This document shows positions 1 through 64,000 of a stretch of DNA of 64,000 bases, in pieces. Source of the DNA: Candidatus Villigracilaceae bacterium (lineage in GTDB: Bacteria; Chloroflexota; Anaerolineae; Anaerolineales; Villigracilaceae). A model generated the notes under the pieces. That model was not told the DNA's origin. It worked only from the letters and a program-made list of their open reading frames with translations, and ran no database searches. The position numbers were made by a program, and so were the translations under genes. Where the stretch lies: positions 62,001 to 126,000 of the forward strand of contig JAPKMP010000002.1 of assembly GCA_026645935.1 (NCBI GenBank), written 5' to 3'. Every line of letters starts with the position of its first letter. Within the stretch, counting starts at the first letter, position 1.

Positions 1-221
1 ATTTCGAACGTCAGGGTCAAAGTGCTCGCGTCATACTGGATCGTATCGCCCAGCACCGCCCCGGAGAGACGCAGACTCTTGTTCAAGGCCGCCGGACCCT
101 CCGCTTTCAACTCGTCCACGGTCATGAAATACTCCGCGCTGGCCTGGGTGGACGAAGCGATGAGATATACGACAGCCGCCAGAATGAGCACACCGCCGAT
201 GATGAATTTGTTTTTCTGCAT
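1..221 (-). CDS. ccmE: Cytochrome c maturation protein CcmE-like (5' part, runs off the window)
   Basis: The first 73 residues are visible. They show a short basic N-terminus, one membrane anchor (about residues 6-22, IIGGVLILAAVVYLIAS), then the start of an OB-fold with YFMTVDELKAE and an RLSGAVLGDTIQYD strand. This matches the N-terminus of the CcmE family, the membrane-anchored periplasmic haem chaperone of system I cytochrome c maturation. The ATG at 221 has a GGAGG Shine-Dalgarno five bases upstream. The haem-binding His lies beyond the window, so function is inferred from the family fold. The gene reads away from the peptidase gene on its right. Confidence 0.75.
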   Translation of the reverse strand, partial: MQKNKFIIGGVLILAAVVYLIASSTQASAEYFMTVDELKAEGPAALNKSLRLSGAVLGDTIQYDASTLTLTFE

Positions 222-452
222 GAATGCCTCCAAAGGGAGTAATCTCTAATTTGAACAAACTGTGTCCATTTTTACATGATGAGATTAATCCGCCCTGAGT
301 ATGACGGCGGAAGGATGTCACCTATTCGGCGTGACTTTATCCCAATTTGCGCAGTGACGATTTTCGAACAATACTCCAGCATGGATTCCATTGGGAGAGC
401 CGGGCGCGGATGATTTTGATGGTATATTGTTCAAAACGAATGGAGGAAAAGG

Positions 453-1811
453 ATGCCCCATAAACTCATCCTGTTACTGATACTGACTTTGACCCTTATA
501 ACCCCGACCTACGCCCAAGCCGCGCCTCACACCGGCGTTGAAGCGGATTCAGCGGAATTGGATTTTCCCAACGCTGTGACCTTTTCCGCCGTCATAAAAT
601 CGAACGCTGATATCGTTTCCGTCACTCTTGAATACGGAAATGAACAGCTTACCTGCGGCGAGGTCATCGCCAAAGCCTTCCCAGACTTCCAACCCGGAAA
701 ATCTGCAGACGTCTCCTGGACCTGGGATATGCGCCAGAGCGGTTCACTCCCGCCGGGCACGCAGATCTGGTGGCGCTGGCGATATACCGATTCGTCCGGA
801 GCCGAGTTCGTCAGCGAAACCAAAACCACCACCTGGCTGGACGACACCCACGACTGGCAGACCGTCTCGAAAGACAACGTCCGCATTCATTATTATGGCA
901 ATAACCAGGCGTTCGGTCAGACCATGCTCGATGCGGGCCTCGAAGGGTTGCGTCGCAACAAGGAACAGGCAGGCATGACTCCCGACGTTCCGGTGGATAT
1001 TTATGTATATCCAAACTATGAAGATATGCGCGACGCGATTCTCTACGAGCCGCAATGGACCGGCGGTCTGGCTTACTCGGACTTCAGCATCATCATCATG
1101 GGCGTTTCCGGCAACGCGAATTTCGACAAAGGCACCATCATCCACGAGTTGACTCATGTCCTGGTGGGACGGAACGCGTTTACCTGCATCGGCTTCATCC
1201 CCACCTGGTTGAATGAAGGCCTCGCCGTCTACAGCGAAGGCGGACCCGACTCGAGCATGCAGGCCCAGCTCGATATCGCCATCCGCGATAATACGTTATT
1301 CCCGATCCGCTCATTGGGCGGGAACTTTTCCGAAATTCCCGAAAAAGCATTGCTATCCTATGGGCAATCCTACAGCGTGGTAAAGTACATGCTCGAAACG
1401 TACGGGCAGGAGAAGATGAACCAGCTATTGACGGCCTTGAGCGATGCGGAACCTGTCGACGATGCCCTGGTGCGAACTTACGGCGTCGATACCGATGGGC
1501 TCGACACGCAGTGGCGCGATTCGCTGGGGCTCCCTGCATTGGTCGTTGTGCAAGCGACCGCCCAACCGACGCCAACCCATGTGCCGACCTTCATTCCCAT
1601 TGCTGGTATTCCGCAGGCGGTCACTCCCACACCGGGGGCGATTCCCACTTCATCATTCACAAATCCAGATCAACCCGTGCGGACAGGTCCGCCGCTTTCG
1701 CTGACGATTGTTTTGATATGTTTCTGCCTTGTCTTCCTTCTGGTCATCGGCGTGATCGCGCTCGGTTTTTTCGTTCGGTCCGGGAACGCCAAAGGAAGAA
1801 GGAGTGAATGA
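453..1811 (+). CDS. Secreted membrane-anchored gluzincin peptidase (peptidase MA-like)
   Basis: The 452-residue protein has a signal peptide (residues 1-23), an Ig-like or beta-rich N-terminal part and a zinc peptidase domain. The zinc site is HELTH at 231-235, with the third ligand Glu in WLNEGLAVY at about 255. This is the arrangement of the peptidase MA family. A Thr/Pro-rich stretch follows, then one C-terminal membrane helix (about 412-440) with basic residues after it, so the catalytic domain should face outside. GGAGGAAAAGG precedes the ATG. Its end overlaps the start region of the solute-binding protein gene, so the two are probably co-transcribed. Substrate unknown. Confidence 0.8.
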   Translation: MPHKLILLLILTLTLITPTYAQAAPHTGVEADSAELDFPNAVTFSAVIKSNADIVSVTLEYGNEQLTCGEVIAKAFPDFQPGKSADVSWTWDMRQSGSLPPGTQIWWRWRYTDSSGAEFVSETKTTTWLDDTHDWQTVSKDNVRIHYYGNNQAFGQTMLDAGLEGLRRNKEQAGMTPDVPVDIYVYPNYEDMRDAILYEPQWTGGLAYSDFSIIIMGVSGNANFDKGTIIHELTHVLVGRNAFTCIGFIPTWLNEGLAVYSEGGPDSSMQAQLDIAIRDNTLFPIRSLGGNFSEIPEKALLSYGQSYSVVKYMLETYGQEKMNQLLTALSDAEPVDDALVRTYGVDTDGLDTQWRDSLGLPALVVVQATAQPTPTHVPTFIPIAGIPQAVTPTPGAIPTSSFTNPDQPVRTGPPLSLTIVLICFCLVFLLVIGVIALGFFVRSGNAKGRRSE

Positions 1812-1812
1812 G

Positions 1813-3408
1813 ATGAAAAGAATCATTCTTGGTTTTTTCGCGCTTGTTATTATCGGTCCGCTTACTCTCACCGCCAGCGTGCCGAACGCGCTTGCCTTGC
1901 AGATCGGCGTGCCTTTGGACCAGGCACTGGTTTATAACGGTGGCGAATCCGCCAATTTGCGTGATTACGACCCCGCTACTACATACAGCGCTGGCGATAA
2001 ATTGGTCTTTAGCGGGCTGGTTGCGCTCGATCCACGCATGAACATCGTCCCGGACCTGGCTGAAAACTGGGAGGTCACCGGCGGCGGGACGGTTTACACG
2101 TTTCATATCCATGAGAACGCCAAATTCCATGACGGTCGTGATGTCACCGCGCAGGATGTGGTCTTTTCGTGGGAAAGGGCTGCGAGTCCCGAACTTCAAT
2201 CGGATACCGTCCTGACCTATATGGGCGATATCGTCGGTGTGCGTGAGAAATATTTCGGTGAAGCCGAAACCATCAGCGGATTGAAGGTCATAGACGGGAA
2301 GACGCTCCAGGTCACGATCGATGCGCCGAAGCCTTACTTCCTCATGAAGTTAACCTTCCCCACTTCCTTCATTGTGGATAAGGATAATGTCTCTGTTGGT
2401 GAGGAATGGGTACGAATACCGAATGGGACGGGTCCCTATAAGTTGACCGAATGGAAATCCTACGAATACATCATCTATGAAGCCAATCCGGATTTCTATC
2501 TCGGCGCGCCGTCCATTCCATATGTTGTTTATAAACTTTACGCGGGCTCCGATGTGCGTCTTTTCGAAACCGGTGATGTGGATATTGCGGGTGTGGGTCT
2601 CTACGATGTGGAACGCATGCTCGACCCGAACGAACCCATGAATGGAAACCTCGTCACCGGCGTGGATCTTTGCACCAATTACGTCGTCTTCGATGCGACA
2701 AAACCGCCTTTCGACGATGTGAATGTGCGCAAAGCTTTCAGCATGGCGTTCGACCGCCAGCGCTATATCGATGTTTTGTATCAAGGGCTGGCACTGCCAG
2801 CGGTCGGGTTGTATCCACCCGGCATGCCCGGTTTCGACTATGGATTGGAAGGCCTGCCCTTCGATCCTGAACAGGCGCGCGAATTGCTGGCTCAGTCCAG
2901 GTATGGCGGTCCCGAAGGGATGCCGGAGATTATCTACACCAACTCTGGCGTCGGCAGTTATATTGGCGGGAACGTCGCCGCACTGGCGGATATGTGGGAG
3001 CATTATCTCGGCGTGACGATCCAGGTTGAGAATCTCGATTTCAATTTCTATTACCAGCAGATATTCTCGGGCAATCACGGTCAGATCTTCGATGGCGGTT
3101 GGTGCGCCGATTACCCCGACCCCGAAAACTTTGCGGATGTTTTATTCCACAGCGATATGCCGCAGAATCACGGCGGCTACTCGAACCCCGAGTTGGATGC
3201 TCTTCTCGAAGCCGCGCGCATCGAACCCGATGTGACCAGGCGCATCGAAATGTACCAGCAAGCCGAACGCATCATCGTGGATGACGCCCCCGTGCTTTTC
3301 CTGACCCATTCGCTTTCCTATTTGCTGGTGCAGCCTTACGTAAAAGGTTTTGTTTACACCCCGATATCGATCTCGAATGAAAGATACATGTGGCTGGAGG
3401 GGAAATGA
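1813..3408 (+). CDS. ABC transporter solute-binding protein, family 5 (OppA/DppA type)
   Basis: The protein is about 531 residues with a signal peptide ending near NALA (residue 28) and no lipobox. The body follows the SBP_bac_5 pattern: an early LVFSGLVALDP...LAENWEV segment, FHDGRDVTAQDVVFSWERA, NGTGPYKLTEW, and a DGGWCADYPDPENFADVLF segment near the C-terminus. Such proteins bind oligopeptides or similar solutes outside the membrane and deliver them to an ABC permease. I chose ATG 1813 because AAGGAG lies nine bases upstream; GTG 1804 is the alternative. No permease or ATPase gene follows, so the transporter partners must be elsewhere. Ligand cannot be told from sequence. Confidence 0.88.
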   Translation: MKRIILGFFALVIIGPLTLTASVPNALALQIGVPLDQALVYNGGESANLRDYDPATTYSAGDKLVFSGLVALDPRMNIVPDLAENWEVTGGGTVYTFHIHENAKFHDGRDVTAQDVVFSWERAASPELQSDTVLTYMGDIVGVREKYFGEAETISGLKVIDGKTLQVTIDAPKPYFLMKLTFPTSFIVDKDNVSVGEEWVRIPNGTGPYKLTEWKSYEYIIYEANPDFYLGAPSIPYVVYKLYAGSDVRLFETGDVDIAGVGLYDVERMLDPNEPMNGNLVTGVDLCTNYVVFDATKPPFDDVNVRKAFSMAFDRQRYIDVLYQGLALPAVGLYPPGMPGFDYGLEGLPFDPEQARELLAQSRYGGPEGMPEIIYTNSGVGSYIGGNVAALADMWEHYLGVTIQVENLDFNFYYQQIFSGNHGQIFDGGWCADYPDPENFADVLFHSDMPQNHGGYSNPELDALLEAARIEPDVTRRIEMYQQAERIIVDDAPVLFLTHSLSYLLVQPYVKGFVYTPISISNERYMWLEGK

Positions 3409-3412
3409 GTTT

Positions 3413-3462
3413 TTCTTCTTTCCTCTTTCTTTGGCATGAATGAAAGAAGAAAGGGGAAAGAA
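3413..3462. terminator. Bidirectional terminator between convergent genes
   Basis: A pyrimidine-rich arm (3413-3432) and a purine-rich arm (3443-3462) are near-complementary around a short loop. The structure sits between the stop of the solute-binding protein gene (+) and the stop of the LysM lipoprotein gene (-), as expected for a shared terminator. Confidence 0.6.
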
Positions 3463-3465
3463 TCC

Positions 3466-4371
3466 TCAGCGGGCTTGGACTGCAAACTCCACCGCCTCGA
3501 TCCCCCCGCCCACGCTCGATACTTGAAATTCAAAGCGGATCATTCCCCCCGGCTGGATTCCTCCGCCCTCCCAGCGGCGGACTCCAATAACGGTTCCAAT
3601 CGAATCATACGCCACAGCCGCAACCCACACCTCGGTTGCGGCTTTTGATTCGGCCGGCAAATAAACCTGCCCGGTGACTTTTGCGGTCATTCCGCTCCAA
3701 TCCATCTCTGCGGATGTGTTCTCAAGTGAGGCGGGTAAATACCCAAGTCCGCTCCCTTGCATGGCGCTCAGCATTTTGATTTGCGGGGTTGAATCGAGTG
3801 GCGCGTTCGGAAAGAACGCAAAAACCGGCAAAGAATCATTCGGTTGAATGATATCCAATGGAAGGAACGCGGTCTGGCTTGCAACGGCGTTATTGTTTTC
3901 ATCCAGGAGGTTTATTCGGGCGGAGACATTCTCGATCATTCCTGGTGTATTGTTTTGAACGAGCGCAAAGCACCACAAGCCCGAATCCGCGGTGGGGTGG
4001 CAGGCTGCCTGGGTAACGGGAACAGGCACGGGCGTAAGGAATGAAGCGGCGTTTTGCGTGGAGGAAGGGTCCGGAATGAAAAGAGTCGCGCCGATGGGGA
4101 GCGCATTCGGATTCACATCCGGGTTTGCCGCGATCAGATCCGCCTGGGGAATCTTGAATTTTTCGGCGATCCCGCTCAATGTATCGCCTTCTTCGACGGT
4201 ATACACCTGCAATGTGTTCGTGGGGATGGGTGTATCGAACGGCAAAACGTTCGGCGTGGTTGTGTTGACAGGCGTGAATGTGTGATGGGGTTGAAGCCGG
4301 ACATCCGCCGTTTGAGAGCCTGCCGGTGCGCACGCAGAGAGAAACAGAAGTAATAATGCGAGTTTTCGCAT
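3466..4371 (-). CDS. LysM-domain lipoprotein
   Basis: The 301-residue protein has a lipoprotein signal with lipobox LSAC (Cys14), a Thr/Pro-rich linker, and a single LysM domain at about 57-100 ([18 protein letters not shown]...[10 protein letters not shown]). The C-terminal 180 residues resemble beta-sandwich modules in extracellular proteins. LysM domains bind N-acetylglucosamine polymers such as peptidoglycan, so a cell-envelope role is likely. The start has no Shine-Dalgarno; a perfect TATAAT lies exactly six bases before the ATG, which suggests a leaderless transcript. It is divergent from the aldo/keto reductase gene. Confidence 0.8.
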
Positions 4372-4377
4372 GTGGTG

Positions 4378-4385
4378 ATTATAAT
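4378..4385. promoter_or_regulatory. Overlapping divergent -10 elements
   Basis: The palindrome ATTATAAT contains TATAAT on both strands. The minus-strand copy (4383-4378) is six bases from the LysM lipoprotein ATG. The plus-strand copy (4380-4385) can serve the aldo/keto reductase gene. The -35 elements are weak. Confidence 0.5.
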
Positions 4386-4446
4386 TGAGTCAAAAAGGCG
4401 GCAGTCACTTGCGAGTGAACGCCGCTTGAAAATATTTGGAGGCACA

Positions 4447-5430
4447 ATGAATTATCGTCATCTTGGAAGGACAGGGATTCGCGTCAGCGAATTATCGCTG
4501 GGTTCGTGGATCACATTCAATCGGCAGGTGGATGTGGACTCGGCGGTGGAAATCATGAAAACTGCGTACGACCTGGGTGTGAATTTTTTCGATAATGCCG
4601 AGGTGTACGCCGGGGGCAAATCGGAGGAGGTGATGGGGGCGGCTTTGAAGAAATTGGGATGGCGCAGGGGAAGTTATCTGGTATCCACCAAGTTATTTTG
4701 GGGTTTGCATGACGGGGTGAACGAAAAAGACACGTTGAATCGCAAGCGGCTGATCGAAGGGGTCAACGGATCGTTGGGGCGAATGCAGCTTGATTATGTG
4801 GATATTCTTTATTGTCACCGTCCGGACAAGACCACGCCCATCGAAGAGACTGTATGGGCGATGCACAATATCATCGAATGGGGCAAAGCCTTGTATTGGG
4901 GCACGTCTGAATGGTCTGCGGCGGAGATCATGGAAGCGATCGCGATCGCGGAGAGGCATCACCTGCACAAACCCGTCACCGAGCAGCCTGTATACAATCT
5001 GTTCGAGCGCAAACGATTCTCCGGGGAGTATGTGCGGTTTTATCGCGACCACGGATATGGGACGACGACATTCAGCCCGCTGGCGTTGGGCGTATTGAGC
5101 GGCAAATATAACCAGGGCATTCCGATGGACAGCCGGGCGGGCGTTCTCAAATCGGATTGGATGACGGAGAGCGCCACCGACAAGGATAAGATCGCAAAGG
5201 TCCAGGCGCTCGAACCGCTCGCGAAGGAATTGGATTGCACGCTTTCACAATTGTCCCTGGCATGGTGTTTGAAGAATCCATTCGTCAGTACGGTCATTAC
5301 CGGCGCGAGCCGCGTCGACCAGGTGCATGAGAATATGAAAGCAGGCTATGTCGCGCCAAAGATCACGCCGGAGATGATGGAACAGATCGATGTGATCTTC
5401 GGGGTGAAGAAGGAAGAAGAGGACGATTAA
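4447..5430 (+). CDS. Aldo/keto reductase, potassium-channel beta-subunit-like
   Basis: The 327-residue TIM-barrel reductase has the family tetrad: Asp49 and Tyr54 (FFDNAEVYA), Lys82 (STKLFW) and His124 (YCHRPD). The N-terminus [21 protein letters not shown] and the NADPH-binding C-terminus ([13 protein letters not shown]) are like KCAB/YghZ-type reductases, which reduce aldehydes and ketones with NADPH in the cytosol. ATG 4447 has GGAGG five bases upstream; the longer upstream frame is not needed. The gene ends just before a strong hairpin shared with the convergent thyX-like gene. Substrate unknown. Confidence 0.9.
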
Positions 5431-5435
5431 TGGAA

Positions 5436-5469
5436 AAACCTCCGAGGTCTCCCTAGACCTCGGAGGTTT
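5436..5469. terminator. Bidirectional hairpin terminator (CCTCCGAGGTCT palindrome)
   Basis: A perfect 15-bp inverted repeat (5436-5450 and 5455-5469) with loop CCCT lies between the convergent aldo/keto reductase and thyX-like genes. The A and T flanks give a short U-tract on both strands. Confidence 0.75.
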
Positions 5470-5470
5470 G

Positions 5471-6880
5471 CTATATCTTCGAAAAATAATTTTCTTCCAC
5501 GCTTTGCCAGGTCTCTTCCCGCAGATTCATATATTTTGTCAGCAACGGGTGGACGTTGGAAATCTCCTCATAAATCTTTTGCGCCACCCTTCGGATTGAA
5601 AAATGAGCGTTTGAGGCGCTTCGCAGTTGACAAAATGCAAAGGCTTCCCGCAGATTGAACTGCGCCAGCACGCGGCGATTGAATCCGTTCGGGACGATGT
5701 ATTGAGCGACATCGGGATTGAAAGCGTGGAGTTTTTCATACAACGCCGCCGCTGATTCCATCGCCGCCTCATACCTGGACCCGAATCCTGCTTCCGTTAT
5801 AAGCAGCGGAGTCGTGAACCCAAGCCGTGTGGTCAGCCGCTGCGGCGTCTGCGTCATCATGCGGTGACGTTTGAACTCGGCATAGGCGCCCTGGTCCATG
5901 ACAAGGTCGAAAGTGTACGAGGAATATTCCGATTCGCGCAGGGGGACGTCGTATTTGCCAAGTTTGCCAAGTAATTTTTCAGCAAGTTCTTCCCGTTCAT
6001 TTTTCTTCAGCGATTTGACGTAGGCAAGCGCGTCGGCATAGGGGATTTCATCGAAACGGTACAACGCTGCGGCAAGGATCTTCTTTTCGCCGTCTTTGTC
6101 ATAATCAATTAGCGAGCACCAATCGGATGAACTATTTTCCAATCTCCAATCTCCATTCCCCAATGCCTTAATTGTTTCCATCACATATTCATTCGCATCC
6201 GCATACTTCACCAATGTAGGCGTTTCGCCCTTGGCGACTTCCTTCAATGTTTCGCCGATCTGACGCACCTCTTCGAGCGGGTGAGAGAGCATTTTGCGGA
6301 TCGTATTTTCGATGACGCGCGCGTTGGCGGTCATGCCGACGTTGGCGTTGGCGGCGGCGGGAAGGAGAAAGCGGCAGCGGTCCACGTATTGCGACCGGAT
6401 GCGGCGGTCGTAGGCGTCGTGGGATTCGTTTTCGCGGCGCGGAGTCCGCTCGACGATGAGAGTCCTGACCGGGTTCAATGATTCAGCATAGGTCGAGAAG
6501 AGGAGGCGCGCCGTTTCCGCAAATTCATGCCGCAGGGGGTGTCCATCAAGTTCGGGGGGAATCGTGAAATCATCCGGTCCCCATTTTTGATAGCGTGTGG
6601 ATTTTTCGGTGTACGAAGCGAGGCGGTTACCTTCTATGGCTTCGATGGCGACACGTGAAACATTTTCAAACGCGATGTGCAGGACGGCGTGTTCGGCAAC
6701 CGAAGCGTGGCCGTAACCGACGACCCATTTCTCATGGAATTTCGCGGATGATTCATCACTCAACTCCGCGGCAATCTCGCGGAAGGATTCGGGTGAACGC
6801 GATGTTTTGGCAAATGCCACGGCAATGGTTTCCGGGCTGAGCGCGCGCGGGGATAGTAGATAAATATCTCGTTTGGGCAT
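5471..6880 (-). CDS. Tandem-domain ThyX-like protein (FAD-dependent thymidylate synthase family)
   Basis: The 469-residue protein carries two ThyX-like halves. The first has GHASVAEH, then VSRVAIEAIEGNRLASYTEKSTRY (two adjoining parts, residues 75-97): the Ser and RY part of the ThyX signature is kept but RHR is changed to GNR. The second half has RHR intact at 338-340 but then TQTPQRLTTRL, so the Ser...RY part is lost. ThyX makes dTMP from dUMP with FAD and methylene-tetrahydrofolate; whether this protein does so is open. ATG 6880 is chosen since GGAG precedes it; a longer frame only translates the REP element. The linker (241-254) is encoded by a word repeat. Confidence 0.75.
   Translation of the reverse strand: MPKRDIYLLSPRALSPETIAVAFAKTSRSPESFREIAAELSDESSAKFHEKWVVGYGHASVAEHAVLHIAFENVSRVAIEAIEGNRLASYTEKSTRYQKWGPDDFTIPPELDGHPLRHEFAETARLLFSTYAESLNPVRTLIVERTPRRENESHDAYDRRIRSQYVDRCRFLLPAAANANVGMTANARVIENTIRKMLSHPLEEVRQIGETLKEVAKGETPTLVKYADANEYVMETIKALGNGDWRLENSSSDWCSLIDYDKDGEKKILAAALYRFDEIPYADALAYVKSLKKNEREELAEKLLGKLGKYDVPLRESEYSSYTFDLVMDQGAYAEFKRHRMMTQTPQRLTTRLGFTTPLLITEAGFGSRYEAAMESAAALYEKLHAFNPDVAQYIVPNGFNRRVLAQFNLREAFAFCQLRSASNAHFSIRRVAQKIYEEISNVHPLLTKYMNLREETWQSVEENYFSKI
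6135..6165. repeat. Word repeat inside the ThyX linker (GGAGATTGG units on the minus strand)
   Basis: On the minus strand two tandem GGAGATTGG-like units encode part of the inter-domain linker of the ThyX-like protein. A similar word repeat occurs between leuA and leuC at 53354-53376. Confidence 0.55.
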
Positions 6881-6892
6881 GGGTTCTCCAAT

Positions 6893-6970
6893 GTCATTGC
6901 GGGCGATAGCGAAGCAATCTCCTTGCAAATCATGATATGAGATTGCCTCGGGCTTTGCCCTCGCAATGAC
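6893..6970. repeat. REP-like palindromic element, copy 1
   Basis: The outer arms GTCATTGC (6893-6900) and GCAATGAC (6963-6970) and inner arms GAAGCAATCTC (6911-6921) and GAGATTGC (6939-6946) form a nested inverted repeat in the gap between the thyX-like and HIT genes. Related copies are at 50556-50602 and 57217-57313. Confidence 0.75.
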
Positions 6971-6988
6971 AGTAAGTTTTCATAAAAA

Positions 6989-7016
6989 AGCGACCAGCCG
7001 GTTTGCGCTGATCGCT
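6989..7016 (-). terminator. Terminator of the HIT gene
   Basis: On the minus strand AGCGATCAG (7016-7008) pairs with CTGGTCGCT (6997-6989), with one G-U pair, and is followed by six T. It lies seven bases after the HIT stop codon. Confidence 0.75.
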
Positions 7017-7022
7017 CTTCGT

Positions 7023-7364
7023 TCATCCCATTTTTGTCAGCTGCCTGCCGCCGAGCAGGTGAAGGTGGATATGAAAAACGGTCTGCCCGGCTTCGGCGTT
7101 TGTGTTGATGACCAGGCGATAACCTCGTTCGCTTAATCCTTCCTGCGCCGCGATCTGTTTTGCGACCATGAAAAGATGGCCGATGGTTCCCTCGTCTTCT
7201 GCGCTCAAGGCGTTGACCGAGTCGATATGCCGTTGCGGGACGATCAGGATGTGGGTCGGCGCGGCGGGTTGAATATCGCGAAATGCGTAGGCGTGTTCAT
7301 CGCGATAGACGCTTGTGCTGGGAATCTCGCCTTTAACGATCTTGCAAAAGATGCAATCAGCCAT
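7023..7364 (-). CDS. HIT family hydrolase (HinT-like)
   Basis: This 113-residue protein is a full-length histidine-triad protein. It has the N-terminal CIFCKIVKGEIP zinc/helix motif, the nucleotide-binding DIQPAAPTHILIVP strand, and the catalytic triad FHIHLHLLGG with His98, His100 and His102. HinT-type enzymes hydrolyse nucleoside phosphoramidates such as adenosine-5'-monophosphoramidate in the cytosol. The length and motif order are normal. A terminator follows directly, and the deacetylase paralogues lie upstream on the same strand, so it may end their transcript. Confidence 0.93.
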   Translation of the reverse strand: MADCIFCKIVKGEIPSTSVYRDEHAYAFRDIQPAAPTHILIVPQRHIDSVNALSAEDEGTIGHLFMVAKQIAAQEGLSERGYRLVINTNAEAGQTVFHIHLHLLGGRQLTKMG

Positions 7365-7382
7365 GGAATATCTCCTTGCGAA

Positions 7383-8480
7383 TCAGGGGGTGGGCATGGG
7401 GCCGTATTCTTCTTCGCAAACGACCTCATAAAATCGATACTCGGCGTCCTTGTTGGACAGGGCAACATCTGCTGCGGCTTTGCCGATGGTGCGCACTATA
7501 TCGATCTCATAGAGCGCCTGGTTTGGAGAATAAACCGGGAGAGTCATCAACGGGTCGTCGATCGGACCTTCCGGGATCAAACCCGGACGTTGCGGATCGG
7601 GGGCATCGGCGAGCGGCACCCAATTGTACATGATGGGTCCCCGCGTGTTGGAAGTAAACCCCAGTTTGAAGCGAAGTTGCCGGGCGGCTTCGATGGGGCG
7701 CATGCCAAACCCGCCGTTGGGCCAGATGATGGCGGTTGGTGATTTACCGAATTGATTGGCGAATCCCTCCAGCGAGCCCTGCAGTTCGCGTGCGATAACA
7801 AGCTTGGAGATATCGTCGGAGAGATATGCGTCCTCCGTAATGCCGCGCGCCTGATGATCGACGAAACCTTCGTATTCCATCGAAAAATTTTCAGCGACCA
7901 AAGCGCTGTCAGGTTCGCGTTCGCTGATCCACCCGTTCGTAATGCCCCAGCCCCACATCATGAAATATTCGCGGAAATATTTGTCGTAATAGTCCGCTCC
8001 CTGGTTCCCGTCCTGGATCAAAAGGAAGGAACGCGGCGGTATCTCGACGTTGCGTTCCATGAAGGCTTTTAATTGATCCGTATTGATCGCCTCGAATCCC
8101 TGCGCCCGGAGTTGGTCCATCAACTCGAAGAATTTGACTACGTTGATGCTGTCCGGCAGATCGCCGGTTCCCGGGTTGATATTCCTGATGAGAATGACCA
8201 TCACCACCGTTCCCGGCGCGGCATTCAATGGATTCCATTTGCTTCTCAGATAGCGGCAGGTTTCTTCGATATAGTCATGCGGCTTGTCGAGTGGATTCAA
8301 TAGATTGGTTTGGAACATGCCGGGGAGCGGCGGTACCGTCGGTTCCAGCGGCAGGGACGTGGAGGCCGAACCCTCCGCCGGAGGTCGATTCAGCTGGCAG
8401 GATACCAAAATGGAAACGATGGAAAATAATATCGCAAATCGAAGCAGGAGTTGTTTATAGGGTATTCGGACGGATTGCAT
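7383..8480 (-). CDS. NodB-like polysaccharide deacetylase lipoprotein, probably inactive paralogue
   Basis: This 365-residue protein has a lipoprotein-type N-terminus (SIVSILVSC) and aligns along its whole length with the neighbouring protein at 8583-9719: shared blocks include APGTVVMVI, MWGWGITNGWI, AIIWPNGGFGMRPIEAARQL and RGPIMYNWVP. The segment that carries SHGYIH in the paralogue reads HQARGITED here, and LFIVDDRH reads LLIQDGNQG. Two metal-site positions therefore seem lost, so it is probably a binding or regulatory copy rather than an enzyme. ATG 8480 is one choice; a longer frame to 8546 exists. Fold assignment is by distant resemblance. Confidence 0.65.
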   Translation of the reverse strand: MQSVRIPYKQLLLRFAILFSIVSILVSCQLNRPPAEGSASTSLPLEPTVPPLPGMFQTNLLNPLDKPHDYIEETCRYLRSKWNPLNAAPGTVVMVILIRNINPGTGDLPDSINVVKFFELMDQLRAQGFEAINTDQLKAFMERNVEIPPRSFLLIQDGNQGADYYDKYFREYFMMWGWGITNGWISEREPDSALVAENFSMEYEGFVDHQARGITEDAYLSDDISKLVIARELQGSLEGFANQFGKSPTAIIWPNGGFGMRPIEAARQLRFKLGFTSNTRGPIMYNWVPLADAPDPQRPGLIPEGPIDDPLMTLPVYSPNQALYEIDIVRTIGKAAADVALSNKDAEYRFYEVVCEEEYGPMPTP

Positions 8481-8506
8481 ACGCAGAAGATTGTAAACCA
8501 GTTCTT

Positions 8507-8574
8507 GGACAATGGACCGCGGGCGATAGACCGCCGAAAGGCGCAAAGCCGTAATGGCCTATTGTCCATCGTCC
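8507..8574. repeat. Imperfect inverted word repeat between deacetylase paralogues
   Basis: GGACAATGGAC (8507-8517) and GTCCATCGTCC (8564-8574) are complementary with one mismatch. The interval also contains further GGACC and GGTC words. It overlaps the extended N-terminal frame of the downstream gene, another reason to prefer the shorter start. Confidence 0.45.
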
Positions 8575-8582
8575 ACGGTCGA

Positions 8583-9719
8583 TCAGGGAATTGGTCCGTA
8601 CGCCGGTGCGCAGACGATGTCGTAGTATTCCAGTTCGACTCCCTTGTTCTGCTCGGCATAGGCGATGGCTTCATCCCCGATGGCGATAACATTGCCTATA
8701 TTCTCACGCACATTCGCGCTCCAATAGCGGGGGATGGTCATGAGCGGATTCCCGGCAGGGGTTTCAGGGATGGCAAGCGGATTCGAAGCATTGACTGCAT
8801 CCGCTTGTGGTATCCAGTTGTACATGACCGGTCCGCGCTGGTTGACCGTGAACGCAAGTTTATACCCAAGCGTGGGTCCGATCTCGACAGCCCGCCTCGA
8901 AAATCCTCCCCCGGGCCAGATATAGCCGATGGGTGTCTTGTTCATATATTTCTGGATCGAGTTGATCGCGCCCTGCATCTCGCTGATGATGAAATCATCG
9001 GCGGAGCCTTCGGAAATGGGGATGTTATGGATGTAACCATGCGATTGATAATCGACCCATCCCTCGGCGGAAAGGGCGGCGTTTTCCGCCCACAGGTCGG
9101 TTCGCTCATCGATGCCGATATACCCGTTGACGACGGACCAGCCCCATTGTTCAAAGTAGGGACGCCAGTGGTCATTGAAGTATTCCGCAAAGTGGCGGTC
9201 GTCCACGATGAAAAGGACGGAGCGCTGGGGGATTTTGGCGTTGTCGTACATGAAATCCGCCATTTGCTGCATGTTGATCGCGGTAAAACCGGATTCGTGC
9301 AGGTCATTCATGATCTGTTTATGCACACTGACGGTCACATCGTTTCCGCTCGCTGCGCCTTTGTTGATGCCGTGGTGCATGATGACCATCACAATGGTTC
9401 CAGGCGCGGATTTGGTCGAGTCCCATTTGTTTTTCAAATACTGGCAAGAATCCGTCACATAGGCGCGTGGAATATCGTGCGATTTCAGTAGCGAGGTTTG
9501 ATAAGTGCCTGGCAATGCAGGCGGAGTGCGGGGAACGGTCGGGGTCGGGACGGGGGTATCTGTAATCTGCGGAGTCGCAGTCGGCGCGCTGAGTTGGGCA
9601 AAGGCGGTTTCGAAAGCGGCCGTCAGCGCGATGCTTGGGTCGGTGGTTGGTGCTGAAGGGCCGCACGAAGCGAGAAGTGCGGTCAACAGGCCAAGGGTTA
9701 GAATGAAGCGTGATTTCAT
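8583..9719 (-). CDS. NodB-like polysaccharide deacetylase lipoprotein
   Basis: The 378-residue protein has a lipobox (LLTALLASC) followed by a Thr/Pro-rich linker and a NodB-like domain. Visible catalytic-type motifs are VLFIVDDRH, reminiscent of the TFDDG motif, and YQSHGYIHN, reminiscent of the H(S/T)xxH metal motif, followed by GYIWPGGGFSRRAVE, which fits motif 3. Such enzymes remove acetyl groups from cell-wall or exopolysaccharides outside the membrane. ATG 9719 gives a proper signal sequence; the frame upstream adds 16 unlikely residues. It is a tandem paralogue of the next gene, about 30 percent similar by eye. Confidence 0.7.
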   Translation of the reverse strand: MKSRFILTLGLLTALLASCGPSAPTTDPSIALTAAFETAFAQLSAPTATPQITDTPVPTPTVPRTPPALPGTYQTSLLKSHDIPRAYVTDSCQYLKNKWDSTKSAPGTIVMVIMHHGINKGAASGNDVTVSVHKQIMNDLHESGFTAINMQQMADFMYDNAKIPQRSVLFIVDDRHFAEYFNDHWRPYFEQWGWSVVNGYIGIDERTDLWAENAALSAEGWVDYQSHGYIHNIPISEGSADDFIISEMQGAINSIQKYMNKTPIGYIWPGGGFSRRAVEIGPTLGYKLAFTVNQRGPVMYNWIPQADAVNASNPLAIPETPAGNPLMTIPRYWSANVRENIGNVIAIGDEAIAYAEQNKGVELEYYDIVCAPAYGPIP

Positions 9720-9736
9720 GCGTCGAATTCTAATCG

Positions 9737-9772
9737 AAAAAAATGGGATGCCTGCGCAAACAGACATCCCAT
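9737..9772 (-). terminator. Terminator of the inositol-phosphate synthase gene
   Basis: On the minus strand ATGGGATGTCTG (9772-9761) pairs with CAGGCATCCCAT (9754-9743), followed by a T-run. It lies 24 bases past the stop codon of the gene at 9797. Confidence 0.8.
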
Positions 9773-9796
9773 CGCTAACTATTACTAATTTCTAAT

Positions 9797-10885
9797 TTAC
9801 TCGTCGCTTTTGCCGGAAGCAAAATCCTCCACTTTCTGTCGGGCGATCTCGTCCTTGAATTGCTTTGGCGGAGTTTTGAAGAAGTAGGAGGACGGCCCGA
9901 TAATGGGACCGGCGAGTTCACGGTCAAGCGCGATCTTGGCGCAGCGAATGGCGTCGATCATCACGCCAGCGCTATTGGGGCTGTCCCACACTTCAAGTTT
10001 GAGTTCGAGGTTGAGCGGCACGTCGCCGAAGGTCGTGCCTTCCATGCGGATGTAGCACCACTTGCGGTCGGTCAGCCAGGGAACATGGTCGCTGGGTCCG
10101 ACATGCACATTATCCGGATCGAGTTGATAGGGGATCATGCTTGTGACCGCGTTCGTTTTCGAGATTTTCTTGCTTTCAAGCCGTTCGCGCTCCAGCATGT
10201 TGAGGAAGTCTGTGTTGCCGCCGAAGTTGAGTTGATAGGTACGGTCGATCTTCACGCCTCGATCGACGAAAAGGCTGGTCAGCACTCGGTGGACGATCGT
10301 CGCCCCGACCTGACTCTTTATATCATCACCGAGGATGGGCAGGCCGGCATCTGCAAAACGCTTGCCCCAATATTCGGACGAGGCGATGAAAACGGGAATG
10401 CCGTTGACGAAAGCACAGCCTGCTTCGATGATCTGCTCGACGTACCACTTGGTTGCCATCTCCGAACCGACGGGCAGAAAGCTGATGACAACTTCGGTTT
10501 TTGTCTCTTTTAGCAAACGCACAATGTCCGCAGTGGAGCCGGGCGCTTTGGAGATGATCTGGCTGAGATATTTGCCCAAGCCGTCGTGGGTCATGCCGCG
10601 CACGACTGGCGCATTGAGATGGGGGACATCACAAAATTTGTAGGTGTTGTTCGGTTCTGCGAAAATGGCCTCGGACAAATCCCTGCCGACCTTGGTGGCG
10701 TTGATGTCGATTGCCAATGTGAATTCGATATCGCGGATGTGATACTCGCCCAACTGCGGATGCATGATGCCGGGGATGACATCGTCATTTTTTGCGTTTT
10801 TATAGTACTGCACCCCTTGTACGAGGGAGGAGGCGCAATTTCCCACCCCGATGATCGCTGTTCGTACTTTTTTCTTTGTTGCCAT
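9797..10885 (-). CDS. ino1: Inositol-3-phosphate synthase
   Basis: The 362-residue enzyme has the NAD-binding motif [10 protein letters not shown] (11-20) and the compact prokaryotic/archaeal architecture, with [26 protein letters not shown] and KSxxISKTNAV blocks typical of myo-inositol-1-phosphate synthase. It converts glucose 6-phosphate to 1L-myo-inositol 1-phosphate using NAD, for inositol phospholipids or compatible solutes. ATG 10885 follows GAGGAG with seven bases spacing. A strong terminator ends the transcript. It is divergent from the histidine kinase gene. In Chloroflexota this gene suggests inositol lipids. Confidence 0.93.
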
Positions 10886-10981
10886 TTGATATCTCCTCGA
10901 GATGAATTGCAAATACCTTGTTGGTGGTCGTGCCCACCGTAATGGATACGACCGTGAAGTATAATCTTACTCAAGATTTTT

Positions 10982-12226
10982 ATGCCATTCGATCAGGAAA
11001 AATTCCTTTCCCGCCTCCTTGATGTAACCCGCAGCCTGACCCTCGAAGCGGATCTCGAAACCCGCCTTCGCGCGATCCTATCCGCCGCGGCGGAATTGAC
11101 CGGCAGTGAGACCGCATCGCTGCTGGAATACGATGAAACCTCGCTCAGTTTTCATTTCAAATATGTGCCCTGGTTCAACCGCGAAGCGGACCAATCGAGC
11201 GCGGCGATTCCCTTGAATGGAAGCATTGCAGGTTGGGTTTTTCAGAATCGAGCTTCGCTCATCGTGGAGGATGCCCAAAACGATACGCGTCACTCCAAAA
11301 AGGTCGATGAAATTGCAGGCATCGCCATCCGCTCGGCGCTTGGGTCGCCGGTCATCTCGCGCGGCAATCCCATCGGGGCACTCGAAGTTTTCAATAAAAA
11401 GGACCGTTACACGGCTGGGGATATGCGCATCGTCGAGACCCTGGCTGATCTGACGGCTGTGGCGATGCAAAACGACCTTCTCGAAAAGGGAATCCTGTCG
11501 GCGCAGGAGGAGGCGCGCGAGCTCGACCGACTTAAGAACGAGTTCATTGCGATCACATCGCACGAATTGCGAACGCCATTGGGTCTGATCCTGGGTCACG
11601 CCACATTCCTAAAGGAACTGCTTGCGGGCGAGTATGATGAGCAAATGGATTCGATCGTCCGCAACGCGTCGCGATTAAAAGAGATCATCGAAAGCCTGAC
11701 CAGCGTGGATAATTATCAAACCGGTGTGGCGCTCGTCCGTCCGCGCAAGGTTTCCATTGCGCGTGTCATCGAGGATGTTTGCATGTCCTTCAACGCCATG
11801 GCGGAAAAGAAAAACATCAGCCTGAAAAAGGTTCTACAGCCGGGTCACGATCTTTTGGTGGATGTGGATGCGGGCAAGATCGCAATCGTGTTGAGCAATA
11901 TCCTGAAGAACGCCATCAGCTTTACCGACGACGGCGGCGAGGTCGTTGTGCGCGGGGAACAGCATCCAGACTATGTCAAGGTGTCCGTCAAGGATGACGG
12001 CATTGGCATCCCGGCAAAGGACCTGCCGTTTGTGTTCGACCGTTTTTATCAGGTTGAGGATCACCTCACGCGGCGGCATGGCGGAATGGGACTTGGACTT
12101 TCGGTTGCCAAGGTCATGGTGGAAATGCATGGCGGCCGTATTTGGGCGGATAGCGAGGAGGGGAAAGGAAGCATCTTTTCGTTCATTTTGCCGATTCAAA
12201 TTCCGCATCCGCCTCCCGCTGAGTGA
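10982..12226 (+). CDS. Cytosolic GAF-domain sensor histidine kinase
   Basis: The 414-residue protein has no membrane helix. A GAF domain (about 20-165) is followed by a coiled linker, the HisKA dimerisation domain with H-box SHELRTP (His194), and a HATPase domain with N-box (LSNILKNAISF), G1 (DDGIGIP), F-box (PFVFDRFYQ) and G2 (GGMGLGLS). It should autophosphorylate on His194 in response to a ligand or redox signal sensed by GAF. No response regulator is adjacent, so its partner is elsewhere. It starts at ATG 10982, close to the divergent ino1 promoter region. Confidence 0.92.
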   Translation: MPFDQEKFLSRLLDVTRSLTLEADLETRLRAILSAAAELTGSETASLLEYDETSLSFHFKYVPWFNREADQSSAAIPLNGSIAGWVFQNRASLIVEDAQNDTRHSKKVDEIAGIAIRSALGSPVISRGNPIGALEVFNKKDRYTAGDMRIVETLADLTAVAMQNDLLEKGILSAQEEARELDRLKNEFIAITSHELRTPLGLILGHATFLKELLAGEYDEQMDSIVRNASRLKEIIESLTSVDNYQTGVALVRPRKVSIARVIEDVCMSFNAMAEKKNISLKKVLQPGHDLLVDVDAGKIAIVLSNILKNAISFTDDGGEVVVRGEQHPDYVKVSVKDDGIGIPAKDLPFVFDRFYQVEDHLTRRHGGMGLGLSVAKVMVEMHGGRIWADSEEGKGSIFSFILPIQIPHPPPAE

Positions 12227-12289
12227 CCTCATGCTGCCCCTGTCCCATCCCGGGGCAATTTCCACTCTGAAAGTTGTTTAAGTCAGCCC

Positions 12290-12318
12290 TTGACAAACAA
12301 GAATATATGTTCTAGAAT
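12290..12318 (+). promoter_or_regulatory. Promoter of the arsR-SRPBCC pair
   Basis: TTGACA (12290-12295), a 17-base spacer and TAGAAT (12313-12318). The spacer ends with the near-palindrome GAATATATGTTC (12301-12312). The same layout recurs at 17100-17128. Confidence 0.7.
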
Positions 12319-12331
12319 GCTATTACAACAC

Positions 12332-12347
12332 GTAACCGAATGGTTAC
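12332..12347. promoter_or_regulatory. Probable ArsR operator GTAACC-N4-GGTTAC
   Basis: A perfect 6+6 inverted repeat with spacer GAAT lies just downstream of the predicted transcription start and 13 bases before the ArsR start codon. This place and symmetry suit autorepression by the dimeric regulator. Confidence 0.55.
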
Positions 12348-12360
12348 TCATAGGTGAAAT

Positions 12361-12678
12361 ATGAGACGAGACGTATTTCAAGCCATCGCAGATCCCAACC
12401 GGCGCGCCATACTGGCGCTGCTTTCACAACAAAGGCTGACCTTGAATGGTGTTGCCGAGAATTTTCGCATCAGCCGCCCCGCCGTTTCGCGCCACATCAG
12501 GATCTTGAAGGAATGTGGCTTGGTGGTCGTCATTCCGCAGGGACGCGAGCGTTTTGTGGAAGCGCGCTTCGATAAGTTGGGCGAAGTGAGCGATTGGATC
12601 GAGCAATATCGTCAGATTTGGGAAGCTAGGTTTAACCGCCTCGATGATTTATTGGAACAGATGAAAAAGGAGAAATGA
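12361..12678 (+). CDS. ArsR-family (SdpR-like) transcriptional regulator
   Basis: The 105-residue protein is a typical small winged-helix regulator: [21 protein letters not shown] start, recognition helix region [28 protein letters not shown] (in two stretches, about 28-55) and the beta-wing with [10 protein letters not shown]. It has no Cys pair for metal sensing. This subfamily is usually paired with an SRPBCC gene, as here, where the next gene starts two bases after its stop. It probably represses its own operon through the inverted repeat at 12332-12347. Confidence 0.88.
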
Positions 12679-12679
12679 A

Positions 12680-13168
12680 ATGCCCTCAAAAAATAAAGTG
12701 ACCGTCACCGCCGAACCCGGTAAACAGGAGTTATTCATCACCCGTGAGTTCGATGCGCCACGTGCGTTGGTCTACAAAGCGCACATCGACCCGAAGTTAT
12801 ACGCGCAATGGCTCGGTCCGCATGGATATGAAATGATCCTTGAATCCTTCGAGCCGGTCAGCGGCGGAAGGTACCGCTACATTCAGAAAGATACACATGG
12901 AAATGAATTTGGCTTTCATGGCTGCTTCCATGAAATATCCGAAGAACTGATGATCCAGACTTTTGAGTTCGAGGGACTCCCTGAGCGCGGACATGTCATC
13001 CTTGACACGATGCGGTTGGAGGAATTACCGGGCAATCGCACGCGCGTCACGATCCAATCTGTGTATCAATCTGTGGAGGATCGGGACGGCATGGTCAAAG
13101 CGGGCATGGAAAAAGGCGTCCGCGAAGGCTATGAAAGGATGGATGACATTCTGGCAGGGATGAAGTAA
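12680..13168 (+). CDS. SRPBCC (AHSA1-like) domain protein
   Basis: The 162-residue protein has the START-like fold signature of the AHSA1 subfamily: [30 protein letters not shown] at the N-terminus (about 13-42) and a C-terminal [17 protein letters not shown] helix. These domains form a hydrophobic cavity that binds small molecules; a specific ligand is not known. The gene follows the ArsR regulator directly and is almost surely co-transcribed and controlled by it. An AGGAG overlaps the end of the regulator gene. Confidence 0.88.
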
Positions 13169-13236
13169 GAATCTTGCTATCGATAGCTGAGCATTATCGT
13201 GCTCTTCTAAATTTATCGGTAAATAAAGGAGAATGA

Positions 13237-13908
13237 ATGAACACTTTAGAATTAAATAAGGCATCACTGACCAGTGCACGTGTGGCAATTGCGGCTTCTG
13301 TTGTTGTGCTGTTATTGCTGGCGGGTCTGCATGTATTCAGCCCCGAGTTCGACCCGGCGTGGCGCATGGTCAGTGAATACGCAAACGGACAGTATGCCTG
13401 GGTGCTGTCGCTGCTGTTCGTTTCGTGGGGCATCAGTTCATGGGCGTTGGCGTATGTGCTTTGGTCCCAGGTTCAAACGACAGGCGGAAGGATCGGTCTG
13501 TGGTTTCTCGTCGCTGCAGGGATCGGCGAAGCGATGGCGGCGGTGTTCGATATCAACCACAGTCTGCACGGACTCTCTGCCATGATCGGAATCCCAAGCC
13601 TTTCCATCGCTGCCATGTTGATCAGTACGAGTCTTGTCCGCGCCCCGGCTTGGTCTGGCGGAAGGAAACCGCTCTTGTGGACGGCGAACTTGACCTGGAT
13701 TAGCATTGTTTTGATGACGATTGCATTCGGCGTTATGATCGCCACCTTCACTCAATCCGGCGCTGAAATGCCCTCAAATGCTGAAGTTGTAACGACGTTG
13801 CCCGAGGGCGTGATCGGGCTGGTGGGATGGGCGAACCGAATTCTGATCGTTGTGTATTGTGCCTGGGTGATGACTGTTGCCAGACAAACACTTAAAATGA
13901 ACGAGTAA
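13237..13908 (+). CDS. DUF998-type integral membrane protein
   Basis: The 223-residue protein shows six hydrophobic segments (about 15-33, 58-82, 88-107, 112-132, 147-168, 190-213), with FSPEFDPAWRMVSEYANG between the first two, a feature of DUF998 proteins. No catalytic motif is evident and function is unknown. AAGGAG lies upstream of the ATG. The gene belongs to the run of small accessory genes that follows the ArsR pair. Confidence 0.7.
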   Translation: MNTLELNKASLTSARVAIAASVVVLLLLAGLHVFSPEFDPAWRMVSEYANGQYAWVLSLLFVSWGISSWALAYVLWSQVQTTGGRIGLWFLVAAGIGEAMAAVFDINHSLHGLSAMIGIPSLSIAAMLISTSLVRAPAWSGGRKPLLWTANLTWISIVLMTIAFGVMIATFTQSGAEMPSNAEVVTTLPEGVIGLVGWANRILIVVYCAWVMTVARQTLKMNE

Positions 13909-13918
13909 TATTTTGTCT

Positions 13919-14617
13919 ATGAATGCGAGTGATTTCCTCAAGCGATTGAAGTCTCTGCGTTCAAACGCAGTTGCCAAAGCTCACAGCCATCTTGTATCTG
14001 ATTATGACGATGTCATCATCGGCGTGCGTATGGGACAGGTCTTTGCGCTGGCAAAGGAATTCATGAGCATGGAGTTGGATGAGGTCGAAGCGATGTTGGA
14101 GAGTCCCATCCATGAAATGCGAGTCGGTGCGGTCAGCATCATGGATTTTCAGGCACGCAGTAAAAAGACAACTGATGAGCGCCGAAAAGAACTCTTTGAT
14201 CTATACATTCGCCGTCATGACCGCATCAACACCTGGGATCTGGTGGACCGATCCGCGCCGTGGGTGGTTGGCAGTTATCTTTTCGATAAGCCGCGCAAGA
14301 TTTTGTATAAGCTGGCGAAGTCAAAGATGATGGCTGAACGGCCGACTGCGATCGTCAGTACGCTCTTCTTCGTCGGCAAAGGCGACGTGAACGATGCGTT
14401 CAAACTGGCGGAAATCATGCTCAACGATAAAGAGGATCTGATCCAAAAGGCAAATGGCTGGGCGTTGCGCTTCGCAGGCGACAAAGATCGAAACAGGCTT
14501 TTAAAGTTTTTAGATAAATTCGCCGCTGCCATGCCGCGAGTCACATTGCGGTATGCCACTGAAAAGTTTGAAAAGAAACACCGAGAGTATTACTTGAAAC
14601 TAAAAACTCAGGAATAA
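13919..14617 (+). CDS. DNA alkylation repair protein (AlkD-like DNA glycosylase)
   Basis: The protein of 232 residues has the all-helical HEAT-like repeat layout of AlkD. Signature blocks are MGQVFALAKEF near the start, EMRVGAVSIMDFQAR, NTWDLVDRSAPWVVG (containing the Trp and Asp that line the DNA-binding cleft), NGWALRFAG and MPRVTLRYATEKF. AlkD removes positively charged alkylated purines such as 3-methyladenine and 7-methylguanine. ATG 13919 is chosen over TTG 13913. The gap to the upstream gene is ten bases, so they may be co-transcribed. Confidence 0.88.
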   Translation: MNASDFLKRLKSLRSNAVAKAHSHLVSDYDDVIIGVRMGQVFALAKEFMSMELDEVEAMLESPIHEMRVGAVSIMDFQARSKKTTDERRKELFDLYIRRHDRINTWDLVDRSAPWVVGSYLFDKPRKILYKLAKSKMMAERPTAIVSTLFFVGKGDVNDAFKLAEIMLNDKEDLIQKANGWALRFAGDKDRNRLLKFLDKFAAAMPRVTLRYATEKFEKKHREYYLKLKTQE

Positions 14618-14621
14618 CTGC

Positions 14622-15173
14622 ATGAATCAATATCTTGTCCTGTTACGTGGAATTAACGTTGGCGGAAAGAACATCATCAAAATGGCGGATTTGAAAGCCA
14701 GTTTTGAGGAGATGGGTTTTTCGAACGTGGTCACATACATTCAAAGCGGGAATGTCGTTTTCCAATCTGATGATAAGGATAAGACTGCGCTGACGACCCG
14801 AATCGAAAAGGGACTTTCCAAACGCTTCAATATTAATGCAAAGGTTGTTGTAATCTCTCAAAAGGAACTGGCTGGTATCGTTAAGTCTGCGCCGGAGGGA
14901 TTTGGCAAAGAGGAAAAGAAGTTCAGGTATGACATCATCTTTTTGATGGAGCCGCTGACGCCAAAGGAAGCGATGAAAAGTGTGAGCGTCCGCGAAGGTG
15001 TGGATACTGCCCATGCAGGCAAACAGGCGTTGTATTTTTCACGTCTCATCAGCCGCGCTTCGCAAAGTTATCTCACAAAGATCATTGGCATGCCGGTCTA
15101 TCAGAATATGACCATCCGCAATTGGAATACGACGACGAGACTGTTGGCGTTGATGGAAGAACAAAATGGCTAA
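14622..15173 (+). CDS. DUF1697 family protein
   Basis: The 183-residue protein starts with the highly typical MNQYLVLLRGINVGGKNIIKM and contains FSNVVTYIQSGNVVF, both hallmarks of DUF1697 (duplicated ferredoxin-like fold). The C-terminal region has YFSRLISRASQSYLTKI and the TIRNWNTTTRLLALM ending. Biochemical role is not known. The gene follows the AlkD-like gene by four bases and overlaps the next by eight bases, so it is part of a tight operon. Confidence 0.9.
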   Translation: MNQYLVLLRGINVGGKNIIKMADLKASFEEMGFSNVVTYIQSGNVVFQSDDKDKTALTTRIEKGLSKRFNINAKVVVISQKELAGIVKSAPEGFGKEEKKFRYDIIFLMEPLTPKEAMKSVSVREGVDTAHAGKQALYFSRLISRASQSYLTKIIGMPVYQNMTIRNWNTTTRLLALMEEQNG

Positions 15174-15537
15174 GACAAATTTCCAATCCATTGATGAGTA
15201 CATTGCGGCGTGTCCGCCCGATTCGCAGGCGTATTTACATGAGATCCGCAAACTGATCCGCAGGTTGGTACCGGATGCGAAGGAGAGGATCAGTTATCAG
15301 ATCGCGGCGTTTGAACGGAACGGCAGGAACATTATCCATTTTGCGGGGTGGAAAAAGCATGTGTCGCTGTACCCGGTTCCGGCGGGGAGTGAGGCGTTTG
15401 AGCGTCAAATCGCAAAATATGTGGATGGCAAAGGCACGGTCAAATTTCCGCTCGATGAGCCGCTTCCGCTCAAGTTGATCGAAAGAGCCGTCAGATTGCA
15501 CTTAGAGGCAAATAAGAAGTTAACCAAAGGAGATTGA
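15166..15537 (+). CDS. DUF1801 (YdhG-like) protein
   Basis: The 123-residue protein has the DUF1801 pattern: an N-terminal YIAACPPDSQAYLHEIRKLIR helix, then PDAKERISYQIAAFERNGR, FAGWKKHVSLYP, and the ending LPLKLIERAVRLHLEANKK. Relatives include the YdhG/YyaI-type proteins; a proposed iron-chaperone role for relatives is not shown by this sequence. It overlaps the DUF1697 gene by eight bases and is followed after one base by the VOC gene, so translation is probably coupled. Confidence 0.88.
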   Translation: MAKTNFQSIDEYIAACPPDSQAYLHEIRKLIRRLVPDAKERISYQIAAFERNGRNIIHFAGWKKHVSLYPVPAGSEAFERQIAKYVDGKGTVKFPLDEPLPLKLIERAVRLHLEANKKLTKGD

Positions 15538-15538
15538 T

Positions 15539-16048
15539 ATGAATAAGATTGTCCCGAGTTTGTGGTTCGATATGCAATGCGAAGAGGCGATGAACTATTA
15601 TGTGGATACGTTTAACGGTGCGCCACACAAGAAGCAGGAGTCGAAGATCGTTTCCATTACGCGTTATGAAAAGGGAATGGAAGCGCCCGGCGCGGAGCAG
15701 ATGGAAGGCAAGGTTATCACTGGTATTTTCGAGCTGGCGGGGCAGCGCTTCATGGCACTCGATGGGGGACCGACCTTTAATTTCACCGAAGCGATTTCGT
15801 TCTATGTGGAATGTGCCGACCAGAAAGAGGTGGATTATTTTTGGAACAAGCTGTCTGCTGTTTCCGACGCCGAGCAATGCGGCTGGTGTAAGGATAAGTT
15901 CGGCTTGTCGTGGCAGATCGTTCCAAAACAATTAGGCGAATTGATGGGTGATCCGGATCCGGTCAAATCCAAACGGGTGATCAATGCCATGCTCAAGATG
16001 AAAAAGATCATTGTTGCCGATCTGCAAAAGGCGCATGACGAAGAATGA
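15539..16048 (+). CDS. VOC superfamily protein (PhnB/3-demethylubiquinone-9 3-methyltransferase-like fold)
   Basis: The 169-residue protein is of the PhnB-like VOC type: IVPSLWFDMQCEEAMNYYVDTF, a central GQRFMALDGGPTFNFTEAISFYV strand pair, and CGWCKDKFGLSWQIVP near the C-terminus, which is typical of the group. VOC proteins bind metals and small ligands; the reaction cannot be told here. AAAGGAG precedes the ATG. It ends the operon and is convergent with the MarR gene. Confidence 0.88.
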   Translation: MNKIVPSLWFDMQCEEAMNYYVDTFNGAPHKKQESKIVSITRYEKGMEAPGAEQMEGKVITGIFELAGQRFMALDGGPTFNFTEAISFYVECADQKEVDYFWNKLSAVSDAEQCGWCKDKFGLSWQIVPKQLGELMGDPDPVKSKRVINAMLKMKKIIVADLQKAHDEE

Positions 16049-16049
16049 T

Positions 16050-16517
16050 CTACGGGTTCGTTTGAACTTTCCTGCGTTCATCGTCCCATAGTTTTGCAAA
16101 TCGTTCGAACACATCGGCGATGATCTCTAATTCGCTTTCGGAATAGCTTGAGAGCAATTCGTCTTGTGCTATTCTCGCCGACTCAAACCATGATGCTGCT
16201 TTTTCTGCGCTCGATGGTGCGGGAGCAATGAGGGTCCCGCGGCGGTCATTGGGGTTGGGTCGGCGTTCGATCAAGCCAGCTTTTTCGAGTCGATCCAGCA
16301 TGGCGGTTGTTGCCCCTGAGGTGAGACCCGTGAACCTGGAAAGTTCAGAGGGTGTTGTAACCCCTTTTTGGAATAGAAGCCTGAGACATTCCATGTCGGT
16401 CACGTTGAGTCCCGCCCATTCGCTCATGGCGTTTCGAAAGAGAGTTAAATTCACCCCATAATCCCTCACCGCCATCAAAGCTCGTTTCTTTGGTTCTGTC
16501 TTTGTTGAGTTCGTCAT
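16050..16517 (-). CDS. MarR-family transcriptional regulator
   Basis: The 155-residue winged-helix protein shows the MarR order: an N-terminal dimer helix, LNVTDMECLRLLFQKGVTTPSELSRFTGLTSGATTAMLDRLEKAGLIERR (the helix-turn-helix and start of the wing, about 39-88), NPNDRRGTLIA (wing) and C-terminal helices. It is divergent from the DUF1801 gene at 16618 across a 100-bp gap with an AT-rich inverted repeat, and probably controls that gene and itself. Its ligand is unknown. Confidence 0.88.
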   Translation of the reverse strand: MTNSTKTEPKKRALMAVRDYGVNLTLFRNAMSEWAGLNVTDMECLRLLFQKGVTTPSELSRFTGLTSGATTAMLDRLEKAGLIERRPNPNDRRGTLIAPAPSSAEKAASWFESARIAQDELLSSYSESELEIIADVFERFAKLWDDERRKVQTNP

Positions 16518-16529
16518 AGAAATTTACCC

Positions 16530-16572
16530 TTGACATTATCTTTATAATAAAGTATCTTTATTGTATAACTAA
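16530..16572 (+). promoter_or_regulatory. Promoter with MarR-like inverted repeat
   Basis: TTGACA (16530-16535), 17 bases, TATCTT (16553-16558). An imperfect inverted repeat, TATAATAAAG against CTTTATTGTATA, spans about 16543-16567 and covers the -10 element, the usual kind of place for a MarR repressor site. Confidence 0.5.
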
Positions 16573-16617
16573 ATACGATTAATGTCAAGTCAGCCCAATT
16601 TTGGAAAGGAGATTTTT

Positions 16618-17085
16618 ATGAGCACAAAGAAAGAAACAAAAAAACCTGCGAAGCGCGCCGCCAGCGGCAATACGTACAAGGGATTATCGAAGGAAGAAAT
16701 AGCGGCGATGAAGGAAACTCTCAAAGAGAGAAAAAAAGCCGCAAACAAGGAAGAAGCGGAACAAGCCGCGCTCGAAGCGATTGCAAAGATGAAAGAGCCA
16801 GACCGTTCCATGGCAAAACGAATCCATGCAATCGTCAAAACCACTGCACCAGAACTAATGGCGAAGACCTGGTATGGGATGCCCGCATACGCGGACAAGA
16901 ACGGCAAGGTCATTTGCTTCTTTCAGGCGGCGAGTAAGTTCGGGGTGCGGTATGCGACATTCGGCTTCCAGCCCGATGCGAACCTTGACGATGGCAATAT
17001 GTGGGCGGCCAGTTTTGCGTTGATAAAATTAACCCCTACTGAAGAGGCGAAGATCGCCGCCCTTGTGAAGAAGGCGGTGGGCTAA
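16618..17085 (+). CDS. Lys-rich N-terminus plus DUF1801-like domain protein
   Basis: The 155-residue protein begins with a basic, alanine-rich and probably helical region (residues 1-60) containing [14 protein letters not shown] and a Glu/Ala/Lys helix. The rest is DUF1801-like with [28 protein letters not shown] and [21 protein letters not shown]. The basic tail may bind nucleic acid, an inference only. ATG 16618 has AAGGAG at the right distance. It is divergent from, and probably controlled by, the MarR gene. Confidence 0.8.
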
Positions 17086-17099
17086 AGAGCATTTCAGTC

Positions 17100-17128
17100 T
17101 TGACGTATTAGAACATATATTCTAAAAT
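17100..17128 (+). promoter_or_regulatory. Promoter of the BBE-type flavoprotein gene
   Basis: TTGACG (17100-17105), a 17-base spacer and TAAAAT (17123-17128), with GAACATATATTC (17111-17122) filling the end of the spacer, exactly as GAATATATGTTC does at 12301-12312. Confidence 0.65.
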
Positions 17129-17146
17129 ATTGGTACCTTTGTCATG

Positions 17147-17178
17147 GGTGGGCAAAAGCATCTTTGCTTTTACCCACC
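17147..17178 (+). terminator. Terminator-like hairpin in the flavoprotein 5' leader
   Basis: GGTGGGCAAAAGCA (17147-17160) pairs with TGCTTTTACCCACC (17165-17178) around TCTT with one C-A mismatch, followed by TGTTTTGTTTTC. It lies between the promoter at 17100 and the ATG at 17261, so it may act as an attenuator or may serve the upstream gene. Confidence 0.55.
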
Positions 17179-17260
17179 TGTTTTGTTTTCGATTGGCGCA
17201 AGGCGGGCAAGCCTTCGCAAGTTTATTTCGACCTTTAGCGAATTTGGAGACTTTAATACT

Positions 17261-18640
17261 ATGACGGCACAAACCATACTTTCCCCCTCTGTTTCAGAAT
17301 TGAGAGCCTTGTTCAACGGACGGGTCATTGCCCCCGATGACCCGCGATATGAAAATGCGCGCACCCTATTTTACGGCAGCATGGATAAACGCCCTACAGC
17401 CATCATCCGCGCGGCAGATGCAGGTGACGTTTCGCGTCTCGTGTCGCTGGCACGCGAATACGGTTTTGAGTTGGCGATCCGCAGCGGTGGTCACAGCGGA
17501 GCCGGTCACAGCACCAGCGAAGGCGGCATTGTGCTCGATCTTTCCGCGATGAAAAAATTGGAGATCGATCACGAAAATCAAACCGCCTGGGTCGAATCGG
17601 GGATGACCGCTGGCGAATACACAGCCGCTGTCGGCGCACATGGATTTGTCACCGGCTTTGGCGATACGGGTTCGGTCGGTCTCGGCGGCATCACGCTTGG
17701 CGGCGGCGTTGGCTATCTCGTCCGCAAATACGGCTTGACCATTGACAATCTGCTTGCCGCGGAGGTGGTCACAGCCGATGGGCAGCTCTTGCTTGTGGAT
17801 GAAAATTCTCACGCCGATCTCTTCTGGGCGATTCGCGGTGGAGGCGGTAACTTCGGCGTGGCGACGCGCATCAAGTTCAAGCTTCATAAATTGGATCAAG
17901 GTTACGGCGGGATGTTAGTCCTGCCAGCCACAGCGGACGCTATCGCTTCATTCTTAGCCGAAGCTGATTCTGCTCTCGATGAGCTTTCCACCATCCTGAA
18001 CATTATGCCCGCGCCTCCCATGCCTTTCCTCCCAGAAGAGGTGCATGGCAAAATGATTCTGATGGCGATGATGTTTTACGCCGGTGACGCAGCAATGGGG
18101 GAGCAGGTCATATCCAAATTCCGAGCCATTGCCACTCCATATGCAGACATGCTTCGCCCGATGGCATATCCCGAAATGTTCCCGCCCGAAGAAGGTGGCG
18201 ACTATCATCCTGTGGCGGCAGGGCGCACCATGTTCCTTGACTATGTGGATAACTCCGTCGCCCAGTTCATCCTTGATACCTTAGCCAAGTCCACGGCGAT
18301 GATGGCGGTGACTCAACTGCGCGTGTTGGGCGGAGCCTATGCACGCGTCCCTGCCGATGCGACAGCATATGCCCATCGCGGATCCAAGATCATGGCGAAC
18401 CTTGCTGCGTTGTACAACAATCCGGAAGAAAAAGACCATCACGAGACCTGGATTTCAAAATACGAAAAGAAGTTACGTCAAAGTGACAAAGGCGCATACG
18501 TCAACTTCCTTGCAGATGTAGATCAAAAGCAAGTCCGCGCGGCGTACCCGGGTGAGACGTGGAAGCGACTTTAGCAGGTTAAAAAGAAATACGATCCGAC
18601 CAACCTGTTCCGTTTGAATCAAAATATTCCACCTAAGTAA
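17261..18640 (+). pseudogene. BBE-type FAD-dependent oxidoreductase interrupted by an in-frame TAG near its C-terminus
   Basis: The frame encodes an FAD_binding_4/BBE flavoprotein. His78 in RSGGHSGAGHS fits the covalent 8-alpha-histidyl FAD site. The second, cysteinyl attachment site of bicovalent members is absent (GDTGSVGLGG). TAG at 18572-18574 stops translation after 437 residues, yet the same frame continues for 21 codons with KKKYDPTNLFRLNQNIPP, the conserved end of the family, then TAA at 18638. The gene has thus just lost its C-terminal tail, or the base is a sequence error. ATG 17261 follows GGAG. Substrate unknown. It is followed by an MFS gene. Confidence 0.8.
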
Positions 18641-18667
18641 ACCTTTAAAAATAGACAAGGATATTCT

Positions 18668-19990
18668 GTGAAAACCTTTTACCAAATTTTAGTGAATACT
18701 GTTTTAGCCAATGTCACCAACATGACAGTTTGGTTTGCAATGATATTTTTTATTTATCTTGAAACCAGATCTGTTACAGCCACCTCGATCGTTTCAGGCA
18801 TCTATCTTGTGCTTACAGCCAGCTTGGGAATATGGTTTGGAAGCCTTGTTGACCATAACAAGAAGAAGAATGTCATGATCCTTTCGGGCGTGATTTCGTT
18901 AACCATATATGTTGCTGGGTTTATCATGTATCTTGTTCTCCCTGCCGAAACATGGAAAAACCCAACCAGTGTCACACTTTGGATTTTCAATGTGCTTCTA
19001 TTAATTGGTGTGATCGCGGGCAATATCCGTTCGATCGCCGTGCCAACCCTCGTCACCATTTTGATTCCCGAAGACGACCGCGCCAAAGCCAATGGGCTTG
19101 TTGGCACCGCCTTTGGCATCGCCTTCCTGATCTGCTCCGCCATCAGCGGCATTTTGGTCGGGCTGGGCGGCATGTTCTATGTGCTGTCACTTGGAATCGT
19201 TATGATGTTTCTTTCGATCCTGCACATGTGGTTTTTGCAGATCCATGAAAAAGAGATCGTGCATCTTGAACATCAACCCAAAGTGGATCTGCGCGGCACC
19301 TATGCAGTCGTCAAGGCAATTCCCGGGCTGCTGGCGTTGATTCTTTTCACCACCATAAACAACTTTTTGGGCGGTGCATTCATGGGTCTCATGGATGCCT
19401 ATGGGCTCTCGCTGGTTTCCGTCGAAACATGGGGCTTGCTCTTTGCCGTGATCAGCTGCGGATTCATCGTGGGCGGGTTGTTCATTTCGAAGCGTGGCTT
19501 GGGGGAAAATCCGCTGGTGGCGATGTTTGCCGCGAATATCATCATCTGGATCATCTCGGCTGTCTTTACCATCCAACCATCCATCATTTTGCTTGCAGTG
19601 GGCATGTTCATTTATATCAGCGTGGTGCCGTTCATCGAAGCCGCCGAGCAGACGATCCTTCAGAAAGTGGTTCCGCAGGAAAGGCAGGGACGGGTATTCG
19701 GTTTTGCCCACAGCGTGGAACAATCCGCTTCGCCTCTGACGACGTTTATGATTGGTCCCATTGCCGAGACCTTTTTCATCCCGTTCATGACGACCGGCGC
19801 AGGGGTGGGTCTCATCGGCAGTTGGTTTGGAACGGGACCCGCCCGGGGCATCGCCCTGGTCTTTACAGTGACAGGGATCATCGGGCTGGTTCTTACGATC
19901 TTTGCCATGAACACGAAATATTATCGATTGCTTTCCGAGCGATATATGAACCATGTTCCCGAAGCCTTGCCCGACGGTGAACTGGCATAA
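18668..19990 (+). CDS. Major facilitator superfamily transporter
   Basis: The 440-residue protein has about twelve membrane helices and the MFS loop between helices 2 and 3 (GSLVDHNKKKNVM). It resembles the enterobactin/macrolide exporter-like MFS branch, with the VPQERQGRVFGFAHSVEQ segment in the second half. Such carriers expel drugs or small metabolites using the proton gradient. The start is GTG 18668 with AAGGA upstream. It is downstream of the flavoprotein gene and could share its transcript. Substrate unknown. Confidence 0.85.
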   Translation: MKTFYQILVNTVLANVTNMTVWFAMIFFIYLETRSVTATSIVSGIYLVLTASLGIWFGSLVDHNKKKNVMILSGVISLTIYVAGFIMYLVLPAETWKNPTSVTLWIFNVLLLIGVIAGNIRSIAVPTLVTILIPEDDRAKANGLVGTAFGIAFLICSAISGILVGLGGMFYVLSLGIVMMFLSILHMWFLQIHEKEIVHLEHQPKVDLRGTYAVVKAIPGLLALILFTTINNFLGGAFMGLMDAYGLSLVSVETWGLLFAVISCGFIVGGLFISKRGLGENPLVAMFAANIIIWIISAVFTIQPSIILLAVGMFIYISVVPFIEAAEQTILQKVVPQERQGRVFGFAHSVEQSASPLTTFMIGPIAETFFIPFMTTGAGVGLIGSWFGTGPARGIALVFTVTGIIGLVLTIFAMNTKYYRLLSERYMNHVPEALPDGELA

Positions 19991-19999
19991 GGAGTTGAC

Positions 20000-20590
20000 A
20001 TGGCGAATTCAAATTTCCCCAAGATCGGCGCTCCCGCCGCCCGCGCCCTGGAGGCGGCAGGATATACCAACCTCAAGCAGTTGACCAGGGTCACTGAAGC
20101 GGAGCTGGCTCAACTGCATGGGATGGGTCCGAACGCGTTAGGCAAACTGCGTGACGCATTGAAAGCGGAAGGATTATCCTTCAAGCAGGGGCAGGCAGGG
20201 GAGAAGCTGAGGAAGAAAGGCTCGCCCGTCAGCCGAACGGACAAGGTGGAGGAATTCCTTCGGGAACTGAGTCACCCGCTCAAGGCGGAGGTGGAGGCGG
20301 TGCGTTCCATCATCAAGAGCGTGAACAAAGACATCGCAGAAGAAGTCAAATGGAAGGCGCCATCCTTCAATTACCAGGGCGACTATTTGGTGACATTTAA
20401 TTTGCGGGACACGAAACGAATCCATTTGGTGTTCCATAATCCGCTGATCCCGCAGGTCAAAAGCGAAATTCTCGAGGGAGATTACATAGATCGGCGCATG
20501 GCATATTTTGCGGATATGCAGGATATACAAACGAAGAAGTCTTTGCTTGTGAAAGTCTTGAATGATCTGATCGAATTGATCAAGGGATAG
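20000..20590 (+). CDS. Helix-hairpin-helix plus DUF1801 domain protein
   Basis: The 196-residue protein has two parts. Residues 1-58 form a helix-hairpin-helix module (FPKIGAPAARALEAAGYTNL, then LAQLHGMGPNALGKLRDALK) like that of the RNA polymerase alpha C-terminal domain. Residues 75-196 are a DUF1801 domain (VEEFLRELSHPLKAEVEAVR, IAEEVKWKAPSFNY, RIHLVFHN). The first part suggests nucleic-acid contact. It starts ten bases after the MFS stop with GGAG. It is the third DUF1801 protein in the window. Confidence 0.82.
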   Translation: MANSNFPKIGAPAARALEAAGYTNLKQLTRVTEAELAQLHGMGPNALGKLRDALKAEGLSFKQGQAGEKLRKKGSPVSRTDKVEEFLRELSHPLKAEVEAVRSIIKSVNKDIAEEVKWKAPSFNYQGDYLVTFNLRDTKRIHLVFHNPLIPQVKSEILEGDYIDRRMAYFADMQDIQTKKSLLVKVLNDLIELIKG

Positions 20591-20650
20591 GCGTAAAGAT
20601 GCAGAAAAGTAAGTAGAATTGCTGGAAATCATTTTTCAAAGGCATTTACA

Positions 20651-21250
20651 ATGATCAAACTCGCTCCCATTACATTGGAAGGTCACGGCATTCGGCTCGA
20701 ACCGCTAACACTCGAACATGAAACGGATCTTTCCGCGTCGGCAGCGGATGGCGAACTGTGGAATCTTTGGTTCACCTTTGTGCCGCAGCCGGAAGAGACC
20801 AAAACGTATATTGAAACTGCCCTGGCTGGTTATCAAGCCGGTCATATGCTGCCGTGGGCGGTCCGCGAATTGACGACGGGAAAGATCATCGGGAGCACCC
20901 GCTATCATGATGTGATTGCCAATGTCGACCGCGTCGAGATTGGTTACACCTGGTATGCCAAAAGCTGGCAGAAGAGTCATGTCAACACGGTTTGTAAATT
21001 ATTGCTGCTCGCCCATGCCTTTGATACGCTGGGCTGTAAAGTGGTGGGCTTGCGCACCGATAACTTCAACTTCAATTCGCAGAAAGCCATCGAAGGATTG
21101 GGCGCAAAAAAAGATGGCGTTCTGCGTCATCATGCCATGCGGCGCGATGGTTCGGTTCGGGATAGCGTCATGTACAGCATTCTCGTCACCGAGTGGCCCG
21201 GTGTAAAACAGCATCTCAGATTTCGATTGTCCCGCCACGGAACGTCGTAG
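20651..21250 (+). CDS. GNAT family N-acetyltransferase (RimJ/RimL-like)
   Basis: The 199-residue protein resembles RimJ/RimL-type acetyltransferases: LEGHGIRLEPLTLEHETDL, PWAVRELTTGKIIGSTRYHD, VEIGYTWYAKSWQKSHVNTVCKLLLLAHAF and the acetyl-CoA-side helix ending in GCKVVGLRTDNFNFNSQKAIEGLGAKKDG (in consecutive short blocks). These enzymes acetylate protein N-termini or small amines with acetyl-CoA. The acceptor is unknown. Confidence 0.88.
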   Translation: MIKLAPITLEGHGIRLEPLTLEHETDLSASAADGELWNLWFTFVPQPEETKTYIETALAGYQAGHMLPWAVRELTTGKIIGSTRYHDVIANVDRVEIGYTWYAKSWQKSHVNTVCKLLLLAHAFDTLGCKVVGLRTDNFNFNSQKAIEGLGAKKDGVLRHHAMRRDGSVRDSVMYSILVTEWPGVKQHLRFRLSRHGTS

Positions 21251-21328
21251 GCATGTCGTTTTTTTCCAAGACATGATCTCCTCGAACCGGTAAGATGGGT
21301 TCAACTTTAATGACCAAAAGGAGAAACC

Positions 21329-21898
21329 ATGAGAAAAATAATTGTTCACGAGTTCATCACATTGGATGGCGTCATTCAAGCGCCGGGCAGCCCCACAGAG
21401 GATACCGATGGCGGCTTTACCCATGGCGGTTGGACGCTTCCCTACTGGCATGACGATATCGGCGCGCACTTCGGTCAGATCTTTGCAGACGCCGATACCT
21501 TGCTGCTTGGACGCAAAACCTGGCAGACTCACGGTGAAGCATTCGAGCCGAATCCGGATGAGGACCCGTTCAATGGCTTTAAGAAGTTTGTTGTTTCGTC
21601 CACGTTGAAGTCCGCCGATGCCTGGCGCGATTCGACCATCATCCGCGGGAATGTGATCGAAGAAGTCCGCAAGTTGAAAAGCCAGCCTGGCAAGAACATC
21701 ATCATGGATGGCAGCAGCGTTCTGGTTCAGGCATTGATCGCAAACGACCTGGTGGATGAGCTTTCGCTGCACGTCTATCCGCTGGCGCTTGGCATGGGCA
21801 AACGCTTATTCCCGGATGGAAAGCGCGTCACCCTTAACCTGATAGAATCGTCGGCGCTTCCAACGGGCGTTGTCTACCAACGTTTTCAAATTGCTTAA
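21329..21898 (+). CDS. Dihydrofolate reductase family (RibD C-terminal-like) protein
   Basis: The 189-residue protein shows the DHFR-like fold seen in RibD C-terminal domains and YyaP/YwjB proteins: KIIVHEFITLDGVIQAPG at the start, ADTLLLGRKTWQTH, KKFVVSSTLK, and NIIMDGSSVLVQALIANDLVDEL with a final LFPDGKRVTLNLIES. These proteins bind NADPH but are usually not true folate enzymes. AAAGGAG precedes the ATG. Substrate unknown. Confidence 0.9.
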   Translation: MRKIIVHEFITLDGVIQAPGSPTEDTDGGFTHGGWTLPYWHDDIGAHFGQIFADADTLLLGRKTWQTHGEAFEPNPDEDPFNGFKKFVVSSTLKSADAWRDSTIIRGNVIEEVRKLKSQPGKNIIMDGSSVLVQALIANDLVDELSLHVYPLALGMGKRLFPDGKRVTLNLIESSALPTGVVYQRFQIA

Positions 21899-21932
21899 AA
21901 CCGTAAAGAGCAAGAGCATACAAGGAGCCTGC

Positions 21933-22805
21933 ATGAAAATCCATCTCGTTGACGGGACTTACGAACTCTTCCGCGCTCATTTCGGTGCGCCACCGAAGAA
22001 ATCTAAAAGTGGACAGGAAGTCGGCGCCACCCTCGGGCTGATCCGCAGTATGCTCTTGCTCCTCTCCGACCCCGAAGTGACTCACGTTGCCGTGGCGTTC
22101 GACCATGTGATCGAATCGTTTCGCAATAAGATGTATGCAAGCTATAAATCCAGCGAAGGGGTGGATCCGGTCATTTTGAATCAATTTCCGCTGGCTGAGG
22201 CGGCGGTCAAAGCCCTGGGGTTGGTGATCTGGCCCATGACGAAGTTCGAAGCGGACGATGCGATTGCTACAGCAGTGACGAAGTTCAAGAACGTCAAATC
22301 GGTGGAGCAGATCGTCATTTGTTCCGTTGATAAAGATTTGACTCAAATGGTGGACGGAGAAAGAGTCATATGTTGGGATCGCCGCCGTGAGATTCTTTTG
22401 AATGAAAAAGGTGTGATTGAGAAGTTCGGCGTCTCTCCAGAATCAATTCCCGATTTCCTTGCGCTAGTAGGGGACTCCGCCGATGGCTACCCCGGAATTC
22501 AAGGCTGGGGCGAAAAATCCACAGCGACCGTGTTGGCGAAGTACAAACACATCGAGTCGATTCCCAAAGACCCAAACAAAATACCGCTTAGTTTGGGGCG
22601 TGCCACAACTTTGCTTGAAAATCTTCAGAATAATTACAAGGAGGCTTTGCTCTTCCGGGAATTATCCACCTTGCGGACGGATGTTTCTTTAAATGAGACG
22701 ATCGCTGATTTGAAATGGCAGGGGGTTTATCCACGGTTTAAGAAGGTTTGCGAAGAACTGGGAAACCAAAGTATCCCGGAACGTATCACCAAGTGGAGAA
22801 AGTAA
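21933..22805 (+). CDS. 5'-3' exonuclease (polymerase I N-terminal/FEN-like)
   Basis: The 290-residue protein has the PIN-like N-terminal domain (MKIHLVDGTYELFRAHFG; VAVAFDHVIESFRNKMYASYK; KFEADDAIATA; SVDKDLTQMV) with acidic metal ligands, and the helix-3-turn-helix GDSADGYPGIQGWGEKSTATVLAKY, as in the 5'-3' exonuclease domain of DNA polymerase I. It removes RNA primers or flaps. AAGGAG is upstream of ATG 21933; the longer frame overlaps the previous gene. It is a stand-alone domain, not fused to a polymerase here. Confidence 0.9.
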   Translation: MKIHLVDGTYELFRAHFGAPPKKSKSGQEVGATLGLIRSMLLLLSDPEVTHVAVAFDHVIESFRNKMYASYKSSEGVDPVILNQFPLAEAAVKALGLVIWPMTKFEADDAIATAVTKFKNVKSVEQIVICSVDKDLTQMVDGERVICWDRRREILLNEKGVIEKFGVSPESIPDFLALVGDSADGYPGIQGWGEKSTATVLAKYKHIESIPKDPNKIPLSLGRATTLLENLQNNYKEALLFRELSTLRTDVSLNETIADLKWQGVYPRFKKVCEELGNQSIPERITKWRK

Positions 22806-22821
22806 AACATACTTTGTAGTC

Positions 22822-23388
22822 ATGCTTTACTTGGTGGTTTTTACACTCTTGTTCCTGATTGTCATCCTTAGCGCGTTATGGATGCTCGTCCCTGCATTTT
22901 ATGGACCGCCCTCCGTCCCTACCCGGTTGAAGCGCATCCGCAAAGCGTTGCAGCTTGCAAACCTCCAACCCGGAGAGACCGTCTACGATCTCGGCGCCGG
23001 GGATGGGCGTGTGCTGTTGATCGCAGCAAGCGAATTCAACGCCAATGCCGTTGGTGTGGAAGTTGGACCCGTCCAATGTTTGCTCATTAAGTTCCGCTGT
23101 CTTGCCAGCGGACATGGCGATAAGATTCGTGTGAAGTGGGGAAATTATTTCAAGGCAGAGCTGAAAGATGCCGATGTAGTCTTTATCTACGCTACTTCAA
23201 AAGAGACAAGCAAACTTGCAGGTCATTTAAAGACGCAGATGAAGCCGCGAGCGCGGCTCGTTTCAATCTCCGCAGATTTCCCGGAGTGGGAACCCACTGT
23301 CATCGACGAATTGGATTTGATCTTCCTTTACGTCATGCCGCCTGTTAATGGAAGCCCCGCTACATACTTCATAAAAAAGGCAGGTTAA
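22822..23388 (+). CDS. Membrane-anchored class I SAM-dependent methyltransferase
   Basis: The 188-residue protein begins with one membrane helix (about 3-27), followed by a short class I methyltransferase core: motif I VYDLGAGDGRVLLIAASEF (about 56-74), GVEVGPVQC, and IRVKWGNYFKAELKDADVVFIYAT. Similar small anchored methyltransferases act on protein lysines in some bacteria, but the substrate here is not known. It follows the exonuclease gene by 16 bases. Confidence 0.82.
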   Translation: MLYLVVFTLLFLIVILSALWMLVPAFYGPPSVPTRLKRIRKALQLANLQPGETVYDLGAGDGRVLLIAASEFNANAVGVEVGPVQCLLIKFRCLASGHGDKIRVKWGNYFKAELKDADVVFIYATSKETSKLAGHLKTQMKPRARLVSISADFPEWEPTVIDELDLIFLYVMPPVNGSPATYFIKKAG

Positions 23389-23391
23389 TTC

Positions 23392-23832
23392 TTATGCGCC
23401 CAGTTTATACATCGATGTTTTTACGCCTTCATCCAGCAGTTCAAACTCATTTTTCTCCAACACTCGCTTGGATCCCAGATTGCAATTTGCTACTTCAGCA
23501 GATAACGGGCGGTTTCTGACAATCACTAAAAATTCCGTGACCGCCGCGCTTGCGATTCCTCTTTTCCAAAATTCCCTGCCGATCCAATATCCAATTCTTT
23601 GCTCGTACTTGCTTTCTTTCCAACAAATGATGTGACCCGCGACCTTTTCTTTGTAGACGATGGTACGCGCGGTCACATTATTGTCTCTCAATATCCCATC
23701 CCAATGCCGCATGAACTCGCCGCGATCTTTGGAGGGATAGGCAGACAAGGCAGCCGCTTCAGGGTCAAGCTGCTGTTGAAACAAGATGGGCAGGTCCGCT
23801 TCGATTACTGGACGTAGGGTTATCTTCGCCAT
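23392..23832 (-). CDS. GNAT family N-acetyltransferase
   Basis: The 146-residue protein matches the RimJ/RimL-like GNAT type: ITLRPVIEADLPILFQQQLD at the start, KVAGHIICW and RIGYWIGREFWKRGIASAAVTEFL (acetyl-CoA loop region), then ANCNLGSKRVLEKNEFELLD. It lies on the minus strand, convergent with the methyltransferase gene with only three bases between stops. Acceptor unknown. Confidence 0.88.
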   Translation of the reverse strand: MAKITLRPVIEADLPILFQQQLDPEAAALSAYPSKDRGEFMRHWDGILRDNNVTARTIVYKEKVAGHIICWKESKYEQRIGYWIGREFWKRGIASAAVTEFLVIVRNRPLSAEVANCNLGSKRVLEKNEFELLDEGVKTSMYKLGA

Positions 23833-24106
23833 TACGGAATTTTATCAATATCGTACGGTGTGAGCAGAAGAAACAAAATGTCTCTTCTGAAAGTGCAGGA
23901 AGAAGCATGCCATCCTTTCATCTTCCAGGTATGAACGACAGTGTCATTTTTATTTGCAAATTAATACCTGAACTTTCTGTTTGGTTGCGAGGATTCGCAC
24001 GGTCGGTCTCTCCGCCTCTTTCGATTCGAGCGAATATTGAATTTCGTGCGGTCATATCAGGCGAATCCGAGTGTGTCAAGCCCGTGCGATAGGACTTCAT
24101 GCCCCC
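23833..24106. other. Gene-free interval
   Basis: I see no convincing gene, RNA or repeat here. The short frame at 23907-24092 has no support. The right end carries the promoter of the LuxR-type regulator gene. Confidence 0.5.
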
Positions 24107-24135
24107 TTGCCAGTCGGGCAATTTGGTCTTATATT
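24107..24135 (+). promoter_or_regulatory. Promoter of the LuxR-type ATPase regulator
   Basis: TTGCCA (24107-24112), 17 bases, TATATT (24130-24135), about 24 bases before the start codon. Confidence 0.5.
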
Positions 24136-24159
24136 CTCACGGAATTTTAATGGTTGAAG

Positions 24160-27147
24160 ATGTTCCCGGATAAATCTGTAATTTGCCCAGTCACGATCGG
24201 ACGAGATAACGACCTGCAGCGATTGCAAGGTCTTTTCGCACACGCCTTGGAAGGCAATGGACAGATTGCATTAATCTCGGGCGAAGCCGGGATCGGTAAA
24301 ACCCGCTTCGCAAATGAAGCCGAAACCTGGTCTGCCCAAAGGGGGTTGGTGCTACGGGGAAATAGTTTCCAAACCGAAAGCGCTCAACCTTATGCACCTA
24401 TGCTTGACCTGCTTCGATATTTTCTTGCAACTCGTTCCAAAGAAGAGATCAAACAAATAATCGGTCCGCACGCAGTGTCCTTGCTTCGATTAATGCCGGA
24501 ATTGGAAGTTCATTTTCCAGACATAGTTCCTGCGCCAACTCCCGACCCCAAGATCGAAAAACAGCGTATCTTCCAATCATTAACCCAGATCTTCATGGAG
24601 CTTGCACGGAACAAGCCGTTGGTCGTCATCATTGAAGACTTGCACTGGAGCGACTCGACCAGCCTCGAATTCCTTTTGCTGCTCGCCAGACGGATTGCGC
24701 GTTTGCCCATTTTCCTGGTTCTTACATACCGGAGCGACGAGACCAACCCAGAGTTGACCCACTTTCTGGCAGAACTGGACCGCAGCCGTCTCGGGACTGA
24801 TTTTTCTTTGAAGCGTCTGACAGCTTTCGATGTCGATCTCATGCTGCGTGCCATCCTTGAGCTCGATACGCCGGTCAGCCAGGAATTTCTCGATGCGGTA
24901 TTCCCCTTGACGGAGGGCAATCCTTTCTTTATCGAAGAGATCCTTAAATCGCTCATGGAAGAGGGCGATGTGTTTTTTGCGAATGGCGTGTGGGATCGGA
25001 AAGAGATCAGCCAGCTTCGGATTCCACGCACGATCCAGGACGCGGTTCAACGCCGCACCCAAAAATTGGACGAACGAACGGTTCGAGTCTTGACGATGGC
25101 TTCGGTTCTGGGAAGGCGCTTCAACTTTCACCTTCTACGGGATATTTTGCAGGTCGACGAACCGGAGTTGGTGGAAAATCTCAAACGATTGGTTAAAGTG
25201 CAATTGATCGTGGAAGAGAGCGCGGATGTGTTTGTATTTCGGCATGCCCTGACTCGTGAAGCGGCATATTCGACCATGATGCTGCGCGAAAGACAGGGGT
25301 TGCATCGTTTGGCGGGTGAAGCCATGGAGCGGATGTTTATTGCCGTCCTTTCCTCCCATTTTGCCGACCTGTCTTATCATTTTTATACAGCTGAAGAATG
25401 GCAGAAGGCGTTCGATTACTCGCTTAAAGCAGGCGATCAGGCTTGCGACCTCTACGCTCCGCGTGAGGCGATCGTTTTTTACTCGCGGGTCTTTGTGGCA
25501 GCCCGCCAATTGGGAAAGGAGATCGAACCCGGGCTGCTCCTCCTGCGTGGACGTGCCTATGAGACCATGGGAGATTTCAAATCGGCATTGGATGATTTCG
25601 AACAGGCATTGAAAATTGCACGCGAGTCTCACGATGGGATGATCGAATGGCAGACTCTCCTTAACCTCGGGCAGCTTTGGACGGGGCGGGACTATCAACG
25701 CACGGGAGAATATTTCCGCGTGGCAGAATCAGTTTCGCAGACCCTTCAGGATGCCCGCTTGCAAGCCTTGAGTTTGAATCGATTGGGAAATTGGCATGTC
25801 AATATCGGGAAGACCGGTCAGGGGTTGGAACTGCACCGCAAGGCATTGAAGATCTATCAGCAGAATCAGGACCCCAAAGGCACGGCAGAATCTTTTGATC
25901 TAATGGGCATGGCGGTCATGCATCATGGCGACCTTCTCGCTTCATTTGGTGAATATCAACAAGCCATCAAGATATTCCGCTCGTTTGATGATAAATATGG
26001 ATTGATCTCCGCCTTGTCGGGCTCCTGCAATACCTTCAGTTGGAATGAGACCAATTTTGTACCGGGGATAACCCCGCTTGAAAATTATCGCATGTCCATC
26101 GAAGCATTGGAATTAAGCCGTCAGACGGGATGGACAGCCGGAGAGGCATTCGTTGAATGGTCGATTGCGCTAAATCTGGGCGGGCGCGGTCTATTCGACG
26201 AGGCGATCGGTCATGCTTCTGAGTCGCTTCGTATTGCGACCGAGATCGGTCATCGCCAGTGGATCGTTGGCGCCCAGAACGCTTTGGGTTATGTCCACTT
26301 GATGATGTTACAAGCCAACAGCGCGATCCACTGGTTTGAACTGGCGCTGGCGTTTGCAAACAAACTGGGTTCTGCATGGTGGGTGGGGGGTATCTCTGCC
26401 AATCTGGCAGGTGCTTATTTATTGAACAATGACCTGCCTCGCGCCCGCGCGCTGCTTGATGCCGGGTTGGAAAACGAGAAAGGCGATTACACCCTTGCGA
26501 GGCAACGGATGTTATGGGCGAAGGGGCATCTTTTATTGGCAGAGGAAGAACCGAAGGAGTCGTTAAGGATCGTGGAGGAGTTGTTATCCTTGCGGTCTCG
26601 GCATCCGGCTCATCAACCCATTCCGTATTTATTGAGACTCAAAGGGCAGGCACTGACACGCTTAAAGCAGGTAAAGAAAGCCGTTGAAGCCTTGGAAGAT
26701 GCCAAGCGGGGTGCGATTCAGCGTGAGGCATTGCCTTTGCAGTGGCAGATCCATGCCCTGTTAGGTTGGCTGCACCGTACTCAGAAGAATACTCGGGCAA
26801 GTGAAATGGAATTTGGAAGTGCGCGCCAGGTGCTGAAAACCTTGGAAGCCAATATTCAGGACGATACCTTGCGTGAACAATTTTTAAACCGCGCTTTGGA
26901 ATATCTGCCAAAAGGGAGGGTGTTGACAAAACGTCAGAGTGAGTCTGAAATATATGGCGGGCTGACCGCCCGAGAGCGAGAAGTGATGCGTTATTTATCC
27001 CGGGGAAAATCGAATCGCGAGATCGCAGAAGCCCTGTTCCTTAGCGAACGGACGGTCGAGAATCATGTCGCCAACATCCTGAATAAGCTGGGTTTTGATT
27101 CGCGCGCCCAGGCTGCGGTGTGGGCGGTCGAAAAAGGATTGGTATAG
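24160..27147 (+). CDS. LuxR-family regulator with AAA ATPase and TPR-like repeats
   Basis: The 995-residue protein has an N-terminal AAA_16-type ATPase (Walker A GEAGIGKT at 41-48; Walker B LVVIIEDLHWSD at 153-164), a winged-helix-like middle, long TPR-like helical repeats (about 420-890) and a C-terminal LuxR helix-turn-helix (LTAREREVMRYLSRGKSNREIAEALFLS..., last 65 residues). This is the MalT-like/LAL architecture: ligand and ATP binding cause oligomerisation and activation. The inducer is unknown. ATG 24160 is used; TTG 24154 is possible. The downstream histidine kinase and receivers suggest a linked signalling unit. Confidence 0.92.
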   Translation: MFPDKSVICPVTIGRDNDLQRLQGLFAHALEGNGQIALISGEAGIGKTRFANEAETWSAQRGLVLRGNSFQTESAQPYAPMLDLLRYFLATRSKEEIKQIIGPHAVSLLRLMPELEVHFPDIVPAPTPDPKIEKQRIFQSLTQIFMELARNKPLVVIIEDLHWSDSTSLEFLLLLARRIARLPIFLVLTYRSDETNPELTHFLAELDRSRLGTDFSLKRLTAFDVDLMLRAILELDTPVSQEFLDAVFPLTEGNPFFIEEILKSLMEEGDVFFANGVWDRKEISQLRIPRTIQDAVQRRTQKLDERTVRVLTMASVLGRRFNFHLLRDILQVDEPELVENLKRLVKVQLIVEESADVFVFRHALTREAAYSTMMLRERQGLHRLAGEAMERMFIAVLSSHFADLSYHFYTAEEWQKAFDYSLKAGDQACDLYAPREAIVFYSRVFVAARQLGKEIEPGLLLLRGRAYETMGDFKSALDDFEQALKIARESHDGMIEWQTLLNLGQLWTGRDYQRTGEYFRVAESVSQTLQDARLQALSLNRLGNWHVNIGKTGQGLELHRKALKIYQQNQDPKGTAESFDLMGMAVMHHGDLLASFGEYQQAIKIFRSFDDKYGLISALSGSCNTFSWNETNFVPGITPLENYRMSIEALELSRQTGWTAGEAFVEWSIALNLGGRGLFDEAIGHASESLRIATEIGHRQWIVGAQNALGYVHLMMLQANSAIHWFELALAFANKLGSAWWVGGISANLAGAYLLNNDLPRARALLDAGLENEKGDYTLARQRMLWAKGHLLLAEEEPKESLRIVEELLSLRSRHPAHQPIPYLLRLKGQALTRLKQVKKAVEALEDAKRGAIQREALPLQWQIHALLGWLHRTQKNTRASEMEFGSARQVLKTLEANIQDDTLREQFLNRALEYLPKGRVLTKRQSESEIYGGLTAREREVMRYLSRGKSNREIAEALFLSERTVENHVANILNKLGFDSRAQAAVWAVEKGLV

Positions 27148-27203
27148 GCTGCCTGCCGTGCAGGGAAAGGGGGTTGCATATTGCCTGATCGAGGAGAGCA
27201 TAA

Positions 27204-29441
27204 ATGACTGAATTATTATTTCGAACATTCCAGAACTGGGGTGAAAGAGAGCGGACGAAACGTGAAAAGTTATTCGATGACTGGTTGCTTAACGACGCAT
27301 TGCAGGAGGCATGGCGGGCGCGGGTTATTTCGAGCCTTTGCGCGATCTTTCTCGTCTTTACTTTTATCAATGGCTCGACAACTTTGAAAACATATCTTGA
27401 ATACCCTGCTTATCAAAGCTGGCAATTTCTTCTGTTGCTTATCAGTTCGGTCTATTGGGGCGGCTTAATGGGGGTCAGTTGGTGGCTTGCCCGGCACGGA
27501 AAAGCGCAGCAGGCCGTGTATATCATGCTGATCTTGTTCCTGATCGGTCCCACCGGGTTGGGGAGTATCGGTATTCGGGAGTTTAGTGAGTTCTACAATG
27601 TGCCCCTGCTCGTTCTCTCCATTTTGTTCGTTTCCCTCCTTTCGAAACGGGAAGAACAGCAGACCTTGAACATTGCTGTAATCCTGATCTGGTCTCTGTA
27701 TATATTTCTCCAATACCTTCTTGCAGACGATATACAAAGAACCATACCGCCGTTGATGGCAGCAATCACGCCGGGGGCGATCCTGAGCACGATCATGTTT
27801 TATGTCATTTTGATCCTTCAGTTTTACCGTTTATCGGTGCCAAACAAGATATTATTATCGTCTCTGACAGCGTTTCATTTTTTTCACCAGGTGATCTTGC
27901 TCTATTTACAAAATATCCTTGCGAAATATCTTACATCCTTTGCGCTTGATTATTTCATGGATGAGTTCAGGTTCATCCTGTATTTTCTGATCGGGAGTAT
28001 GACCCTTGTCCTTTTGATCGTTACGCGCGCGATCTCAAACCCGCTGACCAAATTAACTGGTACGGTCGTTCGAATAAACGAAAACAACCTCAAACTTCGC
28101 GCGGATTTGACCAGCATCGATGAGTTTGGAGAATTATCAAAGGTCTTCAACCAGATCATTGCCCGCCTGGGCGAGACACTTGATGGGCTGGAGCAGCAAG
28201 TGGAGGAGCGTACGCGCGATTTGAACGTGGCATCCCAGGTCTCGAAGCAGATCACCCAGGTGTTAAACCTCGAAGAATTGCTTCCGAAGCTGGTGGAGGA
28301 AACGAAGCAGGGTTTTAATTTGTACTTTTCGTCAGTGTACTTGTTCGATTTCGAATCCCATCAATTAATTCTGGCTGCCGGAAGCGGAGAGGCGGGAAAC
28401 CGGATGAAGAAAGAAGGCAAGGCGTATGGTATCGAGGCGCGTCCAAGTATGGTGGCGCAGGCAGCCCGTGACCGTCGAGCCGTGGTGATTGGCGATGTGA
28501 GAGAGCCCGGGACAACTTTCAATCCCAACCCCTATCTGCCGGATACTCGTTCGGCTGTGACCATACCGATGATGATCCAGGATGAATTGGTGGGTGTTTT
28601 GGGCTTACAGTCCACTACACTGAACGAGTTTTCTTCGCAGGAAGATGTTCGCATTCTGACCTCTTTGGCGGAGCAGATCGCTGTGGCGGTACGGAATGCC
28701 CAGTTATTTGAAAATCAGGTGCGAGTGGCGGATGAATTGAAGCGGTTGGATAACCTGAAAAACCAATTCCTTGCCAGCATGAGTCATGAATTGCGGACGC
28801 CCTTAAATGCCATCATCAATTACGTCGCCATGGTGTCAGATGGGATGATGGGAGAAATAAATGCTGAACAGAAAGAATTACTGGATGGCGCGGTAAAAAG
28901 TTCACGTCACTTGTTGCACCTGATAAACGATCTATTGGATATCAGCAAGATCCAGGCAGGGAAACTTGCCCTGTATGTGGAAGATGATGTAAATGTTCAT
29001 AATGAACTTGAAGCCAGTTTGAACATTGCAAGTGCGATGATCCTCGATAAACCCCTTTGGATCGTCATGGATATCGAAAAGGGTCTGCCCTTGATCTTTG
29101 GGGACAAACGTCGTATCCGGCAGATCGTCTTGAATCTTTTGAGCAATGCCATAAAATTTACCGATGAAGGCGCCATCACCCTGCAGGCGAAACGGTCTGG
29201 GGATGAGATCATCATTTCCGTCATCGATTCCGGTCCGGGCATCCCTCATGCGGCACAATCCCTGATCTTCGAACCGTTTACCCAAACCGAGGATGGCATA
29301 AAATTGGAAGGCACCGGTTTGGGTCTGCCGATCTCCCGCACTCTCGCCCAGCTTCATGGCGGAAGGTTGTGGGTCGAAAGCGAACCCGGGTCCGGGGCTG
29401 CCTTCCACTTTGCCCTGCCAACGGTTGGGAGATCACCGTGA
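27204..29441 (+). CDS. Membrane sensor histidine kinase (HAMP-GAF-HisKA-HATPase)
   Basis: The 745-residue protein has about seven membrane helices (45-280), a HAMP domain (ISNPLTKLTGTVVRINENN), a coiled coil, a GAF domain (about 345-505), HisKA with SHELRTP near residue 528, and HATPase with LNLLSNAIKF, DSGPGIP and GTGLGLPIS. It should autophosphorylate and pass phosphate to the receivers encoded directly after it. GAGGAG precedes the ATG. Its stop overlaps the GTG of the next gene (GTGA), so translation is coupled. Confidence 0.93.
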   Translation: MTELLFRTFQNWGERERTKREKLFDDWLLNDALQEAWRARVISSLCAIFLVFTFINGSTTLKTYLEYPAYQSWQFLLLLISSVYWGGLMGVSWWLARHGKAQQAVYIMLILFLIGPTGLGSIGIREFSEFYNVPLLVLSILFVSLLSKREEQQTLNIAVILIWSLYIFLQYLLADDIQRTIPPLMAAITPGAILSTIMFYVILILQFYRLSVPNKILLSSLTAFHFFHQVILLYLQNILAKYLTSFALDYFMDEFRFILYFLIGSMTLVLLIVTRAISNPLTKLTGTVVRINENNLKLRADLTSIDEFGELSKVFNQIIARLGETLDGLEQQVEERTRDLNVASQVSKQITQVLNLEELLPKLVEETKQGFNLYFSSVYLFDFESHQLILAAGSGEAGNRMKKEGKAYGIEARPSMVAQAARDRRAVVIGDVREPGTTFNPNPYLPDTRSAVTIPMMIQDELVGVLGLQSTTLNEFSSQEDVRILTSLAEQIAVAVRNAQLFENQVRVADELKRLDNLKNQFLASMSHELRTPLNAIINYVAMVSDGMMGEINAEQKELLDGAVKSSRHLLHLINDLLDISKIQAGKLALYVEDDVNVHNELEASLNIASAMILDKPLWIVMDIEKGLPLIFGDKRRIRQIVLNLLSNAIKFTDEGAITLQAKRSGDEIIISVIDSGPGIPHAAQSLIFEPFTQTEDGIKLEGTGLGLPISRTLAQLHGGRLWVESEPGSGAAFHFALPTVGRSP

Positions 29442-29857
29442 GCAAGGACTCCCCGAAGGATATTTCCATCCTCTATCTTGAGGATGATTTTGCCAGCCGC
29501 AAAGTGATGTCCATTATTCTTGAAAGAGCGGTAGGGATCAAGACATTTGCCGTCTTCGAGAACAGCATGGATTTTATGACGCGCCTCAAAAGCCTGACCT
29601 TCAAACCATCCATTTTTTTGATTGACATCCACGTTCCGCCTCACGATGGATTTGAAGTTTTGCAGATGCTGCGGAACGACCCCGAACACCGCTCGGCGAT
29701 TATCATTGCCCTGACCGCCAGTGTCATGATCGAAGAGGTAAGGCAGCTGAGGACAGCCGGTTTTGACGGCGCGATCAGCAAACCGATCGATCATCGAAAA
29801 TTCCCCAGTCTGTTGAAGCGGATCGTGGAAGGAGAATCAGTATGGAATATTTCATAG
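29438..29857 (+). CDS. Single-domain response regulator (receiver), first copy
   Basis: The 139-residue protein is a lone receiver domain. The acidic pair is in LYLEDDFAS, the phosphoacceptor is Asp63 in IFLIDIHVPPHDGFE, the Thr switch is in IIALTAS and the Lys in AISKPID. With no output domain it should act as a phosphate shuttle or by protein contact. The start is GTG 29438, which overlaps the stop of the histidine kinase gene by four bases, giving translational coupling and a strong hint that the kinase is its partner. Confidence 0.88.
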   Translation: MSKDSPKDISILYLEDDFASRKVMSIILERAVGIKTFAVFENSMDFMTRLKSLTFKPSIFLIDIHVPPHDGFEVLQMLRNDPEHRSAIIIALTASVMIEEVRQLRTAGFDGAISKPIDHRKFPSLLKRIVEGESVWNIS

Positions 29858-29873
29858 GATGTGAGGAAAAAGA

Positions 29874-30293
29874 ATGATCAAACCCTTTTTGGCAAACAAA
29901 AGGATATTTCTGATCGAGGATGACTTAGTGAATATTCACATCTTCACAAAGGTCCTTGCAAAACAGAACGCCGAGGTTTTGCATGATACCCTTGGTCACA
30001 GTGCGGTTAAAAACATTGTGGAGAATCTGCCTGTCGACCTGATCGTGGTGGACGTCATGCTCAACCGCGGACAGAACGGTTTTGATGTCTTTGAAAAGAT
30101 CAAGGAAGAGCCGCGTACGCGTAATATCAAGGTCATTGCCACCACATCCCTGGACCCTGAGATCCTCATTCCCAAAGCACGTGAGGCGGGTTTTTCCGGT
30201 TTTATTGGCAAGCCGGTGAACGCCCTCGAAATTCCTGCCTTGCTTGAGAAGGTCTTGAAAGGCGAGCAGGTATGGATCGGGCACGAACTTTGA
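29874..30293 (+). CDS. Single-domain response regulator (receiver), second copy
   Basis: The 139-residue receiver has the acidic pair in IFLIEDDLVN, phosphoacceptor Asp60 in LIVVDVMLNRGQNGFDVFEKI, Thr-switch region VIATTSLD and Lys in FIGKPVN. It also lacks an output domain. It starts 16 bases after the first receiver gene and belongs to the same operon. Kinase with two single receivers suggests a phosphorelay or a competing phosphate sink. Confidence 0.9.
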   Translation: MIKPFLANKRIFLIEDDLVNIHIFTKVLAKQNAEVLHDTLGHSAVKNIVENLPVDLIVVDVMLNRGQNGFDVFEKIKEEPRTRNIKVIATTSLDPEILIPKAREAGFSGFIGKPVNALEIPALLEKVLKGEQVWIGHEL

Positions 30294-30329
30294 TCTACCC
30301 CAAATCGTGAAAATAATGGACTGATAAAA

Positions 30330-30397
30330 CTAGGTACTCTCGACCTTTGAAACTAGGTATTTTCCACGATGGCATCCCATCGTGGTTTTGTTTTAAT
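30330..30397 (+). promoter_or_regulatory. Duplicated leader module, copy 1 (CTAGGTA repeats plus hairpin)
   Basis: Direct repeats CTAGGTA at 30330-30336 and 30353-30359 are spaced 23 bases apart. Four bases later comes a perfect 9-bp hairpin (CCACGATGG 30364-30372, CCATCGTGG 30377-30385) followed by TTTTGTTTTAAT. The module precedes the SH3 lipoprotein gene. A second copy with identical spacing is at 31540-31607. Confidence 0.75.
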
Positions 30398-30442
30398 GCA
30401 GGGCATCGGTTGTAATAATGAATTACTTTATAGGAGAAAATC

Positions 30443-31357
30443 ATGATTAGGAAAAATAAACTATCGATCGCATTCACGTTCGTTGTGGTCTCGATGCTGG
30501 CATGTACCCTTCCGGCATCGCAGCAACCCGTTACGGAAACGTCTGATTTGGCGGCAACCCTTACAGCGATTCCCACTCTTGAGGAATCACCAACACCTAT
30601 TCCGCCAACAGCGACGGTATGCCAGCCGACCGTCACAACGACTCAGGATTCAAACGTCCGCAAGGGACCCAGCCAGGTTTATGACAAGCTTGGTTTCCTT
30701 CCCCAGGGCGCTTCGGCACCCGTTGCCGGCAAGAACAGCGATGGCACTTGGTGGTATATCCAATTTGCGGCTGGCGAGAACGGCCACGGCTGGATCTCCG
30801 GCTCTATCGTGACCGCGACCTGTATCCCGACGACTTTGGCGGTCGTGGCCGCCCCGCCGATTCCGGTTTCGCAGCCAAAGCATACAAAGACGCCCAAGCC
30901 ATCCAACAACAATAACCACAATAACAACAATAACACCCCTACGGCAACACCCACTCAAACCCAGCCCAGCAACCCTGGCGAACTGCTTTTCAAGGTGGAT
31001 TTCGATTCAGTCTGGTACTGCGGCGGGCAGGCAAGGGTAAGTGCAAAGATCTATAACATCGGTACTGCAAATATTGAGTCTGTGATGTACAGCGTGGAAG
31101 CGAACGGGCTTTATATCAACGGCGGTACGATCAATAACTCGCCGTTTGAATCCACTGCCACAGAGCCGGAACCCAATTGCGCCCAGGATGTCGGGCACGG
31201 ACAAGGGTCTCTGGTGCCGGGCGCAAACGCCTTCATTCCCGTCATCATCTCATCGGTGCCTGCAGCTGGAACTCAGGGATTCTTGTATGTGGAGTCCTGT
31301 ACAGACAACAACCGCAAGGGGACCTGTACCGGTCAGTTCGTATATTTCACTTTCTAG
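30443..31357 (+). CDS. SH3b-domain lipoprotein
   Basis: The 304-residue protein has lipobox SMLAC (Cys21), a Thr/Pro-rich linker, a bacterial SH3 domain at about 66-130 (SNVRKGPSQVYDKLGFLPQG, then GTWWYIQF, GHGWISGSIV), a low-complexity Asn linker near 155-166, and a C-terminal beta-sandwich (ARVSAKIYNIGTANIESVMY) resembling CARDB-like modules. It is likely an envelope protein exposed outside. Ligand unknown. TAGGAG lies upstream of the ATG, and the duplicated leader module upstream implies shared control with the methyltransferase gene at 31664. Confidence 0.82.
   Translation: MIRKNKLSIAFTFVVVSMLACTLPASQQPVTETSDLAATLTAIPTLEESPTPIPPTATVCQPTVTTTQDSNVRKGPSQVYDKLGFLPQGASAPVAGKNSDGTWWYIQFAAGENGHGWISGSIVTATCIPTTLAVVAAPPIPVSQPKHTKTPKPSNNNNHNNNNNTPTATPTQTQPSNPGELLFKVDFDSVWYCGGQARVSAKIYNIGTANIESVMYSVEANGLYINGGTINNSPFESTATEPEPNCAQDVGHGQGSLVPGANAFIPVIISSVPAAGTQGFLYVESCTDNNRKGTCTGQFVYFTF
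30904..30938 (+). repeat. AAC/AAT codon microsatellite
   Basis: A run of AAC, AAT and one CAC codons encodes the poly-Asn linker of the SH3 lipoprotein. The unit is near-perfect trinucleotide and could vary in length between strains. Confidence 0.7.
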
Positions 31358-31539
31358 CTGAGCGGACCGTTACCAATTAGGTTGATTACCTCAATGTATT
31401 GCAACCCAGGCAGGGAACATATCTTTGCTTGGGTTGCTTCGTGAGATAGGTATTTGTAAAGGGCACATCCTTCGGTGTGAAATTATTTACCCTCCTGAAT
31501 GAATACCGCCTTTAAAGTAAAGCTGTTTGATATGCAAAA

Positions 31540-31607
31540 CTAGGTACTCGAAGTTTATAAATCTAAGTAGTTTCCACGATGGCAAATCATCGTGGTTTTG
31601 CTTTAAT
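31540..31607 (+). promoter_or_regulatory. Duplicated leader module, copy 2 (CTAGGTA/CTAAGTA plus hairpin)
   Basis: CTAGGTA (31540-31546) and CTAAGTA (31563-31569) are again 23 bases apart. The hairpin CCACGATG (31574-31581) with CATCGTGG (31588-31595) follows at the same distance as in copy 1, then TTTTGCTTTAAT. The rest of the 31358-31663 gap shows no gene. Confidence 0.75.
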
Positions 31608-31663
31608 AGGCGCATCGATGCAGAACACATTCTGCAAATTTTATAAATGACTAGGAGAAAAAA

Positions 31664-32506
31664 ATGAGCATATTAACTTCTGAAAGGCGCGATGAAATGA
31701 CACCTGATATGGAGGCGCTGAAAGTGCGACTCAAAGCCACCTGGGAATCGGGCGATTACGGACACTTTGCCACATATATGTTGCCTGGGGCGTTGGAGTT
31801 CCTTTCGCGGGTTACGGTAGAACCGGGTAGTCGTATCCTCGATGTGGCTTGCGGTGCCGGGCAGACGGCAATTCCGATGGCGCGGGTGGGTGCGAAGGTA
31901 ACCGGGATCGATCTTGCCGCGAATTTGGTGGATCAAGCCCGCGCCCGGGCAAAGGCTGAAAAGCTGGATGCCCGCTTCGATGAGGGAGATGCGGAAATGC
32001 TTCCCTATGACGACGCTTCGTTCGATATGGTGATCAGCCTGATCGGAGCCATGTTTGCACCCAGCCCTGAATTGGTTGCCGCAGAGTTGAAGCGTGTAAC
32101 CCGCCCGGGCGGCAAGATCATCATGGGCAATTGGACCCCCGGTGGTTTTGTGGGACAGATGTTCAAGATCATGGGCAAACACGTGCCTCCATCACCCCTG
32201 ATGGCTCCCCCCGTGAAATGGGGTGACGAAGAAATCGTGCGTGAACGATTTGGGAATGACGTCTCGCATCTTAAAGTCACCCGCTACCTGTATCCGCTCA
32301 AATATCCGTTTTCCCCTGCAAAGGTCGTCGAATTCTTCCACCAATATTATGGACCGACTTTCAAAGCCTTTGCTGCCCTTGATGGCGAAAAACAGTCAGC
32401 CTTGCGCAGTGAACTGGAAGAATTGTGGAACACCTACAACACAGCCATGAACGGCACAACCAGTGTGATGGCTGAATATCTTGAATTGGTTGCTGTAAAG
32501 GCATAG
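31664..32506 (+). CDS. Class I SAM-dependent methyltransferase
   Basis: The 280-residue protein has motif [17 protein letters not shown] (58-73), acidic motif [28 protein letters not shown] and the [13 protein letters not shown] motif IV region, followed by a UbiE/Coq5-like [15 protein letters not shown]. It transfers methyl from SAM to an unidentified small molecule. TAGGAG precedes the ATG. It begins a four-gene run (two methyltransferases, flavoprotein, DMT exporter) under the duplicated leader module. Confidence 0.88.
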
Positions 32507-32593
32507 CCCATTTGAGATGCGAATGAAGGAGCATCGAAAAATAATAGTAGATGCTCCTGACCAAGCTTTAGAAATATCAACGAGAGGATCGCC

Positions 32594-33382
32594 ATGATTA
32601 AACCAAAAGGGTACGTAGACGCACAATATTTGCAGACTACCGCCGCCCTGCTTCAGGAATTCAAACAGCGCAGCTACGAATGGATGCATATTCAACCTGG
32701 GCATGTTGTTTTAGATGATGGCTGTGGACCCGCCTCTGATACGGTGGCGCTTGCCCGGTTGGTTGGATCGAGCGGACAGGTTTCCGGTGTGGACTATGAC
32801 CCGGAGATGATCGTTGAAGCGGAATATCGTGCGATGCGAGCAGGCTTCAACAACTGGGTGAACCATCAGCAAGGATCGACGGATGAACTTCCTTATCCTT
32901 CCAACCAATTTGACTCTTGTCGAAGCGAACGGGTCTTCCAACATTTGAAGAATCCGGAACGAGCGTTGGAGGAAATGGTGCGGGTGACAAAACCAGGCGG
33001 CAGGATCGTTGTTTGGGATGCAGATTGGGGAACCCTTACTATCGATACGGATGAGTCCGAGACAGAACGGAAACTGGTTCGCATCATGACTAAGATCACG
33101 GTCAACAATGGCTATTCCGGTCGGCGGTTGTACCGCATGTTTAAGAAACAGTCGCTGACCGGGCTGGTCTTTGAAGCCAATACGATGTTCTTTGATAGGT
33201 ATGAATTGCTTCGAACCATTGTCGGTTTTGATTATGTAGAAAGCGAGGCTCTGGCCATGGGTGAGGTTACGCAACAGGAACTGGATCGCTGGCATGAAAG
33301 CCTCGCAGAGTCAGACCACGAAGGCTGTTTCTTCGGCAGCGTAAACGGTATTTTGATCGCCGGTGAGAAACCAGAAAAATAA
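32594..33382 (+). CDS. Class I SAM-dependent methyltransferase (UbiE-like)
   Basis: The 262-residue protein has motif I VVLDDGCGPASDTVALARL (38-56), GVDYDPEMIVEAE, QGSTDELPYPSNQFDSCRS and RVFQHLKNPERALEEMVRV, then KPGGRIVVWDADWGT. This is the layout of UbiE and related C- or O-methyltransferases. Substrate unknown. It shares the direction and likely the transcript of the first methyltransferase. Its TAA overlaps the ATG of a 38-codon frame. Confidence 0.88.
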   Translation: MIKPKGYVDAQYLQTTAALLQEFKQRSYEWMHIQPGHVVLDDGCGPASDTVALARLVGSSGQVSGVDYDPEMIVEAEYRAMRAGFNNWVNHQQGSTDELPYPSNQFDSCRSERVFQHLKNPERALEEMVRVTKPGGRIVVWDADWGTLTIDTDESETERKLVRIMTKITVNNGYSGRRLYRMFKKQSLTGLVFEANTMFFDRYELLRTIVGFDYVESEALAMGEVTQQELDRWHESLAESDHEGCFFGSVNGILIAGEKPEK

Positions 33383-33498
33383 TGGATCTATTTGATTTGC
33401 TGATCTGGAGCCTGTTGATCAGACCTTGTATGAGACAAGTCCATCACCATTTGGGCAAGATCGAGACCATGAAAGACCTCTTGCGGAAGGCAAAATAG
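33382..33498 (+). CDS. Possible small coupled ORF (38 residues)
   Basis: A 38-codon frame starts at an ATG that overlaps the stop of the methyltransferase gene (TAATG). It reads MDLFDLLIWSLLIRP, then HHHLGKIETMKDLLRKAK, and has a hydrophobic first half and a basic end. Translational coupling is plausible, but I recognise no family, and the frame could be chance or a remnant. Confidence 0.25.
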   Translation: MDLFDLLIWSLLIRPCMRQVHHHLGKIETMKDLLRKAK

Positions 33499-33547
33499 CA
33501 GAAGGACTTCTTACTTTTTATTGGTTGAAATTGGAAGCGAGGTAATT

Positions 33548-34693
33548 ATGGATTACGACGTAATCATTGCAGGCGGACGCGTTGCAGGGGCAGTTCTTGC
33601 CATCCGGTTGGGAAAGCTTGGTCACCGGGTGTTGGTGGTGGAAAAATCGCACTTTCCCAGCGATACGTTATCCACTTCGTTATTTCGCGCGCCCGCATTG
33701 CGGGTGTTCGAAAAAATCGGTGTTATGGAAAAGGTAGCTGCCATGGCGCCGCGCATGGAATTGATCTGGAACTATATCGATGGGCACATCCTCGTGGACC
33801 CTGTGGAGGCTCCGGAGGAGCATTTGCGGTTTTTCCTGTGCGAACGCCGCATCACTCTCGATTGGATCCTTTACAAGCGAATGACCCGCGAGAAGAATAT
33901 CGAGGTCCGCCAGAATGCAAAGGTCAAAGATTTGATCTGGGAGGATGGACGGGTGGCTGGCATCCGGTGGAATGAAAAGGGCCGGGAGCACGAGGCAACC
34001 GCACGGGTCGTGGTTGGAGCCGATGGATTTTATTCCACACTTGCCAATTTGCTCCAGCCGCCATATGAAAGCTATGTACCGGTCCGGCGTTTCGCCTATT
34101 ATGGGTACTTCCGTGATCTGGATTCATTCGATGTGCCGACGGCGGAGCATCATTTTGTCGGAAATACGATCTCATACATCTTCCCGACCGACTACGATTT
34201 GACAATGGTGGCTGTGAGCATGCCGATCCAGGGTTTTGCTGAATTCAAGAAATCACCCCTGAGAAATTTCATGTCTCATTTGGAATCGCTGCCCCTGCTT
34301 GTGTCGCGCTTGAAGGATGCAAGGCTTGTATCCAATCTATATGGCTCCGGGAACATACCCAGTTACCAGCGAATGCCCTACGGGTCCGGCTGGGCATTGA
34401 CCGGTGACGCGCAACAGGTCATGGACCCATGGAGCGGAATGGGCATTGACCATGCCACGACCCATGCTGATATGCTGGCGGACTCATTGGATTCATGGAT
34501 GAACAACGGTTCCACCTGGGATGCCGCCATGAGCGAGTATCACAAACGCATTCGGGCTTTCAGTAAAAAAGCATTTCACCGTACGACCACATTTGCCGCG
34601 GACTTGCGCCCCATGACCCAGGCTGCGCTCATGAAACGAGGCTTGCTCCAGGGAGCCCCGGAAGTTATATCTGTATACAAAAATTATCAATAA
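33548..34693 (+). CDS. FAD-dependent monooxygenase/geranylgeranyl reductase-like oxidoreductase
   Basis: The 381-residue flavoprotein has the N-terminal dinucleotide fold DYDVIIAGGRVAGAVLAIRL (the GxGxxG varies to GGRVAG), VVEKSHFPSDTLST, the DG-type motif VVGADGFYSTLA, and GWALTGDAQQVMDPWSGMGI, which matches the GD motif of group A monooxygenases and reductases. It may hydroxylate or reduce an aromatic or isoprenoid substrate. ATG 33548 follows GAGG. Neighbouring methyltransferases and the exporter hint at a small-molecule pathway. Confidence 0.85.
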   Translation: MDYDVIIAGGRVAGAVLAIRLGKLGHRVLVVEKSHFPSDTLSTSLFRAPALRVFEKIGVMEKVAAMAPRMELIWNYIDGHILVDPVEAPEEHLRFFLCERRITLDWILYKRMTREKNIEVRQNAKVKDLIWEDGRVAGIRWNEKGREHEATARVVVGADGFYSTLANLLQPPYESYVPVRRFAYYGYFRDLDSFDVPTAEHHFVGNTISYIFPTDYDLTMVAVSMPIQGFAEFKKSPLRNFMSHLESLPLLVSRLKDARLVSNLYGSGNIPSYQRMPYGSGWALTGDAQQVMDPWSGMGIDHATTHADMLADSLDSWMNNGSTWDAAMSEYHKRIRAFSKKAFHRTTTFAADLRPMTQAALMKRGLLQGAPEVISVYKNYQ

Positions 34694-34704
34694 TAGAGGA
34701 AAAA

Positions 34705-35661
34705 ATGAAAACAAAAATATGGCTTGTATTGATCACTTTATATATTGTATGGGGATCGACCTATTTCAGCATCAAGGTTGCGATCGAGACCATTCCGCCA
34801 TTCTTTCATGCGGCAGTCCGTTTTCTGATCGCGGGGTTGATCCTGGTCCTCTGGCAAAAAATGGCGGGTTATCCGTTGCCCACCCGCAAACAATGGATCT
34901 CCACTGCCATCATCGGCAACCTGCTTTTGCTGGGCGGCAACGGATTGGTCTCCTGGGCTGAACAATTCATTCCTTCGGGGATCGCCTCACTGATCATCGC
35001 TTCCATCCCAATGTTCCTCGTGTTGGGTGAGGCGCTGCGTCCCGGCGGCACAAAACCGAATCTCCAAGTTGTGATCGGATTATTGATCGGCCTTGCAGGG
35101 ATTCTCATCCTGGTGGGTCCCTCGGAATTTTCGACCGGCAGCGACAGGCTCGACCCGTTGGGCGTCATCGTTGTACTGGCAGCCTGCATCTTCTGGGCGC
35201 TCGGTTCCATTTATAGCAAGACCGCTGACCTGCCCGCCTCATCCCTGATGAACACCGGTGCGCAAATGATGACAGCAAGCGTTGGCTTGACAATTACCTC
35301 CCTGCTCAGTGGAGAGTTATCGAATTGGAGCCCTGGCATGGTATCCACACGATCCCTGTTCGGAATGGGATACCTGATCCTGTTCGGTTCCATCATCGGT
35401 TTCAGCTCGTACACATGGTTGTTGAAAAACGCACCCCTGCCGATTTTTTCGACGTATGCCTACGTCAACCCTGTTGTGGCATTGATCCTTGGGGTACTGC
35501 TGGCAAATGAGCCGCTCAATGCCAGAATTATTTTCGCCAGCGCCATCATTCTCGGTTCGGTGATCTATATCAACTCGGCGCGGCAGACTGGCGCAAAGAA
35601 ATCGATCACCCGGAAGGGAACCGAGGGTGAAAAACCAAAGTTAGTCGTCAGCGGTCGATAA
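34705..35661 (+). CDS. DMT superfamily transporter (EamA family)
   Basis: The 318-residue protein has ten membrane helices in two EamA repeats: YIVWGSTYFSIKVAIETIPP (first repeat) and the PLGVIVVLAACIFWALGSIYSK segment opening the second. The C-terminus has YVNPVVALILGVLLANEPLN, the usual EamA signature. Such proteins export amino acids or metabolites. It starts 12 bases after the flavoprotein gene with AGAGG, so it is in the same operon. A weak hairpin at 35705-35739 may end the transcript. Confidence 0.9.
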   Translation: MKTKIWLVLITLYIVWGSTYFSIKVAIETIPPFFHAAVRFLIAGLILVLWQKMAGYPLPTRKQWISTAIIGNLLLLGGNGLVSWAEQFIPSGIASLIIASIPMFLVLGEALRPGGTKPNLQVVIGLLIGLAGILILVGPSEFSTGSDRLDPLGVIVVLAACIFWALGSIYSKTADLPASSLMNTGAQMMTASVGLTITSLLSGELSNWSPGMVSTRSLFGMGYLILFGSIIGFSSYTWLLKNAPLPIFSTYAYVNPVVALILGVLLANEPLNARIIFASAIILGSVIYINSARQTGAKKSITRKGTEGEKPKLVVSGR

Positions 35662-35704
35662 TGCACGGGGATATTCAGCGATAAACCCTGATCTTAAGAG
35701 ACAT

Positions 35705-35739
35705 GACTCACCCCGAAATCAAAGCATCGCGGGTGAGTC
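35705..35739 (+). terminator. Possible terminator after the DMT gene
   Basis: GACTCACCC (35705-35713) pairs with GGGTGAGTC (35731-35739), followed by CGTCTTT. The loop is long at 17 bases, so confidence is modest. Confidence 0.4.
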
Positions 35740-35838
35740 CGTCTTTAATGCCAAATGAGATGCGAATAAACGTTGATTATTTTCTCTTTACAGGCATACG
35801 TTAGCGTCTTATTATGATTTCGGGGTTATCGACGAGGA

Positions 35839-36900
35839 TTAAAGCAGGTTTTCCTTCACCAGCAACTCTGCGTTATAAATGGACGCGCCTGCCGCACCGC
35901 GAATCGTGTTGTGCGATAAGACAACGAACTTAAGATCGAAAATGGGATCGCGCCTCACGCGGCCGACCAGTGTCGTCATGCCTTTTCCTGTCAGGCGGTC
36001 GAGTCTTGGCTGGGGTCGATCCGCTTCATCCCGGACCTCGATTACGGGTCGCGGCGACGAAGGCAAATCCCTCGCGGAGGGCGGTGCCGCGTAGTCGCGC
36101 AATGCTTGAATAGCCATTGCAGGCTCCGCAGACTTTTCCAGCTGTACACTGGCGCAGACGGTATGTCCGTCAATGACCGCCACGCGATTGGTATGAACAC
36201 TGAAGAGCATGTCCGCAAGATCGATCCTGCCATTGCTAAACTTGCCGAGCATCTTGCGCGGTTCCCATTCCACTTTTTCTTCTTCGCCGCCGTTGCCCAC
36301 ATTGGGGATGATGTTATCCATGATGTCCAGTGACGGCACACCCGGATACCCCGCGCCTGATAATGCCTGTAACGACGTGGCAAAAATTTTCTTCACGCCG
36401 AATTCATTATCCAGGACTTTGAGAGCAATCGTCAGACCTGTGCTGGTGCAATTCGGGTTGGTGACGATACAACCGCTCCAGCCTTTGTTCTTGCGCTGCT
36501 GTTTGACGAGTTGAATGTGCTCGGAGTTGATCTCCGGCAGGAGCAACGGCACATCTTCCCCCCGACGATACGAAGATGCATTCGAACAGACAGCCGCACC
36601 GGCTTTCGCAAATGCAGGTTCGAGTTCATTGGCAACTTCGGTATGCAATGCCGAAAAAACGATCTTTGCCTGCACTGCATCCGTGGATGCAGGCACGATG
36701 ACCATGTCTTTGGCGTAGTCTGGCATGGGAGAATCCAACACCCAGCGCGCGGCTGAGGCGTATTTCTGCCCGGCAGATTTATCCGACGCGGCAAGGGCGA
36801 CGACTTTAAACCAGGGATGATTATCGAGCAGGGAGACAAAACGCTGACCTACCGAACCTGTCGCGCCGAGAACGGCTACGGGAATTTGAGATTGGGACAT
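35839..36900 (-). CDS. asd: Aspartate-semialdehyde dehydrogenase
   Basis: The 353-residue enzyme has the NADP motif VLGATGSVGQRFVSLL (10-25), the catalytic Cys151 in TNPNCTSTGL, and the archaeal/fungal-type layout (LSGAGYPGVPSLDIMDN; HTVCASVQLE). It reduces beta-aspartyl phosphate to aspartate semialdehyde, the common step towards Lys, Thr, Met and diaminopimelate. AGGAG lies upstream of the ATG. It follows lysC on the same strand after a 70-bp gap that holds a large hairpin, so it is probably expressed together with lysC and its attenuator. Confidence 0.95.
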   Translation of the reverse strand: MSQSQIPVAVLGATGSVGQRFVSLLDNHPWFKVVALAASDKSAGQKYASAARWVLDSPMPDYAKDMVIVPASTDAVQAKIVFSALHTEVANELEPAFAKAGAAVCSNASSYRRGEDVPLLLPEINSEHIQLVKQQRKNKGWSGCIVTNPNCTSTGLTIALKVLDNEFGVKKIFATSLQALSGAGYPGVPSLDIMDNIIPNVGNGGEEEKVEWEPRKMLGKFSNGRIDLADMLFSVHTNRVAVIDGHTVCASVQLEKSAEPAMAIQALRDYAAPPSARDLPSSPRPVIEVRDEADRPQPRLDRLTGKGMTTLVGRVRRDPIFDLKFVVLSHNTIRGAAGASIYNAELLVKENLL

Positions 36901-36928
36901 TGGAATCTCCTGTATTTAGAATTGGGCT

Positions 36929-36965
36929 GCAGGTTGAAAGTTTTTTGTTTTGACTTTCAACCTGC
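36929..36965. repeat. Hairpin word repeat between lysC and asd
   Basis: GCAGGTTGAAAGT (36929-36941) and ACTTTCAACCTGC (36953-36965) form a perfect 13-bp inverted repeat. Related words (CATTCAACTTGCAAC) continue to 36981. It could trim or terminate part of the lysC transcript before asd. Confidence 0.65.
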
Positions 36966-36970
36966 GACAT

Positions 36971-38398
36971 TCAACTTGCAACAATAAGTTCATGCAACGC
37001 CTTGACCGCATTTTCCGTATCCGCCGAATCGACGACGAGGGAAATGGATACCTCTGAGGAACCCTGCGCGATGGCGAGCACGTTGACGTCGTTCAATCCG
37101 AGCTGGCTGAAAACCCTCCCCGCCACTCCCGGCGTATGGCGCATCCCCGAGCCGACGACGGTGACAATGGAGACATCATCGGTCGCCCATACGCGGTCGA
37201 TGTCTTCGTCCTCGATCTCATAGGCGAACGATTTTTCAAGCGCTGAAACGATTGTCGGCGCAACTTCCGACGGCACGGCAAAACAGATCGACTGCTCGGA
37301 TGATGCCTGGGTGATCAATGGCACGCTTGTGCCCGTTGACGCCACAGTTCCAAAAGCGCGCGCCGCCACGCCCGGAATACCCAGCATGCCGCGTCCCTCG
37401 ATGGTGACGAGGCGTTGTTTGCGAATCGCAGTCACGGCTTTGACAACCTTTTCCGGTGTGTGCGCCTTAACCCTGCCGTCTCCATTGCTGGTGAGGCGTG
37501 TGCCGGGATGGGATGGGTTGAATGTATTACAGATGCGTAGTCCGATCCCGGCATCGACGACGGGGCGGATCGTTTTGGGATGCAGGACCTTTGCCCCAAA
37601 AAATGCCAGCTCGGCTATTTCGCCGTAGCTGATCTCCGGTAATGTAACCGCCTCTTTGACAATGCGCGGGTCCGTTGTCATTACGCCGTCCACATCGGTC
37701 CAGATCCATACGTCGTCGGCAGGGAGGACCCGGCCAATGATGGCGGCGGAATAATCGCTTCCTCCGCGGCCCAGCGTGGTAACGATGCCTTCCGGAGTGG
37801 CGCCGATGAAACCGGTAACGATGGGGATGATGCCCTTGTCCAGGATTGGATTCATAACAGCCCTTGTTCTTTCAGTTGTGATTCTAAAGTCAGGGTGCGC
37901 GTTTTGGAAATGAGCGTTCGTGACAATGAATTCGGCCGATTCGATCGCTCGAGATTCCATTCCTGCATCACTTAAGATTGCCGCCAGCAACCGCACGCTC
38001 ATCCGTTCGCCCAGCGATGCGACCGCGTCCAACGCCCGCGGGCTGGCTTCACCGAGGACGGCAATCGCTTTGCATAGATCGATTAGAGAGAAGATCAATG
38101 CGTTGATTTCGGCTTTGACGGCCTCGAGAGCCGCTTCCTCCTTGATGAGCATGTTTGCAGCGGCGAAGTGTTTTTCTCTCAGCGTGGATTCGGTTTGGGT
38201 AAGCAAATCAATTTTCCCTTGCGAAGCGGAGGCGGCTGAATCCAAAAGCAGATTCGTCACCCCGGAGACGGCGGATGTTACGACGACGACCCGTTCCCAA
38301 TCCTTTTTAGAGTCACGGATGATCTGTGTGACGTTCTTCAGCGCATCCACCGATCCGACGGATGTTCCGCCAAATTTCATTACAAGTGTTTTTTGCAT
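36971..38398 (-). CDS. lysC: Aspartate kinase
   Basis: The 475-residue monofunctional kinase has the KFGGTSVGS motif (8-16), RGGSDYSAAIIG substrate site, DVDGVMTTDPRIV and two C-terminal ACT domains (from about 325) with VTIEGRGMLGIPGVAARAF and VSIVTVVGSGMRHTPGVAGRVF. It phosphorylates aspartate and is the entry enzyme for Lys, Thr and Met. ATG 38398 follows GAGGAG. Upstream lie a Thr-rich leader peptide and a terminator, so transcription is likely attenuated by threonine supply. Confidence 0.95.
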   Translation of the reverse strand: MQKTLVMKFGGTSVGSVDALKNVTQIIRDSKKDWERVVVVTSAVSGVTNLLLDSAASASQGKIDLLTQTESTLREKHFAAANMLIKEEAALEAVKAEINALIFSLIDLCKAIAVLGEASPRALDAVASLGERMSVRLLAAILSDAGMESRAIESAEFIVTNAHFQNAHPDFRITTERTRAVMNPILDKGIIPIVTGFIGATPEGIVTTLGRGGSDYSAAIIGRVLPADDVWIWTDVDGVMTTDPRIVKEAVTLPEISYGEIAELAFFGAKVLHPKTIRPVVDAGIGLRICNTFNPSHPGTRLTSNGDGRVKAHTPEKVVKAVTAIRKQRLVTIEGRGMLGIPGVAARAFGTVASTGTSVPLITQASSEQSICFAVPSEVAPTIVSALEKSFAYEIEDEDIDRVWATDDVSIVTVVGSGMRHTPGVAGRVFSQLGLNDVNVLAIAQGSSEVSISLVVDSADTENAVKALHELIVAS

Positions 38399-38437
38399 GG
38401 TGCTCTCCTCAGACTTCAGAATTCTTTGTAAAATAAA

Positions 38438-38463
38438 AACGCCCCGCGTTTCCGCGAGGCGTT
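38438..38463 (-). terminator. lysC attenuator terminator
   Basis: On the minus strand AACGCCTCGCG (38463-38453) pairs with CGCGGGGCGTT (38448-38438), one G-U pair, closed by a GAAA tetraloop and followed by TTTTATTTT. It sits between the Thr-rich leader peptide and lysC. Confidence 0.88.
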
Positions 38464-38526
38464 GTGTGTTTTTGATTCCGTTCCTACGGTTATCTCTGAC
38501 CAACACTACGTGCAAATGCCTCGCGG
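38452..38526 (-). promoter_or_regulatory. lysC antiterminator pairing
   Basis: CCGCGAGGC inside the leader frame (38526-38518 on the minus strand) is perfectly complementary to GCCTCGCGG (38460-38452), the 5' arm of the terminator. The two structures exclude each other. The segment begins just after the last Thr codon. Confidence 0.8.
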
Positions 38527-38576
38527 GGTGTGCCGGAGGTAGTGGTCGCGGTCATGGAGAAAAAAACCGGATTCAT
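38490..38576 (-). CDS. Thr-rich leader peptide of lysC (thrL-like)
   Basis: The 28-codon frame contains SMTATTTSGT, five Thr codons (ACC, ACC, ACT, ACC, ACA) within eight codons, then ends before the terminator. An internal ATG at 38555 gives a 21-residue version that starts MTATTT. There is no Shine-Dalgarno, but the -10 element lies ten bases upstream of the first ATG, so the mRNA would be almost leaderless. Ribosome stalling on Thr codons would leave the antiterminator segment free. Confidence 0.75.
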   Translation of the reverse strand: MNPVFFSMTATTTSGTPREAFARSVGQR

Positions 38577-38586
38577 GTTGGGCGGT

Positions 38587-38614
38587 ATTCTACCCGAAAG
38601 ATGAAATGAGTCAA
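38587..38614 (-). promoter_or_regulatory. lysC promoter
   Basis: On the minus strand TTGACT (38614-38609), a 16-base spacer, TAGAAT (38592-38587). Predicted start lies three to four bases before the leader ATG. Confidence 0.65.
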
Positions 38615-38715
38615 GATGGAAATGGCATTTGACTCCTTCAAGCCATTCCCATTAAACTATCTTTACACTCTGACTTCACCCTTTGAAACGGGTGAACCGC
38701 GAAAACGGAGATTTC

Positions 38716-40131
38716 ATGTTTTTCTCGACCACACCGCGCCCCGAGAGCCTGCGGGCGATCGCGGATGTGAAATTGTTTCCCTACTGGCTGGATGATCCCG
38801 CCAAACCTGAATCAACCCCACCACTTACAAGTCAAATCGAAACCGATCTTGCCGTTATCGGCGGGGGATTTACCGGTTTGTGGACGGCTTTGCAAGCCAA
38901 GCAGGTTGACCCAAACCGGGATGTTGTTCTTCTCGAAGCGGGGGAGGTCGCCATTGGCGCCAGCGGACGCAACGGCGGTTTCTGCGCCGCATCGCTGACG
39001 CACACTCTTGATAACGGCTTGAGCCATTGGGAAAAAGAACTTCCCAAACTTATTCAACTTGGCAGGGATAATCTGGATGGCATCGAAGCCACAATCAAGA
39101 GATTCGATATCGATTGCGATTTCATCCGTTCGGGTGAGATCGGCGTGGCGGTGGAGGAGTATCAGATCGCCGATTTGCATGAAGAAGTCGAGCAGGCGAA
39201 GCAATATGGTGTCCCGGTTCATTTCTTCGACCAAAATGAAATGCGCGCGCGAATCAATTCACCGTCATTTCTTGCGGGCGCGATTGACATGTCCAATGCC
39301 ATGCTCAACCCGGCGCGGCTGGCGTGGGGATTGAAGAGGGCATGTCTCGGGCTGGGAGTCCGCTTTTTTGAGGGCACTCCGGTCACAGAATTGGAAGAGA
39401 GGCGCGAAACGATTCTTCTAAAGACCCCGCATGGTCAGGTCAAGGCGCGTCATGTGGCAATGGCGACGAATGCCTTCCCCCCGCTGTTAAAACATCTTTC
39501 TTTGTATGTTGTGCCTGTCTACGATTATGCCCTGATGACCGAGCCGCTTTCGAAAGCGCAGCATGATGCAATCGGGTGGCACGGACGCGAAGGCTTGAGC
39601 GATAACGCCAATCAATTCCATTATTCGCAAATGACATCAGATGGGCGCATCCTGTGGGGCGGATACGACGCGATCTATTATCGGAACAATGGAGTTGATC
39701 CACATTTCGAGAACCGTCCCGCCTCTTTCGCCCTTTTAGCGGATCATTTCTCCCAAACCTTTCCCCAGCTGGAAGGACTCCGATTCACGCACGCCTGGGG
39801 CGGCGTGATTGACACATGCTCGCGTTATGCTGTCTTTTGGGGAAAAGCCTATCGCGGAAAACTAGCCTACGCCATGGGCTACACCGGTCTCGGAGTCGGC
39901 GCGTCCCGCTTTGGCGCGCGCGTGATGTTGGATCTGCTCAGCGGTAAAAAAACCGAGTTGACCGAATTGCAGATGGTGAAATCGAAGCCGTTCCCATTCC
40001 CGCCCGAGCCGTTCCGCTCGCCGATCATCAACTTTACGAGATGGTCGTTGGAACGGGCGGATCGTAATGCGGGGAAAAGGAATATTTGGTTAAAAACGCT
40101 GGACGCGTTGGGCTTGGGGTTTGATTCTTAA
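38716..40131 (+). CDS. FAD-dependent oxidoreductase, DAO family
   Basis: The 471-residue flavoprotein has an N-terminal dinucleotide fold (DLAVIGGGFTGLWTALQAK, about 47-65), the glycine-rich GEVAIGASGRNGGFCAA typical of DAO-family amine or amino-acid oxidases of the PuuB/gamma-glutamylputrescine type, and a C-terminal MGYTGLGVGASRFGARVMLDLLSG FAD contact. It oxidises an amine or amino acid; the substrate is unknown. ATG 38716 has ACGGAG upstream. It is divergent from lysC and a terminator-like hairpin follows. Confidence 0.9.
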   Translation: MFFSTTPRPESLRAIADVKLFPYWLDDPAKPESTPPLTSQIETDLAVIGGGFTGLWTALQAKQVDPNRDVVLLEAGEVAIGASGRNGGFCAASLTHTLDNGLSHWEKELPKLIQLGRDNLDGIEATIKRFDIDCDFIRSGEIGVAVEEYQIADLHEEVEQAKQYGVPVHFFDQNEMRARINSPSFLAGAIDMSNAMLNPARLAWGLKRACLGLGVRFFEGTPVTELEERRETILLKTPHGQVKARHVAMATNAFPPLLKHLSLYVVPVYDYALMTEPLSKAQHDAIGWHGREGLSDNANQFHYSQMTSDGRILWGGYDAIYYRNNGVDPHFENRPASFALLADHFSQTFPQLEGLRFTHAWGGVIDTCSRYAVFWGKAYRGKLAYAMGYTGLGVGASRFGARVMLDLLSGKKTELTELQMVKSKPFPFPPEPFRSPIINFTRWSLERADRNAGKRNIWLKTLDALGLGFDS

Positions 40132-40137
40132 ACAAAG

Positions 40138-40170
40138 ATACCTCTGAGGTTATCAAAAGTTCGGAGGTAT
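40138..40170 (+). terminator. Terminator after the DAO-family gene
   Basis: ATACCTCTGA (40138-40147) pairs with TCGGAGGTAT (40161-40170) with one G-U pair and is followed by TCTTTTTGATT. The core word ACCTC-GA resembles the palindrome at 5436-5469. Confidence 0.65.
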
Positions 40171-40180
40171 TCTTTTTGAT

Positions 40181-40858
40181 TCATTCGTGATCTGGGGGAA
40201 ATTCCTTTTCCCTTTTGCCAAGGAATATCAAAGATTCCAGATCATCACTGTCTTCGGGTGCATACTCTGCCACCACTTTTCGCACTTCGTTCAGGTCACT
40301 GTCCGAAGCCCAGCCAAGCATCGTTCCCAGATCGCCCAGGTCACGCACACGCTGAGCCTCCATTTTCATCATGACGAGGTAAGGAAGTGTTATTACCGGA
40401 TATCCAGCAGGGTCTTGCCCGACATCGCTCAATGCTTTCTCGATCCAGGGATATTTCCCAAAAATCACATCCAACTCGGTTCCATCGGGCGCTTGCAATA
40501 AATACCCAGGCACTGCCAGTCGAGAGATCATTCGATATCCTGCTTTTTCAAGCAACTTAATAACGGCATCTCCATCGCGCTCATAAACCAGAATATCCAT
40601 ATCTTTGGTCGCGCGTTCGGGCATGTAGGCTCTTGTTGCAACACCACCCACCAGCGCCCAGTCAATCCCTTTCAAGATGGGACGTAAATCAGGCCAGGGA
40701 ATCATGGCAGTTCTCCTTTGCATAAATTCATGTCCGCTTCCTGTGCCGGGCTTCCCATTTCGAAAAGCCATATCAATCATGATCCGCCGCACCTGGCGCG
40801 GTGTCAGGTTGCCGTCTGGCGCGATTTTGGCAATGGCGGGTGGGATTGGGATTGTCAT
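40181..40858 (-). CDS. Nucleotidyltransferase-fold protein (AbiEii-like)
   Basis: The frame gives 225 residues. The recognisable part is a nucleotidyltransferase core: WALVGGVATRAYMPERATKDMDILVYE with a GG-N-DxD pattern, GYLLQAPDGTELDVIFG as the third acidic strand, and a helical C-terminus. Relatives include AbiEii-like toxins and substrate-unknown transferases. Two starts are supported. TATAAT is exactly six bases before ATG 40858, implying a leaderless mRNA, while AAAGGAG lies seven bases before the internal ATG 40705 (MIPWPDL...). The shorter form of 174 residues contains the whole core domain. No antitoxin gene is adjacent. Confidence 0.7.
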   Translation of the reverse strand: MTIPIPPAIAKIAPDGNLTPRQVRRIMIDMAFRNGKPGTGSGHEFMQRRTAMIPWPDLRPILKGIDWALVGGVATRAYMPERATKDMDILVYERDGDAVIKLLEKAGYRMISRLAVPGYLLQAPDGTELDVIFGKYPWIEKALSDVGQDPAGYPVITLPYLVMMKMEAQRVRDLGDLGTMLGWASDSDLNEVRKVVAEYAPEDSDDLESLIFLGKREKEFPPDHE

Positions 40859-40864
40859 ACGATA

Positions 40865-40870
40865 ATTATA
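40865..40870 (-). promoter_or_regulatory. -10 element for a leaderless start
   Basis: TATAAT on the minus strand with a six-base gap to ATG 40858, the same spacing as for the LysM and SUI1-like genes. Confidence 0.5.
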
Positions 40871-41003
40871 CAACGGCAATCCGGGGTGCGTACCCTACGG
40901 GCATGATATCGCACCAGACCTAATGAGATATGTCGACGGCGCAGATCAGTCCTCTTAAGAAGACTCGTCCACGCCGTTTGGTGCGACCCACCCTTTGCAA
41001 CGC

Positions 41004-41975
41004 CTACTTCTTCGCCGGCTTGGACATTTCATCCACAACAGCGTTGTACAACACTTCTGCTTTCAATTCGCTGAGCGAGTAGCATGGCGCTTCGAGGTGG
41101 TCTGCCAGTTGCTGGGCGAGACCCTGGTCGAATGCGGCGTGCTCCATGTTGATGACAACCGAGCGGATTTTCTCATTCGCGATCAATTCTGCAAATTTGA
41201 ATCCCTCTTCCTGGGGCGGTAGAGTGCCCAGGGAAACATTCCCAGCCCCATCGGTCAGGATGATAAGAAGCGGCTCCACATCGGGGTGGATGTGTTTCTC
41301 GTGCATCAATACATCATGCGCCATGAATAACCCTGCCGAGAGAGGGGTCTTCCCGCCGACGGGAATGTCCATCAATGCGCGCTGAGCCAGGTGAACGGAG
41401 TTGGTGGGCGAGAGCACGAGCGTGGCGCGGTCTTTTTGGAAGACAATAAGCCCCACCCGGTCGCGGCGCTGATACGCATCGGTCAGCAGCGAAAGGATCG
41501 CGCCTTTTGTCGCGTTCATGCGCTCCGCCACTGCCATGGACCAGGACGCATCTACGAGGAATAACACAAGGTTCGCTACACGCTTGACGCGGATCTTGCG
41601 CTGCAGGTCGCTCTTCTTGATCGAAAAGGCGAGTTTCTTGCGTTCCTCTGTGCGTTGTTTTTGGAATGGCGCCGCGGCGCGGAAAGTGGCATCGAAGGCG
41701 ATGTCGTTCAGTTTATCCCCGGCGGGGCGGGATTTAATGTAACGTCCGTGTTTGCGCTCGGTCTTGGTGAGCGAACGCCGTCCCGCCTGCTTGCGAGTCA
41801 GTTTATCGAGCGGAGTGTTCAATTTGCGCGGTTGGAAGGTGTCTCCGGCTTTGACTTTTTGTCCGCCTTCCCACCAGTTCGCGCTCGTGCTGGCGAAGAC
41901 CTCCCGATTTTCCATCGGTTCGGGATTGCCTTCCTGCGCCCCCTCCTCGGTCTGCTCATCCTCGAGTTTTAAGTT
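41004..41975 (-). CDS. Chelatase ChlD-like part (VWA domain), read by -1 frameshift from the ChlI frame
   Basis: The frame carries an acidic, Pro-containing linker and a C-terminal von Willebrand A domain with the MIDAS motif DASWSMA and the TDGAGN motif, as in ChlD/BchD/CobT-like chelatase subunits. It has no good start: the first ATG (41915) lacks a Shine-Dalgarno, while coding character continues upstream as LEDEQTEEGAQEGNPEP to the A-run at 41974-41982 where the ChlI frame ends. A -1 shift there would give one protein of about 688 residues. If translated alone from 41915 it has 303 residues. Confidence 0.8.
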   Translation of the reverse strand, partial: NLKLEDEQTEEGAQEGNPEPMENREVFASTSANWWEGGQKVKAGDTFQPRKLNTPLDKLTRKQAGRRSLTKTERKHGRYIKSRPAGDKLNDIAFDATFRAAAPFQKQRTEERKKLAFSIKKSDLQRKIRVKRVANLVLFLVDASWSMAVAERMNATKGAILSLLTDAYQRRDRVGLIVFQKDRATLVLSPTNSVHLAQRALMDIPVGGKTPLSAGLFMAHDVLMHEKHIHPDVEPLLIILTDGAGNVSLGTLPPQEEGFKFAELIANEKIRSVVINMEHAAFDQGLAQQLADHLEAPCYSLSELKAEVLYNAVVDEMSKPAKK

Positions 41976-43069
41976 TTTTTTTCCTCTTTTTCGCCTTCCT
42001 TGCCGCTTTCGGATTGTTCATCCTCGTCGCTCGGCATGGATTGACCCGCCAACTGCTCGATGCGTTCCTGCAATTGTTCGGTGGTCATCTCCGCCTGTTG
42101 GAACGGCGTCCGCTTGATGCGGTGAGGGAGAGCGAGTTCGGCGGCGAGGGCGATGTCGTGATCGTTGATCTTGGTGCGGCCCTCCAGGGCGGCTTCAGCT
42201 CGCGCGGCTTTGAGGATGACCATATCTGCGCGGTGGCCATCCACGTTCAGAGAAGCGGTCAGCGCCGCAATCGAAAGCAGGTCGCGCGTGCTGTATTTAA
42301 CCTGGTCCACCAATTCACGTGCGTTGGCGATCTGCTTGGAAAGTTCCTCTTCCTTCGGGAGCCATTGCTTGCGGAAGGCTTCAGGATCACGTTCGTAGGC
42401 GATGTTGCGTTCCATGATCGTCATGCGTTCGCGCGCATCGCGGATTCCCACGATGTCGACGGACAGCGCGAAGCGGTCCAGCAGCTGGGGACGCAGATCC
42501 CCTTCTTCAGGATTCATCGTCCCGACGAGGATGAAGCGGGCGGGATGCGCGAAGGAGATGCCTTCCCGTTCCACCGTGTTTACCCCCATGGCGGCTGAAT
42601 CCAAAAGGATATCCACCACGTGGTCGTCGAGCAGGTTCACTTCGTCGATGTAGAGCAATCCGCGGTTGGCATTGGCTAGCACGCCCGGCTCGAAGTGACG
42701 CTCGCCTTTTTGAATGGCTTTTTCGATGTCCAGAGTGCCGACCACACGGTCCTCCGTGGCGGAGACAGGCAGGTTAATGAACGGGGTGGAACGTTCAGAA
42801 TAGGGAAGTTTTTTGCTCGAAGCGGCGCGTTCCTTGCACTCCGTGCACCAGGTTCCGGGTTTATCGGGATCGCAGCCAAAGCGGCAATCCTGAACCACTT
42901 TTACATGGGGAAGAAGTGCGGCAAGCGAACGCGCGGCGGTGGATTTGGCTGTGCCGCGTTCACCGCGGATCAACACGCCGCCGATGCGGGTATCCACGGC
43001 GTTGAGAATGAGCGCGCGCCTCATGCGCTCCTGGCCGACGATAGCAGTAAAGGGGAAAATGGCAGGCAT
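41969..43069 (-). CDS. Magnesium/cobalt chelatase ATPase subunit (ChlI/CobS-like)
   Basis: The 366-residue AAA+ protein has Walker A GERGTAKST (36-44), Walker B LYIDEVNLLDDHVVD, the arginine-rich GTMNPEEGDLRPQLLDRF sensor region and the family C-terminal four-helix part. It is the ATPase motor subunit of a Mg- or Co-chelatase inserting metal into a tetrapyrrole. The frame ends with an acidic tail (EEGEKEEKKT-like) at TAA 41969, immediately after a run of nine A where the ChlD frame takes over. GGAG precedes the ATG. Which metal is used cannot be seen. Confidence 0.92.
   Translation of the reverse strand: MPAIFPFTAIVGQERMRRALILNAVDTRIGGVLIRGERGTAKSTAARSLAALLPHVKVVQDCRFGCDPDKPGTWCTECKERAASSKKLPYSERSTPFINLPVSATEDRVVGTLDIEKAIQKGERHFEPGVLANANRGLLYIDEVNLLDDHVVDILLDSAAMGVNTVEREGISFAHPARFILVGTMNPEEGDLRPQLLDRFALSVDIVGIRDARERMTIMERNIAYERDPEAFRKQWLPKEEELSKQIANARELVDQVKYSTRDLLSIAALTASLNVDGHRADMVILKAARAEAALEGRTKINDHDIALAAELALPHRIKRTPFQQAEMTTEQLQERIEQLAGQSMPSDEDEQSESGKEGEKEEKKT
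41973..41989 (-). promoter_or_regulatory. Probable -1 programmed frameshift site (A9)
   Basis: On the minus strand AAAGAGG precedes nine A (41982-41974) and then CTT. In the ChlI frame the codons are GAA-AAA-AAA-ACT-TAA; slipping back one base gives AAA-AAC-TTA-AAA and joins the ChlD frame. The AGAGG just upstream resembles a Shine-Dalgarno stimulator. Confidence 0.7.
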
Positions 43070-43146
43070 CTATTTACTCCAGCCCGTGATTATAACGCTT
43101 GTTTATCAAAGCAGCGCATTTTCGCAACGGTTTACGTGCATGAGGG

Positions 43147-43175
43147 TTGTCAACTTGTCGTTTCACTTGTATAAT
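43147..43175 (+). promoter_or_regulatory. rpsA promoter
   Basis: TTGTCA (43147-43152), 17 bases, TATAAT (43170-43175), 33 bases before the GTG start. Confidence 0.7.
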
Positions 43176-43208
43176 CCCGCTCATATTTCGATTAGCCGGA
43201 GTTCACGA

Positions 43209-44420
43209 GTGACTGACCAAAAAGAAACCCTGAGCGGGACATCAAATGCGCAGGGAGATCAGAACAACAATCAATCGATGGAGGCGCTGTTAGCATCTGA
43301 ATCGTTGAGCATTGATCTTCCCAAGGCAGGCGAGATTCGCAAAGGGACCATAGCAAGTATTTCACCGAACCAAATCCTGATCAGTATCGGGGCGAAGTCC
43401 GAGGGTGTTGTCGCGGGCAAGGAACTGGAGCAGTTGACCCAGGAGGAGCGCGAAGCCCTCAAGGTCGGTCAAGAATTGGATGTTTTTGTCATCGTTCCCG
43501 AAGACGCGAACGGCAATGTTGTCCTTTCGCTAAAGCGCGCCTTCGAGCAGATCGCTTGGGAAAACGTGGAAAAAATGATCACCGATGAGACCGTGCTGGA
43601 TACCAAGATCATCGGTTTCAACAAGGGCGGGCTCATCGCCGCGGTCGGCAACCTGCGCGGCTTCATTCCTTCATCGCAGATCAGCGCCGCGCGCCGCGCC
43701 CAATCCACCGGCGACAAACCCGAACAACGTTATCAGAAGATGGTTGGCCAGCCCATTTCCGTACGAATCGTGGAAGTGGATCGTGAACGCCGTCGATTGA
43801 TCCTATCCGAACGCGCTGCCAGCGCGGAATCCCGTTCCGAGTTAAAGGAACGCGTCATCAACGAACTCCAGGAAGGGCAGACCTATTCAGGCCGGGTAAC
43901 CAGCCTGGCAGACTTCGGCGCTTTTGTCAACATCAACGGCGCAGACGGTCTCGTCCATCTTTCAGAAATCTCCTGGGACCATGTCACTCATCCCAAGGAA
44001 GTGCTTGAAGTGGGGCAGGAGGTCAACGTCAAGGTCATCAACATCGACCGCGATAAGAAGCGCATTGGGCTTTCCATCCGCGCCTTGCAGGAAGATCCCT
44101 GGAAGAGCCGCATGTCGAAGTTCAGCGTCGGTCAACTCGTGGAGGGCGCGATCACGCGGCTGACGAAGTTCGGCGCATTCGCCAGGCTCGAAGGCGATAT
44201 CGAGGGTCTCATCCACATCTCCGAGTTGAGCGAGAACCGTGTCGAACATCCCAAGGAAGTTTTGCATGAGGGCGATGTTAAGACCCTGCGCATCATCCGC
44301 ATCGACCCCGACCAGCATCGCATCGGCTTGAGCCTCCGAAAAGTCGACTCAGCCGCCTACGCCGACAAAGACTTCAAGATGCTCACCAAAGACTTCGGTC
44401 AGGACGAAAACAAGGAGTAA
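43209..44420 (+). CDS. rpsA: 30S ribosomal protein S1
   Basis: The 403-residue protein holds four S1 domains: GEIRKGTIASISPNQILISI, DTKIIGFNKGGLIAAVGNLRG, GQTYSGRVTSLADFGAFVNI and GQLVEGAITRLTKFGAFARL open them in order. The third and fourth are the most canonical. S1 binds mRNA at the ribosome and helps initiation. The four-domain form is shorter than the six-domain S1 of enterobacteria. The start is GTG 43209 with GGAG seven bases upstream; the longer open frame overlaps the chelatase gene and is rejected. A clean promoter and terminator flank the gene. Confidence 0.92.
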   Translation: MTDQKETLSGTSNAQGDQNNNQSMEALLASESLSIDLPKAGEIRKGTIASISPNQILISIGAKSEGVVAGKELEQLTQEEREALKVGQELDVFVIVPEDANGNVVLSLKRAFEQIAWENVEKMITDETVLDTKIIGFNKGGLIAAVGNLRGFIPSSQISAARRAQSTGDKPEQRYQKMVGQPISVRIVEVDRERRRLILSERAASAESRSELKERVINELQEGQTYSGRVTSLADFGAFVNINGADGLVHLSEISWDHVTHPKEVLEVGQEVNVKVINIDRDKKRIGLSIRALQEDPWKSRMSKFSVGQLVEGAITRLTKFGAFARLEGDIEGLIHISELSENRVEHPKEVLHEGDVKTLRIIRIDPDQHRIGLSLRKVDSAAYADKDFKMLTKDFGQDENKE

Positions 44421-44424
44421 ACAG

Positions 44425-44448
44425 AGCGCACCGAAAGGTGCGCTTTTT
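44425..44448 (+). terminator. rpsA terminator
   Basis: AGCGCACC (44425-44432), GAAA loop, GGTGCGCT (44437-44444), then a T-run, eight bases before the next ATG. Confidence 0.85.
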
Positions 44449-44454
44449 GATTTC

Positions 44455-45555
44455 ATGGAACTCATGCCTTTGATGGTCGATGCGCACGCGGATATCGCCT
44501 ACAACATGCTCAGATATGGGCGCGATTACGCCCGCTCCATTTCAGAAACCCGCGCGCTAGAATCGGGCAGCTTTACTGTAAAGGATAACGGCGATTCGTT
44601 GATCAGCTGGCAGGAATACCAGCGGGGACGGATTGCCGTTATTTTTTCGACCCTCTTTGCGCCGCCGATCCGTTTTCGAACGCAGGAAGCCGACAAGATT
44701 GTGTATAAAAATTTCGACGAAGCGCACGAGCTTTACTCTGATCAACTCGATGTCTATCATCGAATGCAGGATTCCATGCCGGACAAGTTCCGGATCCTCG
44801 CCTCGAAACGGGACCTGGAACTGCATCTTGACCATTGGAACTCATCCACACCAGAAGCGACTCATCCCGTGGGCATGGTCATCCTTATGGAAGGCGCCGA
44901 AGCGATTCGCGCTCTCTCTGAATTGGAAATGTGGCATGAGCGCGGAATCCGCTTGATCGGTCCCGCCTGGGTCGGCACGCGTTATTGCGGCGGCTGGAAG
45001 GAGCCCGGTCCTCTGACCGATGACGGACGCAAACTTCTCTCAGCAATGGCGGACTTTAATTTCACCCTCGACCTCAGCCACATGGATGAACGTGCCGCCG
45101 TAGAAGCGCTCGATACATATGAAGGACCCATCGTTGGCACACATGCCAATTGCGCGGCATTGATGCAGAACCCGAATACGAACCGGCATTTTACCGACAG
45201 AATCATCGAAGGCATTATCGAGCGCGACGGAGTTGTTGGAATCGTCCCATTCAATACCTACTTAAAGGTCGGCTGGCTTCGGGATAAGGGAAGCAGACGC
45301 GAAGAAGTCCCACTCGATGCCGTCGTCAATCACATCGATCACGTCTGCCAGCTTGCCGGTGATTCGCTGCACGCGGGCATTGGCTCCGACTTCGACGGCG
45401 GCTTCGGTTTGCAGTCTGTCCCGCCGGAAATTGATACAATTGCAGACCTGCAAAAACTGGTATCCTTATTGAAGGCTCGCGGCTATTCCGCCGCCGACGC
45501 CGCAAACATCCTCGGCGGAAACTGGATTTCCCGCTTGAAACGCGATCTGCCATAA
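44455..45555 (+). CDS. Membrane dipeptidase-like (peptidase M19)
   Basis: The 366-residue TIM-barrel metallopeptidase has the zinc ligands of the family: HxD in LMVDAHADIAYN near the start, Glu in VILMEGAEAI, His in LDLSHMDE and His in VGTHANC, with GIGSDFDGGFG near the end. M19 enzymes hydrolyse dipeptides, including D-amino-acid dipeptides. The first ATG is 44455, directly after the rpsA terminator, so its expression may depend on readthrough or a promoter inside. No signal peptide is seen. Confidence 0.9.
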   Translation: MELMPLMVDAHADIAYNMLRYGRDYARSISETRALESGSFTVKDNGDSLISWQEYQRGRIAVIFSTLFAPPIRFRTQEADKIVYKNFDEAHELYSDQLDVYHRMQDSMPDKFRILASKRDLELHLDHWNSSTPEATHPVGMVILMEGAEAIRALSELEMWHERGIRLIGPAWVGTRYCGGWKEPGPLTDDGRKLLSAMADFNFTLDLSHMDERAAVEALDTYEGPIVGTHANCAALMQNPNTNRHFTDRIIEGIIERDGVVGIVPFNTYLKVGWLRDKGSRREEVPLDAVVNHIDHVCQLAGDSLHAGIGSDFDGGFGLQSVPPEIDTIADLQKLVSLLKARGYSAADAANILGGNWISRLKRDLP

Positions 45556-45576
45556 TCACTGAATCAATAATAATCC

Positions 45577-46044
45577 ATGTCAAACCGTCCCGCATCTTCA
45601 CCTGTTCCCACCACGCCGCGCGCTGACGACATCACTTCGCCGCGAATTCGACTTAGCCTTGTTATTATCTTCATTGGTCTTTTCATTTTCATGGTGGGCG
45701 CGAAACCCGCATACTTCGGCTGGGATCGCAGCCCCGTGGTTGGTTTTGTTCAAATCGTCGTCTTCCTTTTCGGCTTGGCGTTCATTTGTCTCGGCGGGTA
45801 TCTTGGCTTGCACTCTTTGTGGTGGGGGATCGAGCGCACGATCGTCTCCGACATCGGCTCGCGTTTGGTTGCCACCGGGTACGTCTTCTCCGTTTTTGCC
45901 GGGCTTGCAGATATCGTCGGAATGGGCTCACACCCGTTTCCACAAGTCCCATATTTTGGTCCCTGGCAGGCGGCGGGCGTGATGATCGGGCAGGGCATCA
46001 TCGCGCTTGGATTCTTGATGATGGTTCCCTTCCGGTATAAGTAA
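45577..46044 (+). CDS. Small membrane protein of unknown function
   Basis: The 155-residue protein has four hydrophobic segments (about 28-48, 57-78, 98-118 and 131-151) and a Pro/Ser/Thr-rich N-terminal tail of 25 residues. I do not recognise a family. It follows the dipeptidase gene by 21 bases on the same strand and may be co-transcribed. The last helix ends in PFRYK at the C-terminus. Confidence 0.6.
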   Translation: MSNRPASSPVPTTPRADDITSPRIRLSLVIIFIGLFIFMVGAKPAYFGWDRSPVVGFVQIVVFLFGLAFICLGGYLGLHSLWWGIERTIVSDIGSRLVATGYVFSVFAGLADIVGMGSHPFPQVPYFGPWQAAGVMIGQGIIALGFLMMVPFRYK

Positions 46045-46247
46045 ATGGCTATTAGTGGAAAGAGCCACATATCTCGCAAATGAGGAGGATTGGAAAAATC
46101 GCATGAGAAAAACCCACAAAGGTCTGTGTCATCTGGGGTTAATCAAATTTTCGATTCCTATTAACCTAAGATCCGATATTCGTAATCTTGTGTGACTGGT
46201 TCACGAATGTAATTTTCATCGTCTTCACCGAATCGGAAACCACTACC

Positions 46248-46275
46248 TTGACGGAATTCCGTTTCTGCCTATAAT
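46248..46275 (+). promoter_or_regulatory. ilv-leu operon promoter
   Basis: TTGACG (46248-46253), 16 bases, TATAAT (46270-46275), about 22 bases before the leader peptide ATG. Confidence 0.75.
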
Positions 46276-46297
46276 CGGGCGAAATATCCAAAACCAG

Positions 46298-46402
46298 ATG
46301 AACATATTCTTCACCCTCTCCCTTATTGTCGTCCTTACCATTGTCCTTATTATTGAAGGACAATTTTCGGTTAGGATGGCAACGGTGAGAGTGATGAAAT
46401 AA
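46298..46402 (+). CDS. Leu/Ile/Val-rich leader peptide of the ilv-leu operon
   Basis: The 34-residue frame contains LSLIVVLTIVLII (residues 7-19), twelve of thirteen residues being Leu, Ile, Val or Ser/Thr and ten of them branched-chain. It lies between the operon promoter and a terminator, and the codons GTC-CTT-ACC-ATT-GTC-CTT overlap the first RNA arm of the attenuator. Scarcity of any branched-chain amino acid would stall ribosomes here. Shine-Dalgarno is weak. Confidence 0.85.
   Translation: MNIFFTLSLIVVLTIVLIIEGQFSVRMATVRVMK
46333..46375 (+). promoter_or_regulatory. ilv attenuator 1:2 protector hairpin
   Basis: TTGTCCTT (46341-46348) pairs perfectly with AAGGACAA (46356-46363). The stem can extend with CCTTACC (46333-46339) against GGTTAGG (46369-46375), one mismatch. 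It competes with the antiterminator. Confidence 0.75.
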
Positions 46403-46435
46403 CACTCAAGGTAAACGCAAAGAGCCGCCCTAACC
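46369..46435 (+). promoter_or_regulatory. ilv attenuator 2:3 antiterminator
   Basis: GGTTAGGATGGC (46369-46380) pairs with GCCGCCCTAACC (46424-46435) at 11 of 12 positions, one of them G-U. This occupies the 5' arm and loop of the terminator at 46421-46447. Confidence 0.8.
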
Positions 46436-46454
46436 ATGGGCGGCTCTTTTGTTT
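46421..46454 (+). terminator. ilv attenuator terminator
   Basis: AGAGCCGCCC (46421-46430) pairs perfectly with GGGCGGCTCT (46438-46447), seven-base loop, then TTTGTTTG. It lies 86 bases before ilvD. Confidence 0.88.
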
Positions 46455-46533
46455 GCGGACGTAAGAGAACGTCCGCTGCGCAAGAAATCCACGCGTAGAA
46501 GGCGCTCTCCAGCGCCGACACCAAAGGAGCCGC

Positions 46534-48201
46534 ATGAGATCAGATACAGTCAAGAAAGGGTACGAGAAAGCGCCGCATCGCGCGTTGTTACGCGCCACCG
46601 GCTTGAAGGATGAAGATTTCAACAAGCCATTTGTTGCGATTGTCAATTCTTATGTCGATGTTGTGCCCGGTCATGTGCATTTGCAGGAGTTCGGCAAACT
46701 GGTAAAGGATGCTGCCCGCGCGGCTGGCGCAGTTCCGTTTGAGTTCAACACCATCGGCGTGGATGACGGCATCGCGATGGGACACATGGGGATGAAGTAC
46801 TCGCTTCCTTCGCGTGAGTTGATCGCCGACTGCGTGGAGACCATGATCGAAGCGCATCGTTTCGATGCGATGGTCTGCATCCCGAACTGTGACAAGATCG
46901 TTCCCGGAATGTTGCTGGCGGCAATGCGCGTCAACGTGCCGACCATCTTCGTATCTGGTGGCGCGATGAAAGCCGGTATGACTCCCGAAGGCGAAGCCAT
47001 CGACTTGATCTCCGTCTTTGAAGGAGTCGGCGCTTATTCAGCGGGCAAGATCGACGAAAAGCGTCTCCTGACTCTGGAGAAGTTTGCCTGCCCTTCCTGC
47101 GGCTCCTGCTCCGGGATGTTTACCGCCAACTCGATGAACTGCTTGATGGAAGTGATCGGTTTGGCTTTACCTTTCAATGGTTCTGCTTTGGCAAAGACTC
47201 CTGAGCGTGAGGCGTTAGCGAAACAAGCGGCGGCTCAGATCATGACTTTGATCGGGCGTGATCTCAAACCGCGTGACATCGTCACAGCCGAAGCCATCGA
47301 CGACGCTTTCGCGTTGGATATGGCGATGGGTGGCTCGTCCAACACAGTGCTGCATACCTTGGCATTAGCCAACGAAGCCGGTGTGGACTATCCGCTGGAA
47401 CGAATCAACGCCGTGGCGGACAAAGTGCCGCACATCTGCAAGGTGAGCCCGGCGGGCAAATGGCATATGGAAGATGTGCATCGCGCGGGCGGAATCCCGG
47501 CGATCTTGAACGAAATCCAATGGGGGACGGGCATGTTGCATTTTGATCGTTTGACAGTAACAGGAAAGACTCTGGGGGAATCGATTCAAGGCTGCGATAT
47601 CAAGGATGAAGAAGTGATTCGTCGATATGACAACGCCCATTCCAAACGCGGAGGGTTGTCCATTTTGTTTGGCAATCTGGCTCCGAAAGGGGCAGTGGTG
47701 AAGGTTGGTGGCGTGAGCGAGGCGATGATGAAGTTCGAAGGACCGGCTGTGATTTTTGAATCGCAGGATGAGGCGATGGCGGGAATCCTGGCTGGAAAGG
47801 TCAAGGCTGGCGATTGTGTCGTTGTCCGCTATGAAGGTCCCAAAGGCGGACCGGGAATGCAGGAGATGCTTTCGCCCACGTCTGCGATCATGGGGCAGGG
47901 ACTCGGCGACAAGGTGGCGCTCATCACGGATGGACGATTCAGCGGCGGGACGCGCGGCGCATGTATCGGTCATGTCTCACCGGAGGCGGCGGCGGACGGT
48001 CCAATTGCGGCGTTGAAGGCTGGGGACTTGGTCCAAATCGATTTGGTGGCTCGCACGCTCAATGTCAGGTTAAGCGAGGCGGAGATTCAGAGTCGGCTCG
48101 AAGCGCTGCCGAAGTTTGAATCCAAAATCACATCCAAATGGTTGAAGCGTTATTCGCATTTTGTGACGAGCGCGGATACGGGTGCGGTGTTGCAATCGTA
48201 G
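46534..48201 (+). CDS. ilvD: Dihydroxyacid dehydratase
   Basis: The 555-residue enzyme has the iron-sulfur cysteine motifs CIPNCDK and [17 protein letters not shown], and the C-terminal [20 protein letters not shown] block. It dehydrates 2,3-dihydroxy-isovalerate and 2,3-dihydroxy-3-methylvalerate to the keto acids for Val, Leu and Ile. AAAGGAG precedes the ATG. It is the first structural gene of the operon, right behind the attenuator. Confidence 0.97.
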
Positions 48202-48224
48202 GTCACGCTTCAAGCGTGGCCTAC
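48198..48224. repeat. Hairpin element between ilvD and ilvB
   Basis: GTAGGTCACGC (48198-48208) pairs with GCGTGGCCTAC (48214-48224) with one G-U pair, loop TTCAA. It overlaps the ilvD stop codon. Confidence 0.75.
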
Positions 48225-48236
48225 ATAAGGAGAAGA

Positions 48237-49922
48237 ATGAAAAAGACAGGTGCAGAAATCGTTTGGGAATGTCTCACACGCGAAGGTGTGGAGGTGGTGT
48301 TCGGTTATCCGGGCGGCGCGAACATGCCGATCTACGACGCGATGCTGAATTACCCGGTGCATCATGTGTTGGTGCGGCATGAGCAGGGTGGCGCCCACAT
48401 GGCGGATGGATATGCTCGCGCTTCGGGCAAGGTTGGTGTCGCAATGGCGACATCCGGTCCCGGCGCGACGAATTTGGTGACGGGCATCGCAACCGCAATG
48501 ATGGACTCGGTTCCAGTGGTATTTATCACAGGTCAGGTGGCGGCGCATCTCATCGGCGGGGATGCTTTTCAGGAAACGGATGTGACGGGTATCACGCTAC
48601 CGATCACAAAACATAATTATCTTGTGACCCGCGCAGATGAAATTGCGGAAACGATCCGCGAGGCATTTTACATTGCACGCAGCGGAAGACCCGGACCCGT
48701 GTTGATCGATATTTGCAAGAATGCACAGATCGAATCCTGCGAGTTTGTTTATCCGGATGAAGTAAAACTTCCCGGTTACCAACCCGTCGACCATGCGCCG
48801 AAGGTTTCGTTGGAGGAAGCCGTAAAGCTGATCGAGAGGGCTCATAAACCGGTCATCCTCTGCGGGCACGGCGTTTTGATGTCGAATGCGGAAAATGAAT
48901 TGATGCAATTCGCTGTCAAGACCCAAACACCAGTTGCGAGCACCCTGCTTGGATTGGGCGCATTTCCCGCATCGCATGAATTAAGCCTGGGAATGATGGG
49001 GATGCATGGTGAGGTCCATACCAACCTTGCGATCCAAAATGCCGACCTGCTTCTGGCGTTCGGGATGCGCTTTGATGACCGCGTCACAGGTACGCTGAAG
49101 ACTTATGCGCCGCGCGCAAAGAAAATCCATATCGAGATCGATCCGTCTGAAGTTCACAAGAACGTGCATGTGGATGTGCCGCTTGTCGGGGATTTGAAAA
49201 CCGTCCTGACCGACCTCATCCCGATGCTGGATGAATACGACCACGAGGAATGGAAACAAGAGATCGACGGCTGGAAATCTGAAGCCGATAAACGCAGCAT
49301 CATGAACTGGGAGGAAGATGGCAGGTTGTATGTGGCTCACCTCATTTCGGATATCTGGAGGGCGACCGGAGGCGGCGCGATCGTGACCACCGATGTCGGT
49401 CAGCATCAGATGTGGGCTGCGCAATACTATCAATTGGAACAACCGAACCGTTGGCTCTCCTCGGGCGGCGCCGGGACGATGGGTTTTGGGCTTCCCTCCG
49501 CCATCGGCGCATGGTTTGCCGCGAAGGATCAGGAGATTTGGGCGATCGTTGGCGATGGAGGTTTTCAAATGACCGCCGCCGAGTTGACCACGGCCGTTCA
49601 GGAAGGGTCGAATGTTAAGGTGGCGATCATGAACAACAACTTCCTCGGGATGGTGCGCCAGTGGCAGGAATTCTTTTTCGAGAAGCGTTATTCGGCCGTC
49701 GATATGTTGACGCCTGATTTTGTGAAACTTGCGGATGCGCACGGAGTCCCGGCGAGGCGGGTGACCCGGCGCGAAGAAGTCAATGAAGCCATTGAATGGG
49801 CGCGCAAGATGAAGGGACCCGTCGTCCTGGAATTCAAAGTGGAACGCGAAGACGCTGTTTACCCGATGGTTCCTGCGGGTTCGGCGTTGGATCAAATGAT
49901 ACAGAGACCGGTGAAAGCATAA
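48237..49922 (+). CDS. ilvB: Acetolactate synthase large subunit
   Basis: The 561-residue thiamine-diphosphate enzyme has the N-terminal [18 protein letters not shown] with catalytic Glu in [36 protein letters not shown], and the C-terminal [19 protein letters not shown] ThDP site with [15 protein letters not shown]. It joins two pyruvates, or pyruvate and 2-oxobutyrate, to acetohydroxyacids. AAGGAG precedes ATG 48237; a longer frame overlaps ilvD. It pairs with the small subunit encoded next. Confidence 0.97.
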
Positions 49923-49988
49923 GAACTTCCCTCCCCCCAAACCTTCTCCCACTGAGAGAGGGGCAGAGGAGATGGATAAGGAGAAAAA

Positions 49989-50549
49989 ATGAACTACACC
50001 TTCATCGCATTGGTAGAAAACAAGCCTGGCGTGCTGAACAGGGTCGCTTCTTTGTTCCGCCGACGTAACTTCAACATCGAATCCCTCGCGGTGGGTCGCA
50101 CGGAGAATCCGGATATCTCGCGCATGACCGTCGTTGTGGATTGCCCGAACGGCGATATGGATGCCCACAAGATCGAAGCGAATTTGTACAAACTCGTCAA
50201 TGTGATCGATGTTCAGGATGTCACGCATCAACCTTCGGTGACCCGCGATCTGGCGCTGATCAAAGTGAAGGTCAGGCCTGAACGCCGCGCAGAGGTCAAT
50301 GGCTTGGCGGATATCTTCCGCGCCCGGATCGTGGATGTTGCCGCCGATTCGGTCATTGTCGAGATTACCGGCACCGAGGACAAGATCGAAGGCATGATCG
50401 AACTGCTGCGTCCCATTGGGATCGTCGAGATGGTCCGCACCGGGCAAATCTCCATGACCCGCGGGGTGATCGACGGCGTGCGCCGCGTGGCCGGGGTGAA
50501 TGGCAATCGCTACGACGATATCGCCGAACTTGCGGCAATGACGCCGTAA
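49989..50549 (+). CDS. ilvN: Acetolactate synthase small (regulatory) subunit
   Basis: The 186-residue protein has an N-terminal ACT domain (YTFIALVENKPGVLNRVASLF, RRRNFNIESLAVG) and the C-terminal ALS_ss_C domain (EITGTEDKIEGMIELLRPIGI...VRTGQISMTRG). It activates the large subunit and confers valine feedback control. AAGGAG precedes the ATG. Its length and domain order are standard. Confidence 0.96.
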   Translation: MNYTFIALVENKPGVLNRVASLFRRRNFNIESLAVGRTENPDISRMTVVVDCPNGDMDAHKIEANLYKLVNVIDVQDVTHQPSVTRDLALIKVKVRPERRAEVNGLADIFRARIVDVAADSVIVEITGTEDKIEGMIELLRPIGIVEMVRTGQISMTRGVIDGVRRVAGVNGNRYDDIAELAAMTP

Positions 50550-50555
50550 TAAACC

Positions 50556-50602
50556 TGTCAACGCGAGGAGTTTGTTTCGTCGCTTTGCTCCTTGCACCGA
50601 CA
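50556..50602. repeat. Decayed REP-like element, copy 2 (ilvN-ilvC gap)
   Basis: GCGAGGAG (50563-50570) pairs with CTCCTTGC (50588-50595) with one G-U pair. On the minus strand the words GCAAGGAG, AAAGCGACGAAACAA and CTCC match the REP family of copies 1 and 3. Confidence 0.55.
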
Positions 50603-50623
50603 TACGACTAGGAGAACACAACA

Positions 50624-51676
50624 ATGGCAAAGATCAATTTTGGCGGTGTGGAAGAGGAAGTGGTGACCAGGGATGAGTTTCCGCTTGAAAAGGCGCGTGA
50701 AGTATTGAAGGACGAAGTGGTCGCGGTGGTGGGCTACGGCGTGCAGGGACCTGCTCAAGCGATGAACATGCGCGACAACGGCATCAAGGTCATCGTCGGT
50801 CAGCGCAAGGGCACGAAGAATTGGGACAAAGCCATCGCGGATGGTTGGGTGCCCGGCGAGACTCTCTTTGAAGTGGAGGAAGCCGCTGAGAAAGGCACGG
50901 TCATCCAATACCTGCTTTCGGATGCCGGTCAGCGCTCGCAGTGGCCCAGGATCGTGGAACACCTCAATGAAGGCGATATGCTTTACTTCTCTCACGGATT
51001 TTCTGTCACATTCAAGGATGACACTGGAGTAGTCCCGCCTCCGCACGTGGACGTGGCTTTGGTTGCCCCCAAAGGATCTGGTCGTAGTGTGCGGGCGAAC
51101 TTCCTCGAAGGCTCCGGCATCAATGCCAGTTTTGCGGTCCATCAGGATGCAACGGGCAAAGCCAAAGACCGCACCATTGCCCTGGGCATCGCCATCGGCG
51201 CGGGCTATCTCTTCCCAACCACCTTTGAAAGAGAAGTACTTTCTGATCTTACAGGTGAGCGCGGCATTCTCATGGGCGCTCTCGCCGGTGTGATGGAAGC
51301 GCAGTACAACGAACTCCGCAAGCACGGACATTCTCCGTCTGAGGCGTTCAACGAAACGGTCGAAGAACTCACCCAGTCGCTTATCCGCCTGGTGGGTGAG
51401 AACGGCATGGACTGGATGTATGCGAACTGCTCCACCACGGCTCAACGCGGTGCGCTCGATTGGAAGGACAAATTCCGAGATGCAACTGCTCCTGTTTTCA
51501 AGGACTTATATGAAAGTGTTGCAAGCGGCAACGAAGCCCGCATCACACTCGAAGCCAACAGCCAGCCCGATTACCGCGCCAGGTTGGAAGTGGAACTCGC
51601 CTCCATCCGCGACTCGGAAATGTGGCGCGCGGGTGCGGCGGTGCGATCGTTGAGACCTGAGAATTGGAAGAAGTGA
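50624..51676 (+). CDS. ilvC: Ketol-acid reductoisomerase
   Basis: The 350-residue enzyme has the NADPH loop [21 protein letters not shown], the [15 protein letters not shown] strand and the knotted C-terminal domain with [21 protein letters not shown] and the metal-ligand Asp and Glu residues. It isomerises and reduces acetohydroxyacids to dihydroxyacids. The GYGVQG variant of the common GYGSQG loop is seen in eukaryote-like and some bacterial members. TAGGAG precedes the ATG. Confidence 0.95.
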
Positions 51677-51677
51677 T

Positions 51678-51701
51678 CGAATATCGAGTATTCGATATTC
51701 G
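51678..51701. repeat. Hairpin element between ilvC and leuA
   Basis: CGAATATCGA (51678-51687) and TCGATATTCG (51692-51701) form a perfect 10-bp stem with loop GTAT. Different sequence from the other operon hairpins. Confidence 0.75.
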
Positions 51702-51713
51702 GAAGTAGGTTCT

Positions 51714-53348
51714 ATGACCAACTATGTAAAAATTTTTGACACCACATTACGCGATGGCGAACAATCTCCAGGCGCGACGATGACTTCTGCCGAGAAGTTG
51801 GAAGTGGCGCATAATCTCGCCCGTCTCGGCGTGGACATCATCGAAGCCGGATTCCCCGCCGCCTCGCCGGACGATCTGGAAGCCGTCAGACGAATCGCAC
51901 TTGAAGTGGGCAATCCACCCGCAGGGAGTCCCGAAGCGAAGGTTCCTGTCATCGCAGGGCTGGCGCGCGCAAACAAACCCGATATCGACAAAGCCTGGGA
52001 GGCGGTGCAAGGCGCAAAGAAACCGCGCATCCATACGTTTCTTGCCACGTCACCGATCCATATGAAGCACAAGTTGAAGATGGACCCGGAGGAAGTAATT
52101 CAACGTGTGTCTGAGATGGTCGCTTACGCAAAATCCTTCTGCGATGATGTTGAGTTCTCACCCGAAGACGCGGGGCGTTCCCAACCGGAGTTCCTGTACG
52201 TTGTCCTTGGCGAAGCCATCAAAGCCGGCGCGACGACATTGAACATTCCCGATACGGTCGGTTACACAACGCCCGATGAGTTCCATAAGCTTATCGATGG
52301 AATCATCAAAAACACGCCGGGGATACATGACGGGATCACCGTTTCCGTGCATTGCCATGACGACCTTGGCATGGCGACCGCAAATACGCTGGCAGGGATC
52401 CGCGCCGGGGCGAGACAGGCGGAGGTGACCATCAACGGCATTGGCGAACGCGCTGGCAATACTTCGCTCGAAGAAGTGGTGATGGCGTTGAAGACTCGCC
52501 ATCCCGTCTTTGGCTTGGAAACGGGAATCGAAACGCAGCAACTTTCGCGCATCTCCAAACTCGTCAGCAATTACACCGGCATTGTTGTCCAGCCCAATAA
52601 GGCGATCGTCGGCTCGAATGCATTCGCGCATGAAGCTGGCATTCATCAAGATGGAATGTTGAAACATCAAAGCACCTACGAGATCATGCGCCCTGAAGAT
52701 GTCGGCGTGAACCAGACCAACCTCGTGCTGGGCAAACATTCCGGTCGAGCTGCGCTGCGCAATCGTCTCGCCGAAATGGGGCATTCCCTCGATGACGTTG
52801 AACTCGATAAAGCCTTTGCGCGTTTCAAGGACCTCGCTGACCGCAAGAAGGTCATCACCGATCTTGATCTCGAAGCCTTGATCGCGGACGAATTCTATAA
52901 ACCGCGCGATGTATATCTGCTCAACGGTTTGCAGGTCACTTGTGGGACGATGGGCATGCCAACCGCCACCGTCCGCCTGCGCGGACCGGATGGTGTCGTT
53001 CATACTCAAGTCGCCATTGGCACCGGTCCAGTCGATGCGACTTACAAAGCCATTGATCGGGTCGTCAATGTTCCGTGTACCTTGCTTGAGTTCAATGTTC
53101 ATGCCATCACCGAAGGTATCGATGCGCTTGGAGAAGTCACCGTGCGGGTGCAGAGCGAAACCGGTTCCACAACCATGGACGCGCAAAGCGAAGTGGAGTT
53201 CATGCGCGTCTACGGCGGTCATGGAGCGGATTCGGACATCATCGTCGCCAGCGCCAAGGCATACGTCAACGCGCTCAACAAGCTGATCGTTGCCCAAACC
53301 GAAGGGAAAGGGAAAGTGCCGAACGATTTTGGTGTGATGTTGGGATGA
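51714..53348 (+). CDS. leuA: 2-isopropylmalate synthase
   Basis: The 544-residue enzyme has the DRE-TIM signature [17 protein letters not shown] at the start, [18 protein letters not shown] (metal-binding His pair), [12 protein letters not shown], and a C-terminal LeuA regulatory domain from about residue 395. It condenses 2-oxoisovalerate and acetyl-CoA, the first step of leucine synthesis, usually feedback-inhibited by leucine through that domain. The start is ATG 51714 after a short GGAAG. Confidence 0.96.
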
Positions 53349-53353
53349 AAAGC

Positions 53354-53376
53354 GGAGATTGGAGAATTGGAGATTG
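53354..53376 (+). repeat. Word repeat between leuA and leuC (GGAGATTGG units)
   Basis: Three tandem, slightly varied units of GGAGATTG/GGAGAATTG follow the leuA stop. The same word lies inside the thyX-like gene at 6135-6165. The remaining 140 bases before leuC contain no gene. Confidence 0.6.
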
Positions 53377-53523
53377 AAACTGGATCTCGCTTCTTCCCGC
53401 CCCGAAAGTTGATTTTACTCAACCAGCATTTGATTCCGCTGATGATGATTCCTGCCAAATAAAAAATCATTAATCGAAAACTTGTATTGAGCTTGTCGAA
53501 ACATCGTTAATCGCAAATTTATT

Positions 53524-54924
53524 ATGCCAAAAACACTCTTTGAAAAAATCTGGGACTCACATGTTGTAACCGAACAAGATCAAGCTCCTGCGGTTCTTTA
53601 CATCGACCTGCACCTGGTTCACGAAGTGACCTCTCCCCAAGCCTTTACCGGACTCCGCCAGCGCGGACTCAAAGTCCGCCGCCCCGACAAAACTCTCGCC
53701 ACAATGGATCACTCCATCCCGACCACGCCCATCGATGTGCCGATTGCCGACGCAATGGCCGCCGCGCAGATCAAACAACTCGAAACCAACGCTGCCGAAT
53801 TCGGCATCGAACTCCACGGCATGACCAGCCCGCACCGCGGCATCGTCCACGTGATCGGACCGGAGCTCGGGCGTACCCAACCCGGCATGACCATCGTCTG
53901 TGGCGACAGTCACACCGCCACGCACGGCGCGTTTGGCGCATTGGCATTCGGCATCGGCACCTCCGAAGTGGAACACGTTCTCGCGACCCAATGTCTCTTG
54001 CAGAAGAAACCCAAGACCTATGAAGTCCGCGTGGATGGCAAACTCGGTCAGGGCGTTTCCTCCAAAGACATCATCCTCGCGCTCATCGCCAAGATCGGTG
54101 TCGGCGGGGGAACGGGTCATGTCTTCGAGTACACCGGCGAAGCCATCCGCTCGCTCTCCATGGAACAGCGCATGACCATCTGCAACATGTCCATTGAAGG
54201 CGGCGCACGCGCTGGCATGATCGCCCCCGATGACAACACCTTCGAATACCTGCACGAACGCGAGTTCGCCCCCAAAGGCGCCGACTGGGACAAAGCCGTT
54301 GCCTACTGGAGGACCCTCACAACCGACGAAGGCGCGACCTACGATAAATCCATCACCCTCAACGCCGCCGACCTCGAACCGATGATCACCTACGGTACCA
54401 CTCCCGGCATGGGTATGAGAATCACTGACCGCATCCCAACCGCCGATTCATTCAGCGACGCCAATCAACGCGCTTCCTTTGAAAAAGCCATGACCTACAT
54501 GGGGCTGCGACCGGGTCAATCCCTGCTCGGTCAAAAAGTGGATGTGGTCTTCATCGGCTCCTGCACCAACTCTCGTATCTCTGATCTGCGTCTTGCGGCT
54601 TCTGTTATCAAAGGCAAGAAGGTTGCGAACGGGGTACGCGTGATGGTCGTGCCTGGTTCGCAGGATGTAAAGAAGCAAGCCGAGCAGGAAGGTCTCGATA
54701 AGATCTTTAAAGAAGCCGGTGCCGAATGGCGCGAAGCAGGCTGCTCAATGTGTATTGCGATGAATGGCGATCAACTCCAGCCCGGTCAATACGCCATCTC
54801 CACCAGCAACCGTAACTTCGAAGGACGCCAAGGCAAAGGCGGACGCACCTTCCTCGCCAGCCCCGTCACCGCTGCGGCAACTGCTATTCATGGCGTTGTG
54901 ACTGATCCGCGCACAGTGCTCTAA
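53524..54924 (+). CDS. leuC: 3-isopropylmalate dehydratase large subunit
   Basis: The 466-residue aconitase-family protein has the three 4Fe-4S cysteines in [10 protein letters not shown] and [12 protein letters not shown], ending [12 protein letters not shown]. With LeuD it isomerises 2-isopropylmalate to 3-isopropylmalate. With CimA present, it likely also converts citramalate to beta-methylmalate. The ATG has no clear Shine-Dalgarno, though the upstream gap is 175 bases with several A/T words. Confidence 0.96.
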
Positions 54925-54940
54925 TCCGTATTACGTAATT

Positions 54941-54956
54941 CGTAAAGTACTTTACG
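54941..54956. repeat. Palindrome between leuC and leuD
   Basis: CGTAAAGTACTTTACG is a perfect 16-bp palindrome inside a stretch (54927-54972) built of CGTA, TTACG and CACG words. Confidence 0.65.
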
Positions 54957-55006
54957 CATCACGTATCACGCATTGCTCAATCTTCAATCAAAAATCGGAA
55001 ATCCAA

Positions 55007-55588
55007 ATGGCTCAATTCACAACCTTAACCTCCCGCGCACTTGCTCTCCCTGTAAACGACATCGACACGGATCAAATCATCCCCGCGCAATTTCTCAAAG
55101 TCACCGATAAAAACGGTCTCGCCGATGCGCTTTTCTATAACTGGCGTTACAACGACGATAAATCTCCGAAAGCAGATTTCATCATCAACAAACCCGAGTC
55201 ACAGGGTGCACAAATTCTATTAGCCGGAGACAACTTCGGCTGCGGTTCGAGCCGCGAACACGCTCCCTGGGCGCTCACCAGTTGGGGCATCCGCGCCGTC
55301 ATCTCCACCTCGTTCGCAGACATCTTCCGCAGCAACTCGCTGAAGAATGGGCTCATCCCCATCATCGTGGACGAAGCGACGCACAAGATGCTCTTTGAAC
55401 TTTTGGAAGAAGCGCCTCGTGCCGAACTGACAGTTGATCTTGCCTCCCAAACCGTGACCTACCCTGGAGGTTCATTCACCTTCTCCATCGACACCTTCAA
55501 CAAGACCTGCCTGCTCAACGGCGTGGACGAACTCGGCTACATCATGGGTTTCGATAAAGAGATCGCGGCGTTTGAGGCAAAAGCGTAA
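55007..55588 (+). CDS. leuD: 3-isopropylmalate dehydratase small subunit
   Basis: The 193-residue swivel-domain protein shows PVNDIDTDQIIPAQFLK near the start, GDNFGCGSSREHAPWAL and FADIFRSNSLKNGLIPI, all standard for LeuD. It forms the LeuCD heterodimer with the product of the preceding gene. Length is normal for the bacterial type. Confidence 0.96.
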   Translation: MAQFTTLTSRALALPVNDIDTDQIIPAQFLKVTDKNGLADALFYNWRYNDDKSPKADFIINKPESQGAQILLAGDNFGCGSSREHAPWALTSWGIRAVISTSFADIFRSNSLKNGLIPIIVDEATHKMLFELLEEAPRAELTVDLASQTVTYPGGSFTFSIDTFNKTCLLNGVDELGYIMGFDKEIAAFEAKA

Positions 55589-55595
55589 TTAGTAA

Positions 55596-55637
55596 TTGGT
55601 GATTGGTAATTACCAGTTACTAATTACCAATCACCAA
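55596..55637. repeat. 17-bp perfect hairpin between leuD and cimA
   Basis: TTGGTGATTGGTAATTA (55596-55612) pairs with TAATTACCAATCACCAA (55621-55637) without a mismatch, loop of eight. It begins eight bases after the leuD stop. Confidence 0.85.
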
Positions 55638-55647
55638 AAGGCAGCAC

Positions 55648-57210
55648 ATGACCCTACCAAGAATACAGATCTACGACACCACCCTGCGCGACGGGACACA
55701 ATCCGAAGGCTTCAACCTGTCGGCAAATGACAAGGTCCGCATAGCGCAAAAACTGGATGAACTTGGCGTCGCGTTCATCGAAGGCGGCTGGCCCGGCTCC
55801 AACCCCAAAGATGTGGAGTTCTTCGAACGCGCCCGCGACATGCAATGGAAGAACGCCCTCATCGCAGCATTCGGCTCCACCTGCCGCGTCAAAGGCGGAC
55901 CCGAAGATGATGCAAATATCAAAGCCCTGCTTGATTCAAAGACGCCCGTTTGCACGATCTTTGGCAAGACGTGGACGCTGCATGTCAAAGAAGTATTGCA
56001 GACGACCTATGAAGATAATTTGCGAATCATCGAACAATCGGTCGCCTATCTCAGTGCTAACGGCAAGCGCGTCATCTACGATGCCGAACACTTTTTCGAC
56101 GGCTACAAAGCGGACAAAGTCTACGCGCTCGAAACTCTGCTGGCGGCGATTCGCGGCGGCGCGGAGACGGTCGTGCTGTGCGACACCAACGGCGGGACCT
56201 TCCCGTGGGAGATCAAACAATTCCTGAAAGAGTTGAAGCCTGCGCTAAATCATCCCTTTGGGATTCACACCCACAATGACTCGGAATGTGCCGTCGTCAA
56301 TTCGCTGGTCGCCGTCCGCGAAGGAGCGGTTCAAGTTCAGGGAACCATCAACGGCGTCGGGGAACGATGCGGCAACGCCAACCTCTGCTCCATCATGGCG
56401 GACCTCGAACTCAAGATGGGTTATCAATGCCTGCCGAAGGGAAACATCCAGCGGTTGTATGAGCTGTCTCATTTCGTCGCGGAGGTGGCAAACATCACGC
56501 CAGATGAACATTTGCCGTTCGTGGGCAAATCGGCGTTTGCTCACAAAGGCGGTGTGCATGTGGCGGCAATGCGGCGTTCGGCTCAGTCCTACCAGCATGT
56601 GGAACCGGAACGTGTTGGGAACAAAATGCGCGTTGTTGTTTCAGACTTATCCGGCCGAGGCAATCTGCTCAGCAAAGCCGAGGAGCACGGCGTGGAAGTG
56701 GAAGGCACTGAAGTTGTGCCCATCCTCAATGAGATCAAGGAACTCGAGTCGCGCGGATTTTCCTTTGAAGCCGCCGAAGCCTCGGTTGCCATCATGCTCA
56801 AACGGCAGGAATACGGTTATAAAGCGCCGTTCGAACTCATCGACTTCTTCGTTAATGTCGAACATCGGCAGGGGCGCGGCATTTTTGCCGAAGCAATGGT
56901 AAAGGTGCGCGTTCAGGGTGAAGTGTTACACACCGCTGCGGAAGGGAACGGACCTGTCAATGCGCTCGACATCGCCCTGCGGAAAGCGCTTACCAGTTAT
57001 TATCCGCGCATCAATGATTTTCATCTTTCCGATTACAAAGTACGCATATTGGATTCGGAACATGGCACTGAAGCCATCACTCGCGTATTGATCGACACGC
57101 GCAATTCCAACTCGCGATGGAGCACGGTCGGCGCGGGGACGAACATCATCGAAGCAAGCTGGCGGGCGTTGGCGGATTCGGTGGAGTATGGGCTGATGGT
57201 TGCACATTAG
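55648..57210 (+). CDS. cimA: Citramalate synthase
   Basis: The 520-residue DRE-TIM enzyme has IYDTTLRDGTQSEGFNLS, IEGGWPGSNPKD, IFGKTWTLHVKEVL, FDGYKAD and FGIHTHNDSECAVVN, the pattern of the long citramalate synthase group, with a C-terminal regulatory domain. It makes (R)-citramalate from pyruvate and acetyl-CoA, giving 2-oxobutyrate for isoleucine without threonine deaminase. A homocitrate or isopropylmalate substrate is less likely since leuA is also present. Confidence 0.92.
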   Translation: MTLPRIQIYDTTLRDGTQSEGFNLSANDKVRIAQKLDELGVAFIEGGWPGSNPKDVEFFERARDMQWKNALIAAFGSTCRVKGGPEDDANIKALLDSKTPVCTIFGKTWTLHVKEVLQTTYEDNLRIIEQSVAYLSANGKRVIYDAEHFFDGYKADKVYALETLLAAIRGGAETVVLCDTNGGTFPWEIKQFLKELKPALNHPFGIHTHNDSECAVVNSLVAVREGAVQVQGTINGVGERCGNANLCSIMADLELKMGYQCLPKGNIQRLYELSHFVAEVANITPDEHLPFVGKSAFAHKGGVHVAAMRRSAQSYQHVEPERVGNKMRVVVSDLSGRGNLLSKAEEHGVEVEGTEVVPILNEIKELESRGFSFEAAEASVAIMLKRQEYGYKAPFELIDFFVNVEHRQGRGIFAEAMVKVRVQGEVLHTAAEGNGPVNALDIALRKALTSYYPRINDFHLSDYKVRILDSEHGTEAITRVLIDTRNSNSRWSTVGAGTNIIEASWRALADSVEYGLMVAH

Positions 57211-57216
57211 AAAACC

Positions 57217-57313
57217 ATGTCGTTGCGAGGACGCTCTTGTTCTTTGTCTGAAGCAACCTCCAAGACTTCGGGAGGTTGCTTCGTTGGGAAGATCACCCTC
57301 CTTACAACGACAT
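57217..57313. repeat. REP-like palindromic element, copy 3 (cimA-leuB gap)
   Basis: The outer arms ATGTCGTTG (57217-57225) and CAACGACAT (57305-57313) surround an inner perfect 12-bp stem, GAAGCAACCTCC (57250-57261) and GGAGGTTGCTTC (57271-57282). Words match copy 1. Confidence 0.75.
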
Positions 57314-57326
57314 ATTATGGAGAACA

Positions 57327-58412
57327 ATGAACTTCAAAATCATCCTCCTCCCCGGCGATGGCATCGGACCGGAAGTTGTCGGTGAAGCTGTGCGGGTGCT
57401 GGAAAAAATCGCCAGCAAATTCAATCATTCATTCGATTTTCAGGAACGCCTGATGGGCGGTTGTTCCATCGATAAATACGGCTCTTCCCTGACCGATGAG
57501 ACTCTTGCCGACTGCCAAGCCTCAGACTCCGTTTTGCTGGGTGCCGTCGGTGGACCGAAATGGGATGACCCGAAAGCCAAAGATCGCCCCGAGCGCGGAT
57601 TACTCGCCCTGCGAAAAGGTCTTGGCGTATTTGCAAATCTTCGCCCGGTCAAAGTCCACCCGGCTTTGATCGAGGGCTCGCCGCTCAAGCCGGAAAAACT
57701 GAAGGGCGTGGATATTCTCGTCATTCGTGAGTTGACTGGCGGTTTGTACTTCGGCTTCCCTAAAGGACGCGATGTCAAAGATGGGCGCGAACGCGCAGTA
57801 GATACGCTTGAATATTATGATTATGAAATTCGCCGCATCATGAAATTGGCATTTGAATTGGCGAAGGGACGCAGGAAAAAGGTCACTTCGGTGGATAAAG
57901 CCAACGTGCTTGAATCCTCCCGTTTGTGGCGTCAGATCGCGACTCAGTTGGGGAAGGGGAATCCTGATGTGGAGTTGGAACATGTCCTTGTCGATACGGC
58001 GGCGATGAAACTCATCACCGGTCCGGCGTGGATGGATGTGGTCGTCACTGAAAACATGTTTGGCGATATTCTCACGGATGAGGCATCCGTGTTGGCTGGG
58101 TCGATGGGGATGTTGCCTTCCGCCAGTTTGGGCGTGGCAGGTTCGAGGTCTGGCAGCGAGGCGCGCATGGGGTTGTACGAACCCATCCATGGCTCCGCTC
58201 CGGATATAGCCGGGAAAGGAATTGCGAATCCAGTTGGTACAATTCTTTCTGCGGCGATGATGCTTCGCCATTCATTCGAATTGGAAGTTGAAGCAACGGC
58301 GATCGAGGCGGCTGTAGACCGATCCATCAGCGACGGTGCGCGCACTGCGGACCTCGGCGGAAAGTTAACGACCCGTCAGATGGCGGAAGAACTCATCAAA
58401 AACATTCAATAA
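57327..58412 (+). CDS. leuB: 3-isopropylmalate dehydrogenase
   Basis: The 361-residue enzyme has the NAD-dependent LeuB pattern: [20 protein letters not shown] at the start, [21 protein letters not shown] (substrate arginines), [13 protein letters not shown] and [20 protein letters not shown]. It oxidises and decarboxylates 3-isopropylmalate, and probably also methylmalate from the citramalate route. ATG 57327 follows GGAG; the longer frame reads into the REP element. Confidence 0.96.
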
Positions 58413-58425
58413 AGGAGAAGAGAGA

Positions 58426-59346
58426 ATGGGCATGGAATCGAAATTTATATGGAAAGACGGCGAACTGGTGGAGTTCGAGAAAGCCACCGTTCACATGCTG
58501 ACGGCCGCCCTGCATTATGGGGCTGCGGTCTTCGAAGGGATCCGCGCCTATCACACCGCCAAAGGACCTGCCGTGTTTCGCCTGCGGGAACATGCGGAAC
58601 GACTGATCAAATCAGCGGAGATCTTTGGATTTTTGAACTTACAATATTCGGCGGATGATGTTTCGAAAGCCATCAAGGAAACCGTGAAAGCGAACGGGTT
58701 TGACGAATGTTACATCCGCCCGCTTATCTACCTGACCGCAGGGGCGTGGAACTTGAACATCGACGCGGGTAAAGCAGCCATGATGATCGCGGTGTGGAAG
58801 TGGTCGAATTATCTCGGGGAGGAGGCGCTGGCAAAAGGCATCCGGGCGAATATATCCTCGTTCACGCGGCACCATGTCAATGTGTCGATGACGAAGGCAA
58901 AGATCGCTGGCAACTACGCCAACAGCATCCTGGCGAAGACTGAATCGGTCCGCCTCGGTTTTGAAGAAGCCATCATGCTCGACCCGAGCGGGTACATTGC
59001 CGAATGCACGGGGGAGAATCTATTCCTCGTCAAGAAAGGCAGGATCTACACCCCGTCTGCGGCTCCTGTGCTCGAAGGTATCACGCGGGATTCGATCGCC
59101 ACGATCGCAAACGACCTTGGCTATGAAGTGATCGAACAGCCCATTTCCCGCGACCAGCTTTATAGCGCCGACGAGGTCTTCGTCTGCGGAACGGCGGCGG
59201 AAGTGATCGGCTTGTGTGAGATCGACTTCCGAAAGATCGGGGACGGCAAATCGGGCAGGATCACGCATGAGATCCAGACCGTCTATCACGATGCCATCCG
59301 TGGAAAGATAGCCAAGTATGAAGCATGGTGCGATTACGTTGGGTAA
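58426..59346 (+). CDS. ilvE: Branched-chain amino acid aminotransferase
   Basis: The 306-residue PLP enzyme has VHMLTAALHYGAAVFEGIRAY near the start, the catalytic Lys in VSMTKAKIAGNYANS, and EECTGENLF-like AECTGENLFLV with GITRDSIATIA. It is a class IV aminotransferase making Val, Leu and Ile from their keto acids. AAGGAG precedes the ATG; ATG 58432 is a close alternative. It is the last gene of the operon, 13 bases after leuB. Confidence 0.95.
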   Translation: MGMESKFIWKDGELVEFEKATVHMLTAALHYGAAVFEGIRAYHTAKGPAVFRLREHAERLIKSAEIFGFLNLQYSADDVSKAIKETVKANGFDECYIRPLIYLTAGAWNLNIDAGKAAMMIAVWKWSNYLGEEALAKGIRANISSFTRHHVNVSMTKAKIAGNYANSILAKTESVRLGFEEAIMLDPSGYIAECTGENLFLVKKGRIYTPSAAPVLEGITRDSIATIANDLGYEVIEQPISRDQLYSADEVFVCGTAAEVIGLCEIDFRKIGDGKSGRITHEIQTVYHDAIRGKIAKYEAWCDYVG

Positions 59347-59456
59347 CTCGCTTTAAAGCCATTCATCAGCTCAGGGGAGCATAACGTCCTGAAAATCTGT
59401 GGTACACTCACTGCCGCTGTATTTCTGGGAACTTGTTTTGATCGCTCTGAGTAAGT

Positions 59457-59485
59457 AGCCCGTGGAACACCCCGGGCTTTTTTGT
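59457..59485 (+). terminator. Terminator after the ilv-leu operon
   Basis: AGCCCGTGG pairs with CCCCGGGCT with one mismatch, followed by six T. The stretch from 59410 to this hairpin could also be a small RNA, but no good promoter is visible. Confidence 0.65.
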
Positions 59486-59563
59486 TGGGCGGGTTTTGCC
59501 TGCAAAGGCAGACCTTGTTGAGCAGGAAGAACTATTGAAAGAGTCATCAGGACGTTCCTATAC

Positions 59564-59609
59564 GTAGGGGCGAGGTAATACCACTTCGTGGGACAAGTCT
59601 CGCCCCTAC
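59564..59609. repeat. Nested palindrome GTAGGGGCGAG...CTCGCCCCTAC
   Basis: An 11-bp perfect inverted repeat (59564-59574, 59599-59609) with an inner CCAC-TTC-GTGG hairpin lies 14 bases before the helicase ATG. It could affect helicase translation. Confidence 0.7.
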
Positions 59610-59622
59610 ATAAAAAAGGATA

Positions 59623-61284
59623 ATGATGACACCCGATTTTTCTTCTCTCAACCTGCGTGACGAGATCATGCAGGCGATCACCGAACTTGGCTATTCCGAG
59701 CCGACCCCCATCCAGGCGGGAATGATTCCGCTCATGCTCACCGGCGTGGATGTGGTCGGTCAGGCTCAGACGGGCACAGGCAAAACTGCCGCCTTCGCCC
59801 TACCCATTCTCAACAACTTCGTAAAACAAAAGAATCCACAGGCACTAATTCTCGCGCCGACGCGTGAACTTGCCCTGCAGGTTGCCGACTCGATGAATGA
59901 GTACGGCAAGCATTTGCATGTACGCGTGCTCGCAGTGTATGGCGGACAGCCTTATGGACCACAGATCAACAGCCTGCAGCGCGGCGTGGACATCGTCGTT
60001 GGCACACCGGGTCGTCTCATCGACCTGCTCGAGCGCAAAGTACTTTTCCTCAATGGAATCAAGACCGTGGTGCTCGATGAGGCGGATGAGATGCTCAACA
60101 TGGGTTTCATCGAAGATGTCGAAACGATCCTCGCATCGACGCCCGAGGAAAGGCAGACCGCCCTGTTTAGCGCGACCATGCCGCCGCGTATCCGCAAACT
60201 GGCAGAGCGCTTCATGCGGGACCCGCAGTCCGTGGTCATCAAACGGGATACGCTTACCGTTTCAGCCATTGAACAGCGTTTTTACATGGTGCATGAAAAT
60301 CACAAGACCAATGCGCTCACCAGACTCTTTGAGATCGAACCCATCCACAGCGCCTTGATCTTTGCCCGCACCCGCGCGGAAACCAGCACCCTTGCAAATG
60401 AACTTGTCGTACGCGGAATCCCTGCCGAAGCCATTCACGGCGACCTCGACCAGCAGGCACGCGAGCGCGTGCTGGGACGTTTCCGCGCGAATCAGTTGAA
60501 GGTGCTTGTCGCTACCGACGTTGCCGCGCGGGGCTTGGACATTGACGATATTTCCCATGTTTTCAACTATCACCTGCCCGACGATGCCGAGGTCTATGTG
60601 CATCGCATCGGCCGTACGGGGCGCGCAGGCAAAACCGGCATTGCCATTACCTTGCTTTCCCCCAAAGAGAAGCGCCGCTTGCGAGAAGTGGAAGCGCTCA
60701 CCAAACAGCCTCTCACAAAAAAGGAACTTCCCACTCCGGAAGATATAACGAAACATCGGGAATCGCAAGTGGTTGAAAAATTAAAGGTCTGGCTTGGGCG
60801 CGGACGGTTCAAGCGCGAACTTGAAATGGTACAGGAATTGATCGAAGCCGGTCACGATCCGCTGAATATTGCCGCGGCGGCGATTAAGATTTCACGCGGC
60901 GAGGAAAAGCAGAGACCGGTCGCTGAAATTGCCAGCTTGAAGGATGAAAGATTTGAAAAAGGAAAGAAGGAAAGATTCGGGCGAAGGGAAGGCTCGGGTC
61001 GTGGCGACAAGATGCGGGTTAGAGGGAGCAAAGCGCATGAGGAGGGCATGGTGCGCTGCAAGATCAACAAAGGCAAGGCGCATAACATCCGCCCGAACGA
61101 TATCGTGGGGCAGATCGCCTTCCATGCAAATATTCCCGGTAATATCATTGGCAAGATCCGCATCGAAGAAAAAGTATCGTTTGTGGATATCCCCGAAGAA
61201 GCGCTGGATCAGGTGCTCAAGCACAGCGGGAACTACAAAATCGGCAAGGAAAAATTCAGCGTCGTGAAAGCGGAAAAGAATTAG
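59623..61284 (+). CDS. DEAD-box ATP-dependent RNA helicase
   Basis: The 553-residue protein has the Q motif (GYSEPTPIQ), Walker A AQTGTGKT, PTRELALQ, DEAD box VLDEADEML, SAT, and HRIGRTGRAG. A basic linker (about 455-480) and a C-terminal DbpA-like RNA-binding domain follow (KINKGKAHNIRPNDIVGQIA; NIIGKIRIEEKVSFVDIP). This is the CsdA/DeaD type that unwinds structured RNA in ribosome assembly and cold adaptation. Start is ATG 59623 or 59626. Confidence 0.95.
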   Translation: MMTPDFSSLNLRDEIMQAITELGYSEPTPIQAGMIPLMLTGVDVVGQAQTGTGKTAAFALPILNNFVKQKNPQALILAPTRELALQVADSMNEYGKHLHVRVLAVYGGQPYGPQINSLQRGVDIVVGTPGRLIDLLERKVLFLNGIKTVVLDEADEMLNMGFIEDVETILASTPEERQTALFSATMPPRIRKLAERFMRDPQSVVIKRDTLTVSAIEQRFYMVHENHKTNALTRLFEIEPIHSALIFARTRAETSTLANELVVRGIPAEAIHGDLDQQARERVLGRFRANQLKVLVATDVAARGLDIDDISHVFNYHLPDDAEVYVHRIGRTGRAGKTGIAITLLSPKEKRRLREVEALTKQPLTKKELPTPEDITKHRESQVVEKLKVWLGRGRFKRELEMVQELIEAGHDPLNIAAAAIKISRGEEKQRPVAEIASLKDERFEKGKKERFGRREGSGRGDKMRVRGSKAHEEGMVRCKINKGKAHNIRPNDIVGQIAFHANIPGNIIGKIRIEEKVSFVDIPEEALDQVLKHSGNYKIGKEKFSVVKAEKN

Positions 61285-61423
61285 CGGACCTTCCCATCAG
61301 CCGCCTTTTTCGAGAAGCGAGCATAACGCATTGGACAAAACCCATCAATGCCAGACCCGGGCTTGATTCTTTAACAAGATTTTTACATCCCTCCAGCCAG
61401 ACCCCCTTCATAGGCAGGCAGAT

Positions 61424-61906
61424 CTACCCTCCACCAGCCATTGCCATTAACAAACCAAATACGAGAACGAACCCGACCATACAGATAACACCGACGACGA
61501 AAATTCCCGCCATCAAAATCAGAGGCAACCCAAACATCCGCTTCGCGACCCCCGCCGTTGACTCTGCCGCCTCGTAGGGAAGTTTCGGCGCGTTAATGCG
61601 CGTCTCTTCCAACTGCGTGATGAATGCCGTCTGATCCTGAATCGTAAACCATTCCGAGTGGTTATCATCGAAATCAACGCGCAGGAGCTTGAACAAATTA
61701 ACCACTTCTTCACCAAGCCCGGTAATACTGCTCAACGGCAACGCTCGCTGTGGACCAAACCCCGCCTTCAATAGGATTCGCTGATTTGTCAGCCACATGC
61801 GCACATTCGAACCGCCAGAGCGGATTCCATTTCGCACCATGTACACCGTTGCGCCAGCCTCACGGATGATTGTTTCACCATCACGAAGTTGAGGGGTTAA
61901 GTTCAT
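61424..61906 (-). CDS. Small PH/GRAM-like protein with C-terminal membrane helix
   Basis: The 160-residue protein has an N-terminal beta-rich PH/GRAM-like part (GETIIREAGATVYMV, VRMWLTNQRILLKAG, LPLSSITGLGEE, DDNHSEWFTI) and one long hydrophobic segment near the C-terminus (about 130-157). Similar small proteins are membrane-associated with unknown roles. It lies just after the gene at 61914, seven bases apart, so they are probably co-transcribed. Confidence 0.6.
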   Translation of the reverse strand: MNLTPQLRDGETIIREAGATVYMVRNGIRSGGSNVRMWLTNQRILLKAGFGPQRALPLSSITGLGEEVVNLFKLLRVDFDDNHSEWFTIQDQTAFITQLEETRINAPKLPYEAAESTAGVAKRMFGLPLILMAGIFVVGVICMVGFVLVFGLLMAMAGGG

Positions 61907-61913
61907 AAACTGT

Positions 61914-62138
61914 CTACCTCACTTTTTCCTCTGCTGCTTTTTCCAACACAGAATATCCATTCTCGATCAATTTTTGCACTTCAGGATTTGATCCGGCCTT
62001 GCCCTTCTCAAGTGTTTCCACCATCCTCAGCATCGCCCCGCGGATTCCGCTGGCGCGGTGCGCAAGTACAGAATCAGCGGAGATTCGCTCGAGACGGGAG
62101 AGCAGGAATAGGAGAGTGCGAATGAGATCCTGGCTCAT
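61914..62138 (-). CDS. Small helical protein of unknown function
   Basis: The 74-residue protein is all helical by sequence (LIRTLLFLLSRLERIS, RGAMLRMVETLEKG, VQKLIENGYSVLEKAAEEK) with no recognisable family. It starts at ATG 62138 and precedes the PH-like gene on the same strand. Translation is plausible because of the tight spacing, but nothing else supports a function. Confidence 0.5.
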   Translation of the reverse strand: MSQDLIRTLLFLLSRLERISADSVLAHRASGIRGAMLRMVETLEKGKAGSNPEVQKLIENGYSVLEKAAEEKVR

Positions 62139-62174
62139 ATTGCTACAGTTTACCTTACCTCCAGCCTAAGATAT

Positions 62175-63668
62175 TCATTGAAATCTCCGCATCCCATCCC
62201 ACATGTCTGCCCAGGGTTTGCGCAAGCCTTGGCAAAGGTAAATATCCCTGAGTTCGGTTTCTTCATTAACCACGCCGTAACTGTTGCTGACCGCGCCTAC
62301 CAGTAGACAGGAGTTGAAATAAGAGCTTGCACTGTTATCTGGATAACCAACCACGACAAGCACATCGATGGTTTCAGGGGGCGAGCCTTTCATCCAGAAC
62401 GAGTTGACAGGACTGATGACTTGCGGAAGGTTATATTCCGGACCGTAAAGGTCGAGCGCGCCTGCCTCGCCATAGTTCCCAGCCAGGATTCCTGCTCGTG
62501 CTTTTTCCTCTCTTGGCAGGGATTGGTACACATCTGCGACGGCTTCGGTCATTTCACGCCAGCCGATCTGCTCGACAAAGTCATCGTGGACTTCGCGGTT
62601 GATATTCCACACGGCTGAGTTGACGGGCGCGATGGGCAGTCCTAACGCCGCAACGAAGATAAAGCCCAAAAGAAGCGCAGACCAGCCCAGGGTCCGGTAG
62701 AGAAGCGCGGGTTTGGGGTTGAGGGTCCCCAGCCATCGGTCGAATACGAACATTCCAGCCGCGACCAACACCACATACGATGGGGCTGGGTAGTAGCCGC
62801 GTCCCTGCATGATGAGAAAGGTCAGGACGGGGAAGAGATACATGAAACCGATGATCCTGTATTTCGATTCGCGGAAGCAAAATAGCAAACCGGTGATCCA
62901 GAAAGGAAGCATGAATGGGTTTGCCATCAGCAATTGTTCGGGCAGGTACCCGTCGGCGCGACCGATGCGCACATCGCGCTCGTGTATGGCGGCTTGATAA
63001 TCGAGCGATATGAAATCGTGTTGAATCTGCCAGAGAAGATTGGGCAGGAACATTAGGAGGGCGAGTCCTGCTCCGAGCCAAAGCCATTTTGATTTGAGAT
63101 ATTTGCGCGCCGGGGTGAGTAGTGTGGATAGCACCAATGCAATGACGTACACGCCCATGGTGTAGCGCGTCATCATGCCCAAGCCAATGATTGCGCCAAT
63201 GGCGAGCCACCAACGGGCGTCGTCTGTGTTGATCAGGCGAAGAATGAAGTAGGCAATGAGAACCACCCAGAGAAAATCGAAAGCGACATATTGAAACAAT
63301 GCGCCTTGAATGATCGAAAGCACATTGATGCCTGCGCCCAGGGCGGCAAGGATCTGAACCCGGCGCGAACCGCCGAATTCCTTTGCCATCAGACCGGCAA
63401 TGACCATGACGATGGCCTGTGAAAGCGCGGAAAAGACTCGAAACCCGACGGTTGTCGCGCCGAAGAGATATAGTTCAATACTGCCGAGAAACGGGGCAAG
63501 CGGCGGGTAGGATACGAATCCCCAGGCGAGGTTGCGCGCGGCATGCAATGTGGCAAGTTCGTCGCGATGGAATCCATAGTTATGGTTTGTGAGCAGGTGC
63601 AGGGTGAATTTTGCGGCTGCAAGCAGGATGAGAATGAAGAGATCGGATTTGAAAAACGATTTGTTCAT
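62175..63668 (-). CDS. Glycosyltransferase family 39-like membrane protein
   Basis: The 497-residue protein has about eleven membrane helices. The first outside loop carries FHRDELATLHAARNLAWGFVSYPPLAPFL, the DE-type motif of the GT39/PMT_2 and ArnT group, which use polyprenyl-phosphate sugars outside the membrane. The C-terminal soluble part (about 390-497) has VGYPDNSASSYF. Acceptor is unknown. The ATG at 63668 has a GAGG upstream. Confidence 0.88.
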   Translation of the reverse strand: MNKSFFKSDLFILILLAAAKFTLHLLTNHNYGFHRDELATLHAARNLAWGFVSYPPLAPFLGSIELYLFGATTVGFRVFSALSQAIVMVIAGLMAKEFGGSRRVQILAALGAGINVLSIIQGALFQYVAFDFLWVVLIAYFILRLINTDDARWWLAIGAIIGLGMMTRYTMGVYVIALVLSTLLTPARKYLKSKWLWLGAGLALLMFLPNLLWQIQHDFISLDYQAAIHERDVRIGRADGYLPEQLLMANPFMLPFWITGLLFCFRESKYRIIGFMYLFPVLTFLIMQGRGYYPAPSYVVLVAAGMFVFDRWLGTLNPKPALLYRTLGWSALLLGFIFVAALGLPIAPVNSAVWNINREVHDDFVEQIGWREMTEAVADVYQSLPREEKARAGILAGNYGEAGALDLYGPEYNLPQVISPVNSFWMKGSPPETIDVLVVVGYPDNSASSYFNSCLLVGAVSNSYGVVNEETELRDIYLCQGLRKPWADMWDGMRRFQ

Positions 63669-63920
63669 GGTTCCCTCGAAATGGCAACCAATGGCCGTTC
63701 CACGCGGGCGGCTATCGATTGTTTTTACTTTTCATTATGCGGTTATTTTTGATTTTTGTGCGTTACAAAAATTCCGACGAACAGAGGAATCAAACCCAAC
63801 AAAGTCGCATTCTCAAGCGAATCACTAATTTTGGAAAGAGTGCATTGAGCTGACTCCCAAGCGGCGGTGGCTGTGGCGGCAAAGAGGGGATTGTTGGATT
63901 CATTGGAGCACACCTGCATT
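63669..63920. other. Gene-free interval
   Basis: AT-rich and without a convincing gene or repeat. It ends at the promoter of the SUI1-like gene. Confidence 0.5.
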
Positions 63921-63926
63921 TATAAT
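63921..63926 (+). promoter_or_regulatory. -10 element of the SUI1-like gene
   Basis: TATAAT, six bases before the ATG at 63933, implies a leaderless mRNA; -35 is weak (TTCATT, 16-base spacer). Confidence 0.5.
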
Positions 63927-63932
63927 TGCCTA

Positions 63933-64000
63933 ATGTCAAACAATAATCGCACCGTTTGGTCTTCCGACTCAGGAGATCTTCGTAAGAAAAATCAAGCTAT
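63933..64000 (+). CDS. SUI1/YciH-like translation factor (5' part, runs off the window)
   Basis: Only the first 22 codons are visible. They read SNNNRTVWSSDSGDLRKKNQA, similar to the N-terminus of bacterial YciH (SUI1 family) proteins, which typically begin with a V-x-S-T/S-D-x-G-D motif. SUI1 proteins resemble eukaryotic eIF1 and influence start-site choice. No Shine-Dalgarno is present; the TATAAT is six bases upstream. The call rests on a short match. Confidence 0.55.
   Translation, partial: MSNNNRTVWSSDSGDLRKKNQA

Follow-up and report, generated by a model that had tools for sequence, protein, structure and literature searches.

Organization of the locus

The window, by which we mean the whole stretch of 64,000 nucleotides analysed here, carries a chlD-type gene on its minus strand, the two halves of which lie in different frames that meet at a run of nine A. 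The sequence-only reading had described these frames at the same coordinates, although it left the strand unmentioned. The features are the following:

43069..41969, minus strand: ChlI-type AAA+ frame, giving the short product of 366 aa; matches TIGR02442 positions 1-355 and PDB 8osf
41987-41983, minus strand: AGAGG, resembling a Shine-Dalgarno sequence; abuts the A9 run, without the dnaX spacing
41982-41974, minus strand: A9 slippery run, read GAA AAA AAA ACT in the ChlI frame; contains A AAA AAA
41971-41969, minus strand: TAA, stop codon of the ChlI frame, two bases past A9
41978..41004, minus strand: -1 frame with an acidic linker and a VWA domain, the second half of the long product of 688 aa
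41915, minus strand: first ATG of the VWA frame

Both halves belong to one family, NCBIfam TIGR02442, with the ChlI half covering profile positions 1-355 and the VWA half positions 350-640. Among structures in the PDB, the ChlI half matches ChlI (8osf, 1e-100), and the VWA half matches the VWA part of the magnesium-chelatase 60 kDa subunit (2x31, 5e-18). In the open reading frames of the window, the VWA frame is in -1 relative to the ChlI frame and is open across A9. As had been claimed, the ChlI frame stops right after the run, the -1 frame carries the linker and the VWA domain, and AGAGG lies before the run, which it directly adjoins. As in fs-chlD genes, the gene is thus split between two frames, with an ATPase half of the ChlI type in one and a VWA half of the same family in the other. 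There is a single copy of chlD in the genome, the remaining matches to TIGR02442 being weak (best E 1.9e-14).

Conservation of the run and of the two halves

The A9 run is the only run of eight or more A in the window, in which both A8 matches lie inside it, against 6.3 expected from shuffles. Runs of at least nine A number two in 1.49 Mb of flanking DNA (both strands counted, slip site removed) and seven in the whole genome, including that of chlD. Two other A9/T9 runs of this genome, L259 (G000:C69:64445-64453) and L258, are each enclosed by a stop-to-stop frame, of 553 and 348 aa.

For the comparison with related genomes, we assembled 93 distinct loci, leaving out the copies of the window (L001-L003), loci with no ChlI match (L004-L008), a locus at a contig end (L029), and exact duplicates. 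One of the 93, L098, ends at a contig edge, so that its VWA frame is not visible, and was dropped in a later step. Sixty further loci comprised 45 of the -1 type, four in frame, four in another frame without a run, two truncated, and five second ChlI-like genes; the 93 loci and the 45 together gave 127 after the removal of 11 identical junctions. An in-frame A AAA AAA is kept in all 93 loci, and the VWA frame is in -1 in all 92 in which it is visible, with runs of A9 in 86, A10 in three, A8 in one, and A7 in three. In the wider sample, both the run and the in-frame heptamer are present in 127 of the 127 distinct -1-type loci (A9 in 106, A7 in 11, A10 in nine, A8 in one). An A-rich slippery site at the frame change is therefore conserved in relatives, as it is in fs-chlD genes, and a run of at least nine A that is conserved here and rare elsewhere is also what transcriptional slippage calls for.

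The protein is conserved as well. In the near relative L010 (genome G032), 72 of the 2066 bases of the gene differ from the window, while the protein is 100% identical in both halves. Within the same genus, the ChlI half was found in 30 of 37 genomes, and one of the other seven, G025, has the end of the VWA half only. Walker A and Walker B patterns are kept in 127/127 loci and the DxSxS metal-site motif in 123/124 (a looser TDG pattern in 103/124), and because of this both halves look active as judged from their motifs. G045 has two copies of the gene: L155, which keeps the run, and L154, which is diverged, lacks it, and has the VWA half in another frame. At L043:7797-7940, the final 48 residues of the VWA half occur again downstream of the gene (tblastn, 94% identity).

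The sequence-only reading had itself raised the alternative of an indel in a homopolymer. Such an error is excluded, given that 93 loci keep A AAA AAA and that every visible VWA frame among them is in -1; none of the 93 is a relative with one unbroken frame and no A-run. More broadly, it is extremely improbable that sequencing or assembly error, gene decay, or phase variation accounts for the split gene. Run length does vary within one genus, with A9 in G127 and A10 in G306 and G307, but the same run and frame recur across the 93 loci, the 72 base differences from L010 change no residue, and the Walker and DxSxS motifs persist as described above.

A different possibility is that these are two separately translated genes, with the VWA protein made from its own ATG (41915) by reinitiation, and many close loci do have an ATG 53-56 bases past the ChlI stop. 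Nevertheless, a four-base match resembling a Shine-Dalgarno sequence precedes the first start of the VWA frame in only 4 of 126 loci, as against 95 of 127 for the ChlI start, in agreement with the earlier claim that this frame has no Shine-Dalgarno of its own, and in 49 of the 126 that first start is over 60 bases past the run. Moreover, the VWA frame is already coding ahead of that ATG. In 70 close loci, base diversity at codon positions 1, 2, and 3 is 0.03, 0.04, and 0.44 in codons 3-8 of the -1 frame, and 0.24, 0.12, and 0.45 in codons 8-22, still before the first ATG; the first three codons are invariant through the choice of the 70-locus subset and were given no evidential weight. This diversity is of the coding type, and coding sequence ahead of the first ATG, as had been noted from the single sequence, is thus real. 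Reinitiation is thus very unlikely, and an independent VWA gene is ruled out for the clade of the window by the coding sequence before the ATG together with the missing Shine-Dalgarno.

Two probable products from one gene

Comparison across genomes shows both that relatives keep the run together with the relation of the two frames and that the VWA frame is coding from the run onward. We therefore favor, with a probability of about 0.9, the reading in which one gene gives two proteins through slippage on A9. Without a slip, translation would end in the 366-aa AAA+ ATPase; with a -1 change on A9, the product would be the 688-aa protein of ATPase, linker, and VWA domain. The change could arise in either of two ways: RNA polymerase may add one A to the mRNA, or the ribosome may step back one base on A AAA AAA. 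We infer from the sequences that both proteins are present in the cell, where the short and the long form may build a mixed AAA+ complex. Of the earlier proposal of a programmed frameshift that makes two chelatase subunits, the short ATPase and the ATPase-VWA form are supported by the comparison, while "chelatase" holds as a family name only; in the same manner, the -1 relation is upheld, while slippage by RNA polymerase may take the place of ribosomal frameshifting. That chlD genes of other prokaryotes give two products, as the sequence-only reading had stated, is published with reporter data from other species (PMC3711429, PMC9227772). The two-product reading is supported, yet it has already been published for the gene family (fs-chlD, 2013-2022, Anaerolineaceae included).

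Ribosome or RNA polymerase

As to the machine that slips, we give RNA polymerase about an even chance and ribosomal -1 frameshifting a somewhat smaller one, with most of the remaining probability going to polymerase and ribosome acting together. In the window, RNA polymerase is no less likely than the ribosome to be the slipping machine, because there is no stem downstream: a folding test without pseudoknots gave no excess of stimulatory structure there (z -0.66, a value at least as low being reached by 22% of shuffles).

That the ribosome alone makes the long protein, by programmed -1 frameshifting on A AAA AAA, the mechanism that has been published for other members of fs-chlD, is a serious contender, if short of even odds. 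The in-frame heptamer is present in all 127 -1-type loci, and the A7 runs lie in the one phase that yields it in 11 of 11 cases, most with strong stems just downstream. In family f45 (A7), which is probably Herpetosiphon, the stems reach 12-13 bp, with L188 and L190 using different pairs to close them. The reporter data of the family have also been interpreted as programmed frameshifting (PMC3711429). On the other hand, any A9 contains an in-frame A AAA AAA whatever its phase, so that the heptamer is unavoidable there, and A9-10 runs do occur in every codon phase (89 A9 and seven A10 in phase 1, 12 A9 in phase 2, five A9 and two A10 in phase 0). The window and most A9-10 families lack excess structure, AGAGG lies directly against the run, and a -1 step cannot reach the layout of G306 and G307, which have A10 with the VWA half in +1. 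Through the same unavoidable heptamer, the ribosomal route is open at A9 too.

Folding against synonymous shuffles separates the two classes of run. Families with A7-8 average z -1.18 and 8.0-bp stems (six groups), as compared with 0.09 and 5.0 bp in those with A9-10 (21 groups), with p values of 0.010 and 0.004 by family group, a test that covers loci with a family code, so that neither L113, an A7 locus that has a stem, nor most of the named-record loci are included; the contrast by locus, over a shorter stretch, gives p 0.001. There are exceptions, namely L156 (A9 with a 15-bp stem) and L121 (A8 without one). With moderate confidence, we assign A7 with a stem to the ribosome and A9-10 to RNA polymerase.

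Further evidence points both ways. The polymerase route is favored by G306 and G307 (A10, VWA in +1) standing beside G127 (A9, in frame). Slippage in both directions by polymerase would favor an early stop in +1, and against this route three in-frame relatives (L135, L136, and L138) lack one. Among the -1-type loci, 118 of 127 have a +1 stop within 10 codons past the run (control 0.23), but these stops carry little weight because acidic codons can produce them (GAT GAx giving TGA). Reporters of the fs-chlD family gave 63, 40, and 10% for 11, 9, and 7 A, that is, more slippage with more A (PMC3711429), an effect that fits both routes. At the Glu codon within AGAGG, GAG makes up 54 of 59 Glu codons, while in the body of the gene its share is 671 of 2117; because the loci are related, a binomial p for this contrast should not be taken literally. 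The G that precedes the last codon of this stretch is thus kept beyond codon usage and might be a ribosomal element. A Shine-Dalgarno of the dnaX type was also considered for AGAGG and rejected: the element adjoins the run, which is the wrong place, even though its G is conserved. In E. coli dnaX, the Shine-Dalgarno lies farther from the slippery site.

The run persists while the VWA frame moves

In 18 in-frame chlD loci, there is a run of 7-10 A at the same place. These are all 15 sampled genomes of family f35, which is presumably Chloroflexaceae, together with G127 (from the family of the window), G245, and G261. A -1 stop follows the run within five codons in 16 of the 18 and within 12 in all 18 (controls 0.19 and 0.36); 13 of the 18 also have a +1 stop inside the first 12 codons (control 0.33). 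All 15 genomes of f35, where the gene appears intact, keep the run and have a -1 stop no more than five codons beyond it. G306 and G307, with their +1 layout, belong to the genus of G127, the run lengths of all three being taken from draft assemblies. The run is absent from 48 further distinct chlD loci of the in-frame kind.

On a tree of 72 hand-picked proteins, the presence of the run changes once and polarity (-1 or in frame) four times, with at least three gains or losses of the in-frame state forced by well-supported branches. A second tree, from which four long rows were dropped and to which four loci with another frame and no run were added, has two changes of the run, one of them probably a loss in L184, and again four of polarity; both trees are quick ones with some long branches.

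Two simple rules for the presence of the run were discarded. A lone chlD without a separate chlI does not always come with a slip site: in all 15 sampled genomes of family f33 (L208-L222), another orphan arrangement, the one chlD is in frame and without an A-run, and we found neither a second match at E 1e-60 nor any to CobN/ChlH. Nor does a separate ChlI-like gene remove the need for a run, as several families of the order have both. The five second ChlI-like genes fetched from other families of the order (L203-L207) are 36-40% identical to that of the window, and one of them hits the Mg_chelatase and AAA_lid_2 models, with a weak match to a MoxR model as well.

Taken jointly, these observations lead us to a broader reading, in which our confidence is evenly balanced. 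In Chloroflexota chlD, the run may be the conserved unit while the VWA frame moves among -1, 0, and +1, so that intact-looking genes would hide a short ATPase. For instance, f35 (probably phototrophs of the Chloroflexus type) may produce, through a -1 slip in the manner of dnaX, a short ATPase that is absent from its annotation. The machine would change as well, being the ribosome at A7-8 with a stem and RNA polymerase at A9-10 without one, and lineages without CobN/ChlH would use both proteins for a job other than chelation. We found no description of an in-frame run or of polarity changes in the literature searched; Antonov (2020), which reportedly deals with fs-chlD genes, and most subscription papers lay beyond its scope. 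The 2013 paper treats the Chloroflexus aggregans gene as a plain fusion (PMC3711429).

A chelatase family without its large subunit

The large subunit CobN/ChlH (PF02514) was found in 0 of 61 genomes (that of the window and its relatives) and in 5 of 14 controls, and CbiC (PF02570), of the corrin pathway, in 2 of the 61, the window's own genome not among them, and in 7 of 14 controls. Elsewhere in the phylum, CobN/ChlH is present, in 15 of 15 genomes of f35 and 5 of 6 of f45. Because of these counts, a chelatase role in this order is unsupported, and "chelatase subunits" is here only the name of a family. As neither CobN/ChlH nor CbiC was found in the genome of the window, the putative complex probably acts on another target, by analogy with remodelling ATPases of the MoxR/VWA type, and an AAA+/VWA remodelling complex is our best guess. 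The 2022 paper likewise considers a chelatase role unsupported for Brevefilum and calls the role of a ChlI-ChlD pair without the large subunit unexplored (PMC9227772).

Divergent from chlD, a gene with four S1-domain repeats (PF00575) occupies 42939-44420 of the window. Such a neighbor is found beside chlD in 47 of 64 loci, a count based on 64 of the 80 named-record loci plus the window, where an overlap filter removed the window's own S1 gene. Among the neighbors at these loci, nothing points to a named function.

These results confirm a recoding event in uncultured bacteria. Across the loci, frame, run length, and stem have changed at a single recoding site that retained its run, and this natural series makes two questions testable: why cells maintain both products of the gene, and what function ChlI and ChlD serve where the large subunit is missing.

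Comparison with known systems

The closest known system is that of the fs-chlD genes (Antonov et al. 2013, PMC3711429; Kuznetsov et al. 2022, PMC9227772), which likewise combine a ChlI-type ATPase frame and an A-run with a VWA domain in -1. Anaerolineaceae and Brevefilum are named there as having fs-chlD without cobN (PMC9227772), while the accessible parts of PMC3711429 and PMC9227772 do not name the source taxon of the window. In the published genes as far as described there, a downstream stem is usual and the sites are shorter (PMC9227772), whereas the window has A9 and no stem was found in it. Both halves also belong to the sequence family of the cobalt and magnesium chelatase subunits ChlI/ChlD and CobS/CobT, from which the present case differs in the absence of CobN/ChlH from the 61 genomes and in the rarity of CbiC, found in two of them and not in that of the window.

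The dnaX gene offers a parallel outside the family. There too, a single gene yields both a short ATPase and a longer form that carries an extra domain, and an A9 run is accompanied by near stops in other frames; the machine is RNA polymerase slipping on A9 in Thermus thermophilus and the ribosome shifting to -1 in E. coli (PMC1088944, PMC5009743). The job of dnaX is unrelated, and its long form is the in-frame product in both species, unlike that of the window's chlD, which is the -1 product; the in-frame chlD relatives have the polarity of dnaX. Against this background, our results suggest three additions to the published picture: the absence of the chelatase partner, the split between A-run length and stem, and a run that outlasts changes of the VWA frame among -1, 0, and +1.
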